This document shows positions 1 through 64,000 of a DNA stretch of 64,000 nucleotides, in pieces. Position numbers and translations under genes: made by a program. The notes under the pieces were generated by a model. That model did not search any database and was not told where the DNA came from. It saw only the letters and a list, made by a program, of their open reading frames with translations. Numbering within the stretch: the first letter of the stretch is position 1; each line of letters opens with the position of its first letter. The DNA is taken from assembly GCA_036504095.1 (NCBI GenBank), contig DASXVS010000080.1:1-64000 (forward strand), given 5' to 3'. This DNA comes from Armatimonadota bacterium (lineage in GTDB: Bacteria > Armatimonadota > DTGP01 > JAKQQT01).

Positions 1-184
1 GCTCAAGCAACCCTGCCACCTCCTCGGAACGCGTTCAACTGATAGCCACCAATCGGATTAACGGCGAAACGGGATATGACCACACAATTTGATCGACAAA
101 AACCGAAAACCCGATCAAGTTGCGACCCAGCCTGAAATGAGCTTTGATCATTTCCCCATTTTCTCATTTCCTTCCTCCGACCGG

Positions 185-1597
185 TTAGTTCGCCTTAACG
201 CGTTTCAGGCCTTCCTTTGCGGCGGGCATCGCGGGGCTGATAGTGAGGGCCTGTTGGTAAGCGGCCACGGCGCCCTTCGCATCTCCGCTCTTCTCGAGAG
301 CGTCGCCCAGTTTGGTCAGCGTCTCGGCGTCTTTGAACTGAGCGCAAGCCGCTCGATACCATTTCACGGCCGTTATCGCATCGTTCGACTTCATTGCCAG
401 ATCGCCAAGGCGTGTTTCCGAGGTGCGGCGCTCAACAGAGTCCAGGCCGGACTTTATCGCCTCGGCATAGAAGGTGGACGCTGTTTCATCCTTTCCGGCG
501 CGAAACGCTTGGTCCGCATCCGCGTACAGCCGGTGCGCCTCGACCGTTGACACGCCCGTCCGCGCCGTGATGGTGCCCACGCGGGGAATCCCGGCTTGAT
601 ACGATGTGAGCGGCTGCGCCGCCCTGGCCTTGAGCGTAAGCGCGCGATCATTCACGTGTCCCGAGAGACCTAGCGTCGAGGGAGGCGGCGGAGCTTCAGC
701 GGCCACGATTTCGGGGCCATCGTTGCTGCGGCCACCTGTCGGCGCAGCCACCGGGGAGACGAAGCCGTCGCGCGATGAACCCTTGTCAGCCGGGAAGGCT
801 TCCGCCACCGGCGGAGGAGCGACCTGCGCCGTGGTGGACGGCGCGTTCTGGTTATCGAGCTTCATCGCGTTCTTGGAGGCGAACGTTGCCCGATTACGGA
901 GTTTGGTCTCCGAGCCCGCCAGGGAGCTTACCTCACCATGAGCGTTGCCGGCAGCCCCGAACGGGACATTTGCGCGGCCCGTATCGGCGTTCGCCACCAG
1001 GGTGTGCTCTTTAGTGACGGCGGGCGCCGGCGTTGGAACAACCGCAGGGGTCGGCATGGGAGGGCCTGCCGGCGCGGCTTCTCCACTTTCCGGAGTGATC
1101 CGCGGATTTGGGGGGCGCAGAGGCTCAGGCGCCCCGCCCCGAACGGGCGGGGTCGCCGAACGCCCGGTTTCCGAATGCGAACGCGGCGGAGCCTGCGCGA
1201 TCTTCGCCGGTCCCTTCTGGGCGTAATGGACGCCCGGGTGTGCAGGGTTGGCGCCCGGATGCTCGCCCGGACGTGGGAGGTTCATCACGATGGCAAGGCA
1301 GATTGCGGCGGCGGTAAGGGCGAGTCCGCCCCCTGCCAGAGCCCATCGCGGACGGATGGGAGCCTGCCGGGGCGGCGCGGCGATTTGAGCGTGAACCCGC
1401 GACCAGAGTTCCGGATCATAGTGGATCGGCTTGATGGTCTCGCCGGTGGCGCTGAGAAGTCTCTTGGCGACACGCATGTCCGCCAACGCCGACCGGCAGC
1501 GGCCGCAGGACTCCAGATGGCGCTCAACCCGAGACGCCACCTGAGGCTCCAGCGCCCCCTCAAGATACCCGGCCAGATTGTGAGTTTCGTGGAACAT
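185..1597 (-). CDS. Zinc-binding anti-sigma factor with TPR-bearing C-terminal domain
   Basis: Likely membrane-anchored partner of the ECF sigma factor encoded just upstream on the same strand (44 bp gap). The N-terminus has the ZAS signature H27-x3-C31-x2-C34 (HLESCGRC). One hydrophobic segment at about residues 85-105 would span the inner membrane. A long Pro/Ala-rich low-complexity region follows (about 110-330). The last 120 residues look like two or three tetratricopeptide-type helical repeats (DQAFRAGKDETASTFYAEA and later GDAKGAVAAYQQALTISP). ZAS proteins normally sequester sigma until a signal releases it; the TPR tail suggests a protein-protein sensor in the periplasm, which is inference. 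ATG at 1597 is used; a GTG lies one codon upstream. Confidence 0.85.
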   Translation of the reverse strand: MFHETHNLAGYLEGALEPQVASRVERHLESCGRCRSALADMRVAKRLLSATGETIKPIHYDPELWSRVHAQIAAPPRQAPIRPRWALAGGGLALTAAAICLAIVMNLPRPGEHPGANPAHPGVHYAQKGPAKIAQAPPRSHSETGRSATPPVRGGAPEPLRPPNPRITPESGEAAPAGPPMPTPAVVPTPAPAVTKEHTLVANADTGRANVPFGAAGNAHGEVSSLAGSETKLRNRATFASKNAMKLDNQNAPSTTAQVAPPPVAEAFPADKGSSRDGFVSPVAAPTGGRSNDGPEIVAAEAPPPPSTLGLSGHVNDRALTLKARAAQPLTSYQAGIPRVGTITARTGVSTVEAHRLYADADQAFRAGKDETASTFYAEAIKSGLDSVERRTSETRLGDLAMKSNDAITAVKWYRAACAQFKDAETLTKLGDALEKSGDAKGAVAAYQQALTISPAMPAAKEGLKRVKAN

Positions 1598-1641
1598 CAC
1601 AAGACTTTCAACATTCGATCGCTAAGCGCCAGGCAGCGATA

Positions 1642-2253
1642 TCACTCGCCCGCCTCATTCAGGCTTCCCCGTAACCGCTTCACCGCGTAATGGATGCGGC
1701 TCCACACGGTTCCCACGTTCACTCCGATTATCTCGGCAATCTCCTCGCACGTCTTCTCTTCGAAGTAGTGCAAAACGATAACCATTCGCTGCTTCTCCGG
1801 CAGGTCATGCACGGCCTTCCGAACCGCCACCGCCGACATCCGCTTCCAGACCAGCGCTTCCGGCCCTTCGTCGGCGTCTGCCGGAAGAGTGGACAAAAAG
1901 TCCGGCTTCTCCGGATCCTGTTCCACTCGAAAGGAGCGATCCCTCGCAGCCTTTCCCGCGTGACGCAACGCCGTGTTGAGGGCGATGCGGTACAGCCATG
2001 TGCTGAACTTGGCATCCGCCCGGAAGCCGCCGAGCGACCGGAACGCCCGGACAAACACTTCCACCCGCACATCCTCGGCATCCTCGGGGTCGCGCAATGC
2101 ACGCGACACCACGCCCGCCACCATGCCCTGGTAACGCTCCACGATCTCGGCGAACGCGTCGGTATCTCCCGCTTTGCAGCGGGCGATGGCAACGGCGTCC
2201 GGGCCGGCATCTATGAACTTGGTGCGCGTGAACACAGCGATAATGCCATCCAA
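1642..2253 (-). CDS. ECF-family RNA polymerase sigma factor
   Basis: Extracytoplasmic-function sigma factor of 203 residues, the usual ECF length. Region 2 covers about residues 30-100 (AFAEIVERYQGMVAGVV, then EDAEDVRVEVFVRAFRSL and FSTWLYRIALNTALRH). Region 4 is at about 140-195 (LPEKQRMVIVLHYFEEKTCEEIAEI with GTVWSRIHYAVKRLR as the recognition helix). No region 3 is present. It is directly followed by the anti-sigma gene, so a self-contained regulatory pair is likely. The divergent neighbour at 2476 shares its promoter region and may be a target (inference). Confidence 0.93.
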   Translation of the reverse strand: MDGIIAVFTRTKFIDAGPDAVAIARCKAGDTDAFAEIVERYQGMVAGVVSRALRDPEDAEDVRVEVFVRAFRSLGGFRADAKFSTWLYRIALNTALRHAGKAARDRSFRVEQDPEKPDFLSTLPADADEGPEALVWKRMSAVAVRKAVHDLPEKQRMVIVLHYFEEKTCEEIAEIIGVNVGTVWSRIHYAVKRLRGSLNEAGE

Positions 2254-2431
2254 ACCGCGCGCGCCCTTTCCGATTACCGCAAAATCATAGAACTCTTTCG
2301 GCGGAGTTCTGTAAACTTTTACGGTTTCTTAGTGGCGTCGCGGTTTCAAATCCTTCAAAATGATAGTGTAACGGTTTTCAGGTCGCTGGCGTCCAAATAG
2401 CGGTGTGCATCATGACTTCACACGCTATCAT

Positions 2432-2451
2432 CGGGACATCGTGTCGTCCCG
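2432..2451. promoter_or_regulatory. Inverted repeat in the divergent promoter region
   Basis: CGGGAC (2432-2437), 8-nt spacer, GTCCCG (2446-2451), located 25 bp before the ATG at 2476 in the region between the sigma gene and the secreted-protein gene. It could be an operator or a leader hairpin; no convincing -35/-10 pair was found beside it. Confidence 0.3.
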
Positions 2452-2475
2452 TGTACTCATTCTCAAGAGGCAGAT

Positions 2476-3153
2476 ATGAAAGTGCGCTTGCTGACTAGCC
2501 TCGCGGCGCTGGCGATTTGCGCCGCGTCCCGCGCCCAGGTGACCGTAGATTTGGACAACGGCTCCATCAACGGACTGGCGAACTCGCTGACCCAGCAGTC
2601 GAAGGTTCGCATCCTCGTTGGCCCCGGCGTCGCGGGCCGAGTCACTCTTCATCTGCACGGCGTTCCGCTGGAAGCTGCCGTGAAGACGGCTGCCGCCGTT
2701 CTGGATGTGAAGTGGCGAACACTCTGGCTCGGCCCTGAAATCGCCCCCCGCATCAGACCCGACCAGGCGGCCCGCCTTGCGTCCACCATCGACACCCTGG
2801 CTACCGTTCCGATGGCGGTGGACAATGGTACGCGAACCGTCGCCATTCGAGCCGCACCCGATGAAGCGCCCGCGAAGGAAGGCCTGCGCCCCGTTTTCAT
2901 CTTCCTTCCCAAATTCGATCCCGCGAACGCAGCGTCGGCTCCCGCGGCGGCGCCGCCCCCGGATCAGCCGGTGATGGCGCCGACGAACGACCCCGAAGTG
3001 ATGAAGATGCAAAGGTCATTCGGCACGCTCTCGCCCGAGCAGCAGCGCACGTTCATCAACAGCATCCGCTCGTACTGGCGGCCCTCCGGCGGCGGCCGCG
3101 GCAACGCAGGCGGAGGCCAGAACCGCAGGAACCGTCTGAACGGTGGAGGTTAG
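2476..3153 (+). CDS. Secreted STN/secretin-N-like protein
   Basis: 225-residue exported protein with a signal peptide (residues 1-20, cleavage near AASRAQ). Residues about 20-85 (VTVDLDNGSINGLANSLTQQ, then VTLHLHGVPLEAAVKTAA) follow the beta-alpha-beta pattern of STN/secretin N0-type domains, in which short repressed segments precede a pilotin or TonB-linked partner. The C-terminal third is Ala/Pro rich and ends in a Gly/Asn/Arg tail. Function is not recognised. It is followed after 6 bp by the PHP phosphoesterase, so the two are probably cotranscribed. It lies divergent from the ECF sigma gene. Confidence 0.6.
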   Translation: MKVRLLTSLAALAICAASRAQVTVDLDNGSINGLANSLTQQSKVRILVGPGVAGRVTLHLHGVPLEAAVKTAAAVLDVKWRTLWLGPEIAPRIRPDQAARLASTIDTLATVPMAVDNGTRTVAIRAAPDEAPAKEGLRPVFIFLPKFDPANAASAPAAAPPPDQPVMAPTNDPEVMKMQRSFGTLSPEQQRTFINSIRSYWRPSGGGRGNAGGGQNRRNRLNGGG

Positions 3154-3159
3154 GTCAAG

Positions 3160-4140
3160 TTGCTGAAGCGCGCCCTGATTCTGTTGCCGATTGTCGCGAT
3201 GATCTGCGGTGCGAACGCCGAACCCAGTCCGCCTCCACACTCAACGTGGCAGCGCTGGGTGATTTCGGCGCGCCACATCGCCAACGCCCCGATCCATCGC
3301 CCGCGTCAGCTCCAACTCGATCCGGCGGCCGTGGCGATCGACACGCACGTTCACACCCGATTTTCGCCGGACTCCCGGGCGAATGTCCGCGACATCATCA
3401 TCCAGGCGGTTCAACGTGGCCTGACCGCCATCGCCATCACCGATCACAACACGATGGACGGCCTGAAGGAAGCGGAGGCGGACCTGGCCGTGCTCCGCGG
3501 TGAAGGAAAGGCGCCGCCGGGATTTTTCATCATCCCGGGCGAGGAGATCACTTCCGCGGACGGCCACATCATCGCGCTCTACATCCACACACCCATACCG
3601 AGCCTGCTGAGCGCGACCGAAACGATCAGCCGCGTCCACAGTCAGGGCGGCCTCGCGATCGCCGCGCATCCGATGGACAAGGACTCGCTGGGACCGCTCG
3701 CGAACTCGCTGCCGTTCGACGGAGTGGAGACGATGAACTCGGCGGAGGAATCGGCTTACCTCGTGCGTAAGGCCGCCGCAAACGACCGAAGATCGGCCTT
3801 CTACATGACCGTCACCAAGCCTCGGTTCGGCGCGTCCGATGCGCATGACCCGAAGATGGTGGGGATGTGTTATACGATCCTCCGCGACTGCGCTCCGACC
3901 CCGGACGCGATTCGGGACGCCCTCTACAGCGGTCGAACGCAACCTGGCGACTGCCCCGCATTCGCGGCGCGTACGAGGGGTATCACCCGGAGCGGCCGGT
4001 GGCTCACATGGACGCCCCTGGGCTTCCAATCGAGCGTACACCAGGATTACACGCCGATGCTTCGCGTCCCCCTGCGCCGGGGAAGCCTGGCGTTGAAGAT
4101 CGACTCCGGCACAGGCGTGCTGTATCGCAAGCGGTTTTAA
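3160..4140 (+). CDS. Secreted PHP-domain metal-dependent phosphoesterase
   Basis: PHP superfamily enzyme (family reaction: hydrolysis of phosphoesters using a di- or trinuclear metal site). Conserved metal-ligand motifs are visible in order: DTHVHTRFSPDS (HxH), ITDHNT, PGEEIT, AAHPMD and GASDAHD. The first 20 residues (KRALILLPIVAMICGANA) form a good signal peptide, which is unusual because most PHP enzymes are cytosolic. The start is TTG at 3160, placed 6 bp after the stop of the upstream gene and preceded by GGAGG. The C-terminal 80 residues after the last metal motif look like a small beta-rich extension. The substrate is unknown. It probably forms a two-gene operon with the STN-like gene. 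Confidence 0.82.
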   Translation: MLKRALILLPIVAMICGANAEPSPPPHSTWQRWVISARHIANAPIHRPRQLQLDPAAVAIDTHVHTRFSPDSRANVRDIIIQAVQRGLTAIAITDHNTMDGLKEAEADLAVLRGEGKAPPGFFIIPGEEITSADGHIIALYIHTPIPSLLSATETISRVHSQGGLAIAAHPMDKDSLGPLANSLPFDGVETMNSAEESAYLVRKAAANDRRSAFYMTVTKPRFGASDAHDPKMVGMCYTILRDCAPTPDAIRDALYSGRTQPGDCPAFAARTRGITRSGRWLTWTPLGFQSSVHQDYTPMLRVPLRRGSLALKIDSGTGVLYRKRF

Positions 4141-4898
4141 CCTCGCCGCTTCGCCATCAGCCCTTCAATGATCGGCGTCTCTTCCGGGCTGTCCAGGTCC
4201 GCGCCGATCTCGGCATATGTCGTTTCCAGTGCGCGGGCCGTGGCGCCGAGAACGCGAGTGACCTGTGTTTCCAGCTCGGAGATGCGCGCGCGTTTCAGCA
4301 TCACCTTGAGGACGAGGCGCAGGTTGATGAGCCTCGCCAGCTCCAGGGGCTTCTTGCGCGCCGCCAACGCCTTCCTGATGAGCTCGTCGCTCGCCAGCAG
4401 TCTCGTGCTGTGAACGAGGATCAGGTTGCCGCCGGTGAAAGTGCCCTCGACGAGCGTGCCGTAGGTCCGGCTGAGGCCGGGGCATTGCGCTTCGTTCTGC
4501 TCCTTGCGTATGATCGGGTACACAAAATCGGCGTCGATCTCCATCCCGCGCCCGATCACATCATCCACGGCAGCCGGCGTCAACAGCGGCACATCGGAAC
4601 TGGAGAGGAGCACACGTTCGTCCGGGAAATGCCTCAGTCCGGCGGCGATGTTGTCCCACATCCCCTCGCCCACCGGGAGCAACGCGGCGTCACCGATCAC
4701 CGCCGACAGTTCATCGGGACCTACCACCACGATTTCCCGGACACCATTCGCCGCACGAAGCGCATCGAGGACCCATGCGACCATCGGCCGCCCCGCGACC
4801 GGCGCAAGGGCGCGAAGGGCCGGCCACCCGGCCGCCTGCACCTCCGGCTTGGCCATACCTCCCGCCAGCACAACCACCGGCACACTTTTCCCCGTCAT
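4137..4898 (-). CDS. MobA/IspD-like nucleotidyltransferase
   Basis: NTP-transferase fold protein of about 253 residues. The N-terminus VPVVVLAGGMAKPEVQA is the nucleotide-binding LAGG motif, although the usual GxGxRxG-K loop is altered. SSSDVPLLTPAAVDDVI matches the metal-binding GDxP-type segment. The C-terminal half is helical and has no clear assignment. ATG at 4898 is chosen because it overlaps the ispE stop by 4 bp (ATGA); a longer reading exists to 4946 but runs into ispE. Adjacency to ispE suggests isoprenoid or cofactor nucleotide transfer, but the sequence is not a clear IspD, so the substrate is left open. Confidence 0.72.
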   Translation of the reverse strand: MTGKSVPVVVLAGGMAKPEVQAAGWPALRALAPVAGRPMVAWVLDALRAANGVREIVVVGPDELSAVIGDAALLPVGEGMWDNIAAGLRHFPDERVLLSSSDVPLLTPAAVDDVIGRGMEIDADFVYPIIRKEQNEAQCPGLSRTYGTLVEGTFTGGNLILVHSTRLLASDELIRKALAARKKPLELARLINLRLVLKVMLKRARISELETQVTRVLGATARALETTYAEIGADLDSPEETPIIEGLMAKRRG

Positions 4899-5779
4899 GA
4901 TTCTCCCTCGTACGGCAGCGGGACCGTATGGCAAACCGACGTCCAATACCCCGCAGGCCGAATCCGTTCAGCGATTTCGCCGGCGTGCCGCTCGTCCCGG
5001 GCGAGGCCGTAAACCGATGAACCGCTGCCGGACATCGACGCCGCAACAGCCCCCGCTTCCACCAGTCGTTCCTTCGCCGCCTGCACCGGCGCGGCGAGGC
5101 CGAACGCTGCGGCTTCGAGATCGTTTTGCAGACACGCCCCGAGGCCTTCCGCTGAGTTGGCCAACAGAGCCGACACCATCTGCCGCGAACGGTCGAGCGC
5201 GCGCGTCACCCCGGCAGCCGACTCATCGTACCGGCGGTAAACGCGTGGCGTTGGCAGTTTCACGCCCGGCCAGACGACAACCAGCCAAACCTGGGCGGGC
5301 GGTAGCAGTTCGGTGAGTGTTTCCCCGCGCCCTTCCGCCAGCGCGGTCCCACCCGTCAGAAAGAACGGCACATCCGAGCCCAGCGTGGCGCCGATTTCCG
5401 CAAGACGGACCGCAGGCCAATCGAGGCACCACAGTTTGTTGAGGGCCAAGAGGGCCGTTGCCGCGTCGGAGCTGCCGCCGCCGAGGCCCGCGCCCACCGG
5501 AATACGCTTCCGAAGGGCAATGCGCGCCCCTTGTTCGACGCCGGCGGCGCCGGCGAGAGCGGTCGCCGCGCGATAGACAAGGTTGGATTCGTCCGGAGGC
5601 GCGTCGGGACTGCCGCCCGACACGATGATGCCTTCGCCCGGAGCGTCTTCCAGGGTGAGGGTGTCGTGAAGGGAGATGGCTTGCATCACGCTCCGGAGTT
5701 CGTGGTAGCCGTCTGCGCGGCTTCCGAGGATCTCCAGCGTCAGGTTGATCTTCGCGGGGGCGAGAGCGGTGACCGTCAT
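4895..5779 (-). CDS. ispE: 4-diphosphocytidyl-2-C-methyl-D-erythritol kinase
   Basis: GHMP-family kinase of 294 residues, the fourth step of the MEP isoprenoid pathway (ATP-dependent phosphorylation of CDP-ME). Motif 1 is APAKINLTLEILGSRADGYH; the glycine-rich ATP loop is PVGAGLGGGSSDAATALLAL; motif 3 is SMSGSGSSVYG near the C-terminus. The ATG at 5779 precedes the conserved TVTALAPAKINL; the 26 extra upstream codons have no homology. It overlaps the next gene by ATGA, so the pair is translationally coupled. Confidence 0.95.
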   Translation of the reverse strand: MTVTALAPAKINLTLEILGSRADGYHELRSVMQAISLHDTLTLEDAPGEGIIVSGGSPDAPPDESNLVYRAATALAGAAGVEQGARIALRKRIPVGAGLGGGSSDAATALLALNKLWCLDWPAVRLAEIGATLGSDVPFFLTGGTALAEGRGETLTELLPPAQVWLVVVWPGVKLPTPRVYRRYDESAAGVTRALDRSRQMVSALLANSAEGLGACLQNDLEAAAFGLAAPVQAAKERLVEAGAVAASMSGSGSSVYGLARDERHAGEIAERIRPAGYWTSVCHTVPLPYEGES

Positions 5780-5820
5780 AGTGGCTCCAGTGGCATTCCG
5801 CCTGCGGGCACGGCCTGCCA

Positions 5821-7131
5821 ATGTGTTATCATGGTTCAGTGAGAGCGCCCTTGGCAAGAATCTCCGGCGTGCTGCTCGCCCTGACGGGCGTTGCGGCGAT
5901 CGCCGGGCTCGTGTATCTGCCGGTCTGGCTGCATCGCCACGATCCGCCGCCGCCGTCGATCACGAAACGCCCGGCCGACGTAACCGTCGCCAACGTGCCT
6001 GATGCGACGCTTGTCGGACGCCATAATGGACGGAGGATCTGGCGTATTCACGCCGGCGACATCCGCGTCGCAGCGGACGGGCACACGACAACGTTTGTCG
6101 GAATCGATCGTGGCACACTGTACCGCAATGAGCGCCCGGCGGCAAGCATCACGGCCGCCCGCGCCGTGTACAACGACGACACGGCAACCCTCCTGGTCAC
6201 CGGAGGCCTGACGCTTTCATCGCACGGCGTGACGGCGCACACGTCGCGCATCGACTGGCGGGAGCACGAAGATCGCGTACGCTGCCCGGAACCGGTTGTC
6301 ATCGCCTGGAAAGGCGGATTCGTGCGAGCCGAAAGCGTTGAGACGAACACCAAAATGTCCGAGATTACCGGCCGCGGCGTGTCCGCCGCCGCGCAAGTGG
6401 AGGCGCCGATGCTGCGAAAACTGACGCAACAACTGGGGATGGGGGCGATTCTCGCCACTTTTCTCGCCAACTCCGCCACGGGCCAGTCCGCGCCTCCGAA
6501 GTACAAGGAAGTGCGCTTCACGCACGCCGACTTCCTGCGCTGGAACCAGGCGAACGACACCAGCGTGTACGAGGGCAATGTTGCCGCCTCGCAGGGTGAC
6601 ACGTCGTTCCGCGCGGACAAGATCGTTTACCGAAAGGCCGAGAATACCGCTACCGTCTCGGGCCATATCGTGGTCGAGAACCCGAAGAACCGCATTGAAG
6701 GTGACACCGCCGAGGTGGATTTCAACGCGAAGACAGCAGTGCTGAAAGGCGCCAACGGCGTGAAGGTAGCTGTCCTGCCGGCGCCGACGGCGGACCCCAA
6801 GAGCGTCCGAGCGAGCATCAGGGAGCCCCTGCTCATCGCATGCAAGTCGGTCAGGTATTACTACAGGGAAAAGCGCGCCGAAGCGGCCGGACCGATCACC
6901 GTTACGCGCAAGAACCAGGTCGTGACCGGCGAATCCGGGACCTACGACGGCGCCAATGAGATCGTGACCATCACGGGCAACGTTCACGGCAAGGATGAGA
7001 AGAACCAGACATTCGATGCGCCATCCGTGAAAATGGGCGTGAAGGAAGGGGCGGAATGGCTGGAGGCGCCGAACGTGAAGGCGACATTTTTCGTGAAGGA
7101 GGAGGAGGCTTCGGCTTCCCCGCCTCGTTGA
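5821..7131 (+). CDS. LptC-LptA fusion-type lipopolysaccharide transport protein
   Basis: 436-residue protein combining two Lpt bridge parts. Residues 1-40 give a membrane anchor (ISGVLLALTGVAAIAGLVYL), followed by an LptC-like beta-jellyroll (about 50-190). From Met197 there is a second signal-peptide-like stretch (RKLTQQLGMGAILATFLANS) and then an OstA/LptA-like repeat domain (about 225-430: DTSVYEGNVAASQGDTSFRA, NPKNRIEGDTAEVDF, VVTGESGTYDGANEIVTITG). LptC and LptA form the periplasmic filament that carries LPS to the outer membrane. The internal ATG at 6409 has its own GGAGG at 6399-6403, so a separate LptA may also be made. GTG at 5839 is an alternative start. The stop lies inside the tRNA promoter. 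Confidence 0.82.
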   Translation: MCYHGSVRAPLARISGVLLALTGVAAIAGLVYLPVWLHRHDPPPPSITKRPADVTVANVPDATLVGRHNGRRIWRIHAGDIRVAADGHTTTFVGIDRGTLYRNERPAASITAARAVYNDDTATLLVTGGLTLSSHGVTAHTSRIDWREHEDRVRCPEPVVIAWKGGFVRAESVETNTKMSEITGRGVSAAAQVEAPMLRKLTQQLGMGAILATFLANSATGQSAPPKYKEVRFTHADFLRWNQANDTSVYEGNVAASQGDTSFRADKIVYRKAENTATVSGHIVVENPKNRIEGDTAEVDFNAKTAVLKGANGVKVAVLPAPTADPKSVRASIREPLLIACKSVRYYYREKRAEAAGPITVTRKNQVVTGESGTYDGANEIVTITGNVHGKDEKNQTFDAPSVKMGVKEGAEWLEAPNVKATFFVKEEEASASPPR

Positions 7132-7157
7132 TGCGCGGTACGCTAAGGTGGTAGAAT
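7128..7157 (+). promoter_or_regulatory. Sigma-70-type promoter of the tRNA gene
   Basis: TTGATG (7128-7133), 18-nt spacer, TAGAAT (7152-7157), ending 10 bp before the first base of the tRNA. The -35 box overlaps the stop codon of the Lpt gene. Confidence 0.6.
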
Positions 7158-7166
7158 GGTGATGTC

Positions 7167-7241
7167 GGGCCCATAGCTCAGCGGCAGAGCAGATCCCTCA
7201 TAAGGATTTGGTTGCAGGTTCGAATCCTGCTGGGCCCACCA
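7167..7241 (+). tRNA. tRNA with anticodon CAT (elongator Met or lysidine-modified Ile)
   Basis: Full cloverleaf: acceptor GGGCCCA/TGGGCCC (7 bp), D stem GCTC/GAGC, anticodon stem GATCC/GGATT with loop CTCATAA, T stem GCAGG/CCTGC around TTCGAAT, and an encoded CCA at 7239-7241. The first pair is G-C, so it is not an initiator tRNA, which normally has an unpaired position 1. Elongator Met is the default call; tRNA-Ile2 with the same anticodon cannot be excluded. Confidence 0.95.
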
Positions 7242-7382
7242 ATCCCCTCATATTCAGGCAATCGACTCCTTTCGGCCCCGGCTCGGTTCCCACGCTCGTT
7301 ACCGGCTGGGACAGCCCGCCAGACCGTCGCAAACCCTGAACAAACGCCCCAGACTCAAAACTTACCTCCCGGAGAGTAGAAC

Positions 7383-9719
7383 ATGTCGACGAAGACAAAG
7401 GCGCCACTGGCCGCATCGATCCTCCTGATTGCATTGTGCCCGTGGGCCGGATCGCAACAGAACCCCGACGGGCTGGCCCGCGTGGGCACGGCGAAGGTAC
7501 AGGACACGTTCGTTCCGCTCCCTCCGGGGGATGTGAAATTCACAGGCGGCCTTCTGGGCGCCCGCTACGACGTCAACGAACGCAATCGTCTTCTGCGCGT
7601 AGACGAACAGGATCTCCTGGGCGCGTTCGAAAACCGCGACGGCACACACCAGGTATGGCAGGGCGAACACGTGGGCAAATTCCTGCACGCCGCCACACTG
7701 GTCTGGGCAACTACCGGAGACAATGCGCTAAAGGCGAAGATCGACCGAGTTGCCGCGCGCCTGATCCACACGCAGGAAAAGGACGGCTACCTCGGAACGT
7801 ATCCGCCCGCGCAGCGATGGACCGCATGGGACGTCTGGGCGCACAAATACGACCTCCTCGGCCTCCTCACTTACTACCAGTACACCCACAGCAAATCGGC
7901 CCTGGAGGCCAGCCGCCGCGTGGGCGACCTCCTGGTGCGCACTTTCGGGCCGGGCAAGCGGGACATCAACAAAGCCGGCGAGCACATGGGTATGGCTTCG
8001 TGCAGCGTGATTGAGCCCATGCTGCTTCTCTACCGGGCCACCGGAGACGGCCGTTATCTCACCTTCGCGAAGTACATCGTTGCCAATTATGATGCGCCCG
8101 GGGGCCCCACTGTTGTCTCCTCATTGCAGAAATTCGGTCGGGTGGACAAAGTGGGAAACGGCAAAGCCTACGAAATGCTCTCCAACTTCAACGGGCTCAT
8201 CGAAATGCACCGCGTTACGCAGGACGGCGCGCTCCGGCGTGACGCGATCTCGGCCTGGAGCGACATCGTGGCGAATCGGCGGTATGTTACCGGCACCGCC
8301 TCGGCCGGAGAGTACTTCCGGGACGACCATGTGCTCCCCAATGGCGAGAGCTCCAACGTTGGCGAGGTGTGCGTCACCGTCACATGGGAGCAGATGAACC
8401 TGCAGCTCCTGCGGCTCACGGGTGATCCCGCCTACGCCGACCAGATGGAATTGACGATCTACAACCACCTCCTGGCCGCTCAGAAGCCCACAGGCGAGGC
8501 GTGGTCGTACTACACACCCCTGGAAGGCCGGAAGGCATACAGCCCGAACACCACCTGCTGCCTGTCCAGCGGGGCGCGCGGAGTGGCGCTCCTGCCCTCG
8601 ATCGCCGCCATGAAGAGTGCGGACGGCGGTCTCGTCATCAACCTTTACAATTCGTCGACCATCCGGACGCGTCTGCCCTGCGGCACGGTTGCCGTGCGGC
8701 AGGAAACCGATTATCCCGTCTCCGGCGGCGTCCGGCTGACCGTGAATCCGGAGACGCCGGGAGCATTCCCGCTGCGCCTGCGTATCCCGTCCTGGGCGCG
8801 CGGTACATCGGTCACGGTAAACGGCCGCCCGCTGGCCGCCGCGAGGGTCCGCCCGGGCTCGTATGCGGTCGTCAATCGCCGCTGGAAGCGCGGCGACAGC
8901 GTATCGCTCAATCTGCCGATGCCGGCCCGGTTGATCAGGGGAGACCATGGCAACGACGGGCTCGAGGCCGTTATGCGGGGTCCCGTGGTCTATGCCGTGG
9001 ACACCGCGCAGAACGGTAACATCCGCATGCTGAAGCAGGTGGCGCTGGCGGCGGACAACGCGTCCCAACTCAAAGCGACCGCCACCGTGTCGAAGGCGTT
9101 GGGCAGCCAGATCGCCCTTCGCACGCCCGGCAGCGTCGCGGGCGCCAACCGTGACCTCAACCTCATCCCATTCTCTTTCGCCGGACAGGATGGCGCCAGC
9201 CGGTATGCCGTCTGGATTGCGCGCCCCGGACATGCCCAGCTTCACGGCGGGTCCGGATCCCTGTTCTACGCGGCCAAAGTGTCGGTCTCGCGGATCGGCA
9301 ATCAGGTTGCCGATATCGCGGACGACGATGTGACCACCCGATCGGTCACGTGGAATGACGCCATGGCGGACGAAGACTGGTATGCGCTCACCCTGCCGAA
9401 AGCGGTTCGCATCGGCCGCGCCACTTACGCCCACGGCGCCGTGTACAACAACGGCGGGTGGTTCGATGCATCCGCCGGCAAACCCCGAATCCAGGTCCGG
9501 ACAGAGGCCAACGGGCCGTGGATTACCGTGGCTACGCTGGATTCCTATCCGGACACCACGGCGACCGACAACGCGCACCTGACTGAAGGGCAGAAATTCT
9601 CCGTGGCGTTTCCGCCGGTGGATGCCGTTGCAATCCGCGTGGTGGGACGCCCGGCATGTGGAGACCAGCCCAGGCAGGCATTCAGCAGTTGCGCGGAATT
9701 ACAGGCGTTCGCGCCCTGA
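7383..9719 (+). CDS. GH127-family beta-L-arabinofuranosidase, secreted
   Basis: 778-residue exported glycoside hydrolase. The signal peptide is residues 1-24. The (alpha/alpha)6 catalytic core includes GEHVGKFLHAATLVWATTGD and the metal site typical of GH127: E328-x-C330 in NVGEVCVTVTWEQ and C392-C393 in NTTCCLSSGARG, which in the family bind zinc and use a cysteine nucleophile to release L-arabinofuranose. C-terminal beta domains follow (about 430-560), then a further about 150-residue beta-rich domain (from about 625) that may bind carbohydrate. GGAGAG lies before the ATG. First gene of a likely four-gene operon with permease, binding protein and DUF4434. Confidence 0.9.
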   Translation: MSTKTKAPLAASILLIALCPWAGSQQNPDGLARVGTAKVQDTFVPLPPGDVKFTGGLLGARYDVNERNRLLRVDEQDLLGAFENRDGTHQVWQGEHVGKFLHAATLVWATTGDNALKAKIDRVAARLIHTQEKDGYLGTYPPAQRWTAWDVWAHKYDLLGLLTYYQYTHSKSALEASRRVGDLLVRTFGPGKRDINKAGEHMGMASCSVIEPMLLLYRATGDGRYLTFAKYIVANYDAPGGPTVVSSLQKFGRVDKVGNGKAYEMLSNFNGLIEMHRVTQDGALRRDAISAWSDIVANRRYVTGTASAGEYFRDDHVLPNGESSNVGEVCVTVTWEQMNLQLLRLTGDPAYADQMELTIYNHLLAAQKPTGEAWSYYTPLEGRKAYSPNTTCCLSSGARGVALLPSIAAMKSADGGLVINLYNSSTIRTRLPCGTVAVRQETDYPVSGGVRLTVNPETPGAFPLRLRIPSWARGTSVTVNGRPLAAARVRPGSYAVVNRRWKRGDSVSLNLPMPARLIRGDHGNDGLEAVMRGPVVYAVDTAQNGNIRMLKQVALAADNASQLKATATVSKALGSQIALRTPGSVAGANRDLNLIPFSFAGQDGASRYAVWIARPGHAQLHGGSGSLFYAAKVSVSRIGNQVADIADDDVTTRSVTWNDAMADEDWYALTLPKAVRIGRATYAHGAVYNNGGWFDASAGKPRIQVRTEANGPWITVATLDSYPDTTATDNAHLTEGQKFSVAFPPVDAVAIRVVGRPACGDQPRQAFSSCAELQAFAP

Positions 9720-9725
9720 CGAGAG

Positions 9726-10871
9726 ATGACCACCGACACCGCTAAATCCGCCGCGACAGCCGGCCGGTTCGCTCGCCAGGGCCGATCATTCGCCGGCGCA
9801 CTGCGCCCCTGGCTGATGCTGGCGCTCGTATGCGCCGTCTTTTCCGTGCACCCGGGATTCCGGGGCACGTTCTGGCGCGAGAGCTACCTGCCGAATATCC
9901 TGCAGCAATCCGCGCGAAACATCGTGCTCGCGGTCGGGATGTCGTTTGTCATCATCACCGGCGGAATCGACCTGTCGGTCGGCTCCGTGCTCGCGCTGTC
10001 CGGCGCGGGGCTTGCGCTGGCCATGAACGGTCCTTTGCCGCTCTGGCTGACCAGCGTCGTGGCGCTCCCCATCGCGCTGCTGGCCGCCTGGAGGGCTTAC
10101 TCGCGCGCCAGGACCCGCAGCAAACAGACGGCGCTCAGCGCAACGGTATTTCTCGTCGCGGAGGCGGGATTGACGTTCGTGCTCTCGCGCGGGCTGGCTG
10201 GCGGGGTGAAGATGGAGGGCGCCATCGCCATCGCATTGCTCATTGGCCTCGCTTGCGGGATGGCGAACGGATTGATGGTGTCCGTAGGCAGGATACCGGC
10301 TTTCGTGATGACGCTAGGGATGATGAGCGCGGCCCGCGGCCTCACGCTATACGCGACAGACAGCAGCAGCGTGCCGGCGCGCGTCCAACGCTTCCTGGCG
10401 CTGGGCCAGGGCGCGCCGCTCATCACGATTACGTTGGTCGTCGTCATTGCCGCCGCCGTCTTGCTTGCCCGTACCAGGGCAGGACGCTATGTCATGAGCA
10501 TCGGCGGGTCGGAACAGGCGACGCGGCTGTCCGGCGTTGATGTGGCGGCGTACAAGACGATGGCGTACGCGCTTTCGGGTCTGGGCGCGGGCATCGGCGC
10601 CGTCCTCGTCACAGCCAAATTCGGCACCGCGAACACGGGCGCGGGGACCGGAGCCGAACTGGACGCGATCGCGGCCGTCGTCATCGGCGGCACAAGTCTG
10701 AGCGGGGGGCAGGGCTCTATCGTCGGCGCTCTCGTCGGCGCGCTCACCATCACCGTCATCGAAGCCGGGCTCGTGCTGTGCGGCGTCCGTGACACGCTGC
10801 AGGCGGTGATTCTCGGCGGTGTCATCGTGCTGACAGTACTCATCGATCAGGTGCGCAAGGCGCGCCAGTGA
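9726..10871 (+). CDS. Sugar ABC transporter permease (RbsC/XylH-like)
   Basis: 381-residue inner-membrane permease of the ribose/xylose class (BPD_transp_2). About 10 hydrophobic helices are seen. The family hallmark GMSFVIITGGIDLSVGSVLA is at about residues 74-93 and the EAA-like cytoplasmic segment includes IGGSEQATRLSGVDV at about 259-273. A basic insert (RAYSRARTRSKQ) gives the longer XylH-type layout. It starts 6 bp after GH127 and overlaps the next gene. It should pair with the lipoprotein encoded downstream; no ATP-binding subunit is encoded in this window. Confidence 0.92.
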   Translation: MTTDTAKSAATAGRFARQGRSFAGALRPWLMLALVCAVFSVHPGFRGTFWRESYLPNILQQSARNIVLAVGMSFVIITGGIDLSVGSVLALSGAGLALAMNGPLPLWLTSVVALPIALLAAWRAYSRARTRSKQTALSATVFLVAEAGLTFVLSRGLAGGVKMEGAIAIALLIGLACGMANGLMVSVGRIPAFVMTLGMMSAARGLTLYATDSSSVPARVQRFLALGQGAPLITITLVVVIAAAVLLARTRAGRYVMSIGGSEQATRLSGVDVAAYKTMAYALSGLGAGIGAVLVTAKFGTANTGAGTGAELDAIAAVVIGGTSLSGGQGSIVGALVGALTITVIEAGLVLCGVRDTLQAVILGGVIVLTVLIDQVRKARQ

Positions 10872-10891
10872 CGATTCAAGGAGACAGGAAC

Positions 10892-11896
10892 ATGCGAATA
10901 ACACTCGTACCACTGTGCGTCGTCTCAGCGGTGGCGCTGGCCGGCTGTGGAAAGGAGCAGCCAACACCCGGCGGCGGTTTCAGCGCGCTCCCCGCCCGAA
11001 AGGGGCCCGTGGTGACGGTCGCCTCCCTGGACGCGGTCAAACAGGCAAAAGCGCCGTACGACATCGTGCTGATCGTCAAGACGCGGAACAATCCGTTCTT
11101 CCGTCCAATGATCGCGGAGTTCGAGAAGACGGCGCGCGAAATGGGCGCCAGACCCGAGATCCAGGCGCCCCCCGAGGAAATGGACTACGAAAAGCAGGTC
11201 GCCCTCGTCCAGACGGAGGTCGGCAAGGGCGTCCGCGCGATCTGTATCGCTCCGGCGGATTCCAAGGGCATCGTTCCGGCGCTGGTTGCCGCTCAGAAAG
11301 CGGGCGTGTTGATCATCAACGTGGACAACCGGATCGACGCGGCGGCGGCCCGCGCTCAGCGGCTCGTTAGCGACGGCTATGTTGGGGCGGACAACGAGGC
11401 AGGCGGCCGGCTGGCGGGCGAGGAGATGCTCAAGGCCCTCAACAACACAGGCAAGGTTGCGATTATCGAAGGCATACGCGGCGCGGACAACGCCGAGGCG
11501 CGGCGCCGGGGATTCACGTCCGCCGTGGCGGGCAAACTGGACGTCACCGCCTCCGAGAGCGCCGAATGGGATACCGAGAAGGCGTACCAGAAGATGCAGA
11601 ACGTCCTGGCAAAGCACAGTGATCTCAAGGGAGTGTTCTGCGCCAACGACAAGATGGCGGTGGGCGCGATGAAGGCCATCGCCGAGGCTGGCAGCAAGGG
11701 CAAACTCACGGTGGTAGGCTACGATAACATCCCCGACGTTCAGTCCGCCCTGGCGTCCCACGAGATGTTCGCCACCATTGAACAGCATCCGGACCTGATG
11801 GGGCGCTACGCCGCGCGGATGGCCGTGGGCGTACTGAACGGGGAGACCGCCAGGGGCGGCGATATCCTCGTCCCACTGGAAGCAATCCGGAAGTAG
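10892..11896 (+). CDS. Sugar ABC transporter substrate-binding lipoprotein (Peripla_BP_4)
   Basis: 334-residue binding protein of the RbsB/LacI-like periplasmic family. The lipobox LAGC places the lipidated cysteine at residue 19 (MRITLVPLCVVSAVALAGC). Family segments include KTRNNPFFRPMIAEFEKTAR, a Walker-like ligand region around VDNRIDAAAARAQRLV, and a typical C-terminus with VVGYDNIPDVQSAL and EQHPDLMGRYAARMA. The ATG at 10892 is preceded by AAGGAG. It binds a sugar, probably a pentose or arabinose released by the upstream GH127 (inference), and delivers it to the upstream permease. Confidence 0.92.
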   Translation: MRITLVPLCVVSAVALAGCGKEQPTPGGGFSALPARKGPVVTVASLDAVKQAKAPYDIVLIVKTRNNPFFRPMIAEFEKTAREMGARPEIQAPPEEMDYEKQVALVQTEVGKGVRAICIAPADSKGIVPALVAAQKAGVLIINVDNRIDAAAARAQRLVSDGYVGADNEAGGRLAGEEMLKALNNTGKVAIIEGIRGADNAEARRRGFTSAVAGKLDVTASESAEWDTEKAYQKMQNVLAKHSDLKGVFCANDKMAVGAMKAIAEAGSKGKLTVVGYDNIPDVQSALASHEMFATIEQHPDLMGRYAARMAVGVLNGETARGGDILVPLEAIRK

Positions 11897-11963
11897 TGGC
11901 GACGCCGTTCCGCCCGAATGCCGCGCGGACGCCCTCGCCCCATCCCCAAAGGGAGACCGAAAC

Positions 11964-13301
11964 GTGATATCGATGAAACCGGCGGCCATTTGCGCGGCCA
12001 TTTTCTCCCTGGCGGCGGCCGCCATCGCAAAGCCGCCGCCTCCGAAGGCGCATCCGATCGCGAACGGGACCTTCATACAGGACTACCTCTGCCGCAACTG
12101 GACGGACGCTACCTGGCTGGCCGAGTTCCGGTACATGAAGGCGCTTGGGATGCGCTACATGGTGTTCGGAGCGGTCGCGGATGGCAAGACGCACACATGC
12201 GTGTACCCTACGTCGCTGCCCGGCTACCATCTCGTGGAGCCGAACACCGATCCTCTGGGCGCGTGCCTTCGCAACGCCGAGAAAGCCGGCATCCGGGTGT
12301 TCGTCGGCCTGAATTTCCACGGGGACTGGTGGGCCAGGGGTTCGTATGATTCGGCGTGGCTGAACTCCCAGATGGAAGAAGGCAACCGCATCGCCGATGA
12401 GCTGTACAACCGGTACCACGCCCGGTATCCGAGGGCCTTCTACGGCTGGTACTGGGTATGGGAAGTGGACAACATCAGCGCGCAATCACCGTCCAAGGCG
12501 GCCACTCTGTCCGGAGCACTGGATGTAAGTGTCCGCCACCTCAAGAGCCTGAACCCGGGCATGCCGGTCATGCTCTGCCCGTTCATGAACTACCGATTGG
12601 GCACACCGGCCCTGTACCGCGGATTCTGGGAGAGGGTATTCGCGTCTTGCGCGCTCGGCAGGGGCGATATCTTCGCGCCGCAGGACTGCGTCGGCGCCGG
12701 CGGCCTCACCCTGGACAACTTCGCACAATGGTTCGCCGCGCTTCGGAAGGCCGTTGACACCAAGCCGGGCCTGGTCTTCTGGTCCGACACCGAAACGTTC
12801 TATCAGGACGACTGGACCTCCGCCACCCTCAATCGTTTCGTCCGGCAGCTCAAGGGCGTGCAACCTTACGTCGAAGGCAGCATCACGTTCGCCTGGAGCC
12901 ACTACTACAGCCCCAACAACGTGGACGCGGGCTGGCAGAAGACATATGCCGGCTACGTGCGCACGGGCAAACTGGAATCCGTGCCGCCCTCCACACCGCG
13001 GCATCTGCGGGCGGCCAGGCAGGCGAACGGCACGGTCCGCGTGACCTGGGAGGCTTCGACCGACAACGTCGGCATCTGCGGATATTACGTGTTCCGCAAT
13101 GGCGTCCGCGTAAGCCGGCAACAGGGCTCCAAAGGCCTTACCAACCGAAAGGGCCCGCAGACAACGTACATCGACCGCCCGACGGCGCAACCGCCCCGCG
13201 CCTCGTACGAGGTCCAGGCCTATGATTTCGCCGGAAACGTTTCGCGCAGAGTGGGACCGGTATCGCCGGTCGTTGTCCCGGCGACCGTTAAGTCGAATTA
13301 A
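11964..13301 (+). CDS. Secreted DUF4434-family glycoside-hydrolase-like protein with Fn3 domain
   Basis: 445-residue exported protein. The signal peptide is MKPAAICAAIFSLAAAAIA. The N-terminal TIM-barrel-like region (about 35-330) begins with the DUF4434 pattern NGTFIQDYLCRNWTDATWLA and contains GWYWVWEVDN and WSDTETFYQDDW, whose acidic residues may be catalytic. A fibronectin type III domain follows (about 345-440: PSTPRHLRAARQANGTVRVT and SYEVQAYDFAGNVS). GTG at 11964 fits GGGAGA 7 bp upstream; ATG at 11973 is the alternative. Last gene of the sugar operon, followed by a terminator hairpin. No activity has been assigned to it here. Confidence 0.75.
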   Translation: MISMKPAAICAAIFSLAAAAIAKPPPPKAHPIANGTFIQDYLCRNWTDATWLAEFRYMKALGMRYMVFGAVADGKTHTCVYPTSLPGYHLVEPNTDPLGACLRNAEKAGIRVFVGLNFHGDWWARGSYDSAWLNSQMEEGNRIADELYNRYHARYPRAFYGWYWVWEVDNISAQSPSKAATLSGALDVSVRHLKSLNPGMPVMLCPFMNYRLGTPALYRGFWERVFASCALGRGDIFAPQDCVGAGGLTLDNFAQWFAALRKAVDTKPGLVFWSDTETFYQDDWTSATLNRFVRQLKGVQPYVEGSITFAWSHYYSPNNVDAGWQKTYAGYVRTGKLESVPPSTPRHLRAARQANGTVRVTWEASTDNVGICGYYVFRNGVRVSRQQGSKGLTNRKGPQTTYIDRPTAQPPRASYEVQAYDFAGNVSRRVGPVSPVVVPATVKSN

Positions 13302-13320
13302 GCCCGCCGCACATGACAAA

Positions 13321-13344
13321 AGGCCCGGCCTCACGGCCGGGCCC
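13321..13344. terminator. Intrinsic terminator hairpin; left copy of the 24-bp target duplication
   Basis: Perfect 9-bp GC stem (GGCCCGGCC / GGCCGGGCC, 13322-13343) with loop TCAC. It ends the plus-strand sugar operon. Read on the minus strand, it is followed by TTTTGTC, so it also terminates leftward transcripts, now those of the transposase. An identical 24-bp copy lies at 15107-15130 on the other side of the insertion sequence. Confidence 0.85.
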
Positions 13345-13359
13345 CTCTTGTTTGGCTAT
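13345..13359 (+). repeat. Left terminal inverted repeat of the insertion sequence
   Basis: CTCTTGTTTGGCTAT; pairs with the repeat at 15092-15106 with 13 of 15 matches. Overlaps the transposase stop codon. Confidence 0.8.
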
Positions 13360-14786
13360 CCGGAGGCATAGAGTACTGCATGGCTAAGGCTTGGTAGTGA
13401 ATTTAGGTGGCTTCGCATTTGCGGTATTTTATTCACGAAGCCATCAAAATGAACTCCAAGCGCCTTTCCCCAGAGTTCGGAGCGTACTTGATTGACAAGG
13501 CGAGCAGTCGAAGGCCGCGGCGCTGGCTCGCGCCGCCATTTAGGCAGAGGCAACCCGCACACATCGACTCCGGCCTGGGCTGCGGCAGCGTGCAGTATGC
13601 CATAGCAGGCCGCCACCATCGCCGGGACCAGTGGTACGGCACTCGGAGTGCGCACCTGAGCCTCTCCAAGTCCGAGGAGGGACTTTTCCTCGTGGAATGC
13701 CACCTCGATGTCCCATCGCCAGACATAAGCCTGAAGGATCTTCTGGAGGGACAGGTGGGGTTCTGTGCAAACCAGATAAGCAGGATCCCGGTAGAGGAGC
13801 CGCGCGCTCTTGCGCGGTCTGTATGAGATAGGGCGTACCGCGATCACGGTCAGGTTTCGTCCTCCTGCCGGCTTCCAACGGACCGGACTGAGCACCTTCA
13901 CCCGGAACAGATGCATCTTCCCCGCCGCGAAAGCCTTGACCTTCTTCCAGGGGATACTCTCCTCCTGGCGCAACATCTCCGGTGTGAGCAGGCGATCACC
14001 ATAGAGTCGGCGTCGACCGACACCTTGCGCCGCGTCTGGTACAGCGTAGAGCTTGGCGTCTTTGCGAAGCCTCCCGATGAGCACCGTGTTCTGTGGTATG
14101 TCGCGATAGACGGAACGGTTCGTATAGCCCCCATCACCGACCAGAAGAAGCGTTCGCCGTTGTCCGCCAGGATCGGCATCGAGGGTGGATCGCAGATGGT
14201 GAATCCTCTGGCGTGCCACCTCACCCAGCCGCGTTCGCTGCTGGGCATCTCTGTAGCGACGCCATTCTTCTTCGGAAGCGTTTCGTCGCGGCCGTTTGGG
14301 CGTGGGGGCGTGGACGAGATCGACGGGGAGCGCCCGTGCCTGCCCCGTCCAACCGTGTTCGGGCAGGAGTAATGCGGTCTGCAGGTGTCTTTGCGCCCAG
14401 GTGAAGGAGACGCCGAACGGCGCGCCCAGGGGATCACGCCGCCAGGCGGCGCCGTGTATTCGCTTTCCCTTCTTGTGCAGAAGCGTATCGTCTATTGCCG
14501 CAACCACGGGGAAGCCTTCGGGAATGTGTTTCAGAACCGCGCGCCGCACAGGCGCGAATAACAGGTCCGGCTCGAACCGTTCGTTCTCGAACAAACGGTA
14601 GGCGGCTGACCAGTCGACGAACTGCTGGCCGGACGTGCAGATAAGTCCGGAGAGCGTGTGGCGTCCGAGGCTGGCGAGTATGCTGTACATCAGGGTCCGT
14701 CCGTGTTCGAAGGTTCTGCGTTGTTTGAAGGCGGGGCGGCACTGAAGGAGCAGGTCGTCGATGCAAGGGGTCAGGGCAGCGGAGTT
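13356..14786 (-). CDS. IS4-superfamily DDE transposase (orfB, probably made by -1 frameshift from orfA)
   Basis: Transposase of about 476 residues from the slip site. The catalytic elements are first Asp in VAAIDDTLLHKKGKRIHG (near 14490), second Asp in LLVGDGGYTNRSVY (near 14133), and Glu inside YVWRWDIEVAFHEEK (near 13705), which matches the IS4 YREK pattern Y-x2-R-x3-E-x6-K exactly. There is no ATG before MYSILASLG at 14690, yet homologous-looking sequence (IDDLLLQCRPAFKQRRTF) starts well upstream, next to the orfA stop. The simplest reading is translation as an AbrB-transposase fusion of about 538 residues. The frame stays open to 14921, but that stretch is only the shadow of orfA. It appears intact. 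Confidence 0.88.
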   Translation of the reverse strand, partial: NSAALTPCIDDLLLQCRPAFKQRRTFEHGRTLMYSILASLGRHTLSGLICTSGQQFVDWSAAYRLFENERFEPDLLFAPVRRAVLKHIPEGFPVVAAIDDTLLHKKGKRIHGAAWRRDPLGAPFGVSFTWAQRHLQTALLLPEHGWTGQARALPVDLVHAPTPKRPRRNASEEEWRRYRDAQQRTRLGEVARQRIHHLRSTLDADPGGQRRTLLLVGDGGYTNRSVYRDIPQNTVLIGRLRKDAKLYAVPDAAQGVGRRRLYGDRLLTPEMLRQEESIPWKKVKAFAAGKMHLFRVKVLSPVRWKPAGGRNLTVIAVRPISYRPRKSARLLYRDPAYLVCTEPHLSLQKILQAYVWRWDIEVAFHEEKSLLGLGEAQVRTPSAVPLVPAMVAACYGILHAAAAQAGVDVCGLPLPKWRREPAPRPSTARLVNQVRSELWGKALGVHFDGFVNKIPQMRSHLNSLPSLSHAVLYASG

Positions 14787-14971
14787 TTTTTTACCGCCGA
14801 TTCGGGGACGTGGCGTCGCCTGAGAACCATCTGTCCTTTGTCCTCGATGATCCACTCGACTGTCTCGCCTTTGTCGAACTCCATGGCGTGTGCGATGGCG
14901 GCCGGAAAGTTGACGTACCACTGTTCGCTGGCTTTTCGTTTGATGACCTGAATCTTGGTTGGGTACCCCAT
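14771..14971 (-). CDS. AbrB/SpoVT-like DNA-binding protein (insertion-sequence orfA)
   Basis: 66-residue swapped-hairpin AbrB-type protein. KIQVIKRKASEQWYVNFPAA is followed by KGETVEWIIEDKGQMVLRR, the pattern of AbrB/MazE beta-hairpin dimers. The ATG at 14971 has GGAGG 7 bp upstream. The gene ends in TGA at 14771, just after a run of eight A residues on the coding strand that allows a -1 shift into the transposase frame. Alone it could repress the element promoter; fused, it could give the transposase a DNA-binding head. No toxin gene is beside it, so an antitoxin role is unlikely. Both proposed roles are inference. Confidence 0.78.
   Translation of the reverse strand: MGYPTKIQVIKRKASEQWYVNFPAAIAHAMEFDKGETVEWIIEDKGQMVLRRRHVPESAVKKTPLP
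14786..14792 (-). other. Putative programmed -1 ribosomal frameshift site (A AAA AAA)
   Basis: In the orfA frame the coding strand reads GTA AAA AAA ACT, a canonical X-XXY-YYZ-type heptamer, 13 nt before the orfA stop. Slipping back one base continues as AAC TCC GCT in the transposase frame. No strong stimulatory hairpin was recognised downstream. Confidence 0.65.
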
Positions 14972-15003
14972 ATGTTCCTCCTTACAGATGATTATCGGCA
15001 TGT

Positions 15004-15019
15004 CTAGTACCCTAACTAG
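15004..15019. promoter_or_regulatory. CTAGT-N6-ACTAG palindrome upstream of orfA
   Basis: CTAGT (15004-15008) and ACTAG (15015-15019), located 33 bp before the orfA start, in the only place its promoter can lie. The same half-sites recur at 15085-15089 and 15100-15104 at the element tip. Candidate operator for the AbrB-like protein. Confidence 0.4.
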
Positions 15020-15040
15020 ATAACATGTGATGCACAAAAT

Positions 15041-15064
15041 GGCCAGGCGCAAACGCACCTGGCC
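15041..15064 (-). terminator. Terminator-like hairpin inside the right end of the insertion sequence
   Basis: 10-bp stem with one mismatch (GGCCAGGCGC, loop AAAC, GCACCTGGCC) followed on the minus strand by ATTTTG. It faces transcription coming from tadC and would shield the transposase genes from read-through. Confidence 0.5.
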
Positions 15065-15091
15065 ACACTGTTCAAACAACATATCTAGTCA

Positions 15092-15106
15092 ACAGCCAAA
15101 CTAGAG
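15092..15106 (-). repeat. Right terminal inverted repeat of the insertion sequence
   Basis: Reads CTCTAGTTTGGCTGT inward on the minus strand; 13 of 15 matches to the left repeat. Confidence 0.8.
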
Positions 15107-15130
15107 AGGCCCGGCCTCACGGCCGGGCCC
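15107..15130. repeat. Right copy of the 24-bp direct repeat (terminator hairpin)
   Basis: Identical over 24 bp to 13321-13344 and in the same orientation (loop TCAC in both); the bases just outside differ on both sides. It abuts the right inverted repeat and lies 23 bp past the tadC stop, so it still acts as the tadC terminator stem, but its original T-tract is now at the left copy. Confidence 0.85.
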
Positions 15131-15153
15131 GAGTGCTCCAGAAGTTACCGGTG

Positions 15154-16089
15154 CTACCTGCCGGGCATCGCAGCGAGGATGCCCATCAAGCCCGGCGCCG
15201 CAAGGACAACAAAGATCGCAGGCAGGATAAAGAACACCAGCGGCAGCATCATCTTTACCGGCAATTTCGCGGCGGCCTCCCGCACGTGTTGACTACGCCG
15301 CTCCCGATGGGTTTCCGCCTGTGTGCGCAGCACCTGTGCGATGCTCACGCCCAGGTTTTCCGCCTGGATGATCGCCGAGGTGAACATTTTTACCTCGAGC
15401 ACGGTGGTCCGCCGGGCAATCCCGCGCAGCGCGTCGGCCCTCGATTTGCCCAGCCGCATTTCCTGAAGCGCCATCTCGAACTCATCCGCGAGGGGACCGC
15501 GCTTCTTCTGCGCCACGCGACCCATCGATGCGTCCAGGCTCAGGCCGGCTTCCGCGCTCACCACCAGGAGATCCAATATGTCCGACATCGACTTCAGGAC
15601 CGCCTGCTTTCGCGCGTCGGCAAGGTGATCGACCACCAGCGTAGGCAACATCCCGATGACGATCGTGATCAGGCCGGCTACTCCGATCCCGAGCGGCCCG
15701 TCCAGCAGGGGGTTGCGCAAAAGGGCCAGAAGCACGACTACCGCGAGGGCATAACAGATCAGTTTGACCGCCATATATTCGCGTACGCCGATTGATATGC
15801 CGAAGATCGTGGGGTGGCCGGCCGCCTCCAGTTTGCCCTGCATGACGTGTGCGTCAGCCGCCAGGCCGAGTTTTTCGGCCACGAGCGCGAGTCTGCGCAG
15901 TGTGGGCAGCACCACGCGCTCACCAAACGGCGTGTCGGTGGCGCGCGTCCTGGGAGGCGTTCCGAAGGCCGGCGTGCTGTCGAGTTTGTGCAGACGTGCG
16001 CGGGGCGTCACGGTGGCGCCGGAGGTGAGGGCGGACGCCAGGAACGCCACCGCCACGAATGACGTGATTGCGATAAGCCAGATCAACAT
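15154..16089 (-). CDS. tadC: Tad inner-membrane platform protein TadC (T2SSF family)
   Basis: 311-residue type II secretion F-domain protein, partner of TadB in the inner-membrane platform of tight-adherence pili. An N-terminal helix is at 1-22 and two more at about 110-160. The cytoplasmic T2SSF domain is at about 165-275 (SDILDLLVVSAEAGLSLDAS and FTSAIIQAENLGVSIAQVLR). A C-terminal helix pair includes MMLPLVFFILPAIFVVLAAP. It ends in TAG. Last gene of the tad operon, 4 bp after tadB. Confidence 0.93.
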   Translation of the reverse strand: MLIWLIAITSFVAVAFLASALTSGATVTPRARLHKLDSTPAFGTPPRTRATDTPFGERVVLPTLRRLALVAEKLGLAADAHVMQGKLEAAGHPTIFGISIGVREYMAVKLICYALAVVVLLALLRNPLLDGPLGIGVAGLITIVIGMLPTLVVDHLADARKQAVLKSMSDILDLLVVSAEAGLSLDASMGRVAQKKRGPLADEFEMALQEMRLGKSRADALRGIARRTTVLEVKMFTSAIIQAENLGVSIAQVLRTQAETHRERRSQHVREAAAKLPVKMMLPLVFFILPAIFVVLAAPGLMGILAAMPGR

Positions 16090-16093
16090 TGCT

Positions 16094-17047
16094 TCAGACC
16101 TCCATGGAGACCATCTTCCAGATGATGATCATGCCAACGCACTCGGAAATCGCCGCCATCAGCAGCATCATTCGCCCGATGTCCGTGTTCAACAACGGCG
16201 CCATATAGGTCGGGTTCGCGGATTTCATCCAGAAGAACAGGAGGATGGGGATGGCGAAGACCATCACAGCAGACAGCTTCCCTTCGGCTGTGAGCGTGGC
16301 GATCTCCCCCCGGATGCGCGCGCGCTCGCGGAGGGTATCGGCGATCTTCTGAAGTATCTCGGACAGGTTTCCACCCACCTGAAGCTGGATGCCGATCGCG
16401 GTTGTGATCAACTCCATCTCGTACGAAGGTACTCGCCTCCAGATCGATTGCAGCGCCTCCTCAACCGTATGGCCTATGGTGATGTCCTGCACCGCCATGC
16501 CAAACTCTTCCTTAACCGGGCTGGGCATATCCTCGGCGGTTACCTGCAACGCGCGCTGAAAGCCCTGGCCGGAGCGGAGTGACGCCGCCATCAACTCCAG
16601 CGCCTCCGGAAGAGCCGCCTCAAAGCGGGCCATTCGGCGGATTCTGGCGTATTCCAGCGCCACCATCGCGACGATGCCCACCATTACCGCCGAAAGCCCA
16701 CCCCACAGAACGCTGTGCTGCCACCAGGCCACACCCACGGCGCAAACGACGGCCACAATGAACGCGACGATGAGGAACTCCACCGGTGTCAGGTTCCAAC
16801 CGGCCCGTTCCAGAGTTTGCTCCAAAGACCGGTATTGGTCGAATCGCCGCCACTGGCGCGATGCCCTTCCGAGCGCTTCACGCCGGCTCGACGCGCCTTC
16901 GACGAACGCTTCCGGCGATCCGGACGGGCCCTTCAGTGCCTCAAGCCCCTGGCGCTGGGCGGGTTCCTTGCGCATGAAGGCGGTTATCAGCGCGTAGAAG
17001 GTTCCGCACGCCAGCAAAAAGATCAGGATTGTGAGTGTTTTATCCAT
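16094..17047 (-). CDS. tadB: Tad inner-membrane platform protein TadB (T2SSF family)
   Basis: 317-residue T2SSF protein paralogous to TadC. TM helices are at residues 1-20, about 100-140 and 280-310. The F domain includes EALELMAASLRSGQGFQRAL and TTAIGIQLQVGGNLSEILQK. It works with TadC and the ATPase TadA to extrude or retract the pilus. It lies between tadA and tadC in the same orientation. Confidence 0.92.
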   Translation of the reverse strand: MDKTLTILIFLLACGTFYALITAFMRKEPAQRQGLEALKGPSGSPEAFVEGASSRREALGRASRQWRRFDQYRSLEQTLERAGWNLTPVEFLIVAFIVAVVCAVGVAWWQHSVLWGGLSAVMVGIVAMVALEYARIRRMARFEAALPEALELMAASLRSGQGFQRALQVTAEDMPSPVKEEFGMAVQDITIGHTVEEALQSIWRRVPSYEMELITTAIGIQLQVGGNLSEILQKIADTLRERARIRGEIATLTAEGKLSAVMVFAIPILLFFWMKSANPTYMAPLLNTDIGRMMLLMAAISECVGMIIIWKMVSMEV

Positions 17048-17086
17048 GGTTCAAGGTGCCCGGAACAGATGCGCCGGGCCGGCGAA

Positions 17087-18421
17087 TTACGAGCCGAATA
17101 TCCCGGTCGGGAGCGAGAAACCCTCGACCTGAATCTTGTCGATGCACCGCGGACGGATTCCGGTCGCCGCGTGCTGCCCGCGAACGTTGCCATCCGCGTC
17201 CATCCCGGACTGATCGAACGTAAAGATATCCTGCAGCACGATGACGTCGCCGTCCATGCCCACCAGTTCCGTCACGTTGGTTATTTTGCGCGTCCCATCC
17301 CGCATGCGCGCCTGGTGCACAATCAGATGCACGGCGCTGCATATCTGCTCGCGAATGGAGCGCGCCGGCAGCGTTGTGCCGCTCATCAGGACCATCGTTT
17401 CGAGGCGGGCCAGGGTGTCACGCGGCGCATTGGCGTGAGCGGTACTGATGCTGCCGTCGTGGCCCGTATTCATGGCCTGCAGCATGTCAAGCGCTTCTCC
17501 GCCGCGGACCTCGCCGACCACGATGCGGTCAGGACGCATACGGAGGGAGTTTCGCACGAGCTGGCGAATCGTGATTTCGCCCTTGCCCTCTATGTTCGCG
17601 GGCCGGCTTTCGAGCGCCACAACGTGCTCCTGTTGCGGCTGCAGTTCGGCCGCGTCTTCAATGGTTACGATACGCTCATTTTCGGGGATGAACGACGTCA
17701 GCACGTTTAGTGTGGTCGTCTTGCCGGAGCCTGTGCCGCCGGAAACGATGATGTTGAGGCGGGCGCCTACGGCGGCCTGGAGGAAGCGTTCCATCGATTC
17801 GTTGTAGGTGCCCATCCTCACCAGATCCTGGCTGCTGAACGGCTTCCGCGAAAACTTCCGAATCGTGAGGACGGGCCCGTTCAGAGCAAGCGGAGGGATG
17901 ATCGCATTGACGCGGGAGCCGTCCTTCAGACGGGCATCCACCATGGGGCTGCTCTCATCGATTCGCCTCCCGAGCGGCGCCACGATGCGCTCTATGATGC
18001 GGCGGACATGGTTATCGTCCTGGAAGCGAACGTCACTCTTCTCCAGACGCCCATAGCGCTCGATGTAAACGCTGTCGCTGCCGTTGACCATCACTTCAGA
18101 GACCGAAGGATCGTCAAGGAGCGGCTGGATGGGTCCATGCCCGCGCAGTTCGTAGAGCACTTCCTTGCGGAGCATCTCGACGACACGGGAGGGCAGCGCG
18201 AGGTGACGCTCATTGATCAGGCGGGCCGTGACGGCGGTGACGTGATGCATCAGCGCTTCGTCATCCATTGCCTGCAGGTGGCTTGATTCCACCTCGTCCA
18301 TCAGGCGGGCGTGGACAGTGCTTTTCAACGACGAGATTTCCGTCGGTGTCAGGAAATCGCCCGACGGCTCCTCGGTGTGCGTGAGCCCGCCAAATTCCCG
18401 TTCTTCGTATAGGTCCGCCAT
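17087..18421 (-). CDS. tadA: Tad pilus assembly ATPase TadA/CpaF
   Basis: 444-residue secretion-superfamily hexameric ATPase. Walker A is [10 protein letters not shown] (residues 227-236); the Asp box and Walker B are around [17 protein letters not shown] and [19 protein letters not shown]; a conserved His-box segment reads [12 protein letters not shown]. The N-terminal domain ([20 protein letters not shown]) is typical of CpaF. It powers Flp-type pilus assembly. The order cpaE-tadA-tadB-tadC is the classic Tad order. Confidence 0.95.
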
Positions 18422-18447
18422 ATTCCCCCTCGCGATGGCCCCACCCG

Positions 18448-19758
18448 CTATGAGCGGCTAACCATCAGTTTGAGCCCGCCTAGAAATCCACGCGTTCGCG
18501 TTCGCTTCGCCGCTTCCGCTCCGGTCAGCTGAGTCGCTCGACCGCCGATCGGATTCACCAATGCCTCCCTGAGATTGCACACCGCGGCTCCCAACGGGGT
18601 GCCGGAGATGGTGTCGTGCGACGGATAGCCCGTATTGAGAAGCGCGACCACCTTGGGATCGTTGGGTATCTGCGCGAAAACCTCCTGGCCGAAGGTCTCC
18701 TCCACGTCTGTCAACTGGAATTTGTTCTGCGCGCTGACGCGGTTCACGATAAGCTTCAGGCGGTCGCTGGATACATAAGCGCCGTTCAGCGTGTCGAACA
18801 GCTGCTTGCTGTCCGCAATCGTCGTGTAGTCGAAGAGATTACAGACCAGCAGAACCGCATTCGCCAGGGAAAGGGCGTGCAATGTCGTTGCGTGCAGGTA
18901 AGGCGGCGTATCGAAGACCACGTATTTGTATTCGCGCTTCAGCACCTGGATCAGCCGGTCCAGACAGGCCGGGGTAATCGCATCCAGAGGAAGCGGGCTA
19001 TCGGAACCGAACAGCACCCTAAGGCCCGACGAGTGGACCTGTGTGTAGCTGGCTAGGAGCGCGGAGTCAATATCGTCCACAATCGGCGACAATTCGGCCA
19101 GTGTGCGCTGCGGTTTCATGTTGAGCGCCGAGGCCACGTCGCCGAACTGCGTGTAGAGGTCGATCAGGATTGTCTTTTCCCGTGTGTCGCAGAGCGCGAG
19201 CGCCAGGTTGGTTGCGACCATCGTCTTTCCGACTCCGCCTTTGCCGCCCGTGACACAGTACACACTGGGGAGCTTGGTGGGGTCCAGCAGAGCCTTGAAG
19301 GCGTCTGACTGGTGCGACATGTGGATATCACTCAACCGTTTGAGCGAATCGTACAGTTCCGCGGAGTCCAGCGGCTTCCCGATGACGTCGCGCACGCCGT
19401 TCTGCATCGCCTCGCGCAATTGCGCGGGGCCCTGCCGTTCCGTCATGAGTATTGGCGCAACTTCGGGGGTGGCAATGTGCATCGCCAGCGCGGCGTCCAA
19501 GGCGCCCAGGATCGGAAGCGATTCGTCCAGGAGTACGAAATCGGGAGCCAGAAGGCATGCCATCTGCACGGCTTCCTGCCCGTCTCCGGCGAGGCCCGCG
19601 ATGTCCATACCCAATTCGAACAGCGTGTGGCGCAAGCGTTCACGCGTCCGGGGGTCACGCTCCGCTATTACGATTCGCCGGCGTTCCAAAGGCAACTGCG
19701 CGACGGCACCGGCGCCCGCGTGCGGCGCGGACGGTTTTGTCTGTGTATCGAAATACAT
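18448..19758 (-). CDS. cpaE: Tad localisation ATPase CpaE/TadZ with receiver-like N-terminus
   Basis: MinD/ParA-like protein with an N-terminal response-regulator-like domain (about 25-145). It keeps an acceptor-type Asp in FVLLDESLP and the C-terminal Lys of the fold in VIGKPLDS. The deviant Walker A GGKGGVGKT is at about 171-179, Walker A' is ILIDLYTQFGDVASAL and Walker B is YVVFDTPPYLH. TadZ places the Tad machine at the pole or envelope. ATG at 19758 is used (GGAG 11 bp upstream); GTG at 19800 is possible. Confidence 0.9.
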   Translation of the reverse strand: MYFDTQTKPSAPHAGAGAVAQLPLERRRIVIAERDPRTRERLRHTLFELGMDIAGLAGDGQEAVQMACLLAPDFVLLDESLPILGALDAALAMHIATPEVAPILMTERQGPAQLREAMQNGVRDVIGKPLDSAELYDSLKRLSDIHMSHQSDAFKALLDPTKLPSVYCVTGGKGGVGKTMVATNLALALCDTREKTILIDLYTQFGDVASALNMKPQRTLAELSPIVDDIDSALLASYTQVHSSGLRVLFGSDSPLPLDAITPACLDRLIQVLKREYKYVVFDTPPYLHATTLHALSLANAVLLVCNLFDYTTIADSKQLFDTLNGAYVSSDRLKLIVNRVSAQNKFQLTDVEETFGQEVFAQIPNDPKVVALLNTGYPSHDTISGTPLGAAVCNLREALVNPIGGRATQLTGAEAAKRTRTRGFLGGLKLMVSRS

Positions 19759-19822
19759 ACTCGGATCGGCTCCCTGAACCTGCGAAGGACCCGATTTCAC
19801 GGGGCCTTTGCGACAACGTGCC

Positions 19823-21439
19823 CTAGCCCTGCCTGTAAGCCAGGCCCGCTCGCTCGGCCAACGTCTTTGAGTTGCGCATCGGAATGGGCGTCCGCCCGGG
19901 GGCGGACAGGCCGGGCATCGCCGGCGGCTCGGTGGAGGATGGCTTCAGGGGCGCCACCACTGGCGGCAGGACCACGCTGTCCGCCTTCAGGTTCGCCAGC
20001 TCCGGTACGGGCGGCTTCGCAAGCGGCGCCAGGACTTCCGGCGTCACAAGGATCACCAACTGCGTCCGGACCCGCGACTTCGAGCGGAACTTGAACAAAT
20101 CACCTAGCAACGGGAGGTCCGCGAGGATCGGAATCTTGCGAATCAGGTCTACGTCCTCGTCCTGCAGCAATCCGCCAATCACCAGGGTGTCGCCGGACTG
20201 TACGGTCACGTCCGACGCCGCCTTCCGCACGCGGAAGGCCGGGATACGGAAGCCCGCCAGGAACACCGCGTTCGTCTGGTCCAGTGTGCTCACTTCAGGT
20301 TCAACATGCATGCTCACGGCGCCGCCTTCCAGCGCGCGCGGAGTGACGTTGAGCTTCACGCCGTATTCCTTAAACTGCACGACGATGGTTCCGGCGCCGC
20401 CGGATCCCAATTGCGGGACGGGAACCGGGATCTCGCCGCCAACAACGATGCTTGCGTTGTGGTTATCCTGGACGAGCACGTCCGGAGCCGAAAGCGTCTT
20501 CGCGCGATTCCCCTGTTCCAGCGCCTGCAGCGTCGCGCCGATATTCGTCAATCTCTTCAACGGGCCGGCCTCGTCGAGGTTCACCCCCGGAGCGCGGTTC
20601 TCACCGAAAATGATCGGCTGCCCCACCCCCGTTGCGTTGCCATTGCTGTCATGGAGGAGGCTGCCCCAATCCAGGCCAATCTCGCGCAGCGCCAGTTGGT
20701 CTACCGCGATGATCCGGGCGTGCACCACGATCTGTTTGCCTGCTACGTTGTCCTTTACCAGATTCACGATCTGATAGCCCGACGCCAACTGCGAAATCAC
20801 CTTCGCGACGGTGGCGGCGTTCTCGGAACTGGTGCTTCCCTCAATGACGAGGACCGCGGGGCCGGAAGCCCGGGCCGTAACGCCCATCGGCTTCAATGCG
20901 CCGGTCAGTGTGTCCGCCATCGACGACGCTGCCGAACGCGATACCGTCACCATCGAGGCCACATTGTTCGTGTAAGCCTTGGCGACAGCAATGGCCCTGG
21001 CCTCTGCCTCGGGCGTATCCACTTCTCCCCGAAGGACAACGGCGTTGCCACTGGACGTGGCCGATACTCCGGACCCGTCCAGAGCCCGGTTGATCTCACC
21101 CGCCACATCAACAACCGCAACCGGTGGTGCGACAACGGTCACGCTCACGCTTGCCGCGCCCTTCGCGTTGCGAACGTAGAGCAGGGTTTCGCCGGCGCCC
21201 TTGGCGTTCAGAAGCACTTCACCGCCGGAGAGGACCGCAATGTCCGCCACGGCGGGGTTTCCGATAGCCGCACGACTGATCGGTGGGAAGCGCAACAGGC
21301 GCGACTGGCCCGCCGTCAGCGACAGCGTACTGGATGCGGCGGGAGGCGGTGTAATGACCGGGCTCGCACCCGCGGCGGGTCGACCGCTGGAAAGCAGACA
21401 AAAAACTGAGATGCAGAGAATGGCTGAGTTTGGTTTCAT
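19823..21439 (-). CDS. cpaC: Tad outer-membrane secretin CpaC/RcpA
   Basis: 538-residue secretin. A signal peptide (NSAILCISVFCLLSSGRPAA) is followed by a pilus-assembly N-terminal domain (AGQSRLLRFPPISRAAIGNP). Two BON-like segments follow at about 125-245. The secretin domain proper contains ALEQGNRAKTLSAPDVLVQD, EYGVKLNVTPRALEGGAVSM, VQSGDTLVIGGLLQDED and KIPILADLPLLGDLFKFRSK, all secretin hallmarks. It forms the outer-membrane gate for the pilus. ATG at 21439 starts a good signal peptide. Confidence 0.94.
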   Translation of the reverse strand: MKPNSAILCISVFCLLSSGRPAAGASPVITPPPAASSTLSLTAGQSRLLRFPPISRAAIGNPAVADIAVLSGGEVLLNAKGAGETLLYVRNAKGAASVSVTVVAPPVAVVDVAGEINRALDGSGVSATSSGNAVVLRGEVDTPEAEARAIAVAKAYTNNVASMVTVSRSAASSMADTLTGALKPMGVTARASGPAVLVIEGSTSSENAATVAKVISQLASGYQIVNLVKDNVAGKQIVVHARIIAVDQLALREIGLDWGSLLHDSNGNATGVGQPIIFGENRAPGVNLDEAGPLKRLTNIGATLQALEQGNRAKTLSAPDVLVQDNHNASIVVGGEIPVPVPQLGSGGAGTIVVQFKEYGVKLNVTPRALEGGAVSMHVEPEVSTLDQTNAVFLAGFRIPAFRVRKAASDVTVQSGDTLVIGGLLQDEDVDLIRKIPILADLPLLGDLFKFRSKSRVRTQLVILVTPEVLAPLAKPPVPELANLKADSVVLPPVVAPLKPSSTEPPAMPGLSAPGRTPIPMRNSKTLAERAGLAYRQG

Positions 21440-21489
21440 GGGTATGTATCCTGATTGTTCCCGGCCGGCGTGGGTGGAACGGACCCAGA

Positions 21490-22398
21490 TCACTGAACGG
21501 GAACGTCCTTGGTCTCTGTTCCGCGGGTTACTTCCACGGACCTTCGCGCAACTGGAGGCTTGCTCGCGGGGCGGGGCGTTGGCCGTGGCGCCGGGCTGGG
21601 CTGAATCTCCACAGTTCTCACGGGAGGAGCCGCCGGTGCGGCGGCTGGCGCAGGAGGCGCCGTCGGGCGCGCGGGCCCGCCGAACACCTGAGTCGTGGTG
21701 ATCGACGCCGGAGGGACATACGCGTGGTCGTCCGGCGAACGCAATGCGAGCTGTATCTTCGCCCGGGCCGTCACCAACGCGAGGACCGACATCTGTTCCG
21801 GATTGACCGCCAGGGTGGCGGTCACGGCCTCCGCCGGTGCGTTGGGCTTATCCTTCACATTGGCGGTGGTCGCCGGCTGGTTCCCGATCGCCATCAATTC
21901 GATGTCCTGCAATACCACACGGGTAACGTCCGATTCGTGCCCGGAAAACGTCGCGAGGACGTCCACGCGGTCGCCCGGCTTCAAATAGCCCGCGACTCCC
22001 GACACCGGGTCGATCGGCACCGCAACCGCGCGGCGGTTGTCCTTGATGCTGTATGACATGCCGAGGCCGGGTCCCCTGTCCGCGATGGAATCGGATGTCA
22101 CTGCCGTGCCGGATGGAATTTGCCGCAGGGCAACCCGGCCGATAGCGCCATTGAAATCGCGAATCGCGCCGTCCGGCAGCCCTCGCAGGGCGTAGGCCCG
22201 CTGTGTCAGCATTTCGGGCTTGATGGTCGCGCGGGGCGAGATGGTATCCCGCGCCACGACGATCTGAACGGTCGGTTCGGGCTGCGCCTGCCCGCCGGCG
22301 CCGCGCGATTGCCCAACGTAGTAATAAACAAGTCCGGCTGTTGCCAGCCCAAATACCGCGGCCAGCCCCAACGATGTCGCCTGGTTGATCTTTGCCAT
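21490..22398 (-). CDS. cpaB: Flp pilus assembly protein CpaB/RcpC
   Basis: 302-residue periplasmic protein with an N-terminal TM helix (LGLAAVFGLATAGLVYYYVG), an SAF domain (about 45-110: VVARDTISPRATIKPEMLTQ) and the CpaB core (RAVAVPIDPVSGVAGYLKPG, then DRVDVLATFSG). The C-terminal 80 residues are Pro/Ala rich and probably disordered. CpaB supports the secretin complex. Its stop lies about 50 bp before the cpaC start. Confidence 0.92.
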   Translation of the reverse strand: MAKINQATSLGLAAVFGLATAGLVYYYVGQSRGAGGQAQPEPTVQIVVARDTISPRATIKPEMLTQRAYALRGLPDGAIRDFNGAIGRVALRQIPSGTAVTSDSIADRGPGLGMSYSIKDNRRAVAVPIDPVSGVAGYLKPGDRVDVLATFSGHESDVTRVVLQDIELMAIGNQPATTANVKDKPNAPAEAVTATLAVNPEQMSVLALVTARAKIQLALRSPDDHAYVPPASITTTQVFGGPARPTAPPAPAAAPAAPPVRTVEIQPSPAPRPTPRPASKPPVARRSVEVTRGTETKDVPVQ

Positions 22399-22410
22399 CG
22401 TGATATGCTC

Positions 22411-23472
22411 CTACTTAGTGTTCGGGTCAATGAGGTGAAACGTGTAGAGTCCATAGTTATAACTGTCGGGGTCAACCACGTTTGGATCCTGATTGTTGTA
22501 CTTCAACGAGTAATGAACGAAGCGGCCTCTGATCTCGTTACCGGACATGTCTTCGATGTAAAAGGCCGCGAAGCCTTCAATCCGCGCGAATTTTACGGAG
22601 TTCGCCCCGCCGGAGGCGACCAGCCGGTTTATCACCGGCAGGATGACCAACCGTGGGCTGTCCCCAGGGTTATCCCAGGTGTCTCGCTGGTAGGCGGACG
22701 CGCCGGCCTGGGTCAATATGGACTGCGCGCCGCTCTTGACACCCTGCGCGGTAGCAAACGTGATGTCTTCAAGGCTGCCGGGGTGCCCGATCACCACGTT
22801 CCCCCGGCCTCCGACGGCCATCGGCTGGTCGTAACCCTGAGAGCAGTTTCGGATGTAGTTCGTGTATGAACCGGTTGCGTCCGCGGCCCCCAGGTCCAAC
22901 GGGTTGATAAACGTCTGGTTGTCCCCGAGGCCGTTCGGCACCTCATCCGTGTTCTGGGTGAGGGCCAACGTGGCAGGTTCATTGAAATGAACCGCGCCGG
23001 TATTCTCGGGGTTGAAGAACGCGTAATTGACTCCCCAGGGGCGGAGGCGCCACGCCTTGGTTACCGGATAGGCTGCAACCCAGGCAGACGCCGATACCTG
23101 CCCGGACCGGTTGCGCGGGTTCAGCACGCGGGCGAACACCGTCGCAACCGTGTCCGTCGAAGTGACCTTCAGCGTCCGCGGCAGATCTCTCGGGCCGTTG
23201 TTGATGACCACGGATGAAACCGGAATGCGGTTCGCGGCCGCGTAATCGTAAACGTGCTGCATGGACACCGCGCCGGTATTGGGATCCCCCAGCTCCGGGC
23301 CGGCCGCAAGAGCTGCCGAATCAACCCCGTTCTGGAGCGCGCGCTGACGTATGAGAAGTAGCCCGTAGTCCGTCGTCAGGGCCGCAAAGCCCAGCATCAC
23401 GACCATCAGCATCGCAACCTGAATCAGGATGGCGGCGCGGATCGGTCCTCGTCGGGTAGCCAGGGTAGCCAT
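22411..23472 (-). CDS. TadG-like pseudopilin/von Willebrand-type pilus-associated protein
   Basis: About 353 residues. The N-terminal hydrophobic segment (IQVAMLMVVMLGFAALTTDY) precedes a Tad-G-type sequence LIRQRALQNGVDSAALAAG that matches the TadG/TadF prepilin-like family. The rest is a secreted domain with several aromatic and Asp/Asn-rich stretches. Clear MIDAS-type vWA residues were not identified. ATG at 23472 has GGAGG upstream; tadE ends 2 bp before. Confidence 0.8.
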   Translation of the reverse strand: MATLATRRGPIRAAILIQVAMLMVVMLGFAALTTDYGLLLIRQRALQNGVDSAALAAGPELGDPNTGAVSMQHVYDYAAANRIPVSSVVINNGPRDLPRTLKVTSTDTVATVFARVLNPRNRSGQVSASAWVAAYPVTKAWRLRPWGVNYAFFNPENTGAVHFNEPATLALTQNTDEVPNGLGDNQTFINPLDLGAADATGSYTNYIRNCSQGYDQPMAVGGRGNVVIGHPGSLEDITFATAQGVKSGAQSILTQAGASAYQRDTWDNPGDSPRLVILPVINRLVASGGANSVKFARIEGFAAFYIEDMSGNEIRGRFVHYSLKYNNQDPNVVDPDSYNYGLYTFHLIDPNTK

Positions 23473-23474
23473 TA

Positions 23475-23984
23475 TCACCCTCCGTAACGCACCACCGACA
23501 CACCGGTCAGGGTGCGGTGGTCCGTTGGTTGCCCGGATTTGCCGCTCAGCAGATTACCCAGTCCGCCGAGCAGATTGCCGGTAATGTACTTGTACTCGTA
23601 CGTCACGGTGACGCGGATTTGATCCTTGTTTGCGTCGGGGGGAGCCTTGCTCGGATCCCAGGCCTGCCAGTCCTGGCTGTCTTCCGGCGCATATTCCAGG
23701 ATGGTGTTTCCGGATGCCACCGAGAAATCCCGCGGTTCGCGAAGGGTCTTCGCGGCATTGTAGATGGACGTCTCTATCGCCTTGCCGTTTCCCCCCAGGG
23801 CTGCGGCGCGCGCACCCTGCTGCGCCGCGGACGACACGGTCAGGGAGTTGGACATCATGAAGCCCATCTCCATGATCCCGAACATCAGGAATATAAGGAG
23901 GCCCGCCACTAGGACGAACTCCACGATTGCGGCTCCGCGCGAGCCTCGCCGCTTTTCAATTACGCGAATTTCGGAATGTTTCAT
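23475..23984 (-). CDS. tadE: TadE-like minor pseudopilin
   Basis: 169-residue protein with the TadE-type N-terminus RGSRGAAIVEFVLVAGLLIF, a prepilin-like hydrophobic helix carrying the conserved Glu, followed by MGFMMSNSLTVSSAAQQGAR. TadE/TadF are minor pseudopilins needed for Flp pilus maturation. ATG at 23984 removes an unsupported 78-codon extension. First gene of the tad operon. No prepilin peptidase is encoded nearby. Confidence 0.87.
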   Translation of the reverse strand: MKHSEIRVIEKRRGSRGAAIVEFVLVAGLLIFLMFGIMEMGFMMSNSLTVSSAAQQGARAAALGGNGKAIETSIYNAAKTLREPRDFSVASGNTILEYAPEDSQDWQAWDPSKAPPDANKDQIRVTVTYEYKYITGNLLGGLGNLLSGKSGQPTDHRTLTGVSVVRYGG

Positions 23985-24381
23985 GCCAGTTTCCACCCCG
24001 CTCAGCCGTAAGCCAGTGAATGATGGCCGTTCCGGCGGCTGTCGCCAGCGCGCAGGACTCTCTTTCGACCATCGAGGGACCCATCTGTTCTGAAAGCTGT
24101 TGCGGATGTCAGTCCGCCGGGCGCCCGCCCCTTCGGCGCTTTCAGGCGTCACAAAGATACTGCCAATTCTACCCCGCAGCCCATGGCGTCGCCCATCACG
24201 CCGTTCGCCGGGAGTCACCTGTCATCCGGGCCGGCGGCCACAAGGACTGTACAAGTTTCCACGCGAATCGGTATAACACATCTTTGCGTTGCCGCCACAG
24301 CGAAGCATTACGACAATAGTACCAAATCCAACTCGGGCGTAGTCGCAATTCTTTCCGACTCCATATACCCAAAAAGACACT
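23985..24381. other. Intergenic region upstream of the tad operon
   Basis: About 400 bp with no credible reading frame on either strand. It must hold the tad promoter, but no convincing -35/-10 pair was found. A short Flp pilin gene, often first in tad operons, was looked for in all frames and is not present. Confidence 0.5.
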
Positions 24382-24406
24382 CTGGGCGCCTGCAAGAGGC
24401 GCCCAG
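24382..24406 (-). terminator. Intrinsic terminator of the PEP-CTERM gene
   Basis: Perfect 10-bp stem CTGGGCGCCT / AGGCGCCCAG with a 5-nt loop, followed on the minus strand by AGTGTCTTTTTGGG. It lies 28 bp past the stop at 24434 and separates that gene from the tad operon. Confidence 0.8.
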
Positions 24407-24433
24407 GGCTTCAATATTCGGAATTGTCGTTCG

Positions 24434-25231
24434 CTACACGCGATGGCGCCGCCGTATGAAACCGAGCGGCCCGAGCGCCGCGGCGAGGAGCGCCAGGGTT
24501 GACGGCTCCGGGACAGCCGTGTTGCCGACCACAACGTTGTCGAAGTAGTTGGGTCCGTTCGGCGTGCCGCGGTTCGTACCGTAGACGCGGAACCCGATGC
24601 CCCGGAACTGCTTTACCGGCGGGACGCCCAAGTCGAAGTGCTGCGGATTGGTTGTCGGGGGCAGGCCGTCCACGGAAGCGAATACCTGCTGGGCATCCAT
24701 GTCGATCAGCAATTTCACATGCTGCCAGCTTCCGGCGGTGAGCGGAATGCCCCTGTCGCTCACATCGCCCGTTGGATGCAGGTTGGGGGTCGTCTCCAGG
24801 CCGTATTCGTCGGCCAGGTAGCTGGAGTCGAACAGTGAACCGGCCGCCTCCAGTACGTAGACTTCCTGGCTGAGCGTTCCACGGAACTGATCGAACTCAA
24901 TCGGGATCTGGTGCAATCCGGCGGCGTAGATGTCCTCGCCGAACGGCAGGTAGGCGCCGGAAAAATCACCGGTGGTCAGCCCGGTCGGATCGATTTTGAG
25001 GACCTTGTTGTGCCGTTTCCCCGGCGCATATTCCTGCTCTGTGAAGGCATCCTCATAGATAGTCGGCGCCGGCTGCGACGCGGAAGAGTCATTCTGCCAG
25101 TTGCTCTGGCCCGCCACGGGGCCGAGGGCGTAAGCCTCGAAGCCGCCCGTGTCGAATACGGAGTTCGCGCGCGCCGGCGATGCAGCGATAATCATGACGC
25201 CAAGCACGCATCCTGTGATGGTACGAATCAT
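24434..25231 (-). CDS. PEP-CTERM anchored exported protein
   Basis: 265 residues. A signal peptide (IRTITGCVLGVMIIAASPARA) is followed by a single beta-sandwich-like domain resembling laminin-G/concanavalin folds (EVYVLEAAGSLFDSS, WQHVKLLIDMDAQQVFASVD). It ends with the sorting signal AVPEPSTLALLAAALGPLGF plus a basic tail RRRHR. PEP-CTERM proteins are processed by exosortase and linked to exopolysaccharide; no exosortase is in the window. The ligand is unknown. The start is chosen at the signal peptide ATG (25231). Confidence 0.83.
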   Translation of the reverse strand: MIRTITGCVLGVMIIAASPARANSVFDTGGFEAYALGPVAGQSNWQNDSSASQPAPTIYEDAFTEQEYAPGKRHNKVLKIDPTGLTTGDFSGAYLPFGEDIYAAGLHQIPIEFDQFRGTLSQEVYVLEAAGSLFDSSYLADEYGLETTPNLHPTGDVSDRGIPLTAGSWQHVKLLIDMDAQQVFASVDGLPPTTNPQHFDLGVPPVKQFRGIGFRVYGTNRGTPNGPNYFDNVVVGNTAVPEPSTLALLAAALGPLGFIRRRHRV

Positions 25232-25377
25232 ACTTCTATGCCTTCCGGTCTGAGCTCCGCGGCTGATACGGCCTGCCCAAGGGCCGACGAGCCTACGGAT
25301 TGCCTTTATCCTGAATCCAGGGTAGTACACCTCATTACGTGCAAGAATCCTGCCAACCAAGCAGGCAATCATCGCTT

Positions 25378-25647
25378 TCAAACGATCCTGAAGTCGCTGA
25401 ACTCGCCGGTGGCCGGGCCAAACCGAGGCTCTACGGACTCTACATCGGCATTGGACGGCCCATCCCTCAGGCTGGCGAGCAGGCTTAGCAGAGAATCGCG
25501 CGCGCCTTCCGCCATGACCTCCACCGCGCCTCCGGGAGTGTTGCGCACCCAGCCGGTGAGGTTCAGGAAACGCGCCTCGCGCAAGGCCCAGTATCGGAAC
25601 CCGACCCCCTGGACCCGCCCCCGGACGATGGCGTGCAGGCGCTCCAC
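25378..25647 (-). CDS. acyP: Acylphosphatase
   Basis: 89-residue acylphosphatase that hydrolyses the carboxyl-phosphate bond of acyl phosphates. The active-site loop is VRGRVQGVGFRYWALREA, with the catalytic Arg in GVGFRYW and the Asn in LTGWVRNTPGGAVEV. Its size matches the family. GTG at 25647 is the only start consistent with the conserved N-terminus, 4 bp after the queF stop, which suggests coupling. Confidence 0.9.
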   Translation of the reverse strand: MERLHAIVRGRVQGVGFRYWALREARFLNLTGWVRNTPGGAVEVMAEGARDSLLSLLASLRDGPSNADVESVEPRFGPATGEFSDFRIV

Positions 25648-25651
25648 GCGC

Positions 25652-26014
25652 TCACGCCCCGTTCCCGGCGTGCTCCACCGTGACCACCGTCTTGATCCCG
25701 CCGCGAACGTAGAAATCGCCCACCACCCGGGCCTTTCTCGGGTGGACCGCATCGACAAGCGCGTCCATGATCTGGTTCGTGACCTTCTCGTGGAACGCTC
25801 CCACGGTCCGATACGACCAGAGGTAGAGTTTGAGGGACTTCAGCTCAACGCATTTCTCGTCGGGCGTATACGAGATATGGATGGTGCCAAAATCCGGCTG
25901 CCCAGTCATCGGACACTGGCACGTAAACTCGGGACAGGTGAAGTCGATATTGTAATCCCGCTCCGGATAAGGGTTCGGAAAAGTGTCAAGTGACAATTGT
26001 GGTTCGCTCGGCAT
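25652..26014 (-). CDS. queF: NADPH-dependent 7-cyano-7-deazaguanine reductase
   Basis: 120-residue type I (short) QueF, which reduces preQ0 to preQ1 in queuosine biosynthesis. The catalytic nucleophile Cys34 lies in CQCPMTGQPDFG and the substrate-binding Glu57 in CVELKSLKLYLWSYR. A T-fold end is seen at VVGDFYVRGGIKTVVTVEH. It lies 5 bp after prfA. The other queuosine genes are not in this window. Confidence 0.94.
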   Translation of the reverse strand: MPSEPQLSLDTFPNPYPERDYNIDFTCPEFTCQCPMTGQPDFGTIHISYTPDEKCVELKSLKLYLWSYRTVGAFHEKVTNQIMDALVDAVHPRKARVVGDFYVRGGIKTVVTVEHAGNGA

Positions 26015-26019
26015 GCTCT

Positions 26020-27087
26020 TTACTCCTCCCCGTTTCCCTGCAGCCGGTCCGCCTGGTCCTCCGCCACAAGCCGGTCGATCATCATTTCCAGGTCGCCGTC
26101 GAGCACCGCCGGCAGATTGTGGATGCTGAAGTTGATGCGATGGTCGGTAACGCGTCCCTGCGGGAAGTTGTACGTGCGAATCTTCTCGCTCCTGTCGCCG
26201 GAACCCACCTGCAGTCGCCGCTGCTGGGAATGCGCGGCGTCACGCTCGGCCAGTTGGGCGTCGTACAGTTTTGCCCGCAGCATGCGCATCGCCTTGTCCT
26301 TGTTCTGGAACTGGCTGCGTTCGTCCTGGCATGCGACCACAATCCCGGATGGCTTGTGTGTGATGCGAATCGCCGACGACGTCTTGTTGACGTGTTGTCC
26401 GCCCGCTCCGCTGGCCCGAAACGCGTCGATCTGGATATCGTCCGGGTTGATATTGACTTCCACGTCCTCGACCTCGGGCAATACCGCCACGGTGGCCGCC
26501 GAGGTGTGGATGCGGCCTCCGCTCTCGGTCGCCGGCACACGCTGGACGCGGTGTACGCCACTCTCGAACTTGAGACGGCTGTAGGCGCCCTTGCCCTGGA
26601 TATTCAGCGTCACTTCCTTGAACCCGCCGATGCCGGTCTCCTGCTGGTCCATGATCTCCAGTTTCCAGCGCCGGCGCTCCGCGAACCTTGCGTACATGCG
26701 GAAGAGGTCGCCGGCGAACAGCGCGGCTTCCTCGCCACCCGTGCCGGCCCGTATCTCCATGATCACGTTCTTGTCATCATTTGGGTCCGTCGGCAGCAGG
26801 ATGAGGCGCAGCGCCCGTTCCGCCGTTTCGATGCGGGGCTGCAGGGATTCGACTTCCGATTCGGCCATCTCCCGCATTTCCGGGTCCGCCTCGGACATCT
26901 CGTGCGCTTCCTCAAGCTGCCGGGCAAGCGAGCGGTACTCCCGATACGTCGACACTATTGGTTCGAGGTCTGCATGCTGCTTGGCAACCTTCTGGTACTC
27001 AGCAACATCCTGCGTGAGTTCTGAGTCGCCCAGCGCGGCCTCCAGTTCCTCGTATTTAGCTACTACCTCTTCAAGACGCTCATACAT
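26020..27087 (-). CDS. prfA: Peptide chain release factor 1
   Basis: 355-residue class I release factor. The GGQ hydrolysis motif is at 229-231 ([16 protein letters not shown]), and the PxT anticodon-like PAT at 185-187 ([16 protein letters not shown]) identifies RF1, which reads UAA and UAG. The N-terminal coiled domain is complete. Presence of an intact RF1 means UAG is a normal stop in this genome. No prmC is adjacent; queF and acyP follow. Confidence 0.97.
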
Positions 27088-27241
27088 AACGGACTACACC
27101 ATTCCTTCCGTATGTATTGTACACGTACTGGGCAAGAACAGTGGACCCGGTCTGATGGGAGCTTCGCCCCTTCCGGCGCCGGTAATGACTATCATACTGT
27201 CAGATTGCTGGCTGCAGTGTGTGAGTTTGAGGGTATACGTA

Positions 27242-28183
27242 ATGCGCTTAGTTCCACCCGACAGCGTCAGCCCGGCCGGATCCGGCAACAGCCCCCCGGC
27301 CAACGGCGAATCCGTCATAGCCGCCTGGGCGGTTACCCTGGCTGTTTCCATCCTGCCCGACATTATCTACCAGAGCGTCGCGGGCAGCCGACCAGCCTGG
27401 CTTCTGACGGCCAAACTGGGGGTATTGGCGGCCATTATCCTGGCCGGTTACGTCCTCACGCCCGCCCGTCGCCTCAGGTTGTATTGCGTGATGCTCTTCG
27501 CGCTGCTCTCGGCAGGATACCTGAGCGCCGTCATAGGCGGTTCGGGGTGGTGGCAAGGCCTGTTTTCAGGTAGAGGGTTCAGCCGACAGATGCTGGGCGA
27601 GCAGATCCTTCGGGTCGGCGCCGCCGGCGCAATGATTGCCGTGCTGTTCCTGCTGCGCTTCCGGCCGGCGGATGTCTTTCTGGTAAGAGGCCATCCTAAC
27701 GCTCCCGCGGCGCCCGTGCGGTGGCTGGGTATCGACAAGCCAATCGGCTGGAACCGCCTCGGAGCTATCTCGGCGCTGTGTGTCAGCCTCGGTACATTGG
27801 CATTTCTCGTCATCGCCGGGCGACCTGCGGCCTAGGCGCTTGCGGGAGCCGCCTGGGTCCTGCCGATGATCCTCGTGCTGGCGGCGATGAATGCTTTTGG
27901 CGAGGAAGCCATGTATCGGGGCGGGCTTCTGGCCCCCTTGATCCCCGCAGTCGGCACGCGGCACGCCATCCTGCTTACGGCGGCATTCTTCGGTATCGGC
28001 CATTACTATGGCGTTCCGAATGGGATCGTTGGCGTGGCGATGTCGACCCTGCTCGGCTGGTTCCTCGGGAAATGCATGGTCGAGACGAAAGGCTTCTTCT
28101 GGCCGTGGTTCATCCACTTCCTGCAGGACGTGATGATCTTCTACTTCCTGGCCGTTGGAGCAGTGGTCGCGGGCGGGCGGTAA
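27242..28183 (+). pseudogene. CPBP (CAAX/Abi-like) intramembrane protease interrupted by an in-frame TAG
   Basis: One continuous frame encodes a multi-helix membrane protein, but codon 198 is TAG (27833-27835). The upstream part (197 codons) carries six or so helices (AIILAGYVLTPARRLRLY, AVLFLLRFRPADVFLV). The downstream part holds every catalytic motif of the CPBP glutamic protease family: EExxxR in GEEAMYRGG, FxxxH in FFGIGHYYG, and HxxxD in IHFLQDVMIF. The two halves join without a frameshift (RPAA-stop-ALAGAAW), so a single C-to-T or G-to-A change would restore the gene. Called a nonsense-interrupted pseudogene; read-through or sequencing error are alternatives. ATG at 28-nt spacing downstream (27866) could make the C-terminal fragment. 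Confidence 0.75.
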
Positions 28184-28193
28184 TTCGTACACC

Positions 28194-28493
28194 ATGGACT
28201 TGACAGAGGACGACCGGTTAATGGCCGAGATCAACGGATTCGGCGATTTCGAGATCGCTCCCAAGAAGACCTATCTCGCGCTTCGGCGGAAGAAGCAGTT
28301 CGCCATGATCGGCCCCGCGACAAACACACGGGTCGAGGTCGGACTGAACATGAAGGGTGTTCCGGGCACGGAGCGACTGGTGGAAATGCCCCCCGGAGGA
28401 ATGTGCAGCCACCTGGTGAAGCTGACGGATCCCGGGCAGGTCGACGCTCTACTGCTCGCGTGGATCCGAAAGGCATACGACAGCGCCGGCTGA
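28194..28493 (+). CDS. DUF5655-domain protein
   Basis: 99-residue soluble protein matching the DUF5655 core: YLALRRKKQFAMIGPATNT, VEVGLNMKGVPGTERL and PPGGMCSHLVKLTD. Many family members have an added N-terminal half (DUF4287); this one has only the DUF5655 core. Function unknown, possibly nucleic-acid-related by fold. It follows the broken CPBP gene by 10 bp. Confidence 0.75.
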   Translation: MDLTEDDRLMAEINGFGDFEIAPKKTYLALRRKKQFAMIGPATNTRVEVGLNMKGVPGTERLVEMPPGGMCSHLVKLTDPGQVDALLLAWIRKAYDSAG

Positions 28494-28526
28494 CCTCCGG
28501 CGAGTGTTACGCCGTCGGCGCGCCAC

Positions 28527-29438
28527 CTAGGCCAATGAGCGCTCGCCTTCCCGTTCCGCGTCGAACACCGCGTTCAGCGCGGCGATGGCCACTTCGGTCT
28601 GCGAATCATCCGGTTCCCGGGTGGTGAACCGCTGGGTGAAGCGCCCCGGCCAGGTGACCACCGCCATCACGGCACTGCCCCTCAACGTGCCCGCCAGGCG
28701 CAGCAATTCGTACGCAGCGCCCGCCACGATCGGCAGCGTGCCGAGGCGAATAGCCAGGCGCACAAGCGGAGTGTGCCAGCCCAGGAATGCGTACACGACG
28801 CTGGCGAGGATGAGCACGAACATGATGAAGGAGGTCCCGCACCGCGGGTGCACAACGCTGAATTGCCCGCAGGATTGCGCCGTCAGCGGCGCATGCGCCT
28901 CCCACGCGTTGATCGTCCGGTGCTCCGCGCCGTGAAACTGAAACACCCTCCGGATTCCGGGGATGAAGCCGATGAGGCCGATGTAGCCGAAGAACAGTGC
29001 GAGGCGGACCACCGTTTCAACGAGGTTGAGGGTCCACGGGTTCGTCGTATGGCGGAGGGCGCCGGCAAGCACGGTTGGCAGAACGATGAACAGGGCCACG
29101 CCGATCAGCAGCCCGATACCCATAGTGCCCTTAATGGCGGGATCGCCTTCCACCGCTTTCGGCGCGGCCGCGTCGGCGGGCTTAGCGTCAAGCAGGGCTC
29201 GTGAGGCTGACCAGCGCAGGCCCCAAACCCCGACGCGCAGTGAGTCCACGAGCGCGAACACGCCCCGCAGGAACACTTTATTGAAGGCCGGGTGCGCGGT
29301 CAACCACGGCTGCGCTTCGCGGACAACGGTGTCAATTTCACCGCTTTCACGCCGAACGGCAACGGCGACGTGACGCGGCCCGCGCATCATGACACCCTCG
29401 ATGACCGCCTGCCCACCGTAGAATACCGGTTTCGCCAT
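28527..29438 (-). CDS. DUF1385 membrane protein
   Basis: About 303 residues. The N-terminus KPVFYGGQAVIEGVMMRGP is the DUF1385 signature. Four hydrophobic helices include TMGIGLLIGVALFIVLPTVL and TSFIMFVLILASVVYAFLG, and the conserved FHGAEHRTINAWE and VHPRCGTSFI motifs contain His and Cys residues. The function of DUF1385 proteins is not established. They often sit near prfA and rpmE, as here. ATG at 29438 precedes the conserved block; a strong palindrome lies 14 bp upstream. Confidence 0.9.
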   Translation of the reverse strand: MAKPVFYGGQAVIEGVMMRGPRHVAVAVRRESGEIDTVVREAQPWLTAHPAFNKVFLRGVFALVDSLRVGVWGLRWSASRALLDAKPADAAAPKAVEGDPAIKGTMGIGLLIGVALFIVLPTVLAGALRHTTNPWTLNLVETVVRLALFFGYIGLIGFIPGIRRVFQFHGAEHRTINAWEAHAPLTAQSCGQFSVVHPRCGTSFIMFVLILASVVYAFLGWHTPLVRLAIRLGTLPIVAGAAYELLRLAGTLRGSAVMAVVTWPGRFTQRFTTREPDDSQTEVAIAALNAVFDAEREGERSLA

Positions 29439-29452
29439 CTCTGCTCCAATAA

Positions 29453-29505
29453 CCACGAAGGCACAAAGACGCAAAGATCGACTTTGTGTCTTTGTGCCTT
29501 CGTGG
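29453..29505. repeat. Large REP-like palindrome in the DUF1385 leader
   Basis: Arm 29453-29476 (CCACGAAGGCACAAAGAC then GCAAAG) pairs with arm 29482-29505 (23 of 24 matches; inner 18 outer bases perfect) with a 5-nt loop. Read from DUF1385 it forms a hairpin ending just before GGAG and the start codon. Its AT-richer composition differs from the surroundings. Confidence 0.75.
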
Positions 29506-29661
29506 CTGAGTGATTCCGCCAAAAACAGGAGCCGCAGAGGGTACATACCGAACGTGACGGGATTCGCATCATCACGTTGGCGGCCTACTCTGCGGCGTGT
29601 CCGGGCCTCTCGGCCCGCCTACCAGGATATTCCACCCTGGCAAGGGATAGTACACTGGTTG

Positions 29662-29874
29662 TTATTTCTTCAGGCCGTAGCGCTGCAGGAACTTGTCTAC
29701 GCGGCCTTCGGTATCCATCAATTTCTGCTTGCCGGTGTAAAACGGGTGGCAGGAACTGCAGATTTCCGTGTTTATCTTGTCTCCCGCGATGGTGGAACGC
29801 GTCTCGAAATCGCTTCCGCAAGCGCAGTGAACCATCACAGTGTGATACTTGGGGTGAATCCCCTCTCTAGGCAT
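29662..29874 (-). CDS. rpmE: Large ribosomal subunit protein bL31
   Basis: 70-residue ribosomal protein of the zinc-binding (C+) form: C17, C19, C39 and C42 (HCACGSDF and [14 protein letters not shown]). The size and start [11 protein letters not shown] match the family. A strong promoter is upstream (29989-30018). Confidence 0.97.
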
Positions 29875-29988
29875 TGTTGTGTCCTTTCGCGGTGGGTATC
29901 AGCCCACCAGTACACCGGGCGTACACAAAACGAAGTGTCCTCCGTAACGCCCATATAGATAGACGCTCACGGCAGCCACGGTGTTCCC

Positions 29989-30018
29989 ATTCTAACACGA
30001 ACGCGATCGATTTGCCAA
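29989..30018 (-). promoter_or_regulatory. Sigma-70-type promoter of rpmE
   Basis: On the minus strand TTGGCA (30013-30018), 18-nt spacer, TAGAAT (29989-29994); each box has 5 of 6 consensus bases. It lies about 115 bp before the rpmE ATG. Confidence 0.6.
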
Positions 30019-30080
30019 CCGCGCGGGCCGGGAACCTCATGCCCAGCCCTCCCTACCCCGCCGTCAGGCCATCTTTAGCG

Positions 30081-30953
30081 CTAGCGTCCGAACGTTACGC
30101 TACCCAGCGGAACGGCGCGTCCCGCCCCGGTCAACTGAGGGAGGTTTCCCGGCAGCCCCTGCAACGTCCGGTCCGCCAGCAGAGCGTAGACGGCGGCATC
30201 ATACGATTCGCCGACCCACCCGAAGGAAACGGGCGCCTGCCGCCGCCACTGCGTCGCGTCCGGGGGCATGTCCGGGTCTCCATGGATTAGGACTCCTTCG
30301 TCCGGAAGCGCCGGAAGCGAACCCGACGCCACGACGCCGACATCGTCAAGACCGCAGCCGGCCGGGAGCCAGATACCCGCAACGGGTTGTTCCGCCCGCT
30401 GAATATAGCGGCTCACCGCGTCATCCCGAAAGACGAGGTAGTCCGCCAGCGCCTCAATCGGCGCTCCGCGTCCTCCCGCGGCGATGTCGCGGGCTGCGAA
30501 GCCACTCACAACGGGCGCGCCGAGCGATTCGGCGATCGCGTTTGCATCTCCCAATTCCATTACGCCTGTCACGAAGGCGCCCGCGAGTTCCGCCGGCGAT
30601 ACTTGCACCCAGGCCGCGGCCCCACGCGAACCCACCGCGTCCACATCCTTACGCGTCCAGCCCGCCTCGGCCCTCGCCTGCACGGCGGCATCCGCATACG
30701 CCAGGCCAAGCGCCGCGTCGAGAACCGTGAGCGTGGCCGCGCCAGTCGTCGCGGAGGGGCAGGCATCTCGGACGGCGGCGGTCATCACAGGGTCCAGCGG
30801 AACGCTGACGAATGCGGCCGGGTGCGCCTGAATCTCGTCACCCCGGCCCGAAATCACTACGGCGCTCGCGAGAATGGCCCCGCCGTCGCCGCTCAACGAA
30901 AGTCCGATAACCCGCCGCGGCCCCCTGAGTTGCTCTTCTCGATATATCGGCAT
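30081..30953 (-). CDS. Degenerate AnmK-like (anhydro-N-acetylmuramic acid kinase family) protein
   Basis: 290 residues, against about 370 for true AnmK. Family resemblance is clear at the N-terminal ATP-fold loop (GLSLSGDGGAIL), at ELGDANAIAESLGAPVVSGF and at AARDIAAGGRGAPIEALADY, where the catalytic Asp is retained. The IGSHGQT segment is replaced by VGSRGAAAW, the C-terminal NIGGIAN motif is missing (AEQPVAGIWLPAGCGLDD), and the sequence is about 80 residues short. It is probably not an active kinase, or acts on another sugar. It has a good frame and no stops, so it is unlikely to be a fresh pseudogene. It is divergent from the GH51 gene. Confidence 0.62.
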   Translation of the reverse strand: MPIYREEQLRGPRRVIGLSLSGDGGAILASAVVISGRGDEIQAHPAAFVSVPLDPVMTAAVRDACPSATTGAATLTVLDAALGLAYADAAVQARAEAGWTRKDVDAVGSRGAAAWVQVSPAELAGAFVTGVMELGDANAIAESLGAPVVSGFAARDIAAGGRGAPIEALADYLVFRDDAVSRYIQRAEQPVAGIWLPAGCGLDDVGVVASGSLPALPDEGVLIHGDPDMPPDATQWRRQAPVSFGWVGESYDAAVYALLADRTLQGLPGNLPQLTGAGRAVPLGSVTFGR

Positions 30954-31139
30954 GAGGGTATTCCTTTGGCGCCCGGCCGGCGATTACGTCGGGTAACGAT
31001 GCATCCGAATCATACCGCGCTGCATCGGGCGCCGGCAACGACGCCTCCAATCCCGAGTGTTGAGAGCGATACAATAGAGGTAATTGCAGGCTGCAGGGGT
31101 TCGCGGGCTCACTGCGTTCGTGGATGGGAGGATGCTGAA

Positions 31140-33740
31140 GTGGCAAGTATTCGCATAGGAAGACGTTATCTGCTCGCTCTAACGCTGCTGGTTCCGACGG
31201 CTGCCGGGGCCCAAACGCCGCCGGGGAGCCTCACCGTGCACGTAGACCGCCCCGGCGCGGCCATAAATCCGGGCTTCTACGGCCTGATGACCGAGGAGAT
31301 CAATCACGCGTACGACGGCGGGTTGTACGCGGAATTGATTCAAAACCGCATCTTCAAGGACGACACCGCAAGCCCGGTCCACTGGTCCGCGGTCCAGGAT
31401 GGCGGCGGAACGGGATCCATTTCCCTCGAGACGGTACAACCGATCAACACGTCGCTCACGACGTGCCTCAAGTTGGCGATTGCCGCCCCGGGCACTCGCG
31501 TCGGCGCCGCCAACGACGGCTGGTGGGGCATCCCGGTGAAACCGAACACGTCTTACCGCGCGTCCTTCTACGCCAAGGCGGGCGGCGGGTTTACCGGTCC
31601 CTTGACCGTGGACATAGAGTCTCCCAATGGGTCCATCGTGTTTGCCAGCGCACAGGTGCCCAGCATAGACGTTGTGTGGCGGAAGTATACGGTCACGCTG
31701 AACACCGCCAGCGTCGCGCCAACCTCGGCCGCCCGGTTTGTGATCTCGGCCAGGAACCCGGGCACTGTCTGGCTTAACCTGGTCTCCCTTTTTTCGCCCA
31801 CCTATAAGGACAGGGCAAACGGCAACCGCATCGACCTGATGGACAAGCTGGCCGCCATGAAACCGTCTTTTCTGCGCTTTCCGGGCGGTAATTACCTCGA
31901 TCCCGGGCACTATCAATGGAAGACGACGATCGGCCCCATCGACCTGCGCTCCGGGCACCCCGGCGCCTGGGGCTACCGTTCGAGTGACGGACTGGGACTC
32001 CTGGAATTTCTCGAATGGTGCGAAGACCTCGGCATGGAACCGTTGCTGGGCGTCTCGGACGGGCGCGACTGGCTGGCCGCCACCGGCGACGTAACGCCTC
32101 TTGTGCAGGATGCGCTCGACGAGATCGAATACGTTACAGGCGACACCGGAACGGTGTGGGGCGCCCGCCGTGCCGCAGACGGGCACCCGGCGCCGTTCAC
32201 CCTGCGCTACGTGGAAATCGGCAACGAGGACTTTTTCGACCCTCAATCCACCTATAGCGCGCGATTCGCCAAGTTCTACGACGCTATCCGGGCCAAGTAT
32301 CCAACGCTGCAAATCATCGCGACGCGACGCGACGTTCCGAGTCGGACGCCCGACCTCGTGGACGATCACATCTATGCGTCTTTTGCGAACATGCTCGGGG
32401 CCTCCCGCAATTACGACGCTTACCCCCGCACCGCCCCGAAAGTCTTTGTCGGCGAGTGGGCCACCACGGAGGGCAGCCCTACTCCGACACTCAAATCCGC
32501 GCTCAGCGACGCGGCCTACCTGACCGGACTCGAGCGCAACGCCGACGTCGTGACGATGGCGAGCTATGCGCCGCTACTGGTGAACGTCAACCCGGGGGCC
32601 AGCCAGTGGGGCACGAATCTCATCGGCTACGACGCGCTGACGAGTTTCGGTTCGCCATCGTACTACATGCAGACGATGTTCGCCGGCAACCTGGGAGACG
32701 TGGTGCTGCCGGTGGAGGTGGTCGCGCAACAGACTCCGTCCACCCCCGGTCCGCCCCAGGGCGCCATCGGAGTGGGAACGTGGGTCACGCAGGCGCAATA
32801 CCGGAACGTCAAGGTCACCAACGGCACGAACGTGCTGTATCAGACCGATTTCGCGAACGGCGCCTCCGATTGGACGCCGGACGGGGGAACATGGTCGACG
32901 GCCGGCGGGGTGCTTCAGCAGTCCAGCAATTCAATCGACTGTCGGGACACCGTGGGGAGCACGGCGTGGACGGATTACACTTACACTTTGCAGGCGATGA
33001 AAACGGGCGGCTCCGAGGGCTTTCTCATCATGTTCCACGTTCGGGACCACAACAACTTCCTGTGGTGGAACATCGGGGGCTGGTCGAACACCCGCACGAC
33101 GATAGAGCGCGCGTACAACGGCTCGAAGTCGGAACTGGGCCAATCGGCGCCCGTCACCGTGCAGACGGGCCAATGGTATGACATCCGAATCGAAGTCAGC
33201 GGAACGAGCATCAAATGCTATTTGGACGGAGTTCTGGTGAACCAGGCAACCGATGACAATCCGGCCCTTGTTCCAATCTTCGCCTCGGCAAGCCGGGATC
33301 TGTCCAACGGCGATGTGATCCTGAAAGTTGTGAATACCGGTGCGGACGTGCAACAACTGAGCGTTAACCTGCCGGGCGCCGTCGGTGTGGCGGGGCTGGC
33401 GACGGGGCAGATACTGACCGGGCTCCCCGCGGACATCAACACGGTGGCGACGCCGACGAAGGTCGCACCACAAGCCATCAGCATCTCGGGAGTCGCGCGG
33501 ACCTTTACCCACGACTTCCCGGCATACTCGGTGTCGGTCATCCGCGTGGACGCGATCAATGGGCCCGCCTACACGGTTGACGAGGCGATACTCGCGCTCC
33601 GGTTGGTCGGCGGCCTGGCGATCGCTACGCCGGACAACATACGCCGCCTGGACGCCGTCTCAACCGGGGCGTCGGCAGGGAGGGTGGACATCATCGACGC
33701 GGTCCGCGTGGCTCGCATAGCGCTGGGGTTGGACGCATGA
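31140..33740 (+). CDS. GH51-type alpha-L-arabinofuranosidase with lectin-like and dockerin-like domains
   Basis: 866-residue exported enzyme. Signal peptide: RYLLALTLLVPTAAGAQ. The GH51 barrel has acid/base E363 (YVEIGNEDFFD) and nucleophile E439 (VGEWATTEG), which cleave alpha-L-arabinofuranosides. A concanavalin-like insert follows (about 560-700: TDFANGASDWTPDGGTWST, IMFHVRDHNNFLWWNI). The last 60 residues (VDEAILALRLVGG, then RVDIIDAVRVARIALGL) look like a dockerin type I repeat pair with weak calcium loops. GTG at 31140 fits GGGAGG 8 bp upstream; the frame is open further 5' but that is non-coding. Confidence 0.88.
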   Translation: MASIRIGRRYLLALTLLVPTAAGAQTPPGSLTVHVDRPGAAINPGFYGLMTEEINHAYDGGLYAELIQNRIFKDDTASPVHWSAVQDGGGTGSISLETVQPINTSLTTCLKLAIAAPGTRVGAANDGWWGIPVKPNTSYRASFYAKAGGGFTGPLTVDIESPNGSIVFASAQVPSIDVVWRKYTVTLNTASVAPTSAARFVISARNPGTVWLNLVSLFSPTYKDRANGNRIDLMDKLAAMKPSFLRFPGGNYLDPGHYQWKTTIGPIDLRSGHPGAWGYRSSDGLGLLEFLEWCEDLGMEPLLGVSDGRDWLAATGDVTPLVQDALDEIEYVTGDTGTVWGARRAADGHPAPFTLRYVEIGNEDFFDPQSTYSARFAKFYDAIRAKYPTLQIIATRRDVPSRTPDLVDDHIYASFANMLGASRNYDAYPRTAPKVFVGEWATTEGSPTPTLKSALSDAAYLTGLERNADVVTMASYAPLLVNVNPGASQWGTNLIGYDALTSFGSPSYYMQTMFAGNLGDVVLPVEVVAQQTPSTPGPPQGAIGVGTWVTQAQYRNVKVTNGTNVLYQTDFANGASDWTPDGGTWSTAGGVLQQSSNSIDCRDTVGSTAWTDYTYTLQAMKTGGSEGFLIMFHVRDHNNFLWWNIGGWSNTRTTIERAYNGSKSELGQSAPVTVQTGQWYDIRIEVSGTSIKCYLDGVLVNQATDDNPALVPIFASASRDLSNGDVILKVVNTGADVQQLSVNLPGAVGVAGLATGQILTGLPADINTVATPTKVAPQAISISGVARTFTHDFPAYSVSVIRVDAINGPAYTVDEAILALRLVGGLAIATPDNIRRLDAVSTGASAGRVDIIDAVRVARIALGLDA

Positions 33741-33764
33741 CGGCCGTAGTCGGGATTCCCGAAC

Positions 33765-34553
33765 TTACGCCTCTTTGACGCCTTGCAGCGCCGCGCGAAT
33801 CTGACGTTCCGCGTCGTTCTGCCGGCCCGGAACGGCGCGGCCCGAAACGCGTATCTTCACCATTCCGGCGGGCGGATCGACGAGGCCGAGGACGCGCGGC
33901 GCCTCCGCCCAGTCGTCTTGCGGCAGCGCGGCCACCGTTTTTGCCATGGCCGCCTGTCTTGCGGGGACGTCCACGTCCTCCGGAAGGAGGATATCGACGA
34001 CGACGGTGAGCGGGCCCCGCGAATGGTTGGTTACCGACGTTATGTCCGCGTTCCCAACGATAACCAGGCGGCCTACGTCATCGCGCAGGCGCGTGACGCG
34101 AAGCCCCATATCCTCCACGACCCCGGTCGCGGCGGGCCCGCCCAGGGTGACGGTTTCGCCCACGCTGAACTGGTTCTCCACCAGGATGAAGAACCCGCCG
34201 ATCACGTCTCGAACGAGCTTTTGGGAGCCGAGGGCAATCGCCACCCCGAACACACCGGTCGCCGTCACGACGGCCTTTGTGTCCACGCCGAACTCGCCCA
34301 GCACCATCAGCGAGGCGACGAAGAAGATGACGAGGCCGCTCGCTTTGGACGCAAGGCCGCCCAGCGTACGCAGCCGGGCAGAGCGAACCGCGTCATCGGC
34401 AGCCCCTGTGGCACGCTCGATGCCGGCCAGAATTGCCCTGCGCAGCAGCGCATTCAGCACGAAGGCGAAGACGAACACCACGAAGATATGCAGGCCGCGC
34501 CCCGTTACGATCTCCAGGACCGCCTTCGGTGAGGATTCGAAAGGCCATCTCAT
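33765..34553 (-). CDS. Small-conductance mechanosensitive channel family protein (MscS)
   Basis: 262-residue inner-membrane channel. Three hydrophobic segments are at about 20-40, 65-85 and 92-112. The pore-lining helix TM3 is VVTATGVFGVAIALGSQKLV with conserved Gly/Ala packing, followed by the MscS beta domain (VRDVIGGFFILVENQFSVGE, then TVTLGG) and a short C-terminal alpha/beta tail. It gates under membrane tension to release solutes. It is convergent with the GH51 gene and starts 8 bp before the nuclease gene ends. Confidence 0.92.
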   Translation of the reverse strand: MRWPFESSPKAVLEIVTGRGLHIFVVFVFAFVLNALLRRAILAGIERATGAADDAVRSARLRTLGGLASKASGLVIFFVASLMVLGEFGVDTKAVVTATGVFGVAIALGSQKLVRDVIGGFFILVENQFSVGETVTLGGPAATGVVEDMGLRVTRLRDDVGRLVIVGNADITSVTNHSRGPLTVVVDILLPEDVDVPARQAAMAKTVAALPQDDWAEAPRVLGLVDPPAGMVKIRVSGRAVPGRQNDAERQIRAALQGVKEA

Positions 34554-34560
34554 CGTTTGT

Positions 34561-35301
34561 TCAGTGCCTCCAATCCGGGCAGAACGCCTCGAAGTCGCAG
34601 CCCACGCAACGTTCCTCCACGTTCACCCCGGTCCACATGGTCTCCCCCGCGATGGCGCGCGCAACGTCGTCCAGCAATTCGCAAACCGCCGCGGACTCCT
34701 CCGGCGTGCGCATCACGTCGACGCGCTGGTTCGGACGAAGCGCGTGTATCGCAACGCGAATTGGCCGGCCCGGGTACATCGACCGCACAAGGGTTTCATA
34801 AACCATCAGGCCGATATCGGCGCGGACCTGTTCATCCGTTACCTCGCTCCGACCGCTCTTGTAGTCCACGATGTCGAGGCTTCCGTCCGGCCATTCGTCC
34901 ACCCGGTCCACCCGGCCCGTGAGAATATACGCCCCGCGGTCCTGGCGCAGCATCTTTTCGCGCAGCAACGTTTCGGGCATCGCTTCCGGCGGTGGGGCTT
35001 CGGAAAGGTACTTCTCCAGCATCGCCTGCCCGGCAGCATACCCTTCACGCTCCGCCTGGGCCGTCTGGAACCCGGCGCCTGTCCAGGTGCTCTGGAAATG
35101 GAGCAGCAGATCGTCCAGTGATGGTCGTTCCGGCCCGGCATGGATCAGTTCGAGGCTCCGGTGCAGGTTAGCGCCCAGCGACAGCGCTCCGTGCGGCCGC
35201 CGCCGATACTTCTTATGGTACAGGAACCAGTAGAACCGCGGGCAACGCAGATACGCGGATATCTTCGTCGGGCTGAGTGTCAGTTTTGTAGGTCCGGCCA
35301 T
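34561..35301 (-). CDS. RecB-like PD-(D/E)XK nuclease with Fe-S cysteine set
   Basis: 246-residue single-domain nuclease of the PDDEXK_1 (Cas4/AddB C-terminal) family. Motifs in order: LSPTKISAYLRCPRFYWF (first Cys), LGANLHRSLE (His), GRVDRVDEWPDGSLDIVDYK (catalytic D-x12-DYK type) and CVGCDFEAFC (three Cys). The four Cys spacing implies a 4Fe-4S cluster. No helicase partner or CRISPR array is adjacent, so a solitary DNA-end-processing exonuclease is the cautious call. It is divergent from the ABC exporter. Confidence 0.9.
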   Translation of the reverse strand: MAGPTKLTLSPTKISAYLRCPRFYWFLYHKKYRRRPHGALSLGANLHRSLELIHAGPERPSLDDLLLHFQSTWTGAGFQTAQAEREGYAAGQAMLEKYLSEAPPPEAMPETLLREKMLRQDRGAYILTGRVDRVDEWPDGSLDIVDYKSGRSEVTDEQVRADIGLMVYETLVRSMYPGRPIRVAIHALRPNQRVDVMRTPEESAAVCELLDDVARAIAGETMWTGVNVEERCVGCDFEAFCPDWRH

Positions 35302-35397
35302 ACTCGCTCATTATAGGACGGCCATGGCGCCGAGGCTTGACGCCACAAGCCGCGTGACATACAATCAAGCGTGGCCAGCCGGCCTGAAGGGGTGCCT

Positions 35398-37218
35398 GTG
35401 CGTCTGTTCCTCCGTTTCCTTTCGTTTCTGCGGCCCTACCGCGCTCAGTTATTTCTGGCGCTGGCGCTCGTTTTCGCGTCCACCGGACTCATCCTCGTTT
35501 CCGGAAGCGTGTTCAAGCACATCTTCGCCGAATTCGACACCTGGAAGGATTTCGCCGCCGTCACACACGACCTTTCCGCGCGAGCGAAATATGCCCACGG
35601 CGTGGTCCTGGATACGCTGTTCTGGGGGGCTGTCGTTGTCGTGGTGGCTGTGGCTGCCTCGTGCCTTAACGCATTGCGCGCGGTAGTGGCGGGCGCGGTT
35701 TCCCAACGCGCGGTTTTCGACGTCCGAAACCGCGTTATGGAGCATCTCACCAACCTCTCACTCCGCTTCTATGAAACGCATCCCACCGGCCAATTGATGA
35801 GCCGGATCACCGCGGACGTGGATGCAATGCAGCTGCTCGTCACGTCGTCCACGGTTGATTTCCCTTCCGACGTTATCCAGACTCTAGTCCTGGGCTCGGT
35901 GCTCCTTTGGATCAGCCCCCGTCTGGCCCTCGTTGCGGCGGTAATGGGGCCGCTTCTTTTCCTTGGCACCGCTCTGTTTGGGCGACGGATGCGCACGGTC
36001 AGCCGGGCGGTACAGGCCCAGTTGGGCGCGGTGTCGGCGCAGATGCTGGAGACTATCTCCGGGATCCGTGTGGTGATGGGGTTCTCCGCGGAAAAGCGCG
36101 AGCAGGACCGCTTTCGCGCTCAGAACAGCGAAGCGCTTCGGCTCGGCCTGCAGCGCTTGCGATTGCAGACGCTCTGGTCGGTCTCGGCGGAAAGCAGCGT
36201 TCAGATCGCGATGGTCATCCTGGCGGTGGCCGGCATCCGTGAGATTGTGAAGGGACGGTTGGACATTGCGCAGATCGGCTTGTTCACTTACCTTCTGATG
36301 TTCATGAGGACGCCGCTTCAACGGCTGTTCATCTTCAACGACACCCTTCAGAGGGGCCTTGCGGGAACGGAGCGCGTCTTCGAGATACTGGACACTCAGC
36401 CGGACGTCCGGTCTCTTCCCGGCTCGACTGACGCGCCACGGCCGCGTGGGACGATCACCTTTGACAATGTCTCCTTCGCCTATGACCACGGGCAGCCCGT
36501 TCTTCACGGCGTCTCGCTTGAAGTGCCACCCGGCAGCACCGTCGCGCTGGTCGGGCCTTCCGGCGCGGGAAAATCGACGATGGCCAATCTCCTCGCCCGT
36601 TTCTACGACCCCTCCGAAGGCGCCGTGCGCGTGGATGGCGCCGACATACGCGCCTGGACCCTCGAGTCCTGGCGCAGGCAGATCGGCCTCGTGCTGCAGG
36701 ACACGTTCCTGTTCTCCGGGACCGCGCGGGACAATATCGCCATTGGCCGCGAGGGCGCCACGAATGAAGAGATCGAGGCGGCGGCGGTCGCCGCGAACAT
36801 CCACGACTATCTGAGTGGGCTCCCGCAGGGATACGAGACCGAAGTCGGAGAGCGGGGGGTTCGGTTGAGTGGTGGACAGCGTCAGCGCATCGCCATCGCG
36901 CGGGCTATACTTCGGGACCCTCCCATCTTGGTCCTGGACGAGGCGACATCGTCGCTGGATTCGGAATCGGAGCGGCTCATCCAGTCGGCGTTGGACCGCC
37001 TTCTGGAGCACCGAACTGCCGTCGTCATCGCGCATCGCCTCAGCACCATCCAGCGGGCGGATGCCATCATCGTCATCGACGATGGGCGCATCGTGGAACG
37101 GGGAAGCCATTCGGACCTGATGGCCTTGAACGGACTCTATGCGCGGTTGTACCACACGCAGTTCGAGGCGCCTCCCGTGAGACGGCCTTACAACGAGCCG
37201 GGAATCTCCGAGCTGTAA
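35398..37218 (+). CDS. ABC exporter, MsbA/lipid-A-type half-transporter
   Basis: About 606 residues. Six TM helices fill residues 10-310 (type IV ABC exporter fold; ETHPTGQLMSRITADVDAMQ coupling helix). The nucleotide-binding domain has Walker A GPSGAGKST (386-394), Q-loop IGLVLQDTFLFSGT, signature LSGGQRQRIAIARA starting at about residue 490, Walker B PPILVLDEATSSLDSES and H-loop VIAHRLSTIQ. It likely flips a lipid or exports a hydrophobic substrate; the diderm envelope makes a lipid A role plausible but unproven. GTG at 35398 has GAAGGGG 5 bp upstream; GTG at 35371 is an alternative. Confidence 0.92.
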   Translation: MRLFLRFLSFLRPYRAQLFLALALVFASTGLILVSGSVFKHIFAEFDTWKDFAAVTHDLSARAKYAHGVVLDTLFWGAVVVVVAVAASCLNALRAVVAGAVSQRAVFDVRNRVMEHLTNLSLRFYETHPTGQLMSRITADVDAMQLLVTSSTVDFPSDVIQTLVLGSVLLWISPRLALVAAVMGPLLFLGTALFGRRMRTVSRAVQAQLGAVSAQMLETISGIRVVMGFSAEKREQDRFRAQNSEALRLGLQRLRLQTLWSVSAESSVQIAMVILAVAGIREIVKGRLDIAQIGLFTYLLMFMRTPLQRLFIFNDTLQRGLAGTERVFEILDTQPDVRSLPGSTDAPRPRGTITFDNVSFAYDHGQPVLHGVSLEVPPGSTVALVGPSGAGKSTMANLLARFYDPSEGAVRVDGADIRAWTLESWRRQIGLVLQDTFLFSGTARDNIAIGREGATNEEIEAAAVAANIHDYLSGLPQGYETEVGERGVRLSGGQRQRIAIARAILRDPPILVLDEATSSLDSESERLIQSALDRLLEHRTAVVIAHRLSTIQRADAIIVIDDGRIVERGSHSDLMALNGLYARLYHTQFEAPPVRRPYNEPGISEL

Positions 37219-37225
37219 CCCACGC

Positions 37226-38035
37226 TCATTTCGCCAGCAGCGTCTTCAGTTTCCTCAGGGCCCTTTGCTGCAAACGGCTCACGTGCATCTGGGAGATGCG
37301 CAGGTGGTGCGCCACCTCGGTCTGCGAAAGGTCGCTGAAGAAACGCAGCGCGATGATGTTCTGTTCGCGTTCGTCCAGGTTTCGAATGGCCTCGCGCAGA
37401 TCGTCGAACGCCTCAACGTCCAGAAGCGCTTCATCTTCGCCGCCGATGAACTCCGCGAGGGTCAGCGCGGTCGATTCGCCCTGGTTTTCCATGCGGCTGT
37501 CCAGGCTGATCGTCTCGTATGCGTTACCGAGTTCGATCGCCTCCACCGTTTCCTCTTCGGATGCGTTCAGGTGTCTCGCGATCTCGGCAATCGTGGGCGA
37601 CCGTCCGAGTGTCTGTGTGAGGGCTTCCGCGGCTCTGGCGGTGGCGAGGTTCAATTCCTGGAGCCGCCGAGGGACTTTCAGGTTCCACGCTTTGTCGCGG
37701 AAATGACGTTTGATCTCGCCGACGATGGTCGGCGCGGCATATGTGCTGAACCTGTTCCCTCGCAAGGGGTCAAATCGATCCACGGCGTTGATCAGGCCGA
37801 TAGTTCCGACCTGGATGAGGTCTTCAACCGGCTCGCCCCGGTTTGCGAATTTGCCGGCGAGGTAACGGACGAGGCTGATGTGGAGCACCACTAGCCTGTC
37901 TCGCAGCCCCGGATCCCTCGTCTGGTAGTATTCGGCGAATAGATCGCCGACATCCTTTCCACGAGAAACCGCGGAACCGGGCGCTGCGGCATCCGGCCTC
38001 ACGGCTGTCGGACGTTCTTGGGTGCTGTCCGTCAT
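37226..38035 (-). CDS. SigB/SigF-type general stress sigma factor
   Basis: 269-residue group 3 sigma factor with regions 2, 3 and 4 all present: region 2 (VEDLIQVGTIGLINAVDRFD and RFSTYAAPTIVGEIKRHFRD), region 3 (VPRRLQELNLATARAAEALT) and region 4 (SDLSQTEVAHHLRISQMHVS, then RLQQRALRKLK). It is the last gene of an anti-anti-sigma / anti-sigma / sigma operon with two ATGA overlaps, so translational coupling should set stoichiometry. It is expected to be sequestered by the kinase-like protein encoded upstream. Confidence 0.93.
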   Translation of the reverse strand: MTDSTQERPTAVRPDAAAPGSAVSRGKDVGDLFAEYYQTRDPGLRDRLVVLHISLVRYLAGKFANRGEPVEDLIQVGTIGLINAVDRFDPLRGNRFSTYAAPTIVGEIKRHFRDKAWNLKVPRRLQELNLATARAAEALTQTLGRSPTIAEIARHLNASEEETVEAIELGNAYETISLDSRMENQGESTALTLAEFIGGEDEALLDVEAFDDLREAIRNLDEREQNIIALRFFSDLSQTEVAHHLRISQMHVSRLQQRALRKLKTLLAK

Positions 38036-38460
38036 GATGATGGGTGTACCATCTTAACCAGGCGAATGGAAGTGCCGCCCTCGGGATCGTGGGAAATGTC
38101 CACGGAGTCCACCAGGATCTCCATCAGCAACGCCCCGATGTTCTCGGGATCCGCTTTCTCGACCTTGCTCCCCTCGCCACTCGAACCGGTGCTGTAACCA
38201 ACCACCACGGTTAGCTCGGCAGGGGCTATTTCGCACCGGAGGTTAATAGATGTGGCGTCGCTGCCGCCGTCACCGAGGTGGTCAATCGCACCGGCGCACG
38301 CTTCGCCGACCGCCAGGCGCAAGTCTTCGACTTCGTCATAGCTGAAATCGAGGCGGCTTGCCACACCCAGGATGGCCAAACGCGCAACGCCAACGTACTC
38401 GGCGCGGCATGGGATGCTCAGCGTAACAACAAGAGGGGTTTCAGATACGGGCTCGCTCAT
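38032..38460 (-). CDS. rsbW: RsbW/SpoIIAB-type anti-sigma factor (GHKL fold), N-box altered
   Basis: 142-residue HATPase_c_2 protein between rsbV and the sigma gene, overlapping each by 4 bp. The helix LRLAVGEACAGAIDHLGD is the N-box: the catalytic Glu is kept (E53), but the Mg-ATP Asn is Gly (G57). The G1 box DxGxG is not recognisable (NIGALLMEILVDSVDI at that place). RsbW proteins bind sigma and phosphorylate the antagonist; this one may bind without phosphorylating. The assignment as anti-sigma rests mostly on order and fold. Confidence 0.8.
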   Translation of the reverse strand: MSEPVSETPLVVTLSIPCRAEYVGVARLAILGVASRLDFSYDEVEDLRLAVGEACAGAIDHLGDGGSDATSINLRCEIAPAELTVVVGYSTGSSGEGSKVEKADPENIGALLMEILVDSVDISHDPEGGTSIRLVKMVHPSS

Positions 38461-38813
38461 TTCAGTGTGCCCTTCAGCGTTGCGACCGCCTCATCTGTAG
38501 CAGAGTGTACGTTGAAAATTCTGGAAAGCCCTGTCACGTCCATGATGCGCGCGATGCGCGGGTTCGGCGCCGAGAGGATGAGATCTCCTCCCTCTTCCCG
38601 AACGCGCTTGAGCGCCCCGATGAGGACTCCCAGGCCGGAACTGTCCATATATGCCACACCGGACAGATCTATTGCCAGGTGGGTACACCCGGCATCGATG
38701 CTGTGGTGAATCTCTTCTTTGAGCCTCGGGGCTGTATAAACATCAACCTCACCCTGAACCGTGACAACGGATACGCCCTCGTTGGGGGGCTGTGCAATAA
38801 CGGTAAAATCCAT
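38457..38813 (-). CDS. rsbV: RsbV/SpoIIAA-type anti-anti-sigma factor (STAS domain)
   Basis: 118-residue STAS protein. The phospho-acceptor loop is YMDSSGLGVLIGALK with Ser58 (of DSSG), and the first strand is GVSVVTVQGEVDVYTAPRLK. In partner switching the unphosphorylated form frees sigma from RsbW. First gene of the operon. No PP2C phosphatase is adjacent. Confidence 0.93.
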   Translation of the reverse strand: MDFTVIAQPPNEGVSVVTVQGEVDVYTAPRLKEEIHHSIDAGCTHLAIDLSGVAYMDSSGLGVLIGALKRVREEGGDLILSAPNPRIARIMDVTGLSRIFNVHSATDEAVATLKGTLK

Positions 38814-38890
38814 AGCGCCTTCTGCTCCCGTGTGTATGCTGATTGATCTCTCGTATCTTTCGCGCGCCGCCCATCCCGAGCGGCCCCAGG

Positions 38891-39319
38891 TCAGTCCTCC
38901 GGAGAGGACTCCAACTGCGCGTCCAGTTCCGCCCGACGGCTCTCATACGCTTCCCGCCCGGCGTCAACGGCGCCATCGAGGCGTTCGCGCGTCTCCAGAA
39001 TAGTCTGCTTGCTTTTCGATATCCATTCCTCAACCGTCGAACGTGCCTCTTCCACCACTTCCGCGGTCTTCTCGCGAACCTCGACCAGCGAGGCGGCCAC
39101 CCGATCGCGAACCGTATCAACGGCTTCCGCGGCGCAATCCGCTACCGAAGCATACGCGCTCGCAACGTCTCGCCGGGCTTCCTCTCCCGGCTTGGGAGCG
39201 AAGAGCAGGGCAAGCCCCGCTCCAATCGCGGCTCCCGCCAGCAAACCGGCCAGGAACTGACTAACCTCGAAATCATCACTTGGCAGAGGCCCAAACTCAA
39301 AATTGTCTTCGGGATTCAT
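38891..39319 (-). CDS. YtxH-like membrane protein with coiled-coil domain
   Basis: 142 residues. A short acidic head is followed by one glycine-rich TM helix (FLAGLLAGAAIGAGLALLFA) and the YtxH tail APKPGEEARRDV. A long helical, strongly charged region (about 50-135) with heptad-like pattern follows (VREKTAEVVEEARSTVEEW). Function is unknown, but YtxH genes are often in the general-stress regulon, which matches the neighbouring sigB operon. Confidence 0.75.
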   Translation of the reverse strand: MNPEDNFEFGPLPSDDFEVSQFLAGLLAGAAIGAGLALLFAPKPGEEARRDVASAYASVADCAAEAVDTVRDRVAASLVEVREKTAEVVEEARSTVEEWISKSKQTILETRERLDGAVDAGREAYESRRAELDAQLESSPED

Positions 39320-39423
39320 AGGTGATTGCCTCCGTAAATGGCGGTTTTGCCCGCCGGAATCCTAATTGGGGTTATAGAGACTTTACCAATCCGGCGCGGA
39401 TTCCGGCAACCGGGCACAGGTCA

Positions 39424-40503
39424 TCAAGCGCCCACGCTTGCCACAACTCCCCCGCCCACAACGACGTCACCGTGGTAGAATACAGCGCTCTGTCCGGGCG
39501 TAATCGCGCGTTCCGGCTCGACAAATTCGCCCTCCAGCCCGTTATCTCCGCGAGTGAGCCGGCATGGACGGTCGGCCATGTTGTATCGAATCTTGGCGGT
39601 GATCCCTTCGGGCAGATCGTCCGGGCCGCCGTACGATAACCAGTTCATGCCCTCCACCACGAAGGACGATGCCATCAGGGCCGGGGCGAGGCCGATGACG
39701 ACTTCCCTGGATTCCGGTCGGACGTCGATCACATAGCGGGCCTCGGGACCGTGGGCTCCGATGCCCTTTCGCTGGCCGCGCGTATACATCGCCACGCCCT
39801 CGTGCTCCCCGACGACGGCGCCGCTGAGGTCCACCACTGCCCCCGGAACGAGGGCGTCCGGCGCGTGCGTCCGCAGAAACTCCCTGTAGTCATTGCCCGG
39901 GATGAAGCAGATCTCCTGGCTGTCCGGCTTGTCCGCGGTAGACAGCCCCAGGTCTGCCGCCAGCCGTCGCGTATCATCCTTCGAAGGCAGATCGCCGAGG
40001 GGAAGCAGGGTGTGGGCCAACTGGTCTTGTGTTAGATTGTAGAGCGCGTAGGTCTGGTCCTTCGCGCGGGCCGCCGCCCGCTCCAGCGTCCAGCGGGACC
40101 GGTCGCCGTCATACTTCACCTTCGCATAATGCCCCGTCGCCACGTAATCGGCGCCGAGTTGCTTCGCACGTTCGAGAAGGGCGTCGAATTTAACAAACTG
40201 GTTGCACCGCACGCAGGGATTTGGCGTTCGGCCACGGCGGTACTCGTCTATGAAATCGGTGATCACGCGCTCGTTGAAAAGCTCGCGGAAATTGGTGACG
40301 TGATACCGGATGCCCAGTTTGGCCGCCACGCGGCGCGCGTCATCGACCGCCGAAAGGCCGCAGCAACCCTGCTCCGCCCCCTCGACGCCTTCCGGCCATA
40401 ATTGCATGGTCACCCCGATGACCTCGTGCCCCTGCTGAACCAGCAAAGCCGCCGCCACCGAACTGTCCACCCCGCCACTCATCGCGCAAACTATCCGCGC
40501 CAT
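39424..40503 (-). CDS. mnmA: tRNA-specific 2-thiouridylase
   Basis: 359-residue thiouridylase that inserts sulphur at U34 of tRNA Lys, Glu and Gln. The PP-loop is SGGVDSS (9-15). The redox cysteines are C97 (NPCVRC) and C199 (SQEICFI), matching the catalytic pair of the family. The C-terminal tRNA-binding domain is complete (GQSAVFYHGDVVVGGG). It lies just downstream of rarA on the same strand. Confidence 0.96.
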   Translation of the reverse strand: MARIVCAMSGGVDSSVAAALLVQQGHEVIGVTMQLWPEGVEGAEQGCCGLSAVDDARRVAAKLGIRYHVTNFRELFNERVITDFIDEYRRGRTPNPCVRCNQFVKFDALLERAKQLGADYVATGHYAKVKYDGDRSRWTLERAAARAKDQTYALYNLTQDQLAHTLLPLGDLPSKDDTRRLAADLGLSTADKPDSQEICFIPGNDYREFLRTHAPDALVPGAVVDLSGAVVGEHEGVAMYTRGQRKGIGAHGPEARYVIDVRPESREVVIGLAPALMASSFVVEGMNWLSYGGPDDLPEGITAKIRYNMADRPCRLTRGDNGLEGEFVEPERAITPGQSAVFYHGDVVVGGGVVASVGA

Positions 40504-40565
40504 TCAACTCCACCTATTTCCGCTGCACAGCGTCATTCCACCGTAAACCGTCATGCGGAGCGTTA

Positions 40566-41930
40566 TCAGTCGTTCTTCTGGTCTTCGCGGCTTCGCGGTG
40601 ACTTCAGCAAACGCCACTCGTCCAACCTCGCTTTGACGCGCGCTTCGAACCCTCGCTCGTTCGGCGCATAATACGGCTCACTAGAGGGTAGACCCTCCGG
40701 TAGATAGCGCTGTTCCACCTGCGCCTCCGGGAAATCGTGCGGATACTTGTAGCCGACCCCGTGGCCCAGTGCTTTGGCCCCTTTGTAACCGGTGCCGCGC
40801 AGGTGCGGAGGGACCGGTTCGTGCCGCTGGTTCTCCAGATCTTCAAGCACCCGCCCAATCGTAACCACCACGCTGTTGCTTTTCGGGGCGCAAGCGATAT
40901 ACAGCGCGGCCTCCATCATCGGGATACGCGCTTCGGGGTACCCCACCATCTCCAGCGCGTGCGCCGCCGCCGAGGCCACCACCAGCGCCTGTGGATCCGC
41001 CAGCCCCACGTCTTCCGCCGCGTGGACCAGGATGCGGCGCATCATGAATTTGGGATCTTCACCCGCTTCCAACATGCGCAACAGCCAATACGCCGTGGCG
41101 TCCGGATCGCTGCCCCGCATGCTCTTGATGAACGCCGAAATGGCGTCGTAATGGGCGTCGCCGTTCTTCCCGGACGGCAGCATCCGTCTTTGAAGGGCCT
41201 CTTCAACGTCGGCAAGGCGCACCATGCGGCGGCCATCTGCATCGGTATCCGCGGCGTCGGCCAGCGCCTCGAGCGCGCTCAGCGCGACGCGCGCGTCCCC
41301 GTTCGCCACGTTCACCAGGTGTTCCATCGCGTCGGCGTCCAGGTCAACGTGTTCGCCGCCCAGTCCGCGCTCCTCGTCTGCTATCGCACGCTCCACCAGT
41401 TGGCGGATGTGAGCGTCACTCAGCGCGTTGAATCGCACGAGGCGGGCGCGGGAGAGCAGCGGCGGGTTCACCTCGAAGAACGGGTTCTCCGTAGTCGCGC
41501 CGATCAGCGTGATCGTCCCGTCCTCCACGTGGGGGAGCAGGACGTCCTGCTGCGCCTTATTGAAGCGGTGAATCTCGTCGATGAAGACGATTGTCTGCTG
41601 CCCGTGGAAGCGCCTGCCTTTCGCCCGCTCGATGATCTTGCGCAGCTCCGGAACGCCGCCCGTGACCGCTGAAAATGGTTCGTACGCGTGATTGGTGAGG
41701 TTGGCGACTACCCCCGCGAGCGTGCTCTTGCCGGTGCCGGGCGGGCCCCAGAGGATCACACTGTGAAGGCGGTCGGTTTCGATGGCGCGGCGGAGCCAGC
41801 GCCCGGGGCCGAGGACGTCGTCCTGCCCCACGAAATCGTCCAGTGTGCGCGGACGAAGGCGGGCCGCCAACGGCGCATCCGCGTCGTTGGTGTATAAGCC
41901 TCTGTCCTCCGGTGTTTCGACAGCTCTCAC
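40566..41930 (-). CDS. rarA: Replication-associated recombination AAA+ ATPase RarA/MgsA
   Basis: 454-residue AAA+ protein of the RarA/WRNIP1 family, acting at stalled forks. Walker A is GPPGTGKST (62-70), Walker [21 protein letters not shown], Arg finger in SRARLVRFN, and the family tail [19 protein letters not shown] and [17 protein letters not shown] at 41930 starts the conserved N-terminus; the open frame 5' of it has no homology. It is divergent from the AGE gene. Confidence 0.93.
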
Positions 41931-42041
41931 ACGCTGATTATAGCCCTGTCCGCACGCATCACCCGCCGAACCGCCAAACAACCCGGGCCCGTCGAGCGAG
42001 CCAATTCCCGGTTCCGGAATCCCCGAATACGGCCCGCGCGG

Positions 42042-42070
42042 TTGACTCGCCGCGGGCCGCCGCCTTAAAC
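42042..42070 (+). promoter_or_regulatory. Candidate promoter upstream of the AGE-family gene
   Basis: TTGACT (42042-42047), 17-nt spacer, TTAAAC (42065-42070); 70 bp before the ATG at 42140. The -35 is good, the -10 weak. Confidence 0.35.
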
Positions 42071-42139
42071 TGAGCGTGCACAGGTGCGCGAGGCCGCCAA
42101 TCCTTTGAAGCGCGCACAGAGTTTGGGAGGGACGCATCC

Positions 42140-43321
42140 ATGACCCCTGAACGCAGGCAGGCCCTCGTCGCAACCTACCGTGACGGTCTTCTACAAGATA
42201 CTTTGCCGTTCTGGATCAAGAACGCCGTAGACCGCGAATACGGCGGCTACATCACGTCTTTGGACCAGGACGGCGCCATTCTCCAGAGCGACAAATCCGT
42301 CTGGTTTCAGGGACGGTTCGCCTGGCTTCTCTCGACACTGTACAACACCGTCGAGCGCCGGCCGGAATGGCTCCAACTGGCCAAGCTCGGCATCGACTTC
42401 ATCAACGACCACTGCTTCGACACGGACGGCCGCATGTTCTTCTCGGTGACCCGTGAAGGCAAACCGCTCCGCAAGCGGCGCTACCTGTTTTCGGAGTCGT
42501 TCGCCGTCATCGCCCTCGCGGCCTACGGCACGGCATGCAACGACGACAAGTACAAGCAGCAGGCTCTTGACCTCTTCAAGCTGATGCTGCATTATCACTG
42601 CACTCCGGGACTTCTGGAACCGAAAACGAACACTGATACGCGGCCGATGAAGGGCCTTGCGATGCCGATGGTTCTGATCGTAACAGCCCAGGAATTGCGG
42701 AAAGCCGTCAACGATCCCATCTGTACGCAGGTCATCGATGAAGCCATCGCCGAAATCGAAAGGGATTTTCTCAAACCGGAGTTCAAGTGCTGCCTCGAAG
42801 CCGTGGGGCCAAATGGCGAGTTTATCGACACCTTCGACGGCCGCCTGGTGACACCCGGCCATTCGCTGGAGTGTGGTTGGTTTATCCTTGAGGAAGCGCG
42901 GTTGCGAAGCAAGGACGCTCACCTCATCGAACTAGGTACAAAGATAATAGACTGGTCGTACCAGATAGGTTGGGATAAGGAATTCGGGGGCATCCTGTAT
43001 TACCGCGACGCGAAGGGCGCTCCGGCCACCGAGTACTGGCACGACATGAAATTCTGGTGGCCGCACAACGAGGCCGTCATCGCCACGCTGCTGGCTTACG
43101 AACTAACCGACGATTCCAGGTACGCTCGCTGGCACGAGGCCGTGCACAACTGGGCGTATGCTCACTTCCCGGACAGTCTGCACGGCGACTGGTTCGGATA
43201 CCTGCATCGCGACGGGACCGTTTCCACGCGCTTGAAGGGCAACATGTGGAAAGGACCGTTCCACCTCCCGCGCATGCAGTGGTACTGCTGGCAACTCTTG
43301 GAAGGACACCTTGGGAAATAG
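42140..43321 (+). CDS. AGE-family (N-acylglucosamine 2-epimerase) sugar epimerase
   Basis: 393-residue (alpha/alpha)6-barrel enzyme. Conserved stretches include KSVWFQGRFAWLLSTLYN, LVTPGHSLECGWFILEEAR with the active-site His, FWWPHNEAVIATLLAYELT and LKGNMWKGPFHLPRMQWYC. Family members interconvert N-acylglucosamine and N-acylmannosamine or act on cellobiose; the substrate here is not determinable. It probably pairs with the downstream DUF4127 gene, 82 bp away. Confidence 0.9.
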   Translation: MTPERRQALVATYRDGLLQDTLPFWIKNAVDREYGGYITSLDQDGAILQSDKSVWFQGRFAWLLSTLYNTVERRPEWLQLAKLGIDFINDHCFDTDGRMFFSVTREGKPLRKRRYLFSESFAVIALAAYGTACNDDKYKQQALDLFKLMLHYHCTPGLLEPKTNTDTRPMKGLAMPMVLIVTAQELRKAVNDPICTQVIDEAIAEIERDFLKPEFKCCLEAVGPNGEFIDTFDGRLVTPGHSLECGWFILEEARLRSKDAHLIELGTKIIDWSYQIGWDKEFGGILYYRDAKGAPATEYWHDMKFWWPHNEAVIATLLAYELTDDSRYARWHEAVHNWAYAHFPDSLHGDWFGYLHRDGTVSTRLKGNMWKGPFHLPRMQWYCWQLLEGHLGK

Positions 43322-43403
43322 CGAATCGCGCGGACGTGGGGGCAAAACGGCCGCAACGCCTGTCCCCGGGTCTGCAAACTACAGCCCCACCGGAAATCGC
43401 ACT

Positions 43404-45014
43404 ATGCCAAACAGAATCTTGTTGATGCCGCTCGACGAGCGCCCCTGCAACGCCTGGTATCCGCGTTACGTTGCTCCCATCGGCGGAGTGGAACTCGTCA
43501 TGCCGCCGGCCGAGTTTATGCCCACGTTCCGCTCGCCCGGCAACCCCGAAGCGATGGCGCAGTGGTTCCTCGCAAACATCGACTCCGTGGATGCAGCCGT
43601 GGTGTCCATCGACATGCTGGGCTATGGAGGCCTCATCCCCAGCCGCATTGGATATGAAACGGCGGAGGAGGTCATCAGCCGGCTCGATGTCATCCGGGAG
43701 GCGAAGCGTCGCAAGCCGGACATCCCGCTCCTGGGGTTCAACATCATCATGCGAACCTCCGACTCCAACTCCGCGACGGAGGAGCCCGAATACTGGAGCG
43801 CATACGGCAAGAAGATATTCCGGGTGTCGCAGTTGCTCGATCGCGTGGAGCGCCTCAACATTCCGGAAGAGTGCGCCGAACTGGCCGCGCTTCAGGCCGA
43901 ACTTGACTCGAAAATGGTGGCGGATTACTTCGACCGGCGCGACCGCAATCACAAGGTCAACCGTTCCGCAATCCGGATGGCCGCCGAAGGGGTTCTCGAT
44001 TTCCTTTTCCTGAGCCAGGACGACGCCAGCGAATACGGGGTGCCGGCCCGCGAGCAGCGCACCCTTCGCTCCGATATCCAGTCGCTGAACATCAACGACA
44101 AGGTTGTGGTGTACCCGGGCGCGGACGAAGTGGGCCTTGTACTGCTGGCGCGCGCGGCGTGCCAACTGGCGGGCTACACGCCTCGCTTTTTCCCGCGGTA
44201 TGCCTCCACCCGGGGCGACGAGATCATCGCGCTGTTCGAGGACCGGCCGCTGGGTCAGACGGTTCGCGGCGAGATCTACTGCGTGGGCGGGGTGACAGTC
44301 GAAGGGCCAAGAGACGCCGACGTAATGCTCTTTGTGAACACGCCCGGTGAGGCGCAGAGTTATCCGCCGTGGGCGGCCACCGCGCGCACGGTGGAAACAC
44401 CCGCGCGTAACCTGCCCGATTTTCTGGCCGCGCTGAAATTCTACGCCGGCTACATGCAGGTCGCCGTGGCTGACGTAGCCTACTGCAACGGCGCGGATCC
44501 GGCTCTGGTTCCGCTGCTGCCCAAATTCATCGGATATCCGCAGCTCGCCGCGTACGGCGGGTGGAATACCGCTGCGAATACGATCGGAACCGTGGTTGCC
44601 CACGCGACGATGCGCACACTGGGCCTGCATCACGTTGAGGGAGGCGATCCGCTGAAGCGCGAGGAAGCGCACCAGACCTTCCTTTTCCACCGCCTGCTGG
44701 AAGACTGGGGCTACCAGACCGTCATCCGCACGGAGATCGAGAACGCCCGCGCCGGATCGGAAGACTGGGATAAACTGACGCCGGCCGCCGTTGAGACCCT
44801 CCGCGCCGAGGCCGAGCGCCGCCTGGAGATGCTTGGCTCACACGCGTTCAGCGAGTGGTTTGCCGGCCAAGGCAGCAGCCCGGATCCGACGCTGCGCCCC
44901 GAAGGCTGGGAACTGCGGCGTGTAACACTGCCCTGGAACCGGACGTTCGAGGTCGGTCTGGACGTATGCGTTGGCGTCGAGGGCAGCACCGCTCAACAAC
45001 ACGCCGCGGACTAG
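43404..45014 (+). CDS. DUF4127 family protein
   Basis: 536 residues. The N-terminus PNRILLMPLDERPCNAWYPR is the DUF4127 signature, followed by SIDMLGYGGLIPSRIG and VVVYPGADEVGLVLLARAAC. An alpha/beta fold is evident throughout, without signal peptide or TM segment. Function is unknown; family members appear near carbohydrate genes, consistent with the adjacent AGE epimerase. The ATG at 43404 precedes the conserved N-terminus. Confidence 0.85.
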   Translation: MPNRILLMPLDERPCNAWYPRYVAPIGGVELVMPPAEFMPTFRSPGNPEAMAQWFLANIDSVDAAVVSIDMLGYGGLIPSRIGYETAEEVISRLDVIREAKRRKPDIPLLGFNIIMRTSDSNSATEEPEYWSAYGKKIFRVSQLLDRVERLNIPEECAELAALQAELDSKMVADYFDRRDRNHKVNRSAIRMAAEGVLDFLFLSQDDASEYGVPAREQRTLRSDIQSLNINDKVVVYPGADEVGLVLLARAACQLAGYTPRFFPRYASTRGDEIIALFEDRPLGQTVRGEIYCVGGVTVEGPRDADVMLFVNTPGEAQSYPPWAATARTVETPARNLPDFLAALKFYAGYMQVAVADVAYCNGADPALVPLLPKFIGYPQLAAYGGWNTAANTIGTVVAHATMRTLGLHHVEGGDPLKREEAHQTFLFHRLLEDWGYQTVIRTEIENARAGSEDWDKLTPAAVETLRAEAERRLEMLGSHAFSEWFAGQGSSPDPTLRPEGWELRRVTLPWNRTFEVGLDVCVGVEGSTAQQHAAD

Positions 45015-45084
45015 GGGATGGTATTCAGGATTCAACGCTGAACGTCGGCCGTTCGCTCTTCGGCGGCGGCGCCGGCACTGCTCA

Positions 45085-45106
45085 GCCGTCGGCTTCAGCC
45101 GATGGC
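45085..45106. terminator. Possible bidirectional hairpin between DUF4127 and ccmD
   Basis: Stem GCCGTCGGCT / AGCCGATGGC with a 2-nt loop and one wobble pair. It lies between convergent genes but lacks a clear T-run, so a terminator role is tentative. Confidence 0.35.
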
Positions 45107-45184
45107 TCGCAAGCCGTTGCCTGAGATCGTAATGAGCATCGGGGATTGAGGGACGCATCGCGTCGCCTCACCCTGAATGCCGGA

Positions 45185-45298
45185 TTACTCCAGGTCTTCG
45201 AGCCGGTCCACCCGCTTCTGGAGGGCCACTATGTACGCCCACAGGCCGATCCACACGACCAGGCACGCCGCGCCGAAAGCCGAAAGTGCTGCGTTCAT
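45185..45298 (-). CDS. ccmD: CcmD-like small membrane protein
   Basis: 37-residue protein: one TM helix (AAFGAACLVVWIGLWAY pattern, starting MNAALSAFGAA) followed by a basic/acidic helix VALQKRVDRLEDLE, the standard CcmD layout. CcmD joins the CcmAB-CcmC complex that loads haem on CcmE. It starts 4 bp inside the ccmC stop (ATGA overlap), so it is coupled to it. Confidence 0.8.
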   Translation of the reverse strand: MNAALSAFGAACLVVWIGLWAYIVALQKRVDRLEDLE

Positions 45299-45978
45299 CC
45301 TTCCAATCTCCCTTCCCGCTTCCAGGCGAGCAGTGTGATGCGGGTCTCAAGCGTGTGAACCCAGAAGAACAGGCCTATGAAGGCCATTATGCTCAGGCCG
45401 ATGGTCATCCCGAACGTGCCCGGAAGCCTCGCCTCGCCGGGCCGCAGGTGAAGAGACGGCATCATCCTCGGCAGGCCGAAAATCAGGAACAGCGCGGTCG
45501 GGCACGCCAGCACCGCATAAACCGCCGCCAGGGCGCCCTCGCGCTCCGGGTCGTCTACCGCGCTCCGCAGAGCGAAATAGGCCATATACGTAAGCAGGGC
45601 CAGCGCCAGCCCGGTTTCCCGCGGGTCCCAGTTCCAGGCCGCGCCCCATTCGGCGTTCGCCCAGACCATCCCCATCAGAAGCGCCATAACGCCGAAGAAC
45701 AGCCCCAGACGGGCGGCCACCATGGAACGGGCGTCATGCCTCGGATCGCGCGTCATCAGGTATCGTACGGCATAGAACAGAGCCAGCAGGAACCCCACGG
45801 AGCAAAGCTCGGCGCATGGCACATGGAAAAACAGAATGCGTGTCGCATCGGGCGCGTTGAACTGCCCTCCGTCCGCCGGCGACGGGGGCGCCTTCACCAC
45901 GAAAAACGCCATCACGATAACGCCCGCCATGCCCGCCAGCAGCAGAAGCGCCAGCGCCATGCGCAGGCCCGCGTTCAT
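45295..45978 (-). CDS. ccmC: Haem exporter protein CcmC
   Basis: About 227-residue multi-TM protein of the haem-handling family. The WWD domain is WGAAWNWDPRETG, and the flanking periplasmic His residues include that in FFHVPCAELC. It delivers haem to CcmE in system I cytochrome c maturation. ATG at 45978 overlaps the ccmB stop as ATGA; ATG at 45987 is three codons upstream. Confidence 0.93.
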   Translation of the reverse strand: MNAGLRMALALLLLAGMAGVIVMAFFVVKAPPSPADGGQFNAPDATRILFFHVPCAELCSVGFLLALFYAVRYLMTRDPRHDARSMVAARLGLFFGVMALLMGMVWANAEWGAAWNWDPRETGLALALLTYMAYFALRSAVDDPEREGALAAVYAVLACPTALFLIFGLPRMMPSLHLRPGEARLPGTFGMTIGLSIMAFIGLFFWVHTLETRITLLAWKREGRLEG

Positions 45979-46634
45979 TCTTCCCATAGGACCTCGAAGA
46001 CAAGAAAGGCGACCGTCAGCAACAGGCCGTCAAATGCGATCAGCAGCTCGATCGGACCGTCGAGCGCGGCGCGCGAGCCGGGCAGGCACGCCTGCGTTCC
46101 ACGAATGCCGCCTATGAGCGCCGGGATCAGCAGCGGAAACGCGATCGCCGCGAACAACTCGCCTCGTCCGCGCGCCTTCGCGACCAGCGCCGCCGAAACC
46201 GTCGCCGCAGCGCTCAATCCGATTGTACCCAGCAACAGTACACACGCAAATCCCCGCCAGTTCGCAATCGGCAGCGCCATCAGCAGCAGGAAAAGCGGCA
46301 GCACCACCGCTTCGAGCACCAGCATCAGGCCCAGGTTGGCCAAAAGCTTCCCCAGGAGGACCGCGTGCGCCTTGCCGGCCATACGCAGCGCGAGTGCGGT
46401 TCCGCTCTCTTCTTCCGCTACAAACGAGCGCGCCAGGCCCGCCGTCGCCGCAAAGAAAATCACCACCCACAGGATGCTCGCGAGGATGGATGGCGCGACC
46501 CGCCTGGGGCCCAGCGAAAACGCGACGGCTACCAGCGAGGTCACCGCGAACAGGAGCGACGCGTTGAGCGCCGTTCGGCTGCGGCTCTCCGCCAGCGCAT
46601 CCTTCTTCACCAACGCCAGCGCCGCGCGCATCAT
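45975..46634 (-). CDS. ccmB: Haem exporter permease CcmB
   Basis: 219-residue membrane protein with six TM helices (LWVVIFFAATAGLARSFVAE, EAVVLPLFLLLMALPIAN, GLLLTVAFLVFEVLWEE). The family core FVAEEESGTALALRMAG is present. It forms an ABC complex with CcmA and overlaps it by 4 bp (ATGA at 46631-46634). Confidence 0.93.
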   Translation of the reverse strand: MMRAALALVKKDALAESRSRTALNASLLFAVTSLVAVAFSLGPRRVAPSILASILWVVIFFAATAGLARSFVAEEESGTALALRMAGKAHAVLLGKLLANLGLMLVLEAVVLPLFLLLMALPIANWRGFACVLLLGTIGLSAAATVSAALVAKARGRGELFAAIAFPLLIPALIGGIRGTQACLPGSRAALDGPIELLIAFDGLLLTVAFLVFEVLWEE

Positions 46635-47242
46635 CCCAGTGATACCCTCCGCGTGCAGAGCGCCAGTTCCTCTTCATCGTTGCTGGCAATCATCACCCAG
46701 CCGCGATGGCTCCATTCGGCAACAAGCGATGCCACAACGGCGCGCCCGGGTTCGTCGAGGTTGGAGCCGGGTTCGTCCAGCATCAAGATCGGCGGGTTGT
46801 GCTGAATTGCCCAGGCCAGTTTGACGCGCTGGCGCATGCCGGAGGAATAGGCGCGCAATGGATCGCGCCGCGCGGGGTCCAGCCCCACACGCGCCAGAAG
46901 GGCTGCGGGATCGCAAGGGACGCCGCGCCAATCGGCGAAGAAACGGAGGTTTTCCGCGGCGCTGAGGTCGTCATAGAGGCTGAGCGCGGGGGAAGAGAAG
47001 CCGATGAGGGGCCGCGCTTCCAGTGCCGTCAACTGGGAAGCGCCGCGGTACGTGATGCCGCCCCTTGAGGGGCGCAGGAGCCCGCATAATAATTGCAGCA
47101 GAGTGGACTTTCCGGAGCCGTTGGGGCCGCTTATTCCCACAACTTCCCCGCTGGTTACCTGGAACGACAACCCATCCAGAACGCGACGCCCGGTGAACCG
47201 CTTATGCAGGTCGGAAACGTGCAGAACGGGCGCGGGAACCAA
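46631..47242 (-). CDS. ccmA: Haem exporter ATP-binding protein CcmA
   Basis: 203-residue ABC ATPase. Walker A is GPNGSGKST, signature SSGMRQRVKLAWA, Walker B PPILMLDEPGSNLDEPG; the D-loop is complete. The start is uncertain: no ATG exists near SdhB, so TTG at 47242 (LVPAPVLHV) is used. It lies 23 bp past the sdhB stop; the pair looks co-transcribed. Confidence 0.9.
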   Translation of the reverse strand: MVPAPVLHVSDLHKRFTGRRVLDGLSFQVTSGEVVGISGPNGSGKSTLLQLLCGLLRPSRGGITYRGASQLTALEARPLIGFSSPALSLYDDLSAAENLRFFADWRGVPCDPAALLARVGLDPARRDPLRAYSSGMRQRVKLAWAIQHNPPILMLDEPGSNLDEPGRAVVASLVAEWSHRGWVMIASNDEEELALCTRRVSLG

Positions 47243-47265
47243 GGGTTCGCCGCGCCCGCCGCCCG

Positions 47266-47964
47266 CTATATCTTGTTGAACAGAAGCGTCCGTTTTACGT
47301 CCTCGATCGCCTTTGTCACGTCGATTCCCCGCGGGCACGCCTCGGTGCAGTTGAAGATGGTGCGGCATTGCCACACGCCGCTGCGATCGTTCAGAATCTC
47401 CAACCGCTCGGCGCCGGCGTCGTCGCGGCTGTCGAAGATGAACCGGTGCGCCTGGACGATAGCCGCCGGCCCCAGGTATCGGCCATCGGCCCAGAAGACC
47501 GGGCACCCGGTGGTACAGCAAGCGCAGAGGATGCATTTCGTGGTGTCATCGAAAACCGCGCGGTCCTCGATGCTCTGCTTGCGTTCCACCACCGGCGCGG
47601 GATCGTCCGCGATCAGGTACGGCTTGATGGACTTGTACTTGTCGAAAAACGGCTCCATGTCCACCACAAGGTCCTTCACAACCCTGAGACCGCGCATCGG
47701 TTCGATGGTGATCTTGCTGCCCATATCCTTGATGAGGACCTTGCACGCGAGGCGGTTCTGCCCGTTGATGAGCATACCGTCCGAGCCGCAGATCCCGTGG
47801 GCGCACGAGCGGCGGAAGGCGAGAGTACCGTCCTGATACCACTTTACGGCGTTGAGCGCATCCAGGACGCGGTCCGTGGGATCCACTTCAAGGGAATATT
47901 CCTTGAACGCGGCTATCTTGTCCTTCTCAGGGTTGAACCGCTTAATCTTCAAAGTAACTTGCAT
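47266..47964 (-). CDS. sdhB: Succinate dehydrogenase/fumarate reductase iron-sulphur subunit
   Basis: 232-residue subunit carrying three Fe-S clusters. The 2Fe-2S cluster uses SCAHGICGSDGMLING; the 4Fe-4S and 3Fe-4S clusters are in CILCACCTTGCPVF and CRTIFNCTEACPRGI. It passes electrons from SdhA to the membrane anchor. The ATG at 47964 precedes QVTLKIKRFNPEKD. It is separated from sdhA by four unrelated genes, all on the same strand. Confidence 0.96.
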   Translation of the reverse strand: MQVTLKIKRFNPEKDKIAAFKEYSLEVDPTDRVLDALNAVKWYQDGTLAFRRSCAHGICGSDGMLINGQNRLACKVLIKDMGSKITIEPMRGLRVVKDLVVDMEPFFDKYKSIKPYLIADDPAPVVERKQSIEDRAVFDDTTKCILCACCTTGCPVFWADGRYLGPAAIVQAHRFIFDSRDDAGAERLEILNDRSGVWQCRTIFNCTEACPRGIDVTKAIEDVKRTLLFNKI

Positions 47965-47974
47965 AATAACCTTC

Positions 47975-48508
47975 CTACCGCAGCCTGTTGTACGCCGCAA
48001 CCGCCATAATCCCCGCCGCGATCCAATTCAACGGCGTCAGCACTCCATCGACCAATCCGTCCCTTACCGCGGCGCCCAGAGACGCGTAATCCGCGGGATT
48101 CCTCAGCGACCCCATTGCCCCGTCCACCGCGCCCGATCCGAGAACGCCCAGCACGATGAAGGCGATGGCCACAGCGGCAAGCGGCCACCCCGGTTTCCGG
48201 CCGGAGACCGCCAGGATCACGCCGGCCAGCCACATCCCGCCGAACCACAGGATGAGCAGGATGAAGAATCCGCCGAGACCGACGACCAGGCCGCCGGCCA
48301 CCCCGCCGATGGCCGCCGTCAAAGCAATCAGCGGCCACCGCCAGAGCTCAATCTTCAACCGCGCAATCCGCGGACCTCGGGCACATTCCCGGCAGCGCCC
48401 TCCAACCGGAGTGACGACCAGGCAATCCGGACAAAACGGCCGCTCGCATCGTCCGCAGATGCGCAGGGTCTCCACATTCTTGTGCGTCGTACAGAACTGC
48501 GTCGGCAT
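47975..48508 (-). CDS. Zinc-ribbon/B-box-like membrane protein of unknown function
   Basis: 177 residues. The N-terminus has a Cys/His array (C6, H9, C18, C21, C26, C29, C39, C42) with B-box-like spacing that should hold one or two zinc ions. Four TM helices follow (LIALTAAIGGVAGGLVVGLG, FFILLILWFGGMWLAGVILA and two more). It ends 10 bp before the sdhB start, so it lies within the sdh operon. Role unknown; a regulatory or assembly part is inference. Confidence 0.65.
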   Translation of the reverse strand: MPTQFCTTHKNVETLRICGRCERPFCPDCLVVTPVGGRCRECARGPRIARLKIELWRWPLIALTAAIGGVAGGLVVGLGGFFILLILWFGGMWLAGVILAVSGRKPGWPLAAVAIAFIVLGVLGSGAVDGAMGSLRNPADYASLGAAVRDGLVDGVLTPLNWIAAGIMAVAAYNRLR

Positions 48509-48518
48509 AGTGATCCTG

Positions 48519-48992
48519 TTAGCGCGACGCTGCCTCGACCGCCTTCTTCACCGCATCGTAGTCCGGTTCGTTCGCCGGCGTATCGGAAAGCCATGACCAC
48601 GCGATCTTGCCGTCCTTGCCGATCACGAACACGGAGCGCCGGGCCACAGTGTAGCCCTTGATGCCGGCGAGTTCAGGGAACTCGACACCGTACGCCTCGA
48701 TGGCCTCGTGATTGAAGTCCGATAGAAGGGCGAAGTTCAACGAATTCTGTTTCTTGAACTCGGCCGATGTGAACGGCGGGTCCGTGCTCACCCCAAATAC
48801 CTTCGCGTTCAGGCTGTTGAACTGCGCCATCGCGTCGCGGAAAGAACACATCTCCGTTGTGCAGACACCCGTGAATGCCGCCGGGAAGAACGCCAGCACG
48901 GCAACCTCACCGGGGAGGGGCAGGTTTACCACCTCGCGAGAATCGCTGTAAATCGCCAATTTCGGCGCATTCGCGCCAACTGCTATTGCCAT
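48519..48992 (-). CDS. Peroxiredoxin (PrxQ/AhpE-like)
   Basis: 157-residue thiol peroxidase that reduces hydroperoxides. The peroxidatic C44 and probable resolving C49 lie in FTGVCTTEMCSF, the CP-x4-CR spacing of PrxQ-type enzymes. The Thr and Arg of the active site (PAAFTGVC and RRSVF) are present. It sits inside the sdh cluster, possibly protecting respiratory enzymes from peroxide. Confidence 0.9.
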   Translation of the reverse strand: MAIAVGANAPKLAIYSDSREVVNLPLPGEVAVLAFFPAAFTGVCTTEMCSFRDAMAQFNSLNAKVFGVSTDPPFTSAEFKKQNSLNFALLSDFNHEAIEAYGVEFPELAGIKGYTVARRSVFVIGKDGKIAWSWLSDTPANEPDYDAVKKAVEAASR

Positions 48993-49039
48993 AATGTCCT
49001 CTCCTCCTGTCACGCTCCCGCCACTCTTAACGGGAGATG

Positions 49040-49564
49040 CTATATCTTCAATTGATCGCGAAACTCCCTCAAACGCGCATACCACGCGAAGAGGTCCGCA
49101 TCCGGATGATGCGCCTTGTTTGCAGCGCTCGGCGAAGGCGCCACGAAAACCCGCGCCGTTTCGATCATATCATCCTGCGCGCCGACAGGTCTGGGCGCGC
49201 CGAAATACCCGGTAGCGGCCATGCGGCCCGCAAAGGCGACGATGAGCGGTCGATAGGTCCGCACCTTCAGCCGCAACGGTTCCCGCCCCGCAGCGAACTC
49301 GCCGCCCTTCAACTCCTGGGCCATCCCGGTCGGCCTCTCGGCGATGCTCGTGATGCCGATGCCCACGTCCAGCAGAGCCCCATCTTCGGAGGGCGCGTAG
49401 AGTCGCGGCGTGAGCCCGCCTTCAAACAGCGCGCGATAGAATCGGTTCGTATTCCGCGCAAAGTGGTGCCCCACCTGCGCGCTGAAAGTGCTCGGATTAA
49501 TCCCCACAAAGAGGATATCCAACCCGGGCGCTATCACATCGGGCAGTGTCCGTATCTCAGTCAC
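49040..49564 (-). CDS. mug: G/U mismatch-specific DNA glycosylase (Mug)
   Basis: 174-residue uracil-DNA glycosylase of the MUG/TDG family. The motifs are GINPS (21-25), which activates water, and PSPSAANK (near 145-152), which recognises the opposite strand. It removes uracil or thymine opposite guanine. It overlaps the downstream small gene's stop by 4 bp and is encoded on the sdh strand. Confidence 0.92.
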   Translation of the reverse strand: MTEIRTLPDVIAPGLDILFVGINPSTFSAQVGHHFARNTNRFYRALFEGGLTPRLYAPSEDGALLDVGIGITSIAERPTGMAQELKGGEFAAGREPLRLKVRTYRPLIVAFAGRMAATGYFGAPRPVGAQDDMIETARVFVAPSPSAANKAHHPDADLFAWYARLREFRDQLKI

Positions 49565-49752
49565 GGCCGGTCAGAATCGCTCCACATAATCGCCAGGATC
49601 AGCCAGACCAGCCCTAGCGCCCACGAAGCCACCGCGTACAACGTATGCTGATCCGCTGTGAACCACCTGGCATACGCGCCGTATGCCAGGAAGAACAGCC
49701 CGATGACACCCGCCACCCGTCGCGGTGATTTTGCCCGACGCTCAACTGCCAT
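49561..49752 (-). CDS. Small two-helix membrane protein
   Basis: 63 residues, ATG at 49752. It has two hydrophobic helices (GVIGLFFLAYGAYARWF and LYAVASWALGLVWLILAIMW) with a short polar linker. No family recognised. It lies between sdhA and mug and overlaps mug by ATGA, so it is likely translated with it. Confidence 0.6.
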   Translation of the reverse strand: MAVERRAKSPRRVAGVIGLFFLAYGAYARWFTADQHTLYAVASWALGLVWLILAIMWSDSDRP

Positions 49753-49795
49753 TGCGGTCTCTTCACGCCCTCCAGCAGCGGTCCTCAACCCGCTC

Positions 49796-51538
49796 TCAGT
49801 ATTTCCGTTCCTTCGGTTCAAACGTACCAAGGACTACCGGTTTGTAATCCATCCGGATACTGCCGTCCGCTTGTTTATAGGCCAGCGTGTGTTTGAGCCA
49901 GTTGGCATCGTCGCGGTTCGGGTAGTCCTCACGGGCGTGTCCGCCGCGGCTTTCCGTGCGCACCAGCGCGCTTTCGATCGTGACCTCGGCCAGATCCAGC
50001 ATGTAGCCGAGTTCCAGGGCCTCCAGCAGGTCCGTGTTGAAGGTATGCCCCTTATCACCGACGCTGATGTGCCGGTACCTATCCTTAAGGTCCTTCACGG
50101 TGCCGCGTACGGCTTCGAGATCTTTTCCGTTCCGGAAGACGCCGCATTTGTCCATCATTTCGCGCTGCATCTCCGTCCGGATGTCGCCGGCGCTTTCCTG
50201 ACCCGTATTGCTCAGGAGGCGCTCCACCTGAGTTCGAGTGTCCTCGTCGGACGATTCAGGAAGGGCCGCCCAGTCCGCGCCGCGGCAGTACTCCGCGGCG
50301 GCGATTCCCATCCGCCGTCCGAATACGAGGATGTCCACAAGGCTGTTGGTGCCCAGGCGGTTCGCGCCGTGCACGCTTACGCAGGCACACTCGCCGGCGG
50401 CAAACGCTCCCGGCAACGGGGTGTTCTTCGGGTCCATGATCACGCGGCCTTCGACGTCCGTCGGGATTCCGCCCATCGCGTAGTGCGCGGTAGGCTGGAT
50501 CGGAACGGGTACTTTGGCGGGATCGATGCCGAAATAGGTCCGAACGAATTCGGTGATGTCCGGCAGTTTGGCCTCCAGTGCCTCCGCGCCGAGGTGGGTC
50601 ATATCAAGGTGAACGAAGTCCTTGCCGTCTATTCCGCGCCCTTCCCGGATTTCCAGGTAAATGAAGCGGGAGATCATGTCGCGCGGAGCGAGGTCCAGCA
50701 TCGTCGGCGCGTAGCGCTCCATGAACCGCTCGCCCTTGCCGTTGCGGAGGATGGCGCCTTCGCCGCGCGCCGCCTCGCTCAGCAGGATGCCCATCTTGTA
50801 CATCCCGGTGGGATGGAACTGGAAGAACTCCATATCCTCCAGCGGAATCCCGCGGCGATAGCACACGGCGACCGGATCGCCCGTGAGAGCGTGCGCGTTG
50901 CTGGTGACCTTCCACATACGGCCGAACCCGCCGCTGGCGAACAGCACCGCCTTCGCGTGGAACCGGTGTATCTGCCCGTCGTAGACGGAAATCGCCACCG
51001 CGCCGGCCGTCACCCCGTCCTTCAGGATCAGGTCCGTGACCTGATACTCGTCGAAAAAGGTAACGTTGTTCTTAATGCACTGCTGGTAAAGCGTCTGGAG
51101 GATCATATGCCCCGTTCGGTCCGCTGCGTGACACGCGCGGCGCACGGGGGCCTCGCCAAAATTCCGGGAGTGGCCGCCAAATCTTCGCTGGGCGATTTTG
51201 CCTTCCGGCGTGCGGTCAAACGGGAGCCCGAGGTGCTCCAGGTCGTAGACGGTGACGATCGCCTCCTCGGCGAGGATGCGCGCGGCGTCCTGGTCCACCA
51301 GGTAGTCGCCACCCTTTACGGTATCGAACATGTGCCACTCGGGATAATCCTCTTCGAGGTTCCCGAGGGCGGCGCTCACTCCACCCTGCGCGGCACCGGT
51401 GTGCGACCGTGTGGGATAGAGCTTGCTGAGGACGGCGACATTGACGCCCTGGCGGCTCAATTCAAGGGCGGCATACAATCCGGCGCCGCCGGCTCCGACG
51501 ATGATTGCGTCGAATTTGTGATACGTATCTAAAGCCAT
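49796..51538 (-). CDS. sdhA: Succinate dehydrogenase/fumarate reductase flavoprotein subunit
   Basis: 580-residue flavoprotein. The FAD loop is [19 protein letters not shown] (residues 9-27), the flavin-attachment His is in [13 protein letters not shown], and the catalytic HPTG segment is FQFHPTGMY. The C-terminal Arg/His region [15 protein letters not shown] is present. It oxidises succinate to fumarate in the TCA cycle. It lies downstream of sdhD. Confidence 0.97.
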
Positions 51539-51615
51539 ATTATACTCTCAGCCTTCAGCCTGCGTCCGGCCCTGCTACCCTCCGGCGGCGGCGTGAATAT
51601 ACACTCGTGGCGTCC

Positions 51616-52008
51616 CTAGCCCACGTTCTTTACGTGCGGAAGCATGAAGATGGTGATGAGTCCGAACAGGATGAACACAAACGAAGCCGTGAAAAGAACA
51701 GCCTTCGCTAGGACGTTCAGCGGGCGGTTGTGAATGTACTCCTCGATCACATAGCGAACACCGTTCGTCCCGTGAAGCATGGCGAACAGAAGCATCGTCG
51801 CATCGAACAGCGGCCACGCCACATTCTGATACCGCCCGACGATCCACGCTGCGTTTTCCGTGCTCAACCGGTTAATGAAATGCATCAGGGTCCAGTGAGT
51901 CAGGGCGAGAAGAACGAGCGCGAGGCCGCTGACCCGCATGAAGAACCAAGCCTGGAGTTCGAACGCGCCGCTCGGTCTGGGCCGCTGTGTCCGGGTTGTA
52001 GTGGCCAT
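51616..52008 (-). CDS. sdhD: Succinate dehydrogenase membrane anchor subunit SdhD
   Basis: 130-residue protein with three TM helices (FMRVSGLALVLLALTHWTLM, LFDATMLLFAMLHGTNGVRY and VLFTASFVFILFGLITIFML). The haem-ligand His is in LHGTNGVRYV. The start ATG at 52008 overlaps the sdhC stop (TAATG). Confidence 0.9.
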   Translation of the reverse strand: MATTTRTQRPRPSGAFELQAWFFMRVSGLALVLLALTHWTLMHFINRLSTENAAWIVGRYQNVAWPLFDATMLLFAMLHGTNGVRYVIEEYIHNRPLNVLAKAVLFTASFVFILFGLITIFMLPHVKNVG

Positions 52009-52436
52009 TATCGGATCCCTCCCTGAACCTGCGCGCTGGCAGTGGCAACGCCGCCGGCCTTCGCGTTCTGATAAGCGTTCCATTCCGGGACGATCATCAA
52101 CCTCACCGCCGTCAGCATCAGAGCGGCGAAGAGGACGATCTCAGCATAGAACAGCTTGCGCTGAACCCCGGTGGATTTGCTCCACCAGTCGATGATCACG
52201 ATGCGGATGCCGTTCAGGGCATGAAACGCGACGGCGGCGAACAGGAGGGGATGGAAGACGAGTGTGAATATGGGCAATCGGTAAAATGCGTCCAGTTTGG
52301 CATGCATATCCGGTCCGTGCGGCCCCCACACGATGACAGACGTGCTGAGAATATGGCCGAACAGGAAAAGGAATATGGCCAGCCCGCTGATGCGGTGACC
52401 AAACCAGGACAACTGCCCTTCGCGGGGCTTGTACAT
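52008..52436 (-). CDS. sdhC: Succinate dehydrogenase cytochrome b556 subunit SdhC
   Basis: 142-residue protein with three TM helices (LSWFGHRISGLAIFLFLFGH, HPLLFAAVAFHALNGIRIVI, AEIVLFAALMLTAVRLMIV). SxxxHR-like HRISGLA and the second-helix His (FHALNGIR) are the usual haem b ligands. First gene of the sdh cluster, ATG at 52436 with GAGGAG upstream. Confidence 0.9.
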   Translation of the reverse strand: MYKPREGQLSWFGHRISGLAIFLFLFGHILSTSVIVWGPHGPDMHAKLDAFYRLPIFTLVFHPLLFAAVAFHALNGIRIVIIDWWSKSTGVQRKLFYAEIVLFAALMLTAVRLMIVPEWNAYQNAKAGGVATASAQVQGGIR

Positions 52437-52526
52437 AAGAGGCTCTCCTCGACAGACGCTACAGTATTCTAATGGCGCCGCTTGCGCCAAATCCACGATA
52501 GCGCTTCGGCGGGCGCGAATACCGCA

Positions 52527-53180
52527 TCATGGCACGCGATCCCGGGCGCCAACCGCGGAAAGCACCCATTCGCACAATTCGCACGACACCACGGCTGGGC
52601 CGGGCGGGGAAATCACGGATTCGCCCAGTAGCGCTCGCTCGTGCGCTTCCCCCACCGCATGGCCCCATTCGGCCAGGGCATCCGCGTCAGTCGCGTCCAC
52701 TTCGCCCAGGATGGCGCCGGTGGCCGCTGCACCGCGGTAGTATTCGGCGGCGCGCCGGATCCGGAACGCGGGATCGCCGCCGGACCCGGACACGGCTTCG
52801 CTCTCGGACACAGCGGCCATCGCCCGGGATAATACGGTGCCGAGGCGCGGCTCGCCGTCCTCGGAAAGCAAGCGGAATGATTCCGCGAATAGCATGTCCC
52901 CGCGCAGGGTCCCCGAAAGGCACGTTACATCCCGCGCACGCCAGCCTTCCTCAGACTGCGGGGCGCGGTGTATCAGAATCGCGCGCCGAAGCAACTCGAC
53001 GGCGACGCCTGCACGGACGAGCCGATCGGCATCCGGCAATCGGGAGGCGACAGCGATCATCAGCCTGGGGCCGAGCAATGCACCGCCCGGCTGGGTTCCG
53101 TCCAATGCCGATACGTTGTCGGCGATCCTGCGCAACACAAGCTCGGCTGTCTCGATCGTCGCCTCTGCGCTTACGGACAC
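52527..53180 (-). CDS. Degenerate polyprenyl synthetase-like protein
   Basis: 217 residues following the all-helical trans-prenyltransferase pattern: AVELLRRAILIHRAP in place of the motif carrying the first DDxxD, RARDVTCLSGTLRGDMLFAE matching the GD-L region, and AAEYYRGAAATGAILGEV with ALAEWGHAVGEAHE in place of the second Asp-rich motif. Neither Asp-rich motif is present, so it is unlikely to make prenyl diphosphate alone. It may be a non-catalytic subunit as in heterodimeric synthases. The GTG at 53180 overlaps the upstream gene by 10 bp. It lies just before sdhC. Confidence 0.55.
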   Translation of the reverse strand: MSVSAEATIETAELVLRRIADNVSALDGTQPGGALLGPRLMIAVASRLPDADRLVRAGVAVELLRRAILIHRAPQSEEGWRARDVTCLSGTLRGDMLFAESFRLLSEDGEPRLGTVLSRAMAAVSESEAVSGSGGDPAFRIRRAAEYYRGAAATGAILGEVDATDADALAEWGHAVGEAHERALLGESVISPPGPAVVSCELCEWVLSAVGARDRVP

Positions 53181-54271
53181 CCCGGATGGTCTCCCAGCCA
53201 CTGAAGCAAGCCATCCACGTCCAGGTACTGCTCCGTCAACCGCTCCAGTTCGGCGATCTTCTCGGTATCGCCGCTCCGGATCTTGACGATCAGGCCGTGC
53301 ATTCGGCTGGCCGTTTCGAACGTATCCTCCTGCACGACGACGATGGGGATCTCCGACTTTCGGACCAGGTTCATCACGGATGGATGCGGGTGCTCTCCGC
53401 ATGTAAGGATTATGCCCGCCATGCTCTGTTCATGCTCGGCCGCGCGCTGGCTGAGGGCCGCCATGATGAGGTCATCCCTGTTGCCCGGCGTAATCAGCAG
53501 CGAACCTGGGAGGAAATAATCAAGCGCCGCGTGGGGCGGCATCGCTCCGATTACAAAATGCCGGACCGGGGTCTTCATTTCGGCGGCGCCGGACAACACT
53601 TCAGCGCTCAGGTCACCTACCAGTTGCTCAATGCTTGGACTGGACAGCACCTCGTTGTACGGCAGGACGCCCCAGACCTTCAACCCGTGCCTCTGGAGCC
53701 CCATCGTGACATACCTGTTGATCTTGACGTATTTCGACGGCTCGACCTTGTTCACCACTACGCCGGCGATTGGGACGCCTTCGCGATCGAATACCGCCTT
53801 GTTCAGGCATATCTCGTCGATCGGCCGGCCGATCCCGCCCGCCGAAACGATCAGTACCGGCGCGCACAGCAATTTGGCCACGTCCGCGTTGGAAAGATCG
53901 AATACGGAGCCAACACCCGCGTGACCCGTTCCCTCAATGACCGTGATATCCGCACCCGCCGACGCCCGCGAATAGCAGTCTCGGATACGTCGAATCAGGT
54001 CATCGCGGTGGGGATTGTCCAGGTATGCCTCGGTGAACCCGCGCGGCACAGCGACAGGGCTCATGTCCTGCAGTGCGAAATCCAGCCCGGCCGCCTCCTG
54101 AATTAAAACGGCGTCCTTGTCAATCCGCTCACCGTTCACTTCCAGGTAATGCTGTCCGACGGGCTTCACGTAGCCCACCTTGGACACGCGTTTCTGCAGC
54201 GCGAGCACAAGGCCCAGCGCGGTCACCGTCTTGCCATCGTTCTGCCGAGTTGCCGCTACGTATATATTCAT
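53171..54271 (-). CDS. BioD-like P-loop protein with DRTGG domain
   Basis: 366-residue protein. The N-terminal AAA_26 (dethiobiotin-synthetase-like) domain has a P-loop NDGKTVTALGL (about 11-21) and VIEGTGHAGVGSVFDLSNAD as Walker B region. The C-terminal half is a DRTGG-type domain (HFVIGAMPPHAALDYF, SLLITPGNRDDLIMAA). The same architecture forms the N-terminus of long phosphotransacetylases, so it may be a stand-alone regulator of acetate or central metabolism; the partner is unknown. Located between mdh and the prenyltransferase-like gene. Confidence 0.75.
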   Translation of the reverse strand: MNIYVAATRQNDGKTVTALGLVLALQKRVSKVGYVKPVGQHYLEVNGERIDKDAVLIQEAAGLDFALQDMSPVAVPRGFTEAYLDNPHRDDLIRRIRDCYSRASAGADITVIEGTGHAGVGSVFDLSNADVAKLLCAPVLIVSAGGIGRPIDEICLNKAVFDREGVPIAGVVVNKVEPSKYVKINRYVTMGLQRHGLKVWGVLPYNEVLSSPSIEQLVGDLSAEVLSGAAEMKTPVRHFVIGAMPPHAALDYFLPGSLLITPGNRDDLIMAALSQRAAEHEQSMAGIILTCGEHPHPSVMNLVRKSEIPIVVVQEDTFETASRMHGLIVKIRSGDTEKIAELERLTEQYLDVDGLLQWLGDHPGCP

Positions 54272-54335
54272 GAACGTCCAGGAATCGGGGAACGGGCCGG
54301 GCGCCATTTGCCCCGCCCCTGCAGCCTTCTCCTGA

Positions 54336-55346
54336 CTACAGATTCGGGTTGTGCTTGCCCCACTCACTCACCGGGGGCAGTACGCCCGCGGCGATCACTT
54401 CGTCCCGCAGCGCCGCTACGTGCTTGTAGGACTCCCGGAGAGCCGCCATATCGTCGTCCAGCCCCTGGGGCGCCACGGGAGAGATACCAGACGGGGTGAA
54501 TTTCACATCCGCCGCCATCATCACCTTGGCGAACTCGCCGTCGCGGAAATACGCACCGCATGGCCAGGGGTAGCCGCCCACATTGATGCGGCCCCGCAGC
54601 ATCTCAACGCTCTGGTGGCTTGGGGATTGGTAGGATGATCTGCCGCGCAGCTTGATGATGCGCGCGCCGCCGGTTCGCGTGTGTTCCTGGATGCCGGCCC
54701 ACTCCGCCGCCGAAAGCGCTTTGCCGTTGACCTTTGCGCCGGCCAGGATGGCCGGCAATGAAACGCCCTGCACCGCGATCCCGCCTTTGAACACCGCCAT
54801 CTGCTCACCGTGCCCGCCATAGGTCCGGCATCCGGTGACATCATCTTGCGCCACGCCGAAATGCTGGCTTAGCCTCGTCTGCAATCGGGTGCTGTCCAAC
54901 GCGGCTAGAGTGCTGACGTGGCCCGCCGGAAGCCCGGAATACACAAGCGTGGTCAGCCCGGTGATGTCCGCCGGGTTGAAGATCACCACGACGAATTCGG
55001 CGGCTGGGCAGTATTGCTTGATATTCTCGCCCAAGCCCTTGGCGATCTCGCAATTGCCCCTCAGAAGGTCCTCGCGGGTCATGCCCTCTTTGCGGGGCGC
55101 GCCACCCGACGAGATGATATACGCCGCCCCTGAGAGCGCTTCCGCAACATCGGTCGTGTAAGTGACGCGCGCGCCGGCGTATCCGCAGTGGTATATTTCT
55201 TCCGCCGCGCCCTCCAACCCCTGGGCGAAGGGATCGTACATCGAGATGTTGTTCGCGGTTCCGGTAGACAGCAGGTCCTGCACGAGGTTCGAGCCGATGG
55301 CCCCGGCCGCACCCATAATAGCTACCTTCTTGTCCGTCAGATACAT
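54336..55346 (-). CDS. mdh: Malate dehydrogenase-like NAD-dependent dehydrogenase
   Basis: 336-residue protein of the lactate/malate dehydrogenase family. The NAD loop is VAIMGAAGAIGSNLVQDLL, the substrate Arg loop APRKEGMTREDLLRGN and the catalytic His segment YGGHGEQMAVF. FNPADITGLT is the Asp/Asn of the family. It is likely the TCA malate dehydrogenase, given the sucCD and sdh neighbours. It is longer than many MDHs because of a C-terminal extension. Confidence 0.88.
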   Translation of the reverse strand: MYLTDKKVAIMGAAGAIGSNLVQDLLSTGTANNISMYDPFAQGLEGAAEEIYHCGYAGARVTYTTDVAEALSGAAYIISSGGAPRKEGMTREDLLRGNCEIAKGLGENIKQYCPAAEFVVVIFNPADITGLTTLVYSGLPAGHVSTLAALDSTRLQTRLSQHFGVAQDDVTGCRTYGGHGEQMAVFKGGIAVQGVSLPAILAGAKVNGKALSAAEWAGIQEHTRTGGARIIKLRGRSSYQSPSHQSVEMLRGRINVGGYPWPCGAYFRDGEFAKVMMAADVKFTPSGISPVAPQGLDDDMAALRESYKHVAALRDEVIAAGVLPPVSEWGKHNPNL

Positions 55347-55466
55347 TTCCCTGTGCCCCTTTGCTGATTAAGCGTAAATCGATATTACTGTAATCAATTG
55401 TTGGAACATTCCGCCGCACCGTTCAAATTGGAAGGAGGTTTTCGGGTGTTTATCGACCTTGACATT

Positions 55467-56339
55467 TCAGGAGGACAGAGCTTCCCGCACGAACACAGGA
55501 ATCTCCTGTATGGTGTCCGCAACGCGTACCCCTGCCGTGTTCAGCGCATCGACCTTAGCCTGCGGGGTGCCCGTCTTGCCGCTGATGATGGCGCCCGCGT
55601 GCCCCATGCGCTTGCCGGGCGGCGCAGTGCGCCCGGAGACGAAGCCGATGACCGGCTTTGTCATTGTGCGAACGTAGTCCATCGCGTCCTCTTCATCGGA
55701 ACCCCCGATTTCGCCAACCATCACCACGACTTTGGTTTCCGGATCGGCCTCAAACAATGGGAGGACGTCCACAAAGGACGTTCCGAGGATGGGGTCGCCG
55801 CCGATGCCAACGACGGATGTCTGGCCAAGCCCGGCGTCGGTCATGAGCTTGACCATCTCGTACGTCAGCGTTCCCGACCTTGAGACAAGCCCCACAGGAC
55901 CGACGGAGTGGATATGGCCGGGCAGGATGCCGATCTTGCATTTTCCGGATGAGATGACACCGGGGCAGTTTCCGCCGACCAGGCGCGAGTTCGACCGCTG
56001 CACGCGGTTGTACACCATGATCATGTCGTTGATCGGGATACCCTCGGTGATGAGCACGATGAGGGGAATGTCGGCGTCCACGGCTTCGAGCACCGCATCC
56101 GGGGCAAAGCGTGGCGGCACGAATATGCACGTGGCGTTCGCGCCGGTCGCCTCAACGGCACCGCGCACCGTATTGAACACCGGCACGCTGTCCGCGGCAA
56201 CCTGTCCGCCCTTGCCGGGCGTTACGCCCGCCACCACCTTGGTCCCGTACTCCAGCATCTGCCGCGTATGGAACTCGCCTTCACGGCCGGTGATGCCCTG
56301 CACAATAACCCGCGTCGTCTCGTCAATCAGAATGCTCAC
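55467..56339 (-). CDS. sucD: Succinyl-CoA synthetase alpha subunit
   Basis: 290-residue alpha subunit. The CoA-binding Rossmann domain starts [20 protein letters not shown]; the phospho-histidine is H247 in [13 protein letters not shown]. It interconverts succinyl-CoA and succinate with ADP or GDP. It follows sucC with a 44-bp gap. Confidence 0.97.
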
Positions 56340-56383
56340 GTCGCCGTCCTATCGTTCGTAGTCCGTTCACCGGAACCGGCGAC

Positions 56384-57517
56384 TCACCGAGTCGCCAGCA
56401 CGATGGCCTCCGCCGCCTCATGCATCGTCGCGGCGGGGGTTATCCCCGCGGCGCCGGCGAGAATCGCGCGTCCCTCGTCCTCGTTGGTGCCGGTAAGCCG
56501 GACGACCAGCGGAACGGAGATGCCGAGTTCGCGCTGTGCGTTTACAACGCCGGTCGCCACCTCGTCGCAACGGGTGATGCCGCCGAATATGTTCACCATC
56601 ACGCCACGTACACTGGGATCCTGGAGGACCAGCCTGAGGCTGTTCAACACCATCCCGGCCTTGGCGCCGCCGCCGATATCGAGGAAATTGGCCGGGCTGC
56701 CCCCTGCCGCCTTCACTTCATCGAGCGCGGTCATCACAAGCCCCGCGCCGTTGCCCACGATCCCGACTTCGCCGCTCAGATGTACGTAGTTGATGCCCAG
56801 GCGCTGGGCCTCGGCCTCCAGGGGATCTTCCGCCGCGCCCGCCCCCATCTGCTCGAGTTCGGGGTGCCGGAAGAGAGCGTTATCATCGATAACCATCTTG
56901 GCATCCGCGGCCACAACGTCGCCTGCCGCCGTCACCACCAGAGGGTTGATCTCCGCGAGCCCGGCGTCTTTGTCAATGTAAGCACGGTACAGGCCTCCGA
57001 GGACCTTTGGAAGCGCCGCGATCGCTTCTTTTCGCAGGCCGGCGCCATAGCCCGCCTGTCGTATCTGGAAATCGCGAAGGCCCTGTTCGGGGTCGATCCA
57101 CACTTTGGTGATCTTCTCTGGTGTTTCCTCCGCCACCTGTTCTATGTCGATACCGCCGGCGGCGGAGATGATCACAGCGTTGCGCCGGGCCTTTCGGTCG
57201 GTCACGATGCCAACGTAAATCTCGTCGACGATATCCAGGGCGGGTTCGACCAGAACGTGGTCAACGGTGAGGCCTTTGATGTCCATTCCGAGGATGCGCG
57301 CCGCAAGTTCGGCGGCTTCATCTGGGGACTTGCCGACTTTCACGCCGCCGGCCTTGCCGCGGCCCCCGACCAGAACCTGGGCTTTGATGACAACCGTTCC
57401 CCCCTGGCTCTCGGCCGCCGCCCGGACCTCGGCGGGGGTCTCGCAGACTGTTCCCCTGGGAACGGGAACGCCGTATTCGCGCAGAATGTCCTTCGCCTGG
57501 TATTCCTGAAGTTTCAA
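56384..57517 (-). CDS. sucC: Succinyl-CoA synthetase beta subunit
   Basis: 377-residue ATP-grasp beta subunit. Conserved segments include KLQEYQAKDILREYGVPVPR, KAQVLVGGRGKAGGVKV, EINPLVVTAAGDVVAADAKM and NIFGGITRCDEVATG. The nucleotide-specificity loop is not enough to tell ATP from GTP use. First gene of the sucC-sucD-mdh run. Confidence 0.97.
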   Translation of the reverse strand: MKLQEYQAKDILREYGVPVPRGTVCETPAEVRAAAESQGGTVVIKAQVLVGGRGKAGGVKVGKSPDEAAELAARILGMDIKGLTVDHVLVEPALDIVDEIYVGIVTDRKARRNAVIISAAGGIDIEQVAEETPEKITKVWIDPEQGLRDFQIRQAGYGAGLRKEAIAALPKVLGGLYRAYIDKDAGLAEINPLVVTAAGDVVAADAKMVIDDNALFRHPELEQMGAGAAEDPLEAEAQRLGINYVHLSGEVGIVGNGAGLVMTALDEVKAAGGSPANFLDIGGGAKAGMVLNSLRLVLQDPSVRGVMVNIFGGITRCDEVATGVVNAQRELGISVPLVVRLTGTNEDEGRAILAGAAGITPAATMHEAAEAIVLATR

Positions 57518-57678
57518 CGAGGATGCCTTTCTTACAGGTTATGCTGTGATTGTGCCGCGGAACCGGCGCCACGGTCAATCTTGCGATAAATCAGGCGCAT
57601 AACTGTAACATCGCAGGGAAGCATAATGTTCCCGATGCGCGCCTTCGGGACTGTCCGAAAGCCTTCCGACTATGGTTC

Positions 57679-59523
57679 CTACGGCAACTTGCGGACGGGG
57701 AAACGCTGGATGATCGGCCAGTCGCCAACAAGCTGAAAGCCGTATTCCTCCGTTCGCCCGGCTAGCCTGATCCGCACCTGTTCGACGCCTTTGTTGTAGG
57801 GATTGCACGCTATAGCAAGCAGGGTCTTCCGGTCGGCGGAAAGCTTCGCGCGGACGAGGGGCTCCTTGTGTAAACTCGCGTAGCTTGGATAACGTTCATC
57901 CCCGGTGCGCCACACATCGTTATCCGATGTGCGAAGCTCCGGCATCTCCCATGCCGTCGCGGCCTCGATGATGTCTTTGTTCCGGCCGGCCTGCCACATA
58001 CCCAGAACGTGGTAATTGTAGAAGCCAAAGTACTTCAGGTAATAGTTCAGAGGCGTCTCGACGCCGTTTATCGTGCGCTTGACGTTCGGCTCGCCGATCC
58101 GCCAATCGGAGTAGTCCCGCAGATCCTCGGAGTAATGCGCGCCAATATCCCAGCACTGGAGGCCATCCATCACGCAGTGGCCGAAAAGAGATAGTGCGTA
58201 GGTCGCGGACGCGGGAACCTGGTGTTTGACGCCCTCGAGGCGCACCTTTCCGGCCCCGTCCGTGAAGCGGTACTGGGAGAGCGGGTAGCCGTCCACGAAC
58301 TCAACCTGAATCCAGGTGGAAAGAACGTTGGGGACCTGAGGGCGGGCCAGCTTGCCTTGCTCCCATTCCTGCACAAAAGCGTAAAGCTGCGAGGGCTTGG
58401 AGTTGTTGATCCAGTAGACCGAGGGATTCCCGAAGTTAAGGTCGCACCGACTGAAGACCGGGTTCAGGTCGGCGGAAGGATGGTCATACTTTCCACGCCA
58501 CTGTCTGGCGCCGCTCTCATCTACCACGCCGGTCGGCTTCCCGTCCAGGACGCTGTCGAAGATGCGGAAGGAAGTGTTGACGACACCCACACCCCAACAT
58601 CCGATGAGAAGGTCCGGGCGACGGGCGCGAACGTCGCTGATGAGCCTGGCGAAACTGTTGAATTGGTCGTCCTTCCACGCGTAACTGCCGGGAGCTTCGA
58701 AGTCGGGGGTAATGATAGCGCAGGTATCGGCATAGTGGTTGAAGGGCCCGATCTGCCAGTTCTTCGGGTCGGTGGGGTCTACCGCGAAGCCGTCCCGGGC
58801 GCCGTCATAGGCGATCCACTCGTTATCGGTAAAGAGGTGCGCCCGGCGCGCCCGGGTCCCCTGCGACCCGCCGGGAGACATCGCAATGGGCGATACGTGG
58901 GTGAAGCCGAAGTCGTACAGAGGGCACTGCCCCTTGCGGTCGCGCTGACGCGCCTTGGCAGCGCCCTGCCACAGGGCGTATTTCCCGCGGGGCAGGCTCC
59001 AGCCGGATGGGAACCAGCCGCCTTCGTCGAAATCGTATGCCAGCCGATCGGTCGGGATATGGAACCACGCGGGAAGTCCGATTCGCGGTTTGCCGCCCAG
59101 CAGGATGATTTCCTGGTAGGTTTCCCGCACATCCCACGGTTTGGCCGGGTTGTAGAACTCGACGGTCAGATTGACCGGCAACCCCGAGAACTCGGGGCTG
59201 AACTTATAGCCCTTAAGCGGCACGTCCATAGGCAATCCCATGTTCACGGTCCATCGCTTGCCGCAACCGGTTACCTGGTACGTGTCCCAGGCGGTATCGG
59301 TCACTGTGAGGCCGTCCGCAGCCACCACGCAGTTCATCGTAAGGACGTTATCGTGGCTGCGGATGCCCGGGGTGATCTGGGGCCAGAGTTTGACGGCCGG
59401 TGGTTTGAGGGGACGCGTTGCATCCTTACCCTCGACGCGGTCCGTTGAGGCAATGGCGTCCACCGGGCCGAAGGCTTGCGAGATGAATATCGATCCAAGA
59501 GACAGGATGTGGAGTGTTCTCAA
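57679..59523 (-). CDS. Large secreted protein of unknown function, glycosidase-like
   Basis: 614 residues with signal peptide (LHILSLGSIFISQAFGPVDA). No known domain is recognised. The aromatic- and Asp/Glu-rich pattern (VNLTVEFYNPAKPWDVRETY, DFDEGGWFPSGWSLPRGKY) and the (beta/alpha)-like middle (ISDVRARRPDLLIGCWGVG, VLSTWIQVEFVDGYPLSQYR) suggest a TIM-barrel sugar hydrolase with an N-terminal beta domain. Conserved catalytic acids cannot be assigned. It lies between sucC and lnt, apparently a lone unit. Confidence 0.6.
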   Translation of the reverse strand: MRTLHILSLGSIFISQAFGPVDAIASTDRVEGKDATRPLKPPAVKLWPQITPGIRSHDNVLTMNCVVAADGLTVTDTAWDTYQVTGCGKRWTVNMGLPMDVPLKGYKFSPEFSGLPVNLTVEFYNPAKPWDVRETYQEIILLGGKPRIGLPAWFHIPTDRLAYDFDEGGWFPSGWSLPRGKYALWQGAAKARQRDRKGQCPLYDFGFTHVSPIAMSPGGSQGTRARRAHLFTDNEWIAYDGARDGFAVDPTDPKNWQIGPFNHYADTCAIITPDFEAPGSYAWKDDQFNSFARLISDVRARRPDLLIGCWGVGVVNTSFRIFDSVLDGKPTGVVDESGARQWRGKYDHPSADLNPVFSRCDLNFGNPSVYWINNSKPSQLYAFVQEWEQGKLARPQVPNVLSTWIQVEFVDGYPLSQYRFTDGAGKVRLEGVKHQVPASATYALSLFGHCVMDGLQCWDIGAHYSEDLRDYSDWRIGEPNVKRTINGVETPLNYYLKYFGFYNYHVLGMWQAGRNKDIIEAATAWEMPELRTSDNDVWRTGDERYPSYASLHKEPLVRAKLSADRKTLLAIACNPYNKGVEQVRIRLAGRTEEYGFQLVGDWPIIQRFPVRKLP

Positions 59524-59578
59524 AGCCGGGTCCCCCGCCCTATTATGGCGCCGGGGCGCCGGCGGCGCAGCATAGCGT

Positions 59579-61084
59579 TCACGATTGCTGGCTGCCTACG
59601 ACATCGCTCGGATGCTCTCCGATTTCTGAGGTCTCCTGTTGCAGGCGCGCGCTGCGACGGCGGATCAAAGCGTCTTGCGTGCGCGACAGGACCCAGAGCA
59701 GCGTTACAACCTGGCAGAGGACCGGAATCAACCAGCCGAAGCGGTTGTAAATCGTGCGTCGGCCATCCCCGAATGCCGGGTAAGCCTCTATCGCGCCCTC
59801 CACACCGGCATCCAGCGAGCGACGGACGCGGCCGGACGGACTCACTATCTGGGACGGCCCCGGCGCCGAACATCGCAGGATCCCTATGCCGTTTTCCGCG
59901 GCCCGCAGCGGAGCGACGATTGCGTGCTGGGCCTGCTCCAATCGCGGCCAGTTTGATGGCTCACCGCTCGGTACAACGATGAATCGCGCGCCGCTCCGGG
60001 CCAGCATCCGCGCGTTTCTCTCGAAAGACAGGTCAAAGCAGATCGTCGCCCCGAACGGGACAACCCGGTCTCCGAGTCGCCAGAAAAAGACCGGATAAGC
60101 CGCGCCCGGCTCGCCATCTTTGAAGAACGGCAGGGGATTGTGCTTTTCGTAGACACCCTTGCGCCCGCCATCAGGCCCAAGGACATAGGCCGCGCTGCTG
60201 TATCTGTTCTCACCCCTCGAAGTGGTCCCACCGAATACCAGCGCCACGTTCCGCGAACTAGCCCAATCGGCGATCCTGGCGTAGGCGTCAGGGTCTTCCG
60301 TGTCCGTGTTTTCCAACGCATATTCGGGCCAGGCCACAATCGTTGGAATGGACCTGCGCTCAAGCGCCGCGTCGCTCCGCGCCATCAACTCGCGGATACT
60401 GTGAGATCCCGATTGGATCAGCACAACGCGACCGGTCTTCGCCGTTGGCTGGTGCCTCGTCGCATCCTCGCGCATCGTGCCAGAAAGCATGAGGGCAATG
60501 CCCCCCGCCACGATAATTGACGGCCACCATTGCCTTCGACACGCCGCAACCAAGCAGGTCGCAATTGCCAATATCAGGAATGAGAGCCCGTATACGCCAA
60601 CGTATCCGGCAAGGGGTAGTATGAGGGGGCTATTGTGCTGGCTATACCCCATGGCCAGCCATGAGAATCGCAACGGCCATTGTTCGCACCGCACATACTC
60701 CACAGCCACCCAGAAGCAAGGGATCAGCAACAGGCGTCTGCCGAGGCCGCAATCAGCCGGCAGCGATCGCACCAGCACGCAGAACACCGCCATGAACAGC
60801 GCGAGAAGCCCCCAGAGCGCGACGGCCGGGAACCCGAAGATGGCGTACAGCCACCGGAAGTTGATCGCATAGAGGGCATATCCCGTGAGAAAGCCGAACC
60901 ACTCCGCACTGCGAAGGGACAGCCGGGGGATCACGATCAACAGCGGAACCGGCGCAAACCAGGCGATGTATGGCAGGTTGAATGGAGGGAAGCAACGCGA
61001 GTAGAGCGCTACCGTCAGTGTTCCCGCAAGGATGGCGGCGATCAAACGGTGCAGTTTCGCACGGTCCGGCTTCATACATGTCAT
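59579..61084 (-). CDS. lnt: Apolipoprotein N-acyltransferase
   Basis: 501-residue inner-membrane enzyme that N-acylates lipoproteins, as needed in diderms. Seven or so TM helices occupy residues 12-205 and one at the end. The CN-hydrolase domain has the catalytic triad E254 (VAWPEYALENT), K314 (GVYEKHNPLPF) and C349 (GATICFDLSF). It would process the lipoproteins such as the ABC binding protein. ATG at 61084 or 61075 is possible. Confidence 0.94.
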   Translation of the reverse strand: MTCMKPDRAKLHRLIAAILAGTLTVALYSRCFPPFNLPYIAWFAPVPLLIVIPRLSLRSAEWFGFLTGYALYAINFRWLYAIFGFPAVALWGLLALFMAVFCVLVRSLPADCGLGRRLLLIPCFWVAVEYVRCEQWPLRFSWLAMGYSQHNSPLILPLAGYVGVYGLSFLILAIATCLVAACRRQWWPSIIVAGGIALMLSGTMREDATRHQPTAKTGRVVLIQSGSHSIRELMARSDAALERRSIPTIVAWPEYALENTDTEDPDAYARIADWASSRNVALVFGGTTSRGENRYSSAAYVLGPDGGRKGVYEKHNPLPFFKDGEPGAAYPVFFWRLGDRVVPFGATICFDLSFERNARMLARSGARFIVVPSGEPSNWPRLEQAQHAIVAPLRAAENGIGILRCSAPGPSQIVSPSGRVRRSLDAGVEGAIEAYPAFGDGRRTIYNRFGWLIPVLCQVVTLLWVLSRTQDALIRRRSARLQQETSEIGEHPSDVVGSQQS

Positions 61085-61133
61085 GACGTCCGGACGCTGG
61101 CACGGCGTTCGATTGTTGAGGGTAGGGAAAGCC

Positions 61134-61721
61134 CTATTCGACGATGCTGTCCACAGCGAGGTTCAGACCCGGCAGTGCAGCCGACTTCACGAAGTCGCCT
61201 CGTCCGAAGAGGCCGCATCGCGCATGGGATTCGCCCTCAAGGCTAAGCACCTCTATCGTCTCAGCCTCGGGGCTCACGAGCCAAGCCTCCAGCACACCAA
61301 GAACCGCATAGTCAGCCAGTTTCCCTGCCAGCGACTGACGCCGCTCGTCAGAGGAGAGAAGCTCTACAACCAGGTCTGGAGCGACTTCGATCGCCGGCAT
61401 CCGCTGGGCATCCCGGCGCGTGCGAATGCCGGTCTTGTCCGAGTTCAGGTAACACATGTCCGGCTGCCGCGTCCGGAGCTGGGGGGCCTTTCGGATGATG
61501 ATATCTATAGGCGCCGCAATCACTACGCCCAGTTGATTCTAGCGAACATGGTCCTTCAACGAGGAATACAGCTCGCCAAGGAGCCATTGATGGTCGAACG
61601 ATGGCGCAGGCGACATGATGAGTTCTCCGTCGATCACTTCGTGTGGCTGTGTTGTCCGCGGCATCTTGAGCCATTCCGCGTACGTTATGCCTGTTTTATC
61701 CGATCGTCGGGTAGCAATCAT
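61134..61721 (-). pseudogene. Uma2-family (DUF820) endonuclease-fold gene with in-frame TAG
   Basis: The N-terminal part (61721 to 61542) has GITYAEWLKMPRTTQPHEVI and DGELIMSPAPSFDHQWLLGE, the start of Uma2 proteins. TAG at 61539-61541 interrupts it, and the same frame goes on with NQLGVVIAAPIDIIIRKAPQ, the typical LG-x-V-x-x-APxD strand, then QPDMCYLNSD, VAPDLVVELLSS and LADYAVLGVLEAWLV with the PD-(D/E)XK-type core. So it is one gene cut by a single nonsense codon. Uma2 proteins are of unknown role, related to restriction-like folds. Confidence 0.75.
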
Positions 61722-61760
61722 AAGCCCATTCTACCCATATCCAACCCCGCTCAACGACAA

Positions 61761-61791
61761 CGGCCCTTTGCAGCGATTCTGCAAAGGGCCG
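61761..61791 (-). terminator. Strong hairpin downstream of acs
   Basis: Perfect 13-bp stem CGGCCCTTTGCAG / CTGCAAAGGGCCG, 5-nt loop, starting 20 bp past the acs stop. A T-rich tail follows weakly (TTGTCGTT). Separates acs from the Uma2 gene. Confidence 0.75.
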
Positions 61792-61811
61792 CTCATCGTT
61801 CAACGTTTCCG

Positions 61812-63773
61812 CTAACCCTCCTCCTCGTACCGTTCCTTCAGGGCGCGGACGACCGCCGGATCGGCCAGGGTGGTGGTATCACCAAGCGCGCGCCCTTCAG
61901 CGATGTCCCGCAGCAGGCGGCGCATGATTTTGCCGCTCCGCGTCTTGGGCAGATCGCCTGCGAAGATCACGTCATCCGGGCGCGCGAACTTGCCCAATTT
62001 CATGGCGACGTGTTCCTTCAGAACGCCGGCCAGCTCCGAATTGGGCTTCACGCCTGATTTCACAGTGACGAACGCGGCGATCGCCTGCCCTTTGATATCG
62101 TGGCTCCGGCCGATAACCGCGCTCTCCGCGACGTCCGGGTGATCGACCAGCGCGCTCTCGACCTCCATGGTGCTGATGCGGTGGCCCGCCACGTTCATCA
62201 CGTCGTCCACCCTGCCGAGAATCCAGAAGTAGCCGTCCGCGTCCCGCTTCGCGCCATCCCCCGTGAAATAGACCCCCGGGAATTTGTCGAAATACTGTTC
62301 CTTGTACCGCTCCGGGTCGCCCCAGATGTTTCGGAGCATGCCGGGCCACGGCTTGCGGATAACCAGGTACCCGCCGCCCACGGCGACGCTGTTTCCCGCC
62401 TCGTCCACGATATCCGCCGAAATTCCCGGGAACGGCTTCGTCGCGGAACCGGGCACCGTTGGCGTGATGCCGGGAAGCGGCGTGATGAGGATATGGCCGG
62501 TCTCGGTCTGCCACCAGGTGTCCACGATGGGACAGCGTCCCCCGCCGACGTGCAGGTGGTACCACATCCACGCCTCCGGGTTGATCGGCTCGCCCACCGA
62601 GCCCAGAAGCCTCAACGACGTGAGATCGTGTTTGTCGGGGAATTCCGGCCCCCACTTCATGAAGGTCCGGATGGCGGTTGGCGCCGTGTAGAGGATGGAG
62701 ACACCGTACTTCTCGATGATGGACCAGAAGCGGTTTTTCGCCGGGTAGTCCGGGGCGCCTTCGTACATCACGCACGTCGCCCCGTTCGCCAGCGGCCCGT
62801 AGACGATATAGGAATGCCCGGTCACCCAGCCTATGTCCGCCGTGCACCAATAGACATCGTCTTCCTTGATGTCGAAGACCCACTTCGTGGTGGCGTATAC
62901 CCCCGTCAGGTAGCCGCCGGTCGTATGCAGTATTCCCTTGGGCTTGCCGGTGCTTCCGCTTGTGTAAAGAATGAACAATGGGTCCTCGGAGTCCATTTCC
63001 TCCGGCTCGCAGACCAGTTTGGAATGCTCTTCCATCAGGCGATGCCACCAACGATCGCGCCCTTCTTTCATCGGCACCAGGGCGGCGTTTTCCGTGCGGT
63101 TCAGGACAACCACGGTCTGGATGGTGGGCGTCGATTTGAGCGCTTCGTCCGCCGTTCTCTTGAGTGGTACCGCGATGCCGCGCCGGTAGCCGCCGTCCGC
63201 TGTGACCAGGACTTTAGCCTGACAGTCATTGATTCGATCGCGGATGGAATCCGGGCTGAAGCCCCCGAAGATGACGCTGTGGACCGCTCCGATTCGCGCG
63301 CAGGCCAGCATCGTGATGACCAGTTCGGGGACCATCGGCAGGTAGACCGCCACGCGGTCGCCCTTTTGAACGCCGAGGTACTTCAGGACGCTGGCGAACT
63401 TGTTGGTCTCCCGCCAGAGGTCGCGATAAGTGAGTACCCTCTCCTCGCCGGGTTCTCCTTCCCAGATAATCGCCGCCTTGTTCTTGCGGGGGCCGTTGAG
63501 GTGCCGGTCGAGGCAGTTGGCGCTGACGTTGATCTTGCCTCCCACGAACCATCTGGCGAACGGAGGCTCCCATTCGCATGTGGTCTCCCACGGCGTTGTC
63601 CAATCCAGTTCCCGGGCGAAGCCGTCCCAGAAGGCTTCGGAGTCGTCTCCCGCTTTGGCGCCGATATCGGGATCGTTGATGTTCGCCTGTGCCGTAAACG
63701 CGGCGTCCGGCTGGAATGTGCGGTGTTCCTCTAATAGTGCTTCGATCGTCTGCCCGCTGAACTCTGTGCTCAT
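61812..63773 (-). CDS. acs: Acetyl-CoA synthetase (AMP-forming)
   Basis: 653-residue ANL-family ligase. The P-loop-like motif is [20 protein letters not shown], the adenylate motif [16 protein letters not shown], hinge [20 protein letters not shown] and the catalytic lysine near the C-terminus in [12 protein letters not shown], the target of regulatory acetylation. It makes acetyl-CoA from acetate. A promoter-like pair is upstream and GGAG precedes the ATG at 63773. Confidence 0.97.
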
Positions 63774-63806
63774 TCATTCTCCTTTCCGGTGGAAAGCTAT
63801 GAGACA

Positions 63807-63836
63807 ATCTTATTCGGTGGCGTAACGGCATAGCAA
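63807..63836 (-). promoter_or_regulatory. Candidate promoter of acs
   Basis: On the minus strand TTGCTA (63831-63836), 18-nt spacer, TAAGAT (63807-63812), 34 bp before the acs ATG. Confidence 0.4.
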
Positions 63837-63895
63837 ACCACCGGGGCGACACTCTGTTGATCGGCTCCTATGGCCTTAACCGCCAAAAATGCGCA

Positions 63896-63927
63896 GGGTT
63901 CCGCGGGACGGTTGTCCCACGGAACCC
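63896..63927 (-). terminator. Intrinsic terminator of the gene entering from the right edge
   Basis: Stem GGGTTCCG plus GGGAC pairing with GTCCC plus CGGAACCC with one internal mismatch and a GGTT loop; on the minus strand it is followed by TGCGCATTTTTGG. Confidence 0.75.
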
Positions 63928-63957
63928 CTTCCAACCACGATGCGACGCTCCGCCGCT

Positions 63958-64000
63958 CTACCCGATGCCGTGTTCCTTCTTGATCCGGTTGATCTGCTCA
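63958..64000 (-). CDS. C-terminal end of an unidentified protein (partial)
   Basis: The last 13 codons plus TAG are present, reading EQINRIKKEHGIG-stop, 30 bp before the terminator hairpin. Too short to identify; the coding call rests on the helix-like sequence and the following terminator. Confidence 0.5.
   Translation of the reverse strand, partial: EQINRIKKEHGIG

Follow-up and report, generated by a model that had tools for sequence, protein, structure and literature searches.

How is a transposase of the IS4 superfamily produced when its frame has no conserved start codon and opens inside a small AbrB-like gene, one nucleotide out of register with it, and what decides where such an element inserts? 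Both questions are raised by a 1762-bp insertion sequence on the minus strand of the window (the whole stretch of 64,000 nucleotides that was analysed). The reading favoured here, to which a joint probability of about 0.78 is given, is that the element belongs to a distinct group of IS701-like insertion sequences within the IS4 superfamily, that it encodes an AbrB repressor together with a slippage-made AbrB-transposase fusion and that it inserts at the foot of hairpins. The element was delimited by its terminal inverted repeats (TIRs), its flanking direct repeats and a comparison with 13 copies for which both ends are available. The limits 13345-15106 of the original prediction are correct, as they are bordered on both sides by the exact 24-bp direct repeat AGGCCCGGCCTCACGGCCGGGCCC (13321-13344 and 15107-15130), while the TIRs, put there at 15 bp, measure 13 bp with 12 of 13 positions matching (CTCTTGTTTGGCT and CTCTAGTTTGGCT). 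Convergent genes at 11964-13301 (plus strand) and 15154-16089 (minus strand) bracket the element, which is present as a single copy in the genome of the window. Its features, read from the left end, are as follows.

13345-15106, minus strand: insertion sequence, 1762 bp
15107-15130, unstranded: left (abrB-side) copy of the 24-bp hairpin target, exact repeat of 13321-13344 with a perfect 10-bp stem
15094-15106, minus strand: left TIR, CTCTAGTTTGGCT (consensus of the relatives CTNNAGTTTGGC)
15085-15088, unstranded: CTAG half-site (ACTAGAT) just inside the left end, at the same position in nearly all relatives
15036-15065, minus strand: terminator-like hairpin with an 11-bp stem, followed by TTTT, in the stretch that separates the abrB operator from the left end
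15004-15019, unstranded: CTAG-N8-CTAG palindrome, probable AbrB operator
14771-14971, minus strand: abrB-like orfA, 66 aa
14785-14792, minus strand: A8 slip site, A_AAA_AAA (0-frame GTA AAA AAA ACT)
13356-14792, minus strand: orfB, DDE transposase with full YREK, in the -1 frame
13345-13357, plus strand: right TIR, CTCTTGTTTGGCT, overlapping the stop codon of the transposase
13321-13344, unstranded: right (transposase-side) copy of the 24-bp hairpin target, direct repeat

The abrB gene, the A8 in slippery phase and the transposase in the -1 frame are all present as first described. The run lies in the overlap of the two frames, with the abrB stop codon 19 nt past its start, and the -1 frame of the transposase is open from 14921 down to 13356. 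The first ATG past the run is at 14690, with no GTG or TTG in between, in agreement with the earlier statement that no usable ATG precedes it. No other A/T run of at least eight occurs in the 64-kb, 63%-GC window, and among 20 distinct related junctions scored from several phyla an A8 or A9 is found at the same place in 19, divergent relatives included. Taken together, these two observations rule out chance. Every full-length transposase of the clade with its 5' end present is preceded by abrB and then by A8 or A9, so that the same pair and poly-A junction recur in other genomes of several phyla, and no intact, 5'-complete copy in the clade lacks the run or carries both genes in one frame. A decayed copy (L053) has A7, and two abrB copies without a transposase (L042 and L054) have lost the run as well.

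Across the clade the A-runs occur in all three phases. The transposase frame is -1 in 10 of 11 full-length members, and all -1 junctions that have an intact transposase keep an in-frame A_AAA_AAA within the overlap, the heptamer used in programmed -1 frameshifting. The run stands out even in GC-rich relatives, as in L123 (72% GC) and L002 (69% GC), where AAA accounts for only 20% and 7% of the other lysine codons, respectively. The transposase frame of L005 and L006 has a stop codon directly ahead of the run. Such conservation of run and frame is what one would expect if the slip site is under selection. Slippage of the ribosome or of RNA polymerase on the A8/A9 would sometimes lead into the -1 frame and yield an AbrB-transposase fusion, which would be the full transposase.

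Whether the slip occurs in translation or in transcription bears on the route rather than on the product. In PMC3711429 a conserved direction is read as pointing to ribosomal realignment, and a mixture of directions as pointing to transcriptional realignment. By this measure the data lean towards the ribosome, with one exception, L101, an intact copy with an A9 near base 300 and its transposase in the +1 frame, which may reflect transcriptional slippage or a recent mutation in run length. As no stem-loop or Shine-Dalgarno stimulator is conserved beside the run (z-scores mostly near 0, one SD-like site in 14), both routes have to be considered. RNA polymerase slipping on A8/A9 would create a mixed mRNA pool, and a ribosome reading the edited message would make the same fusion. 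This variant, which falls a little short of even odds, accounts for the long runs in all phases, the missing ribosomal stimulators and the +1 member, whereas the -1 frame of all other members, the many runs of just A8 and the in-frame heptamer, kept wherever an intact transposase follows in -1, speak against it.

A more distant alternative is that no fusion is made and that the transposase starts after the run, at ATG 14690 or by reinitiation at a weak TTG, GTG or CTG, leaving AbrB as a separate repressor. Reinitiation is conceivable given the short distance from the run to the abrB stop, the catalytic domain is intact from 14690, and sister elements pair a HARE-HTH gene with a separate transposase gene. 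However, no transposase start codon downstream of the run is conserved in place among the scored junctions, and in L123 and L002 there is none over a distance of about 120 nt from it; a start at 14690 would also cut off conserved N-terminal residues, lowering the profile score from 170.6 to 164.4 bits, and would leave the conserved A-run unexplained. An independent start is thus improbable. That a pseudogene transposase merely came to lie out of frame behind an unrelated abrB would fit the single copy in the genome of the window, yet order, run and frame are the same in several phyla and identical multicopy elements occur elsewhere, so that this explanation is refuted by conservation and its probability is negligible. 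The originally proposed combination of a slippage-made fusion and a free repressor is therefore strengthened by the conserved run and frame and by the absence of a conserved start among the relatives, while the fused protein itself is what we infer from them.

The transposase matches DDE_5 (9.6e-11), DDE_Tnp_1 (2.1e-7) and IS701_3 (4.8e-50), and the YREK motif is intact, as predicted, and complete in the spacing Y-(2)-R-(3)-E-(6)-K (YVWRWDIEVAFHEEK). Membership of the IS4 superfamily is clear from these sequence features. The nearest NCBIfam model is IS701_3 (NF049999), the cut-off of which is only just reached (170.6 against 170 bits), and the older IS701 model gives 57.6 bits against a cut-off of 150. 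The designation as an IS4-type transposase thus holds for the superfamily and the YREK motif, and not for classical IS4. According to PMC2266710, IS4-family elements carry YREK, have a single ORF without a frameshift and duplicate about 10 bp of target, while the IS701 family makes duplications of exactly 4 bp. The complete motif is common to the element and IS4, but the element departs from IS4 in having a frameshift and a duplication that is not about one helix turn long. IS701, the closest family by profile, differs in its 4-bp duplications (24 bp in the window element, 21-35 bp in relatives), in its single ORF as opposed to two overlapping ORFs joined by a conserved slip run, in the full YREK tyrosine of the present element, and in a length given as 1.4-1.55 kb (PMC2266710), which the element slightly exceeds. 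As the group departs from both families, it ought not to be classed as an ordinary member of either.

The product of orfA appears to be an AbrB/MazE-fold protein. Pfam MazE/AbrB is matched weakly, at E <=0.01 by 12 of 30 members (best 2.7e-5), the window protein itself staying under the cut-off, and a profile of the family matches the AbrB-like protein C56 in the PDB at 3.1e-4. A structure model from a 30-row alignment (pLDDT 86.6, as compared to 51 with eight sequences) has a beta-beta-alpha-beta-beta order, and its top fold neighbours are C56, MazE, SpoVT and AbrB, all with E-values >0.1. Upstream of abrB, a CTAG-N8-CTAG palindrome is found in 19 of 20 copies, the exception being CTAG-N8-ATAG in L085, and nearly all copies have another CTAG just within the left end. 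The tetranucleotide is concentrated in the 5' noncoding region (64 in 2.5 kb, or 25.3 per kb) compared to the genes (7 in 26.9 kb, or 0.26 per kb). This conservation supports a role of AbrB as an autorepressor acting through CTAG-N8-CTAG and as a binder of the left end, and thereby also the free repressor of the original prediction. The small protein would probably bind the palindrome at its own promoter and repress transcription, while in the fusion the AbrB domain would probably read the CTAG half-site inside the left end. A corresponding CTAG site was looked for at the right end and was not seen, so that AbrB leaves the recognition of that end unexplained. In 8 of 18 scored copies, the window copy among them, a hairpin-T signal separates the abrB operator from the left end, and the hairpin at 15036-15065 possibly blocks read-through from flanking genes.

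The original prediction was silent on the insertion site, which in the window is a terminator-like hairpin. The targets are GC-rich hairpins which vary between loci and lie directly against the ends of the element. A stem of at least 7 bp ending no more than 3 nt from the left boundary is found at 19 of 24 insertions, as compared to 1.3% of random flank positions, and in 8 of the 13 copies with both ends the hairpin as a whole constitutes the direct repeat (24, 23, 25, 27, 21, 21, 35 and 22 bp). The other five (L002, L010, L080, L083 and L085) lack a matching repeat, and for these recombination or a chimeric assembly has to be assumed. An empty site that could be aligned on both sides was not found, the search with one G567 copy matching the left flank only. 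As the duplication tracks stem length, the simplest reading is that a cruciform is extruded and attacked at its foot: insertion would probably proceed at its two junctions, which are spatially close whatever the length of the stem, and the whole hairpin would be duplicated as a consequence.

Hairpin sites are also seen in distant relatives with a HARE-HTH gene or without any accessory gene (L011, L013, L018, the L107-L118 group and L127), while no hairpin was found at L017, L019 and L020. IS701-like elements without abrB lie against perfect hairpins at L013, L018 and L032, which makes hairpin targeting wider than the abrB group. As a cause of hairpin targeting AbrB is rejected, since sisters without it also sit in hairpins, and the targeting seems to belong to the transposase lineage as such. 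In the phylogeny, the members with abrB and a slip run form one branch (support 100/98). Together with the hairpin-sited sisters lacking AbrB this indicates that hairpin targeting is older, and AbrB looks to have joined the lineage once, at a later stage. In place of abrB, the sisters L011, L107, L114, L116 and L118 carry a HARE-HTH gene (with the Pfam HARE-HTH domain in L011 and L107) and L108, L109 and L127 a similar gene; the HARE-HTH genes overlap or abut the transposase without an A-run and represent a second DNA-binding accessory in the lineage.

The design is common to relatives in at least five phyla, their hosts being mostly metagenome-assembled genomes (MAGs), for which individual assignments may be wrong. 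A protein search of genome contigs yielded relatives in MAGs labelled Acidobacteria, Synergistaceae, Actinomycetes, Akkermansiaceae, Melioribacter and Opitutales. Whole-genome searches of 291 genomes of the phylum of the window and of 338, 188 and 247 genomes of the phyla of L005, L003 and L002, respectively, yielded further relatives. With the transposase as query, which introduces no bias towards abrB, the order of abrB and then A8 or A9 was again seen in all clade members with the 5' end present. Protein identity between clade members is mostly 40-85%, with GC contents up to 72%. Searches of plasmids and IMG/VR gave no close relatives. Six copies with the same 1705-bp sequence occupy six hairpins of a single complete genome, which points to recent activity.

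Slippage-joined orfA-orfB pairs are classical in IS1 and IS3 (PMC4066793, PMC5009743), and the present element resembles these in having a small OrfA of DNA-binding type, a slippery run of A residues, the catalytic OrfB in the -1 frame and the logic of repressor plus fusion. It differs in an OrfA with an AbrB fold rather than an HTH, in an unrelated transposase family and in that a downstream stimulator was not found. For the duplication of hairpins there is a precedent in IS1630 of the IS30 family (Calcutt 1999, as cited in PMC3317919), which likewise has variable inverted repeats as its targets and duplicates these; its transposase family is unrelated, and the literature cited here mentions neither AbrB nor a slippage design for it. 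IS1634 and IS1549 (IS1634 family) are IS4-superfamily relatives with long variable direct repeats, which the passage cited from PMC2266710 does not tie to hairpins. The open-access literature, the scope of the search (ISfinder lying outside it), yielded no AbrB-transposase frameshift pair, so that the originally claimed novelty of the two-part design stands within that scope, and the combination of an AbrB slippage fusion with hairpin duplication is undescribed as far as searched. The fullest form of the proposal, a separate IS4-superfamily group combining a slippage-made AbrB-fusion transposase and a CTAG-N8-CTAG circuit with structural recognition of hairpins, cutting at the cruciform foot and duplications of any length, is put forward at even odds.

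The element breaks two rules which define its superfamily, a single ORF without a frameshift and a short, fixed target duplication, and adds a further DNA-binding fold to those used for orfA in slippage-joined pairs. With a DDE transposase whose duplications vary and have the size of the hairpin, targeting directed by structure (a cruciform) can be put to a direct test, and landing in and duplicating a terminator-like hairpin between convergent genes would be a way of inserting with little damage. Pipelines that annotate the transposase alone will misplace its start and miss the slippage.

AbrB relatives are also found apart from this transposase. Two distant ones (L074 and L075), with no such transposase adjacent, have the same CTAG-N8-CTAG, and two others without the clade transposase beside them (L059 and L092) have CTAT-N8-ATAG upstream, which suggests a common operator type across the four. 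At L092 (1043-2530, plus strand) a related AbrB gene is followed by an ORF with an IS66-like start and a Rep3 plasmid initiator in its middle (PF01051, PF21205). At L091 (1100-2869, minus strand) a related AbrB precedes an IS66-family transposase frame in -1 (PF03050, 3.6e-40) without an A-run, an arrangement in which the same AbrB family serves a second, unrelated transposase family.
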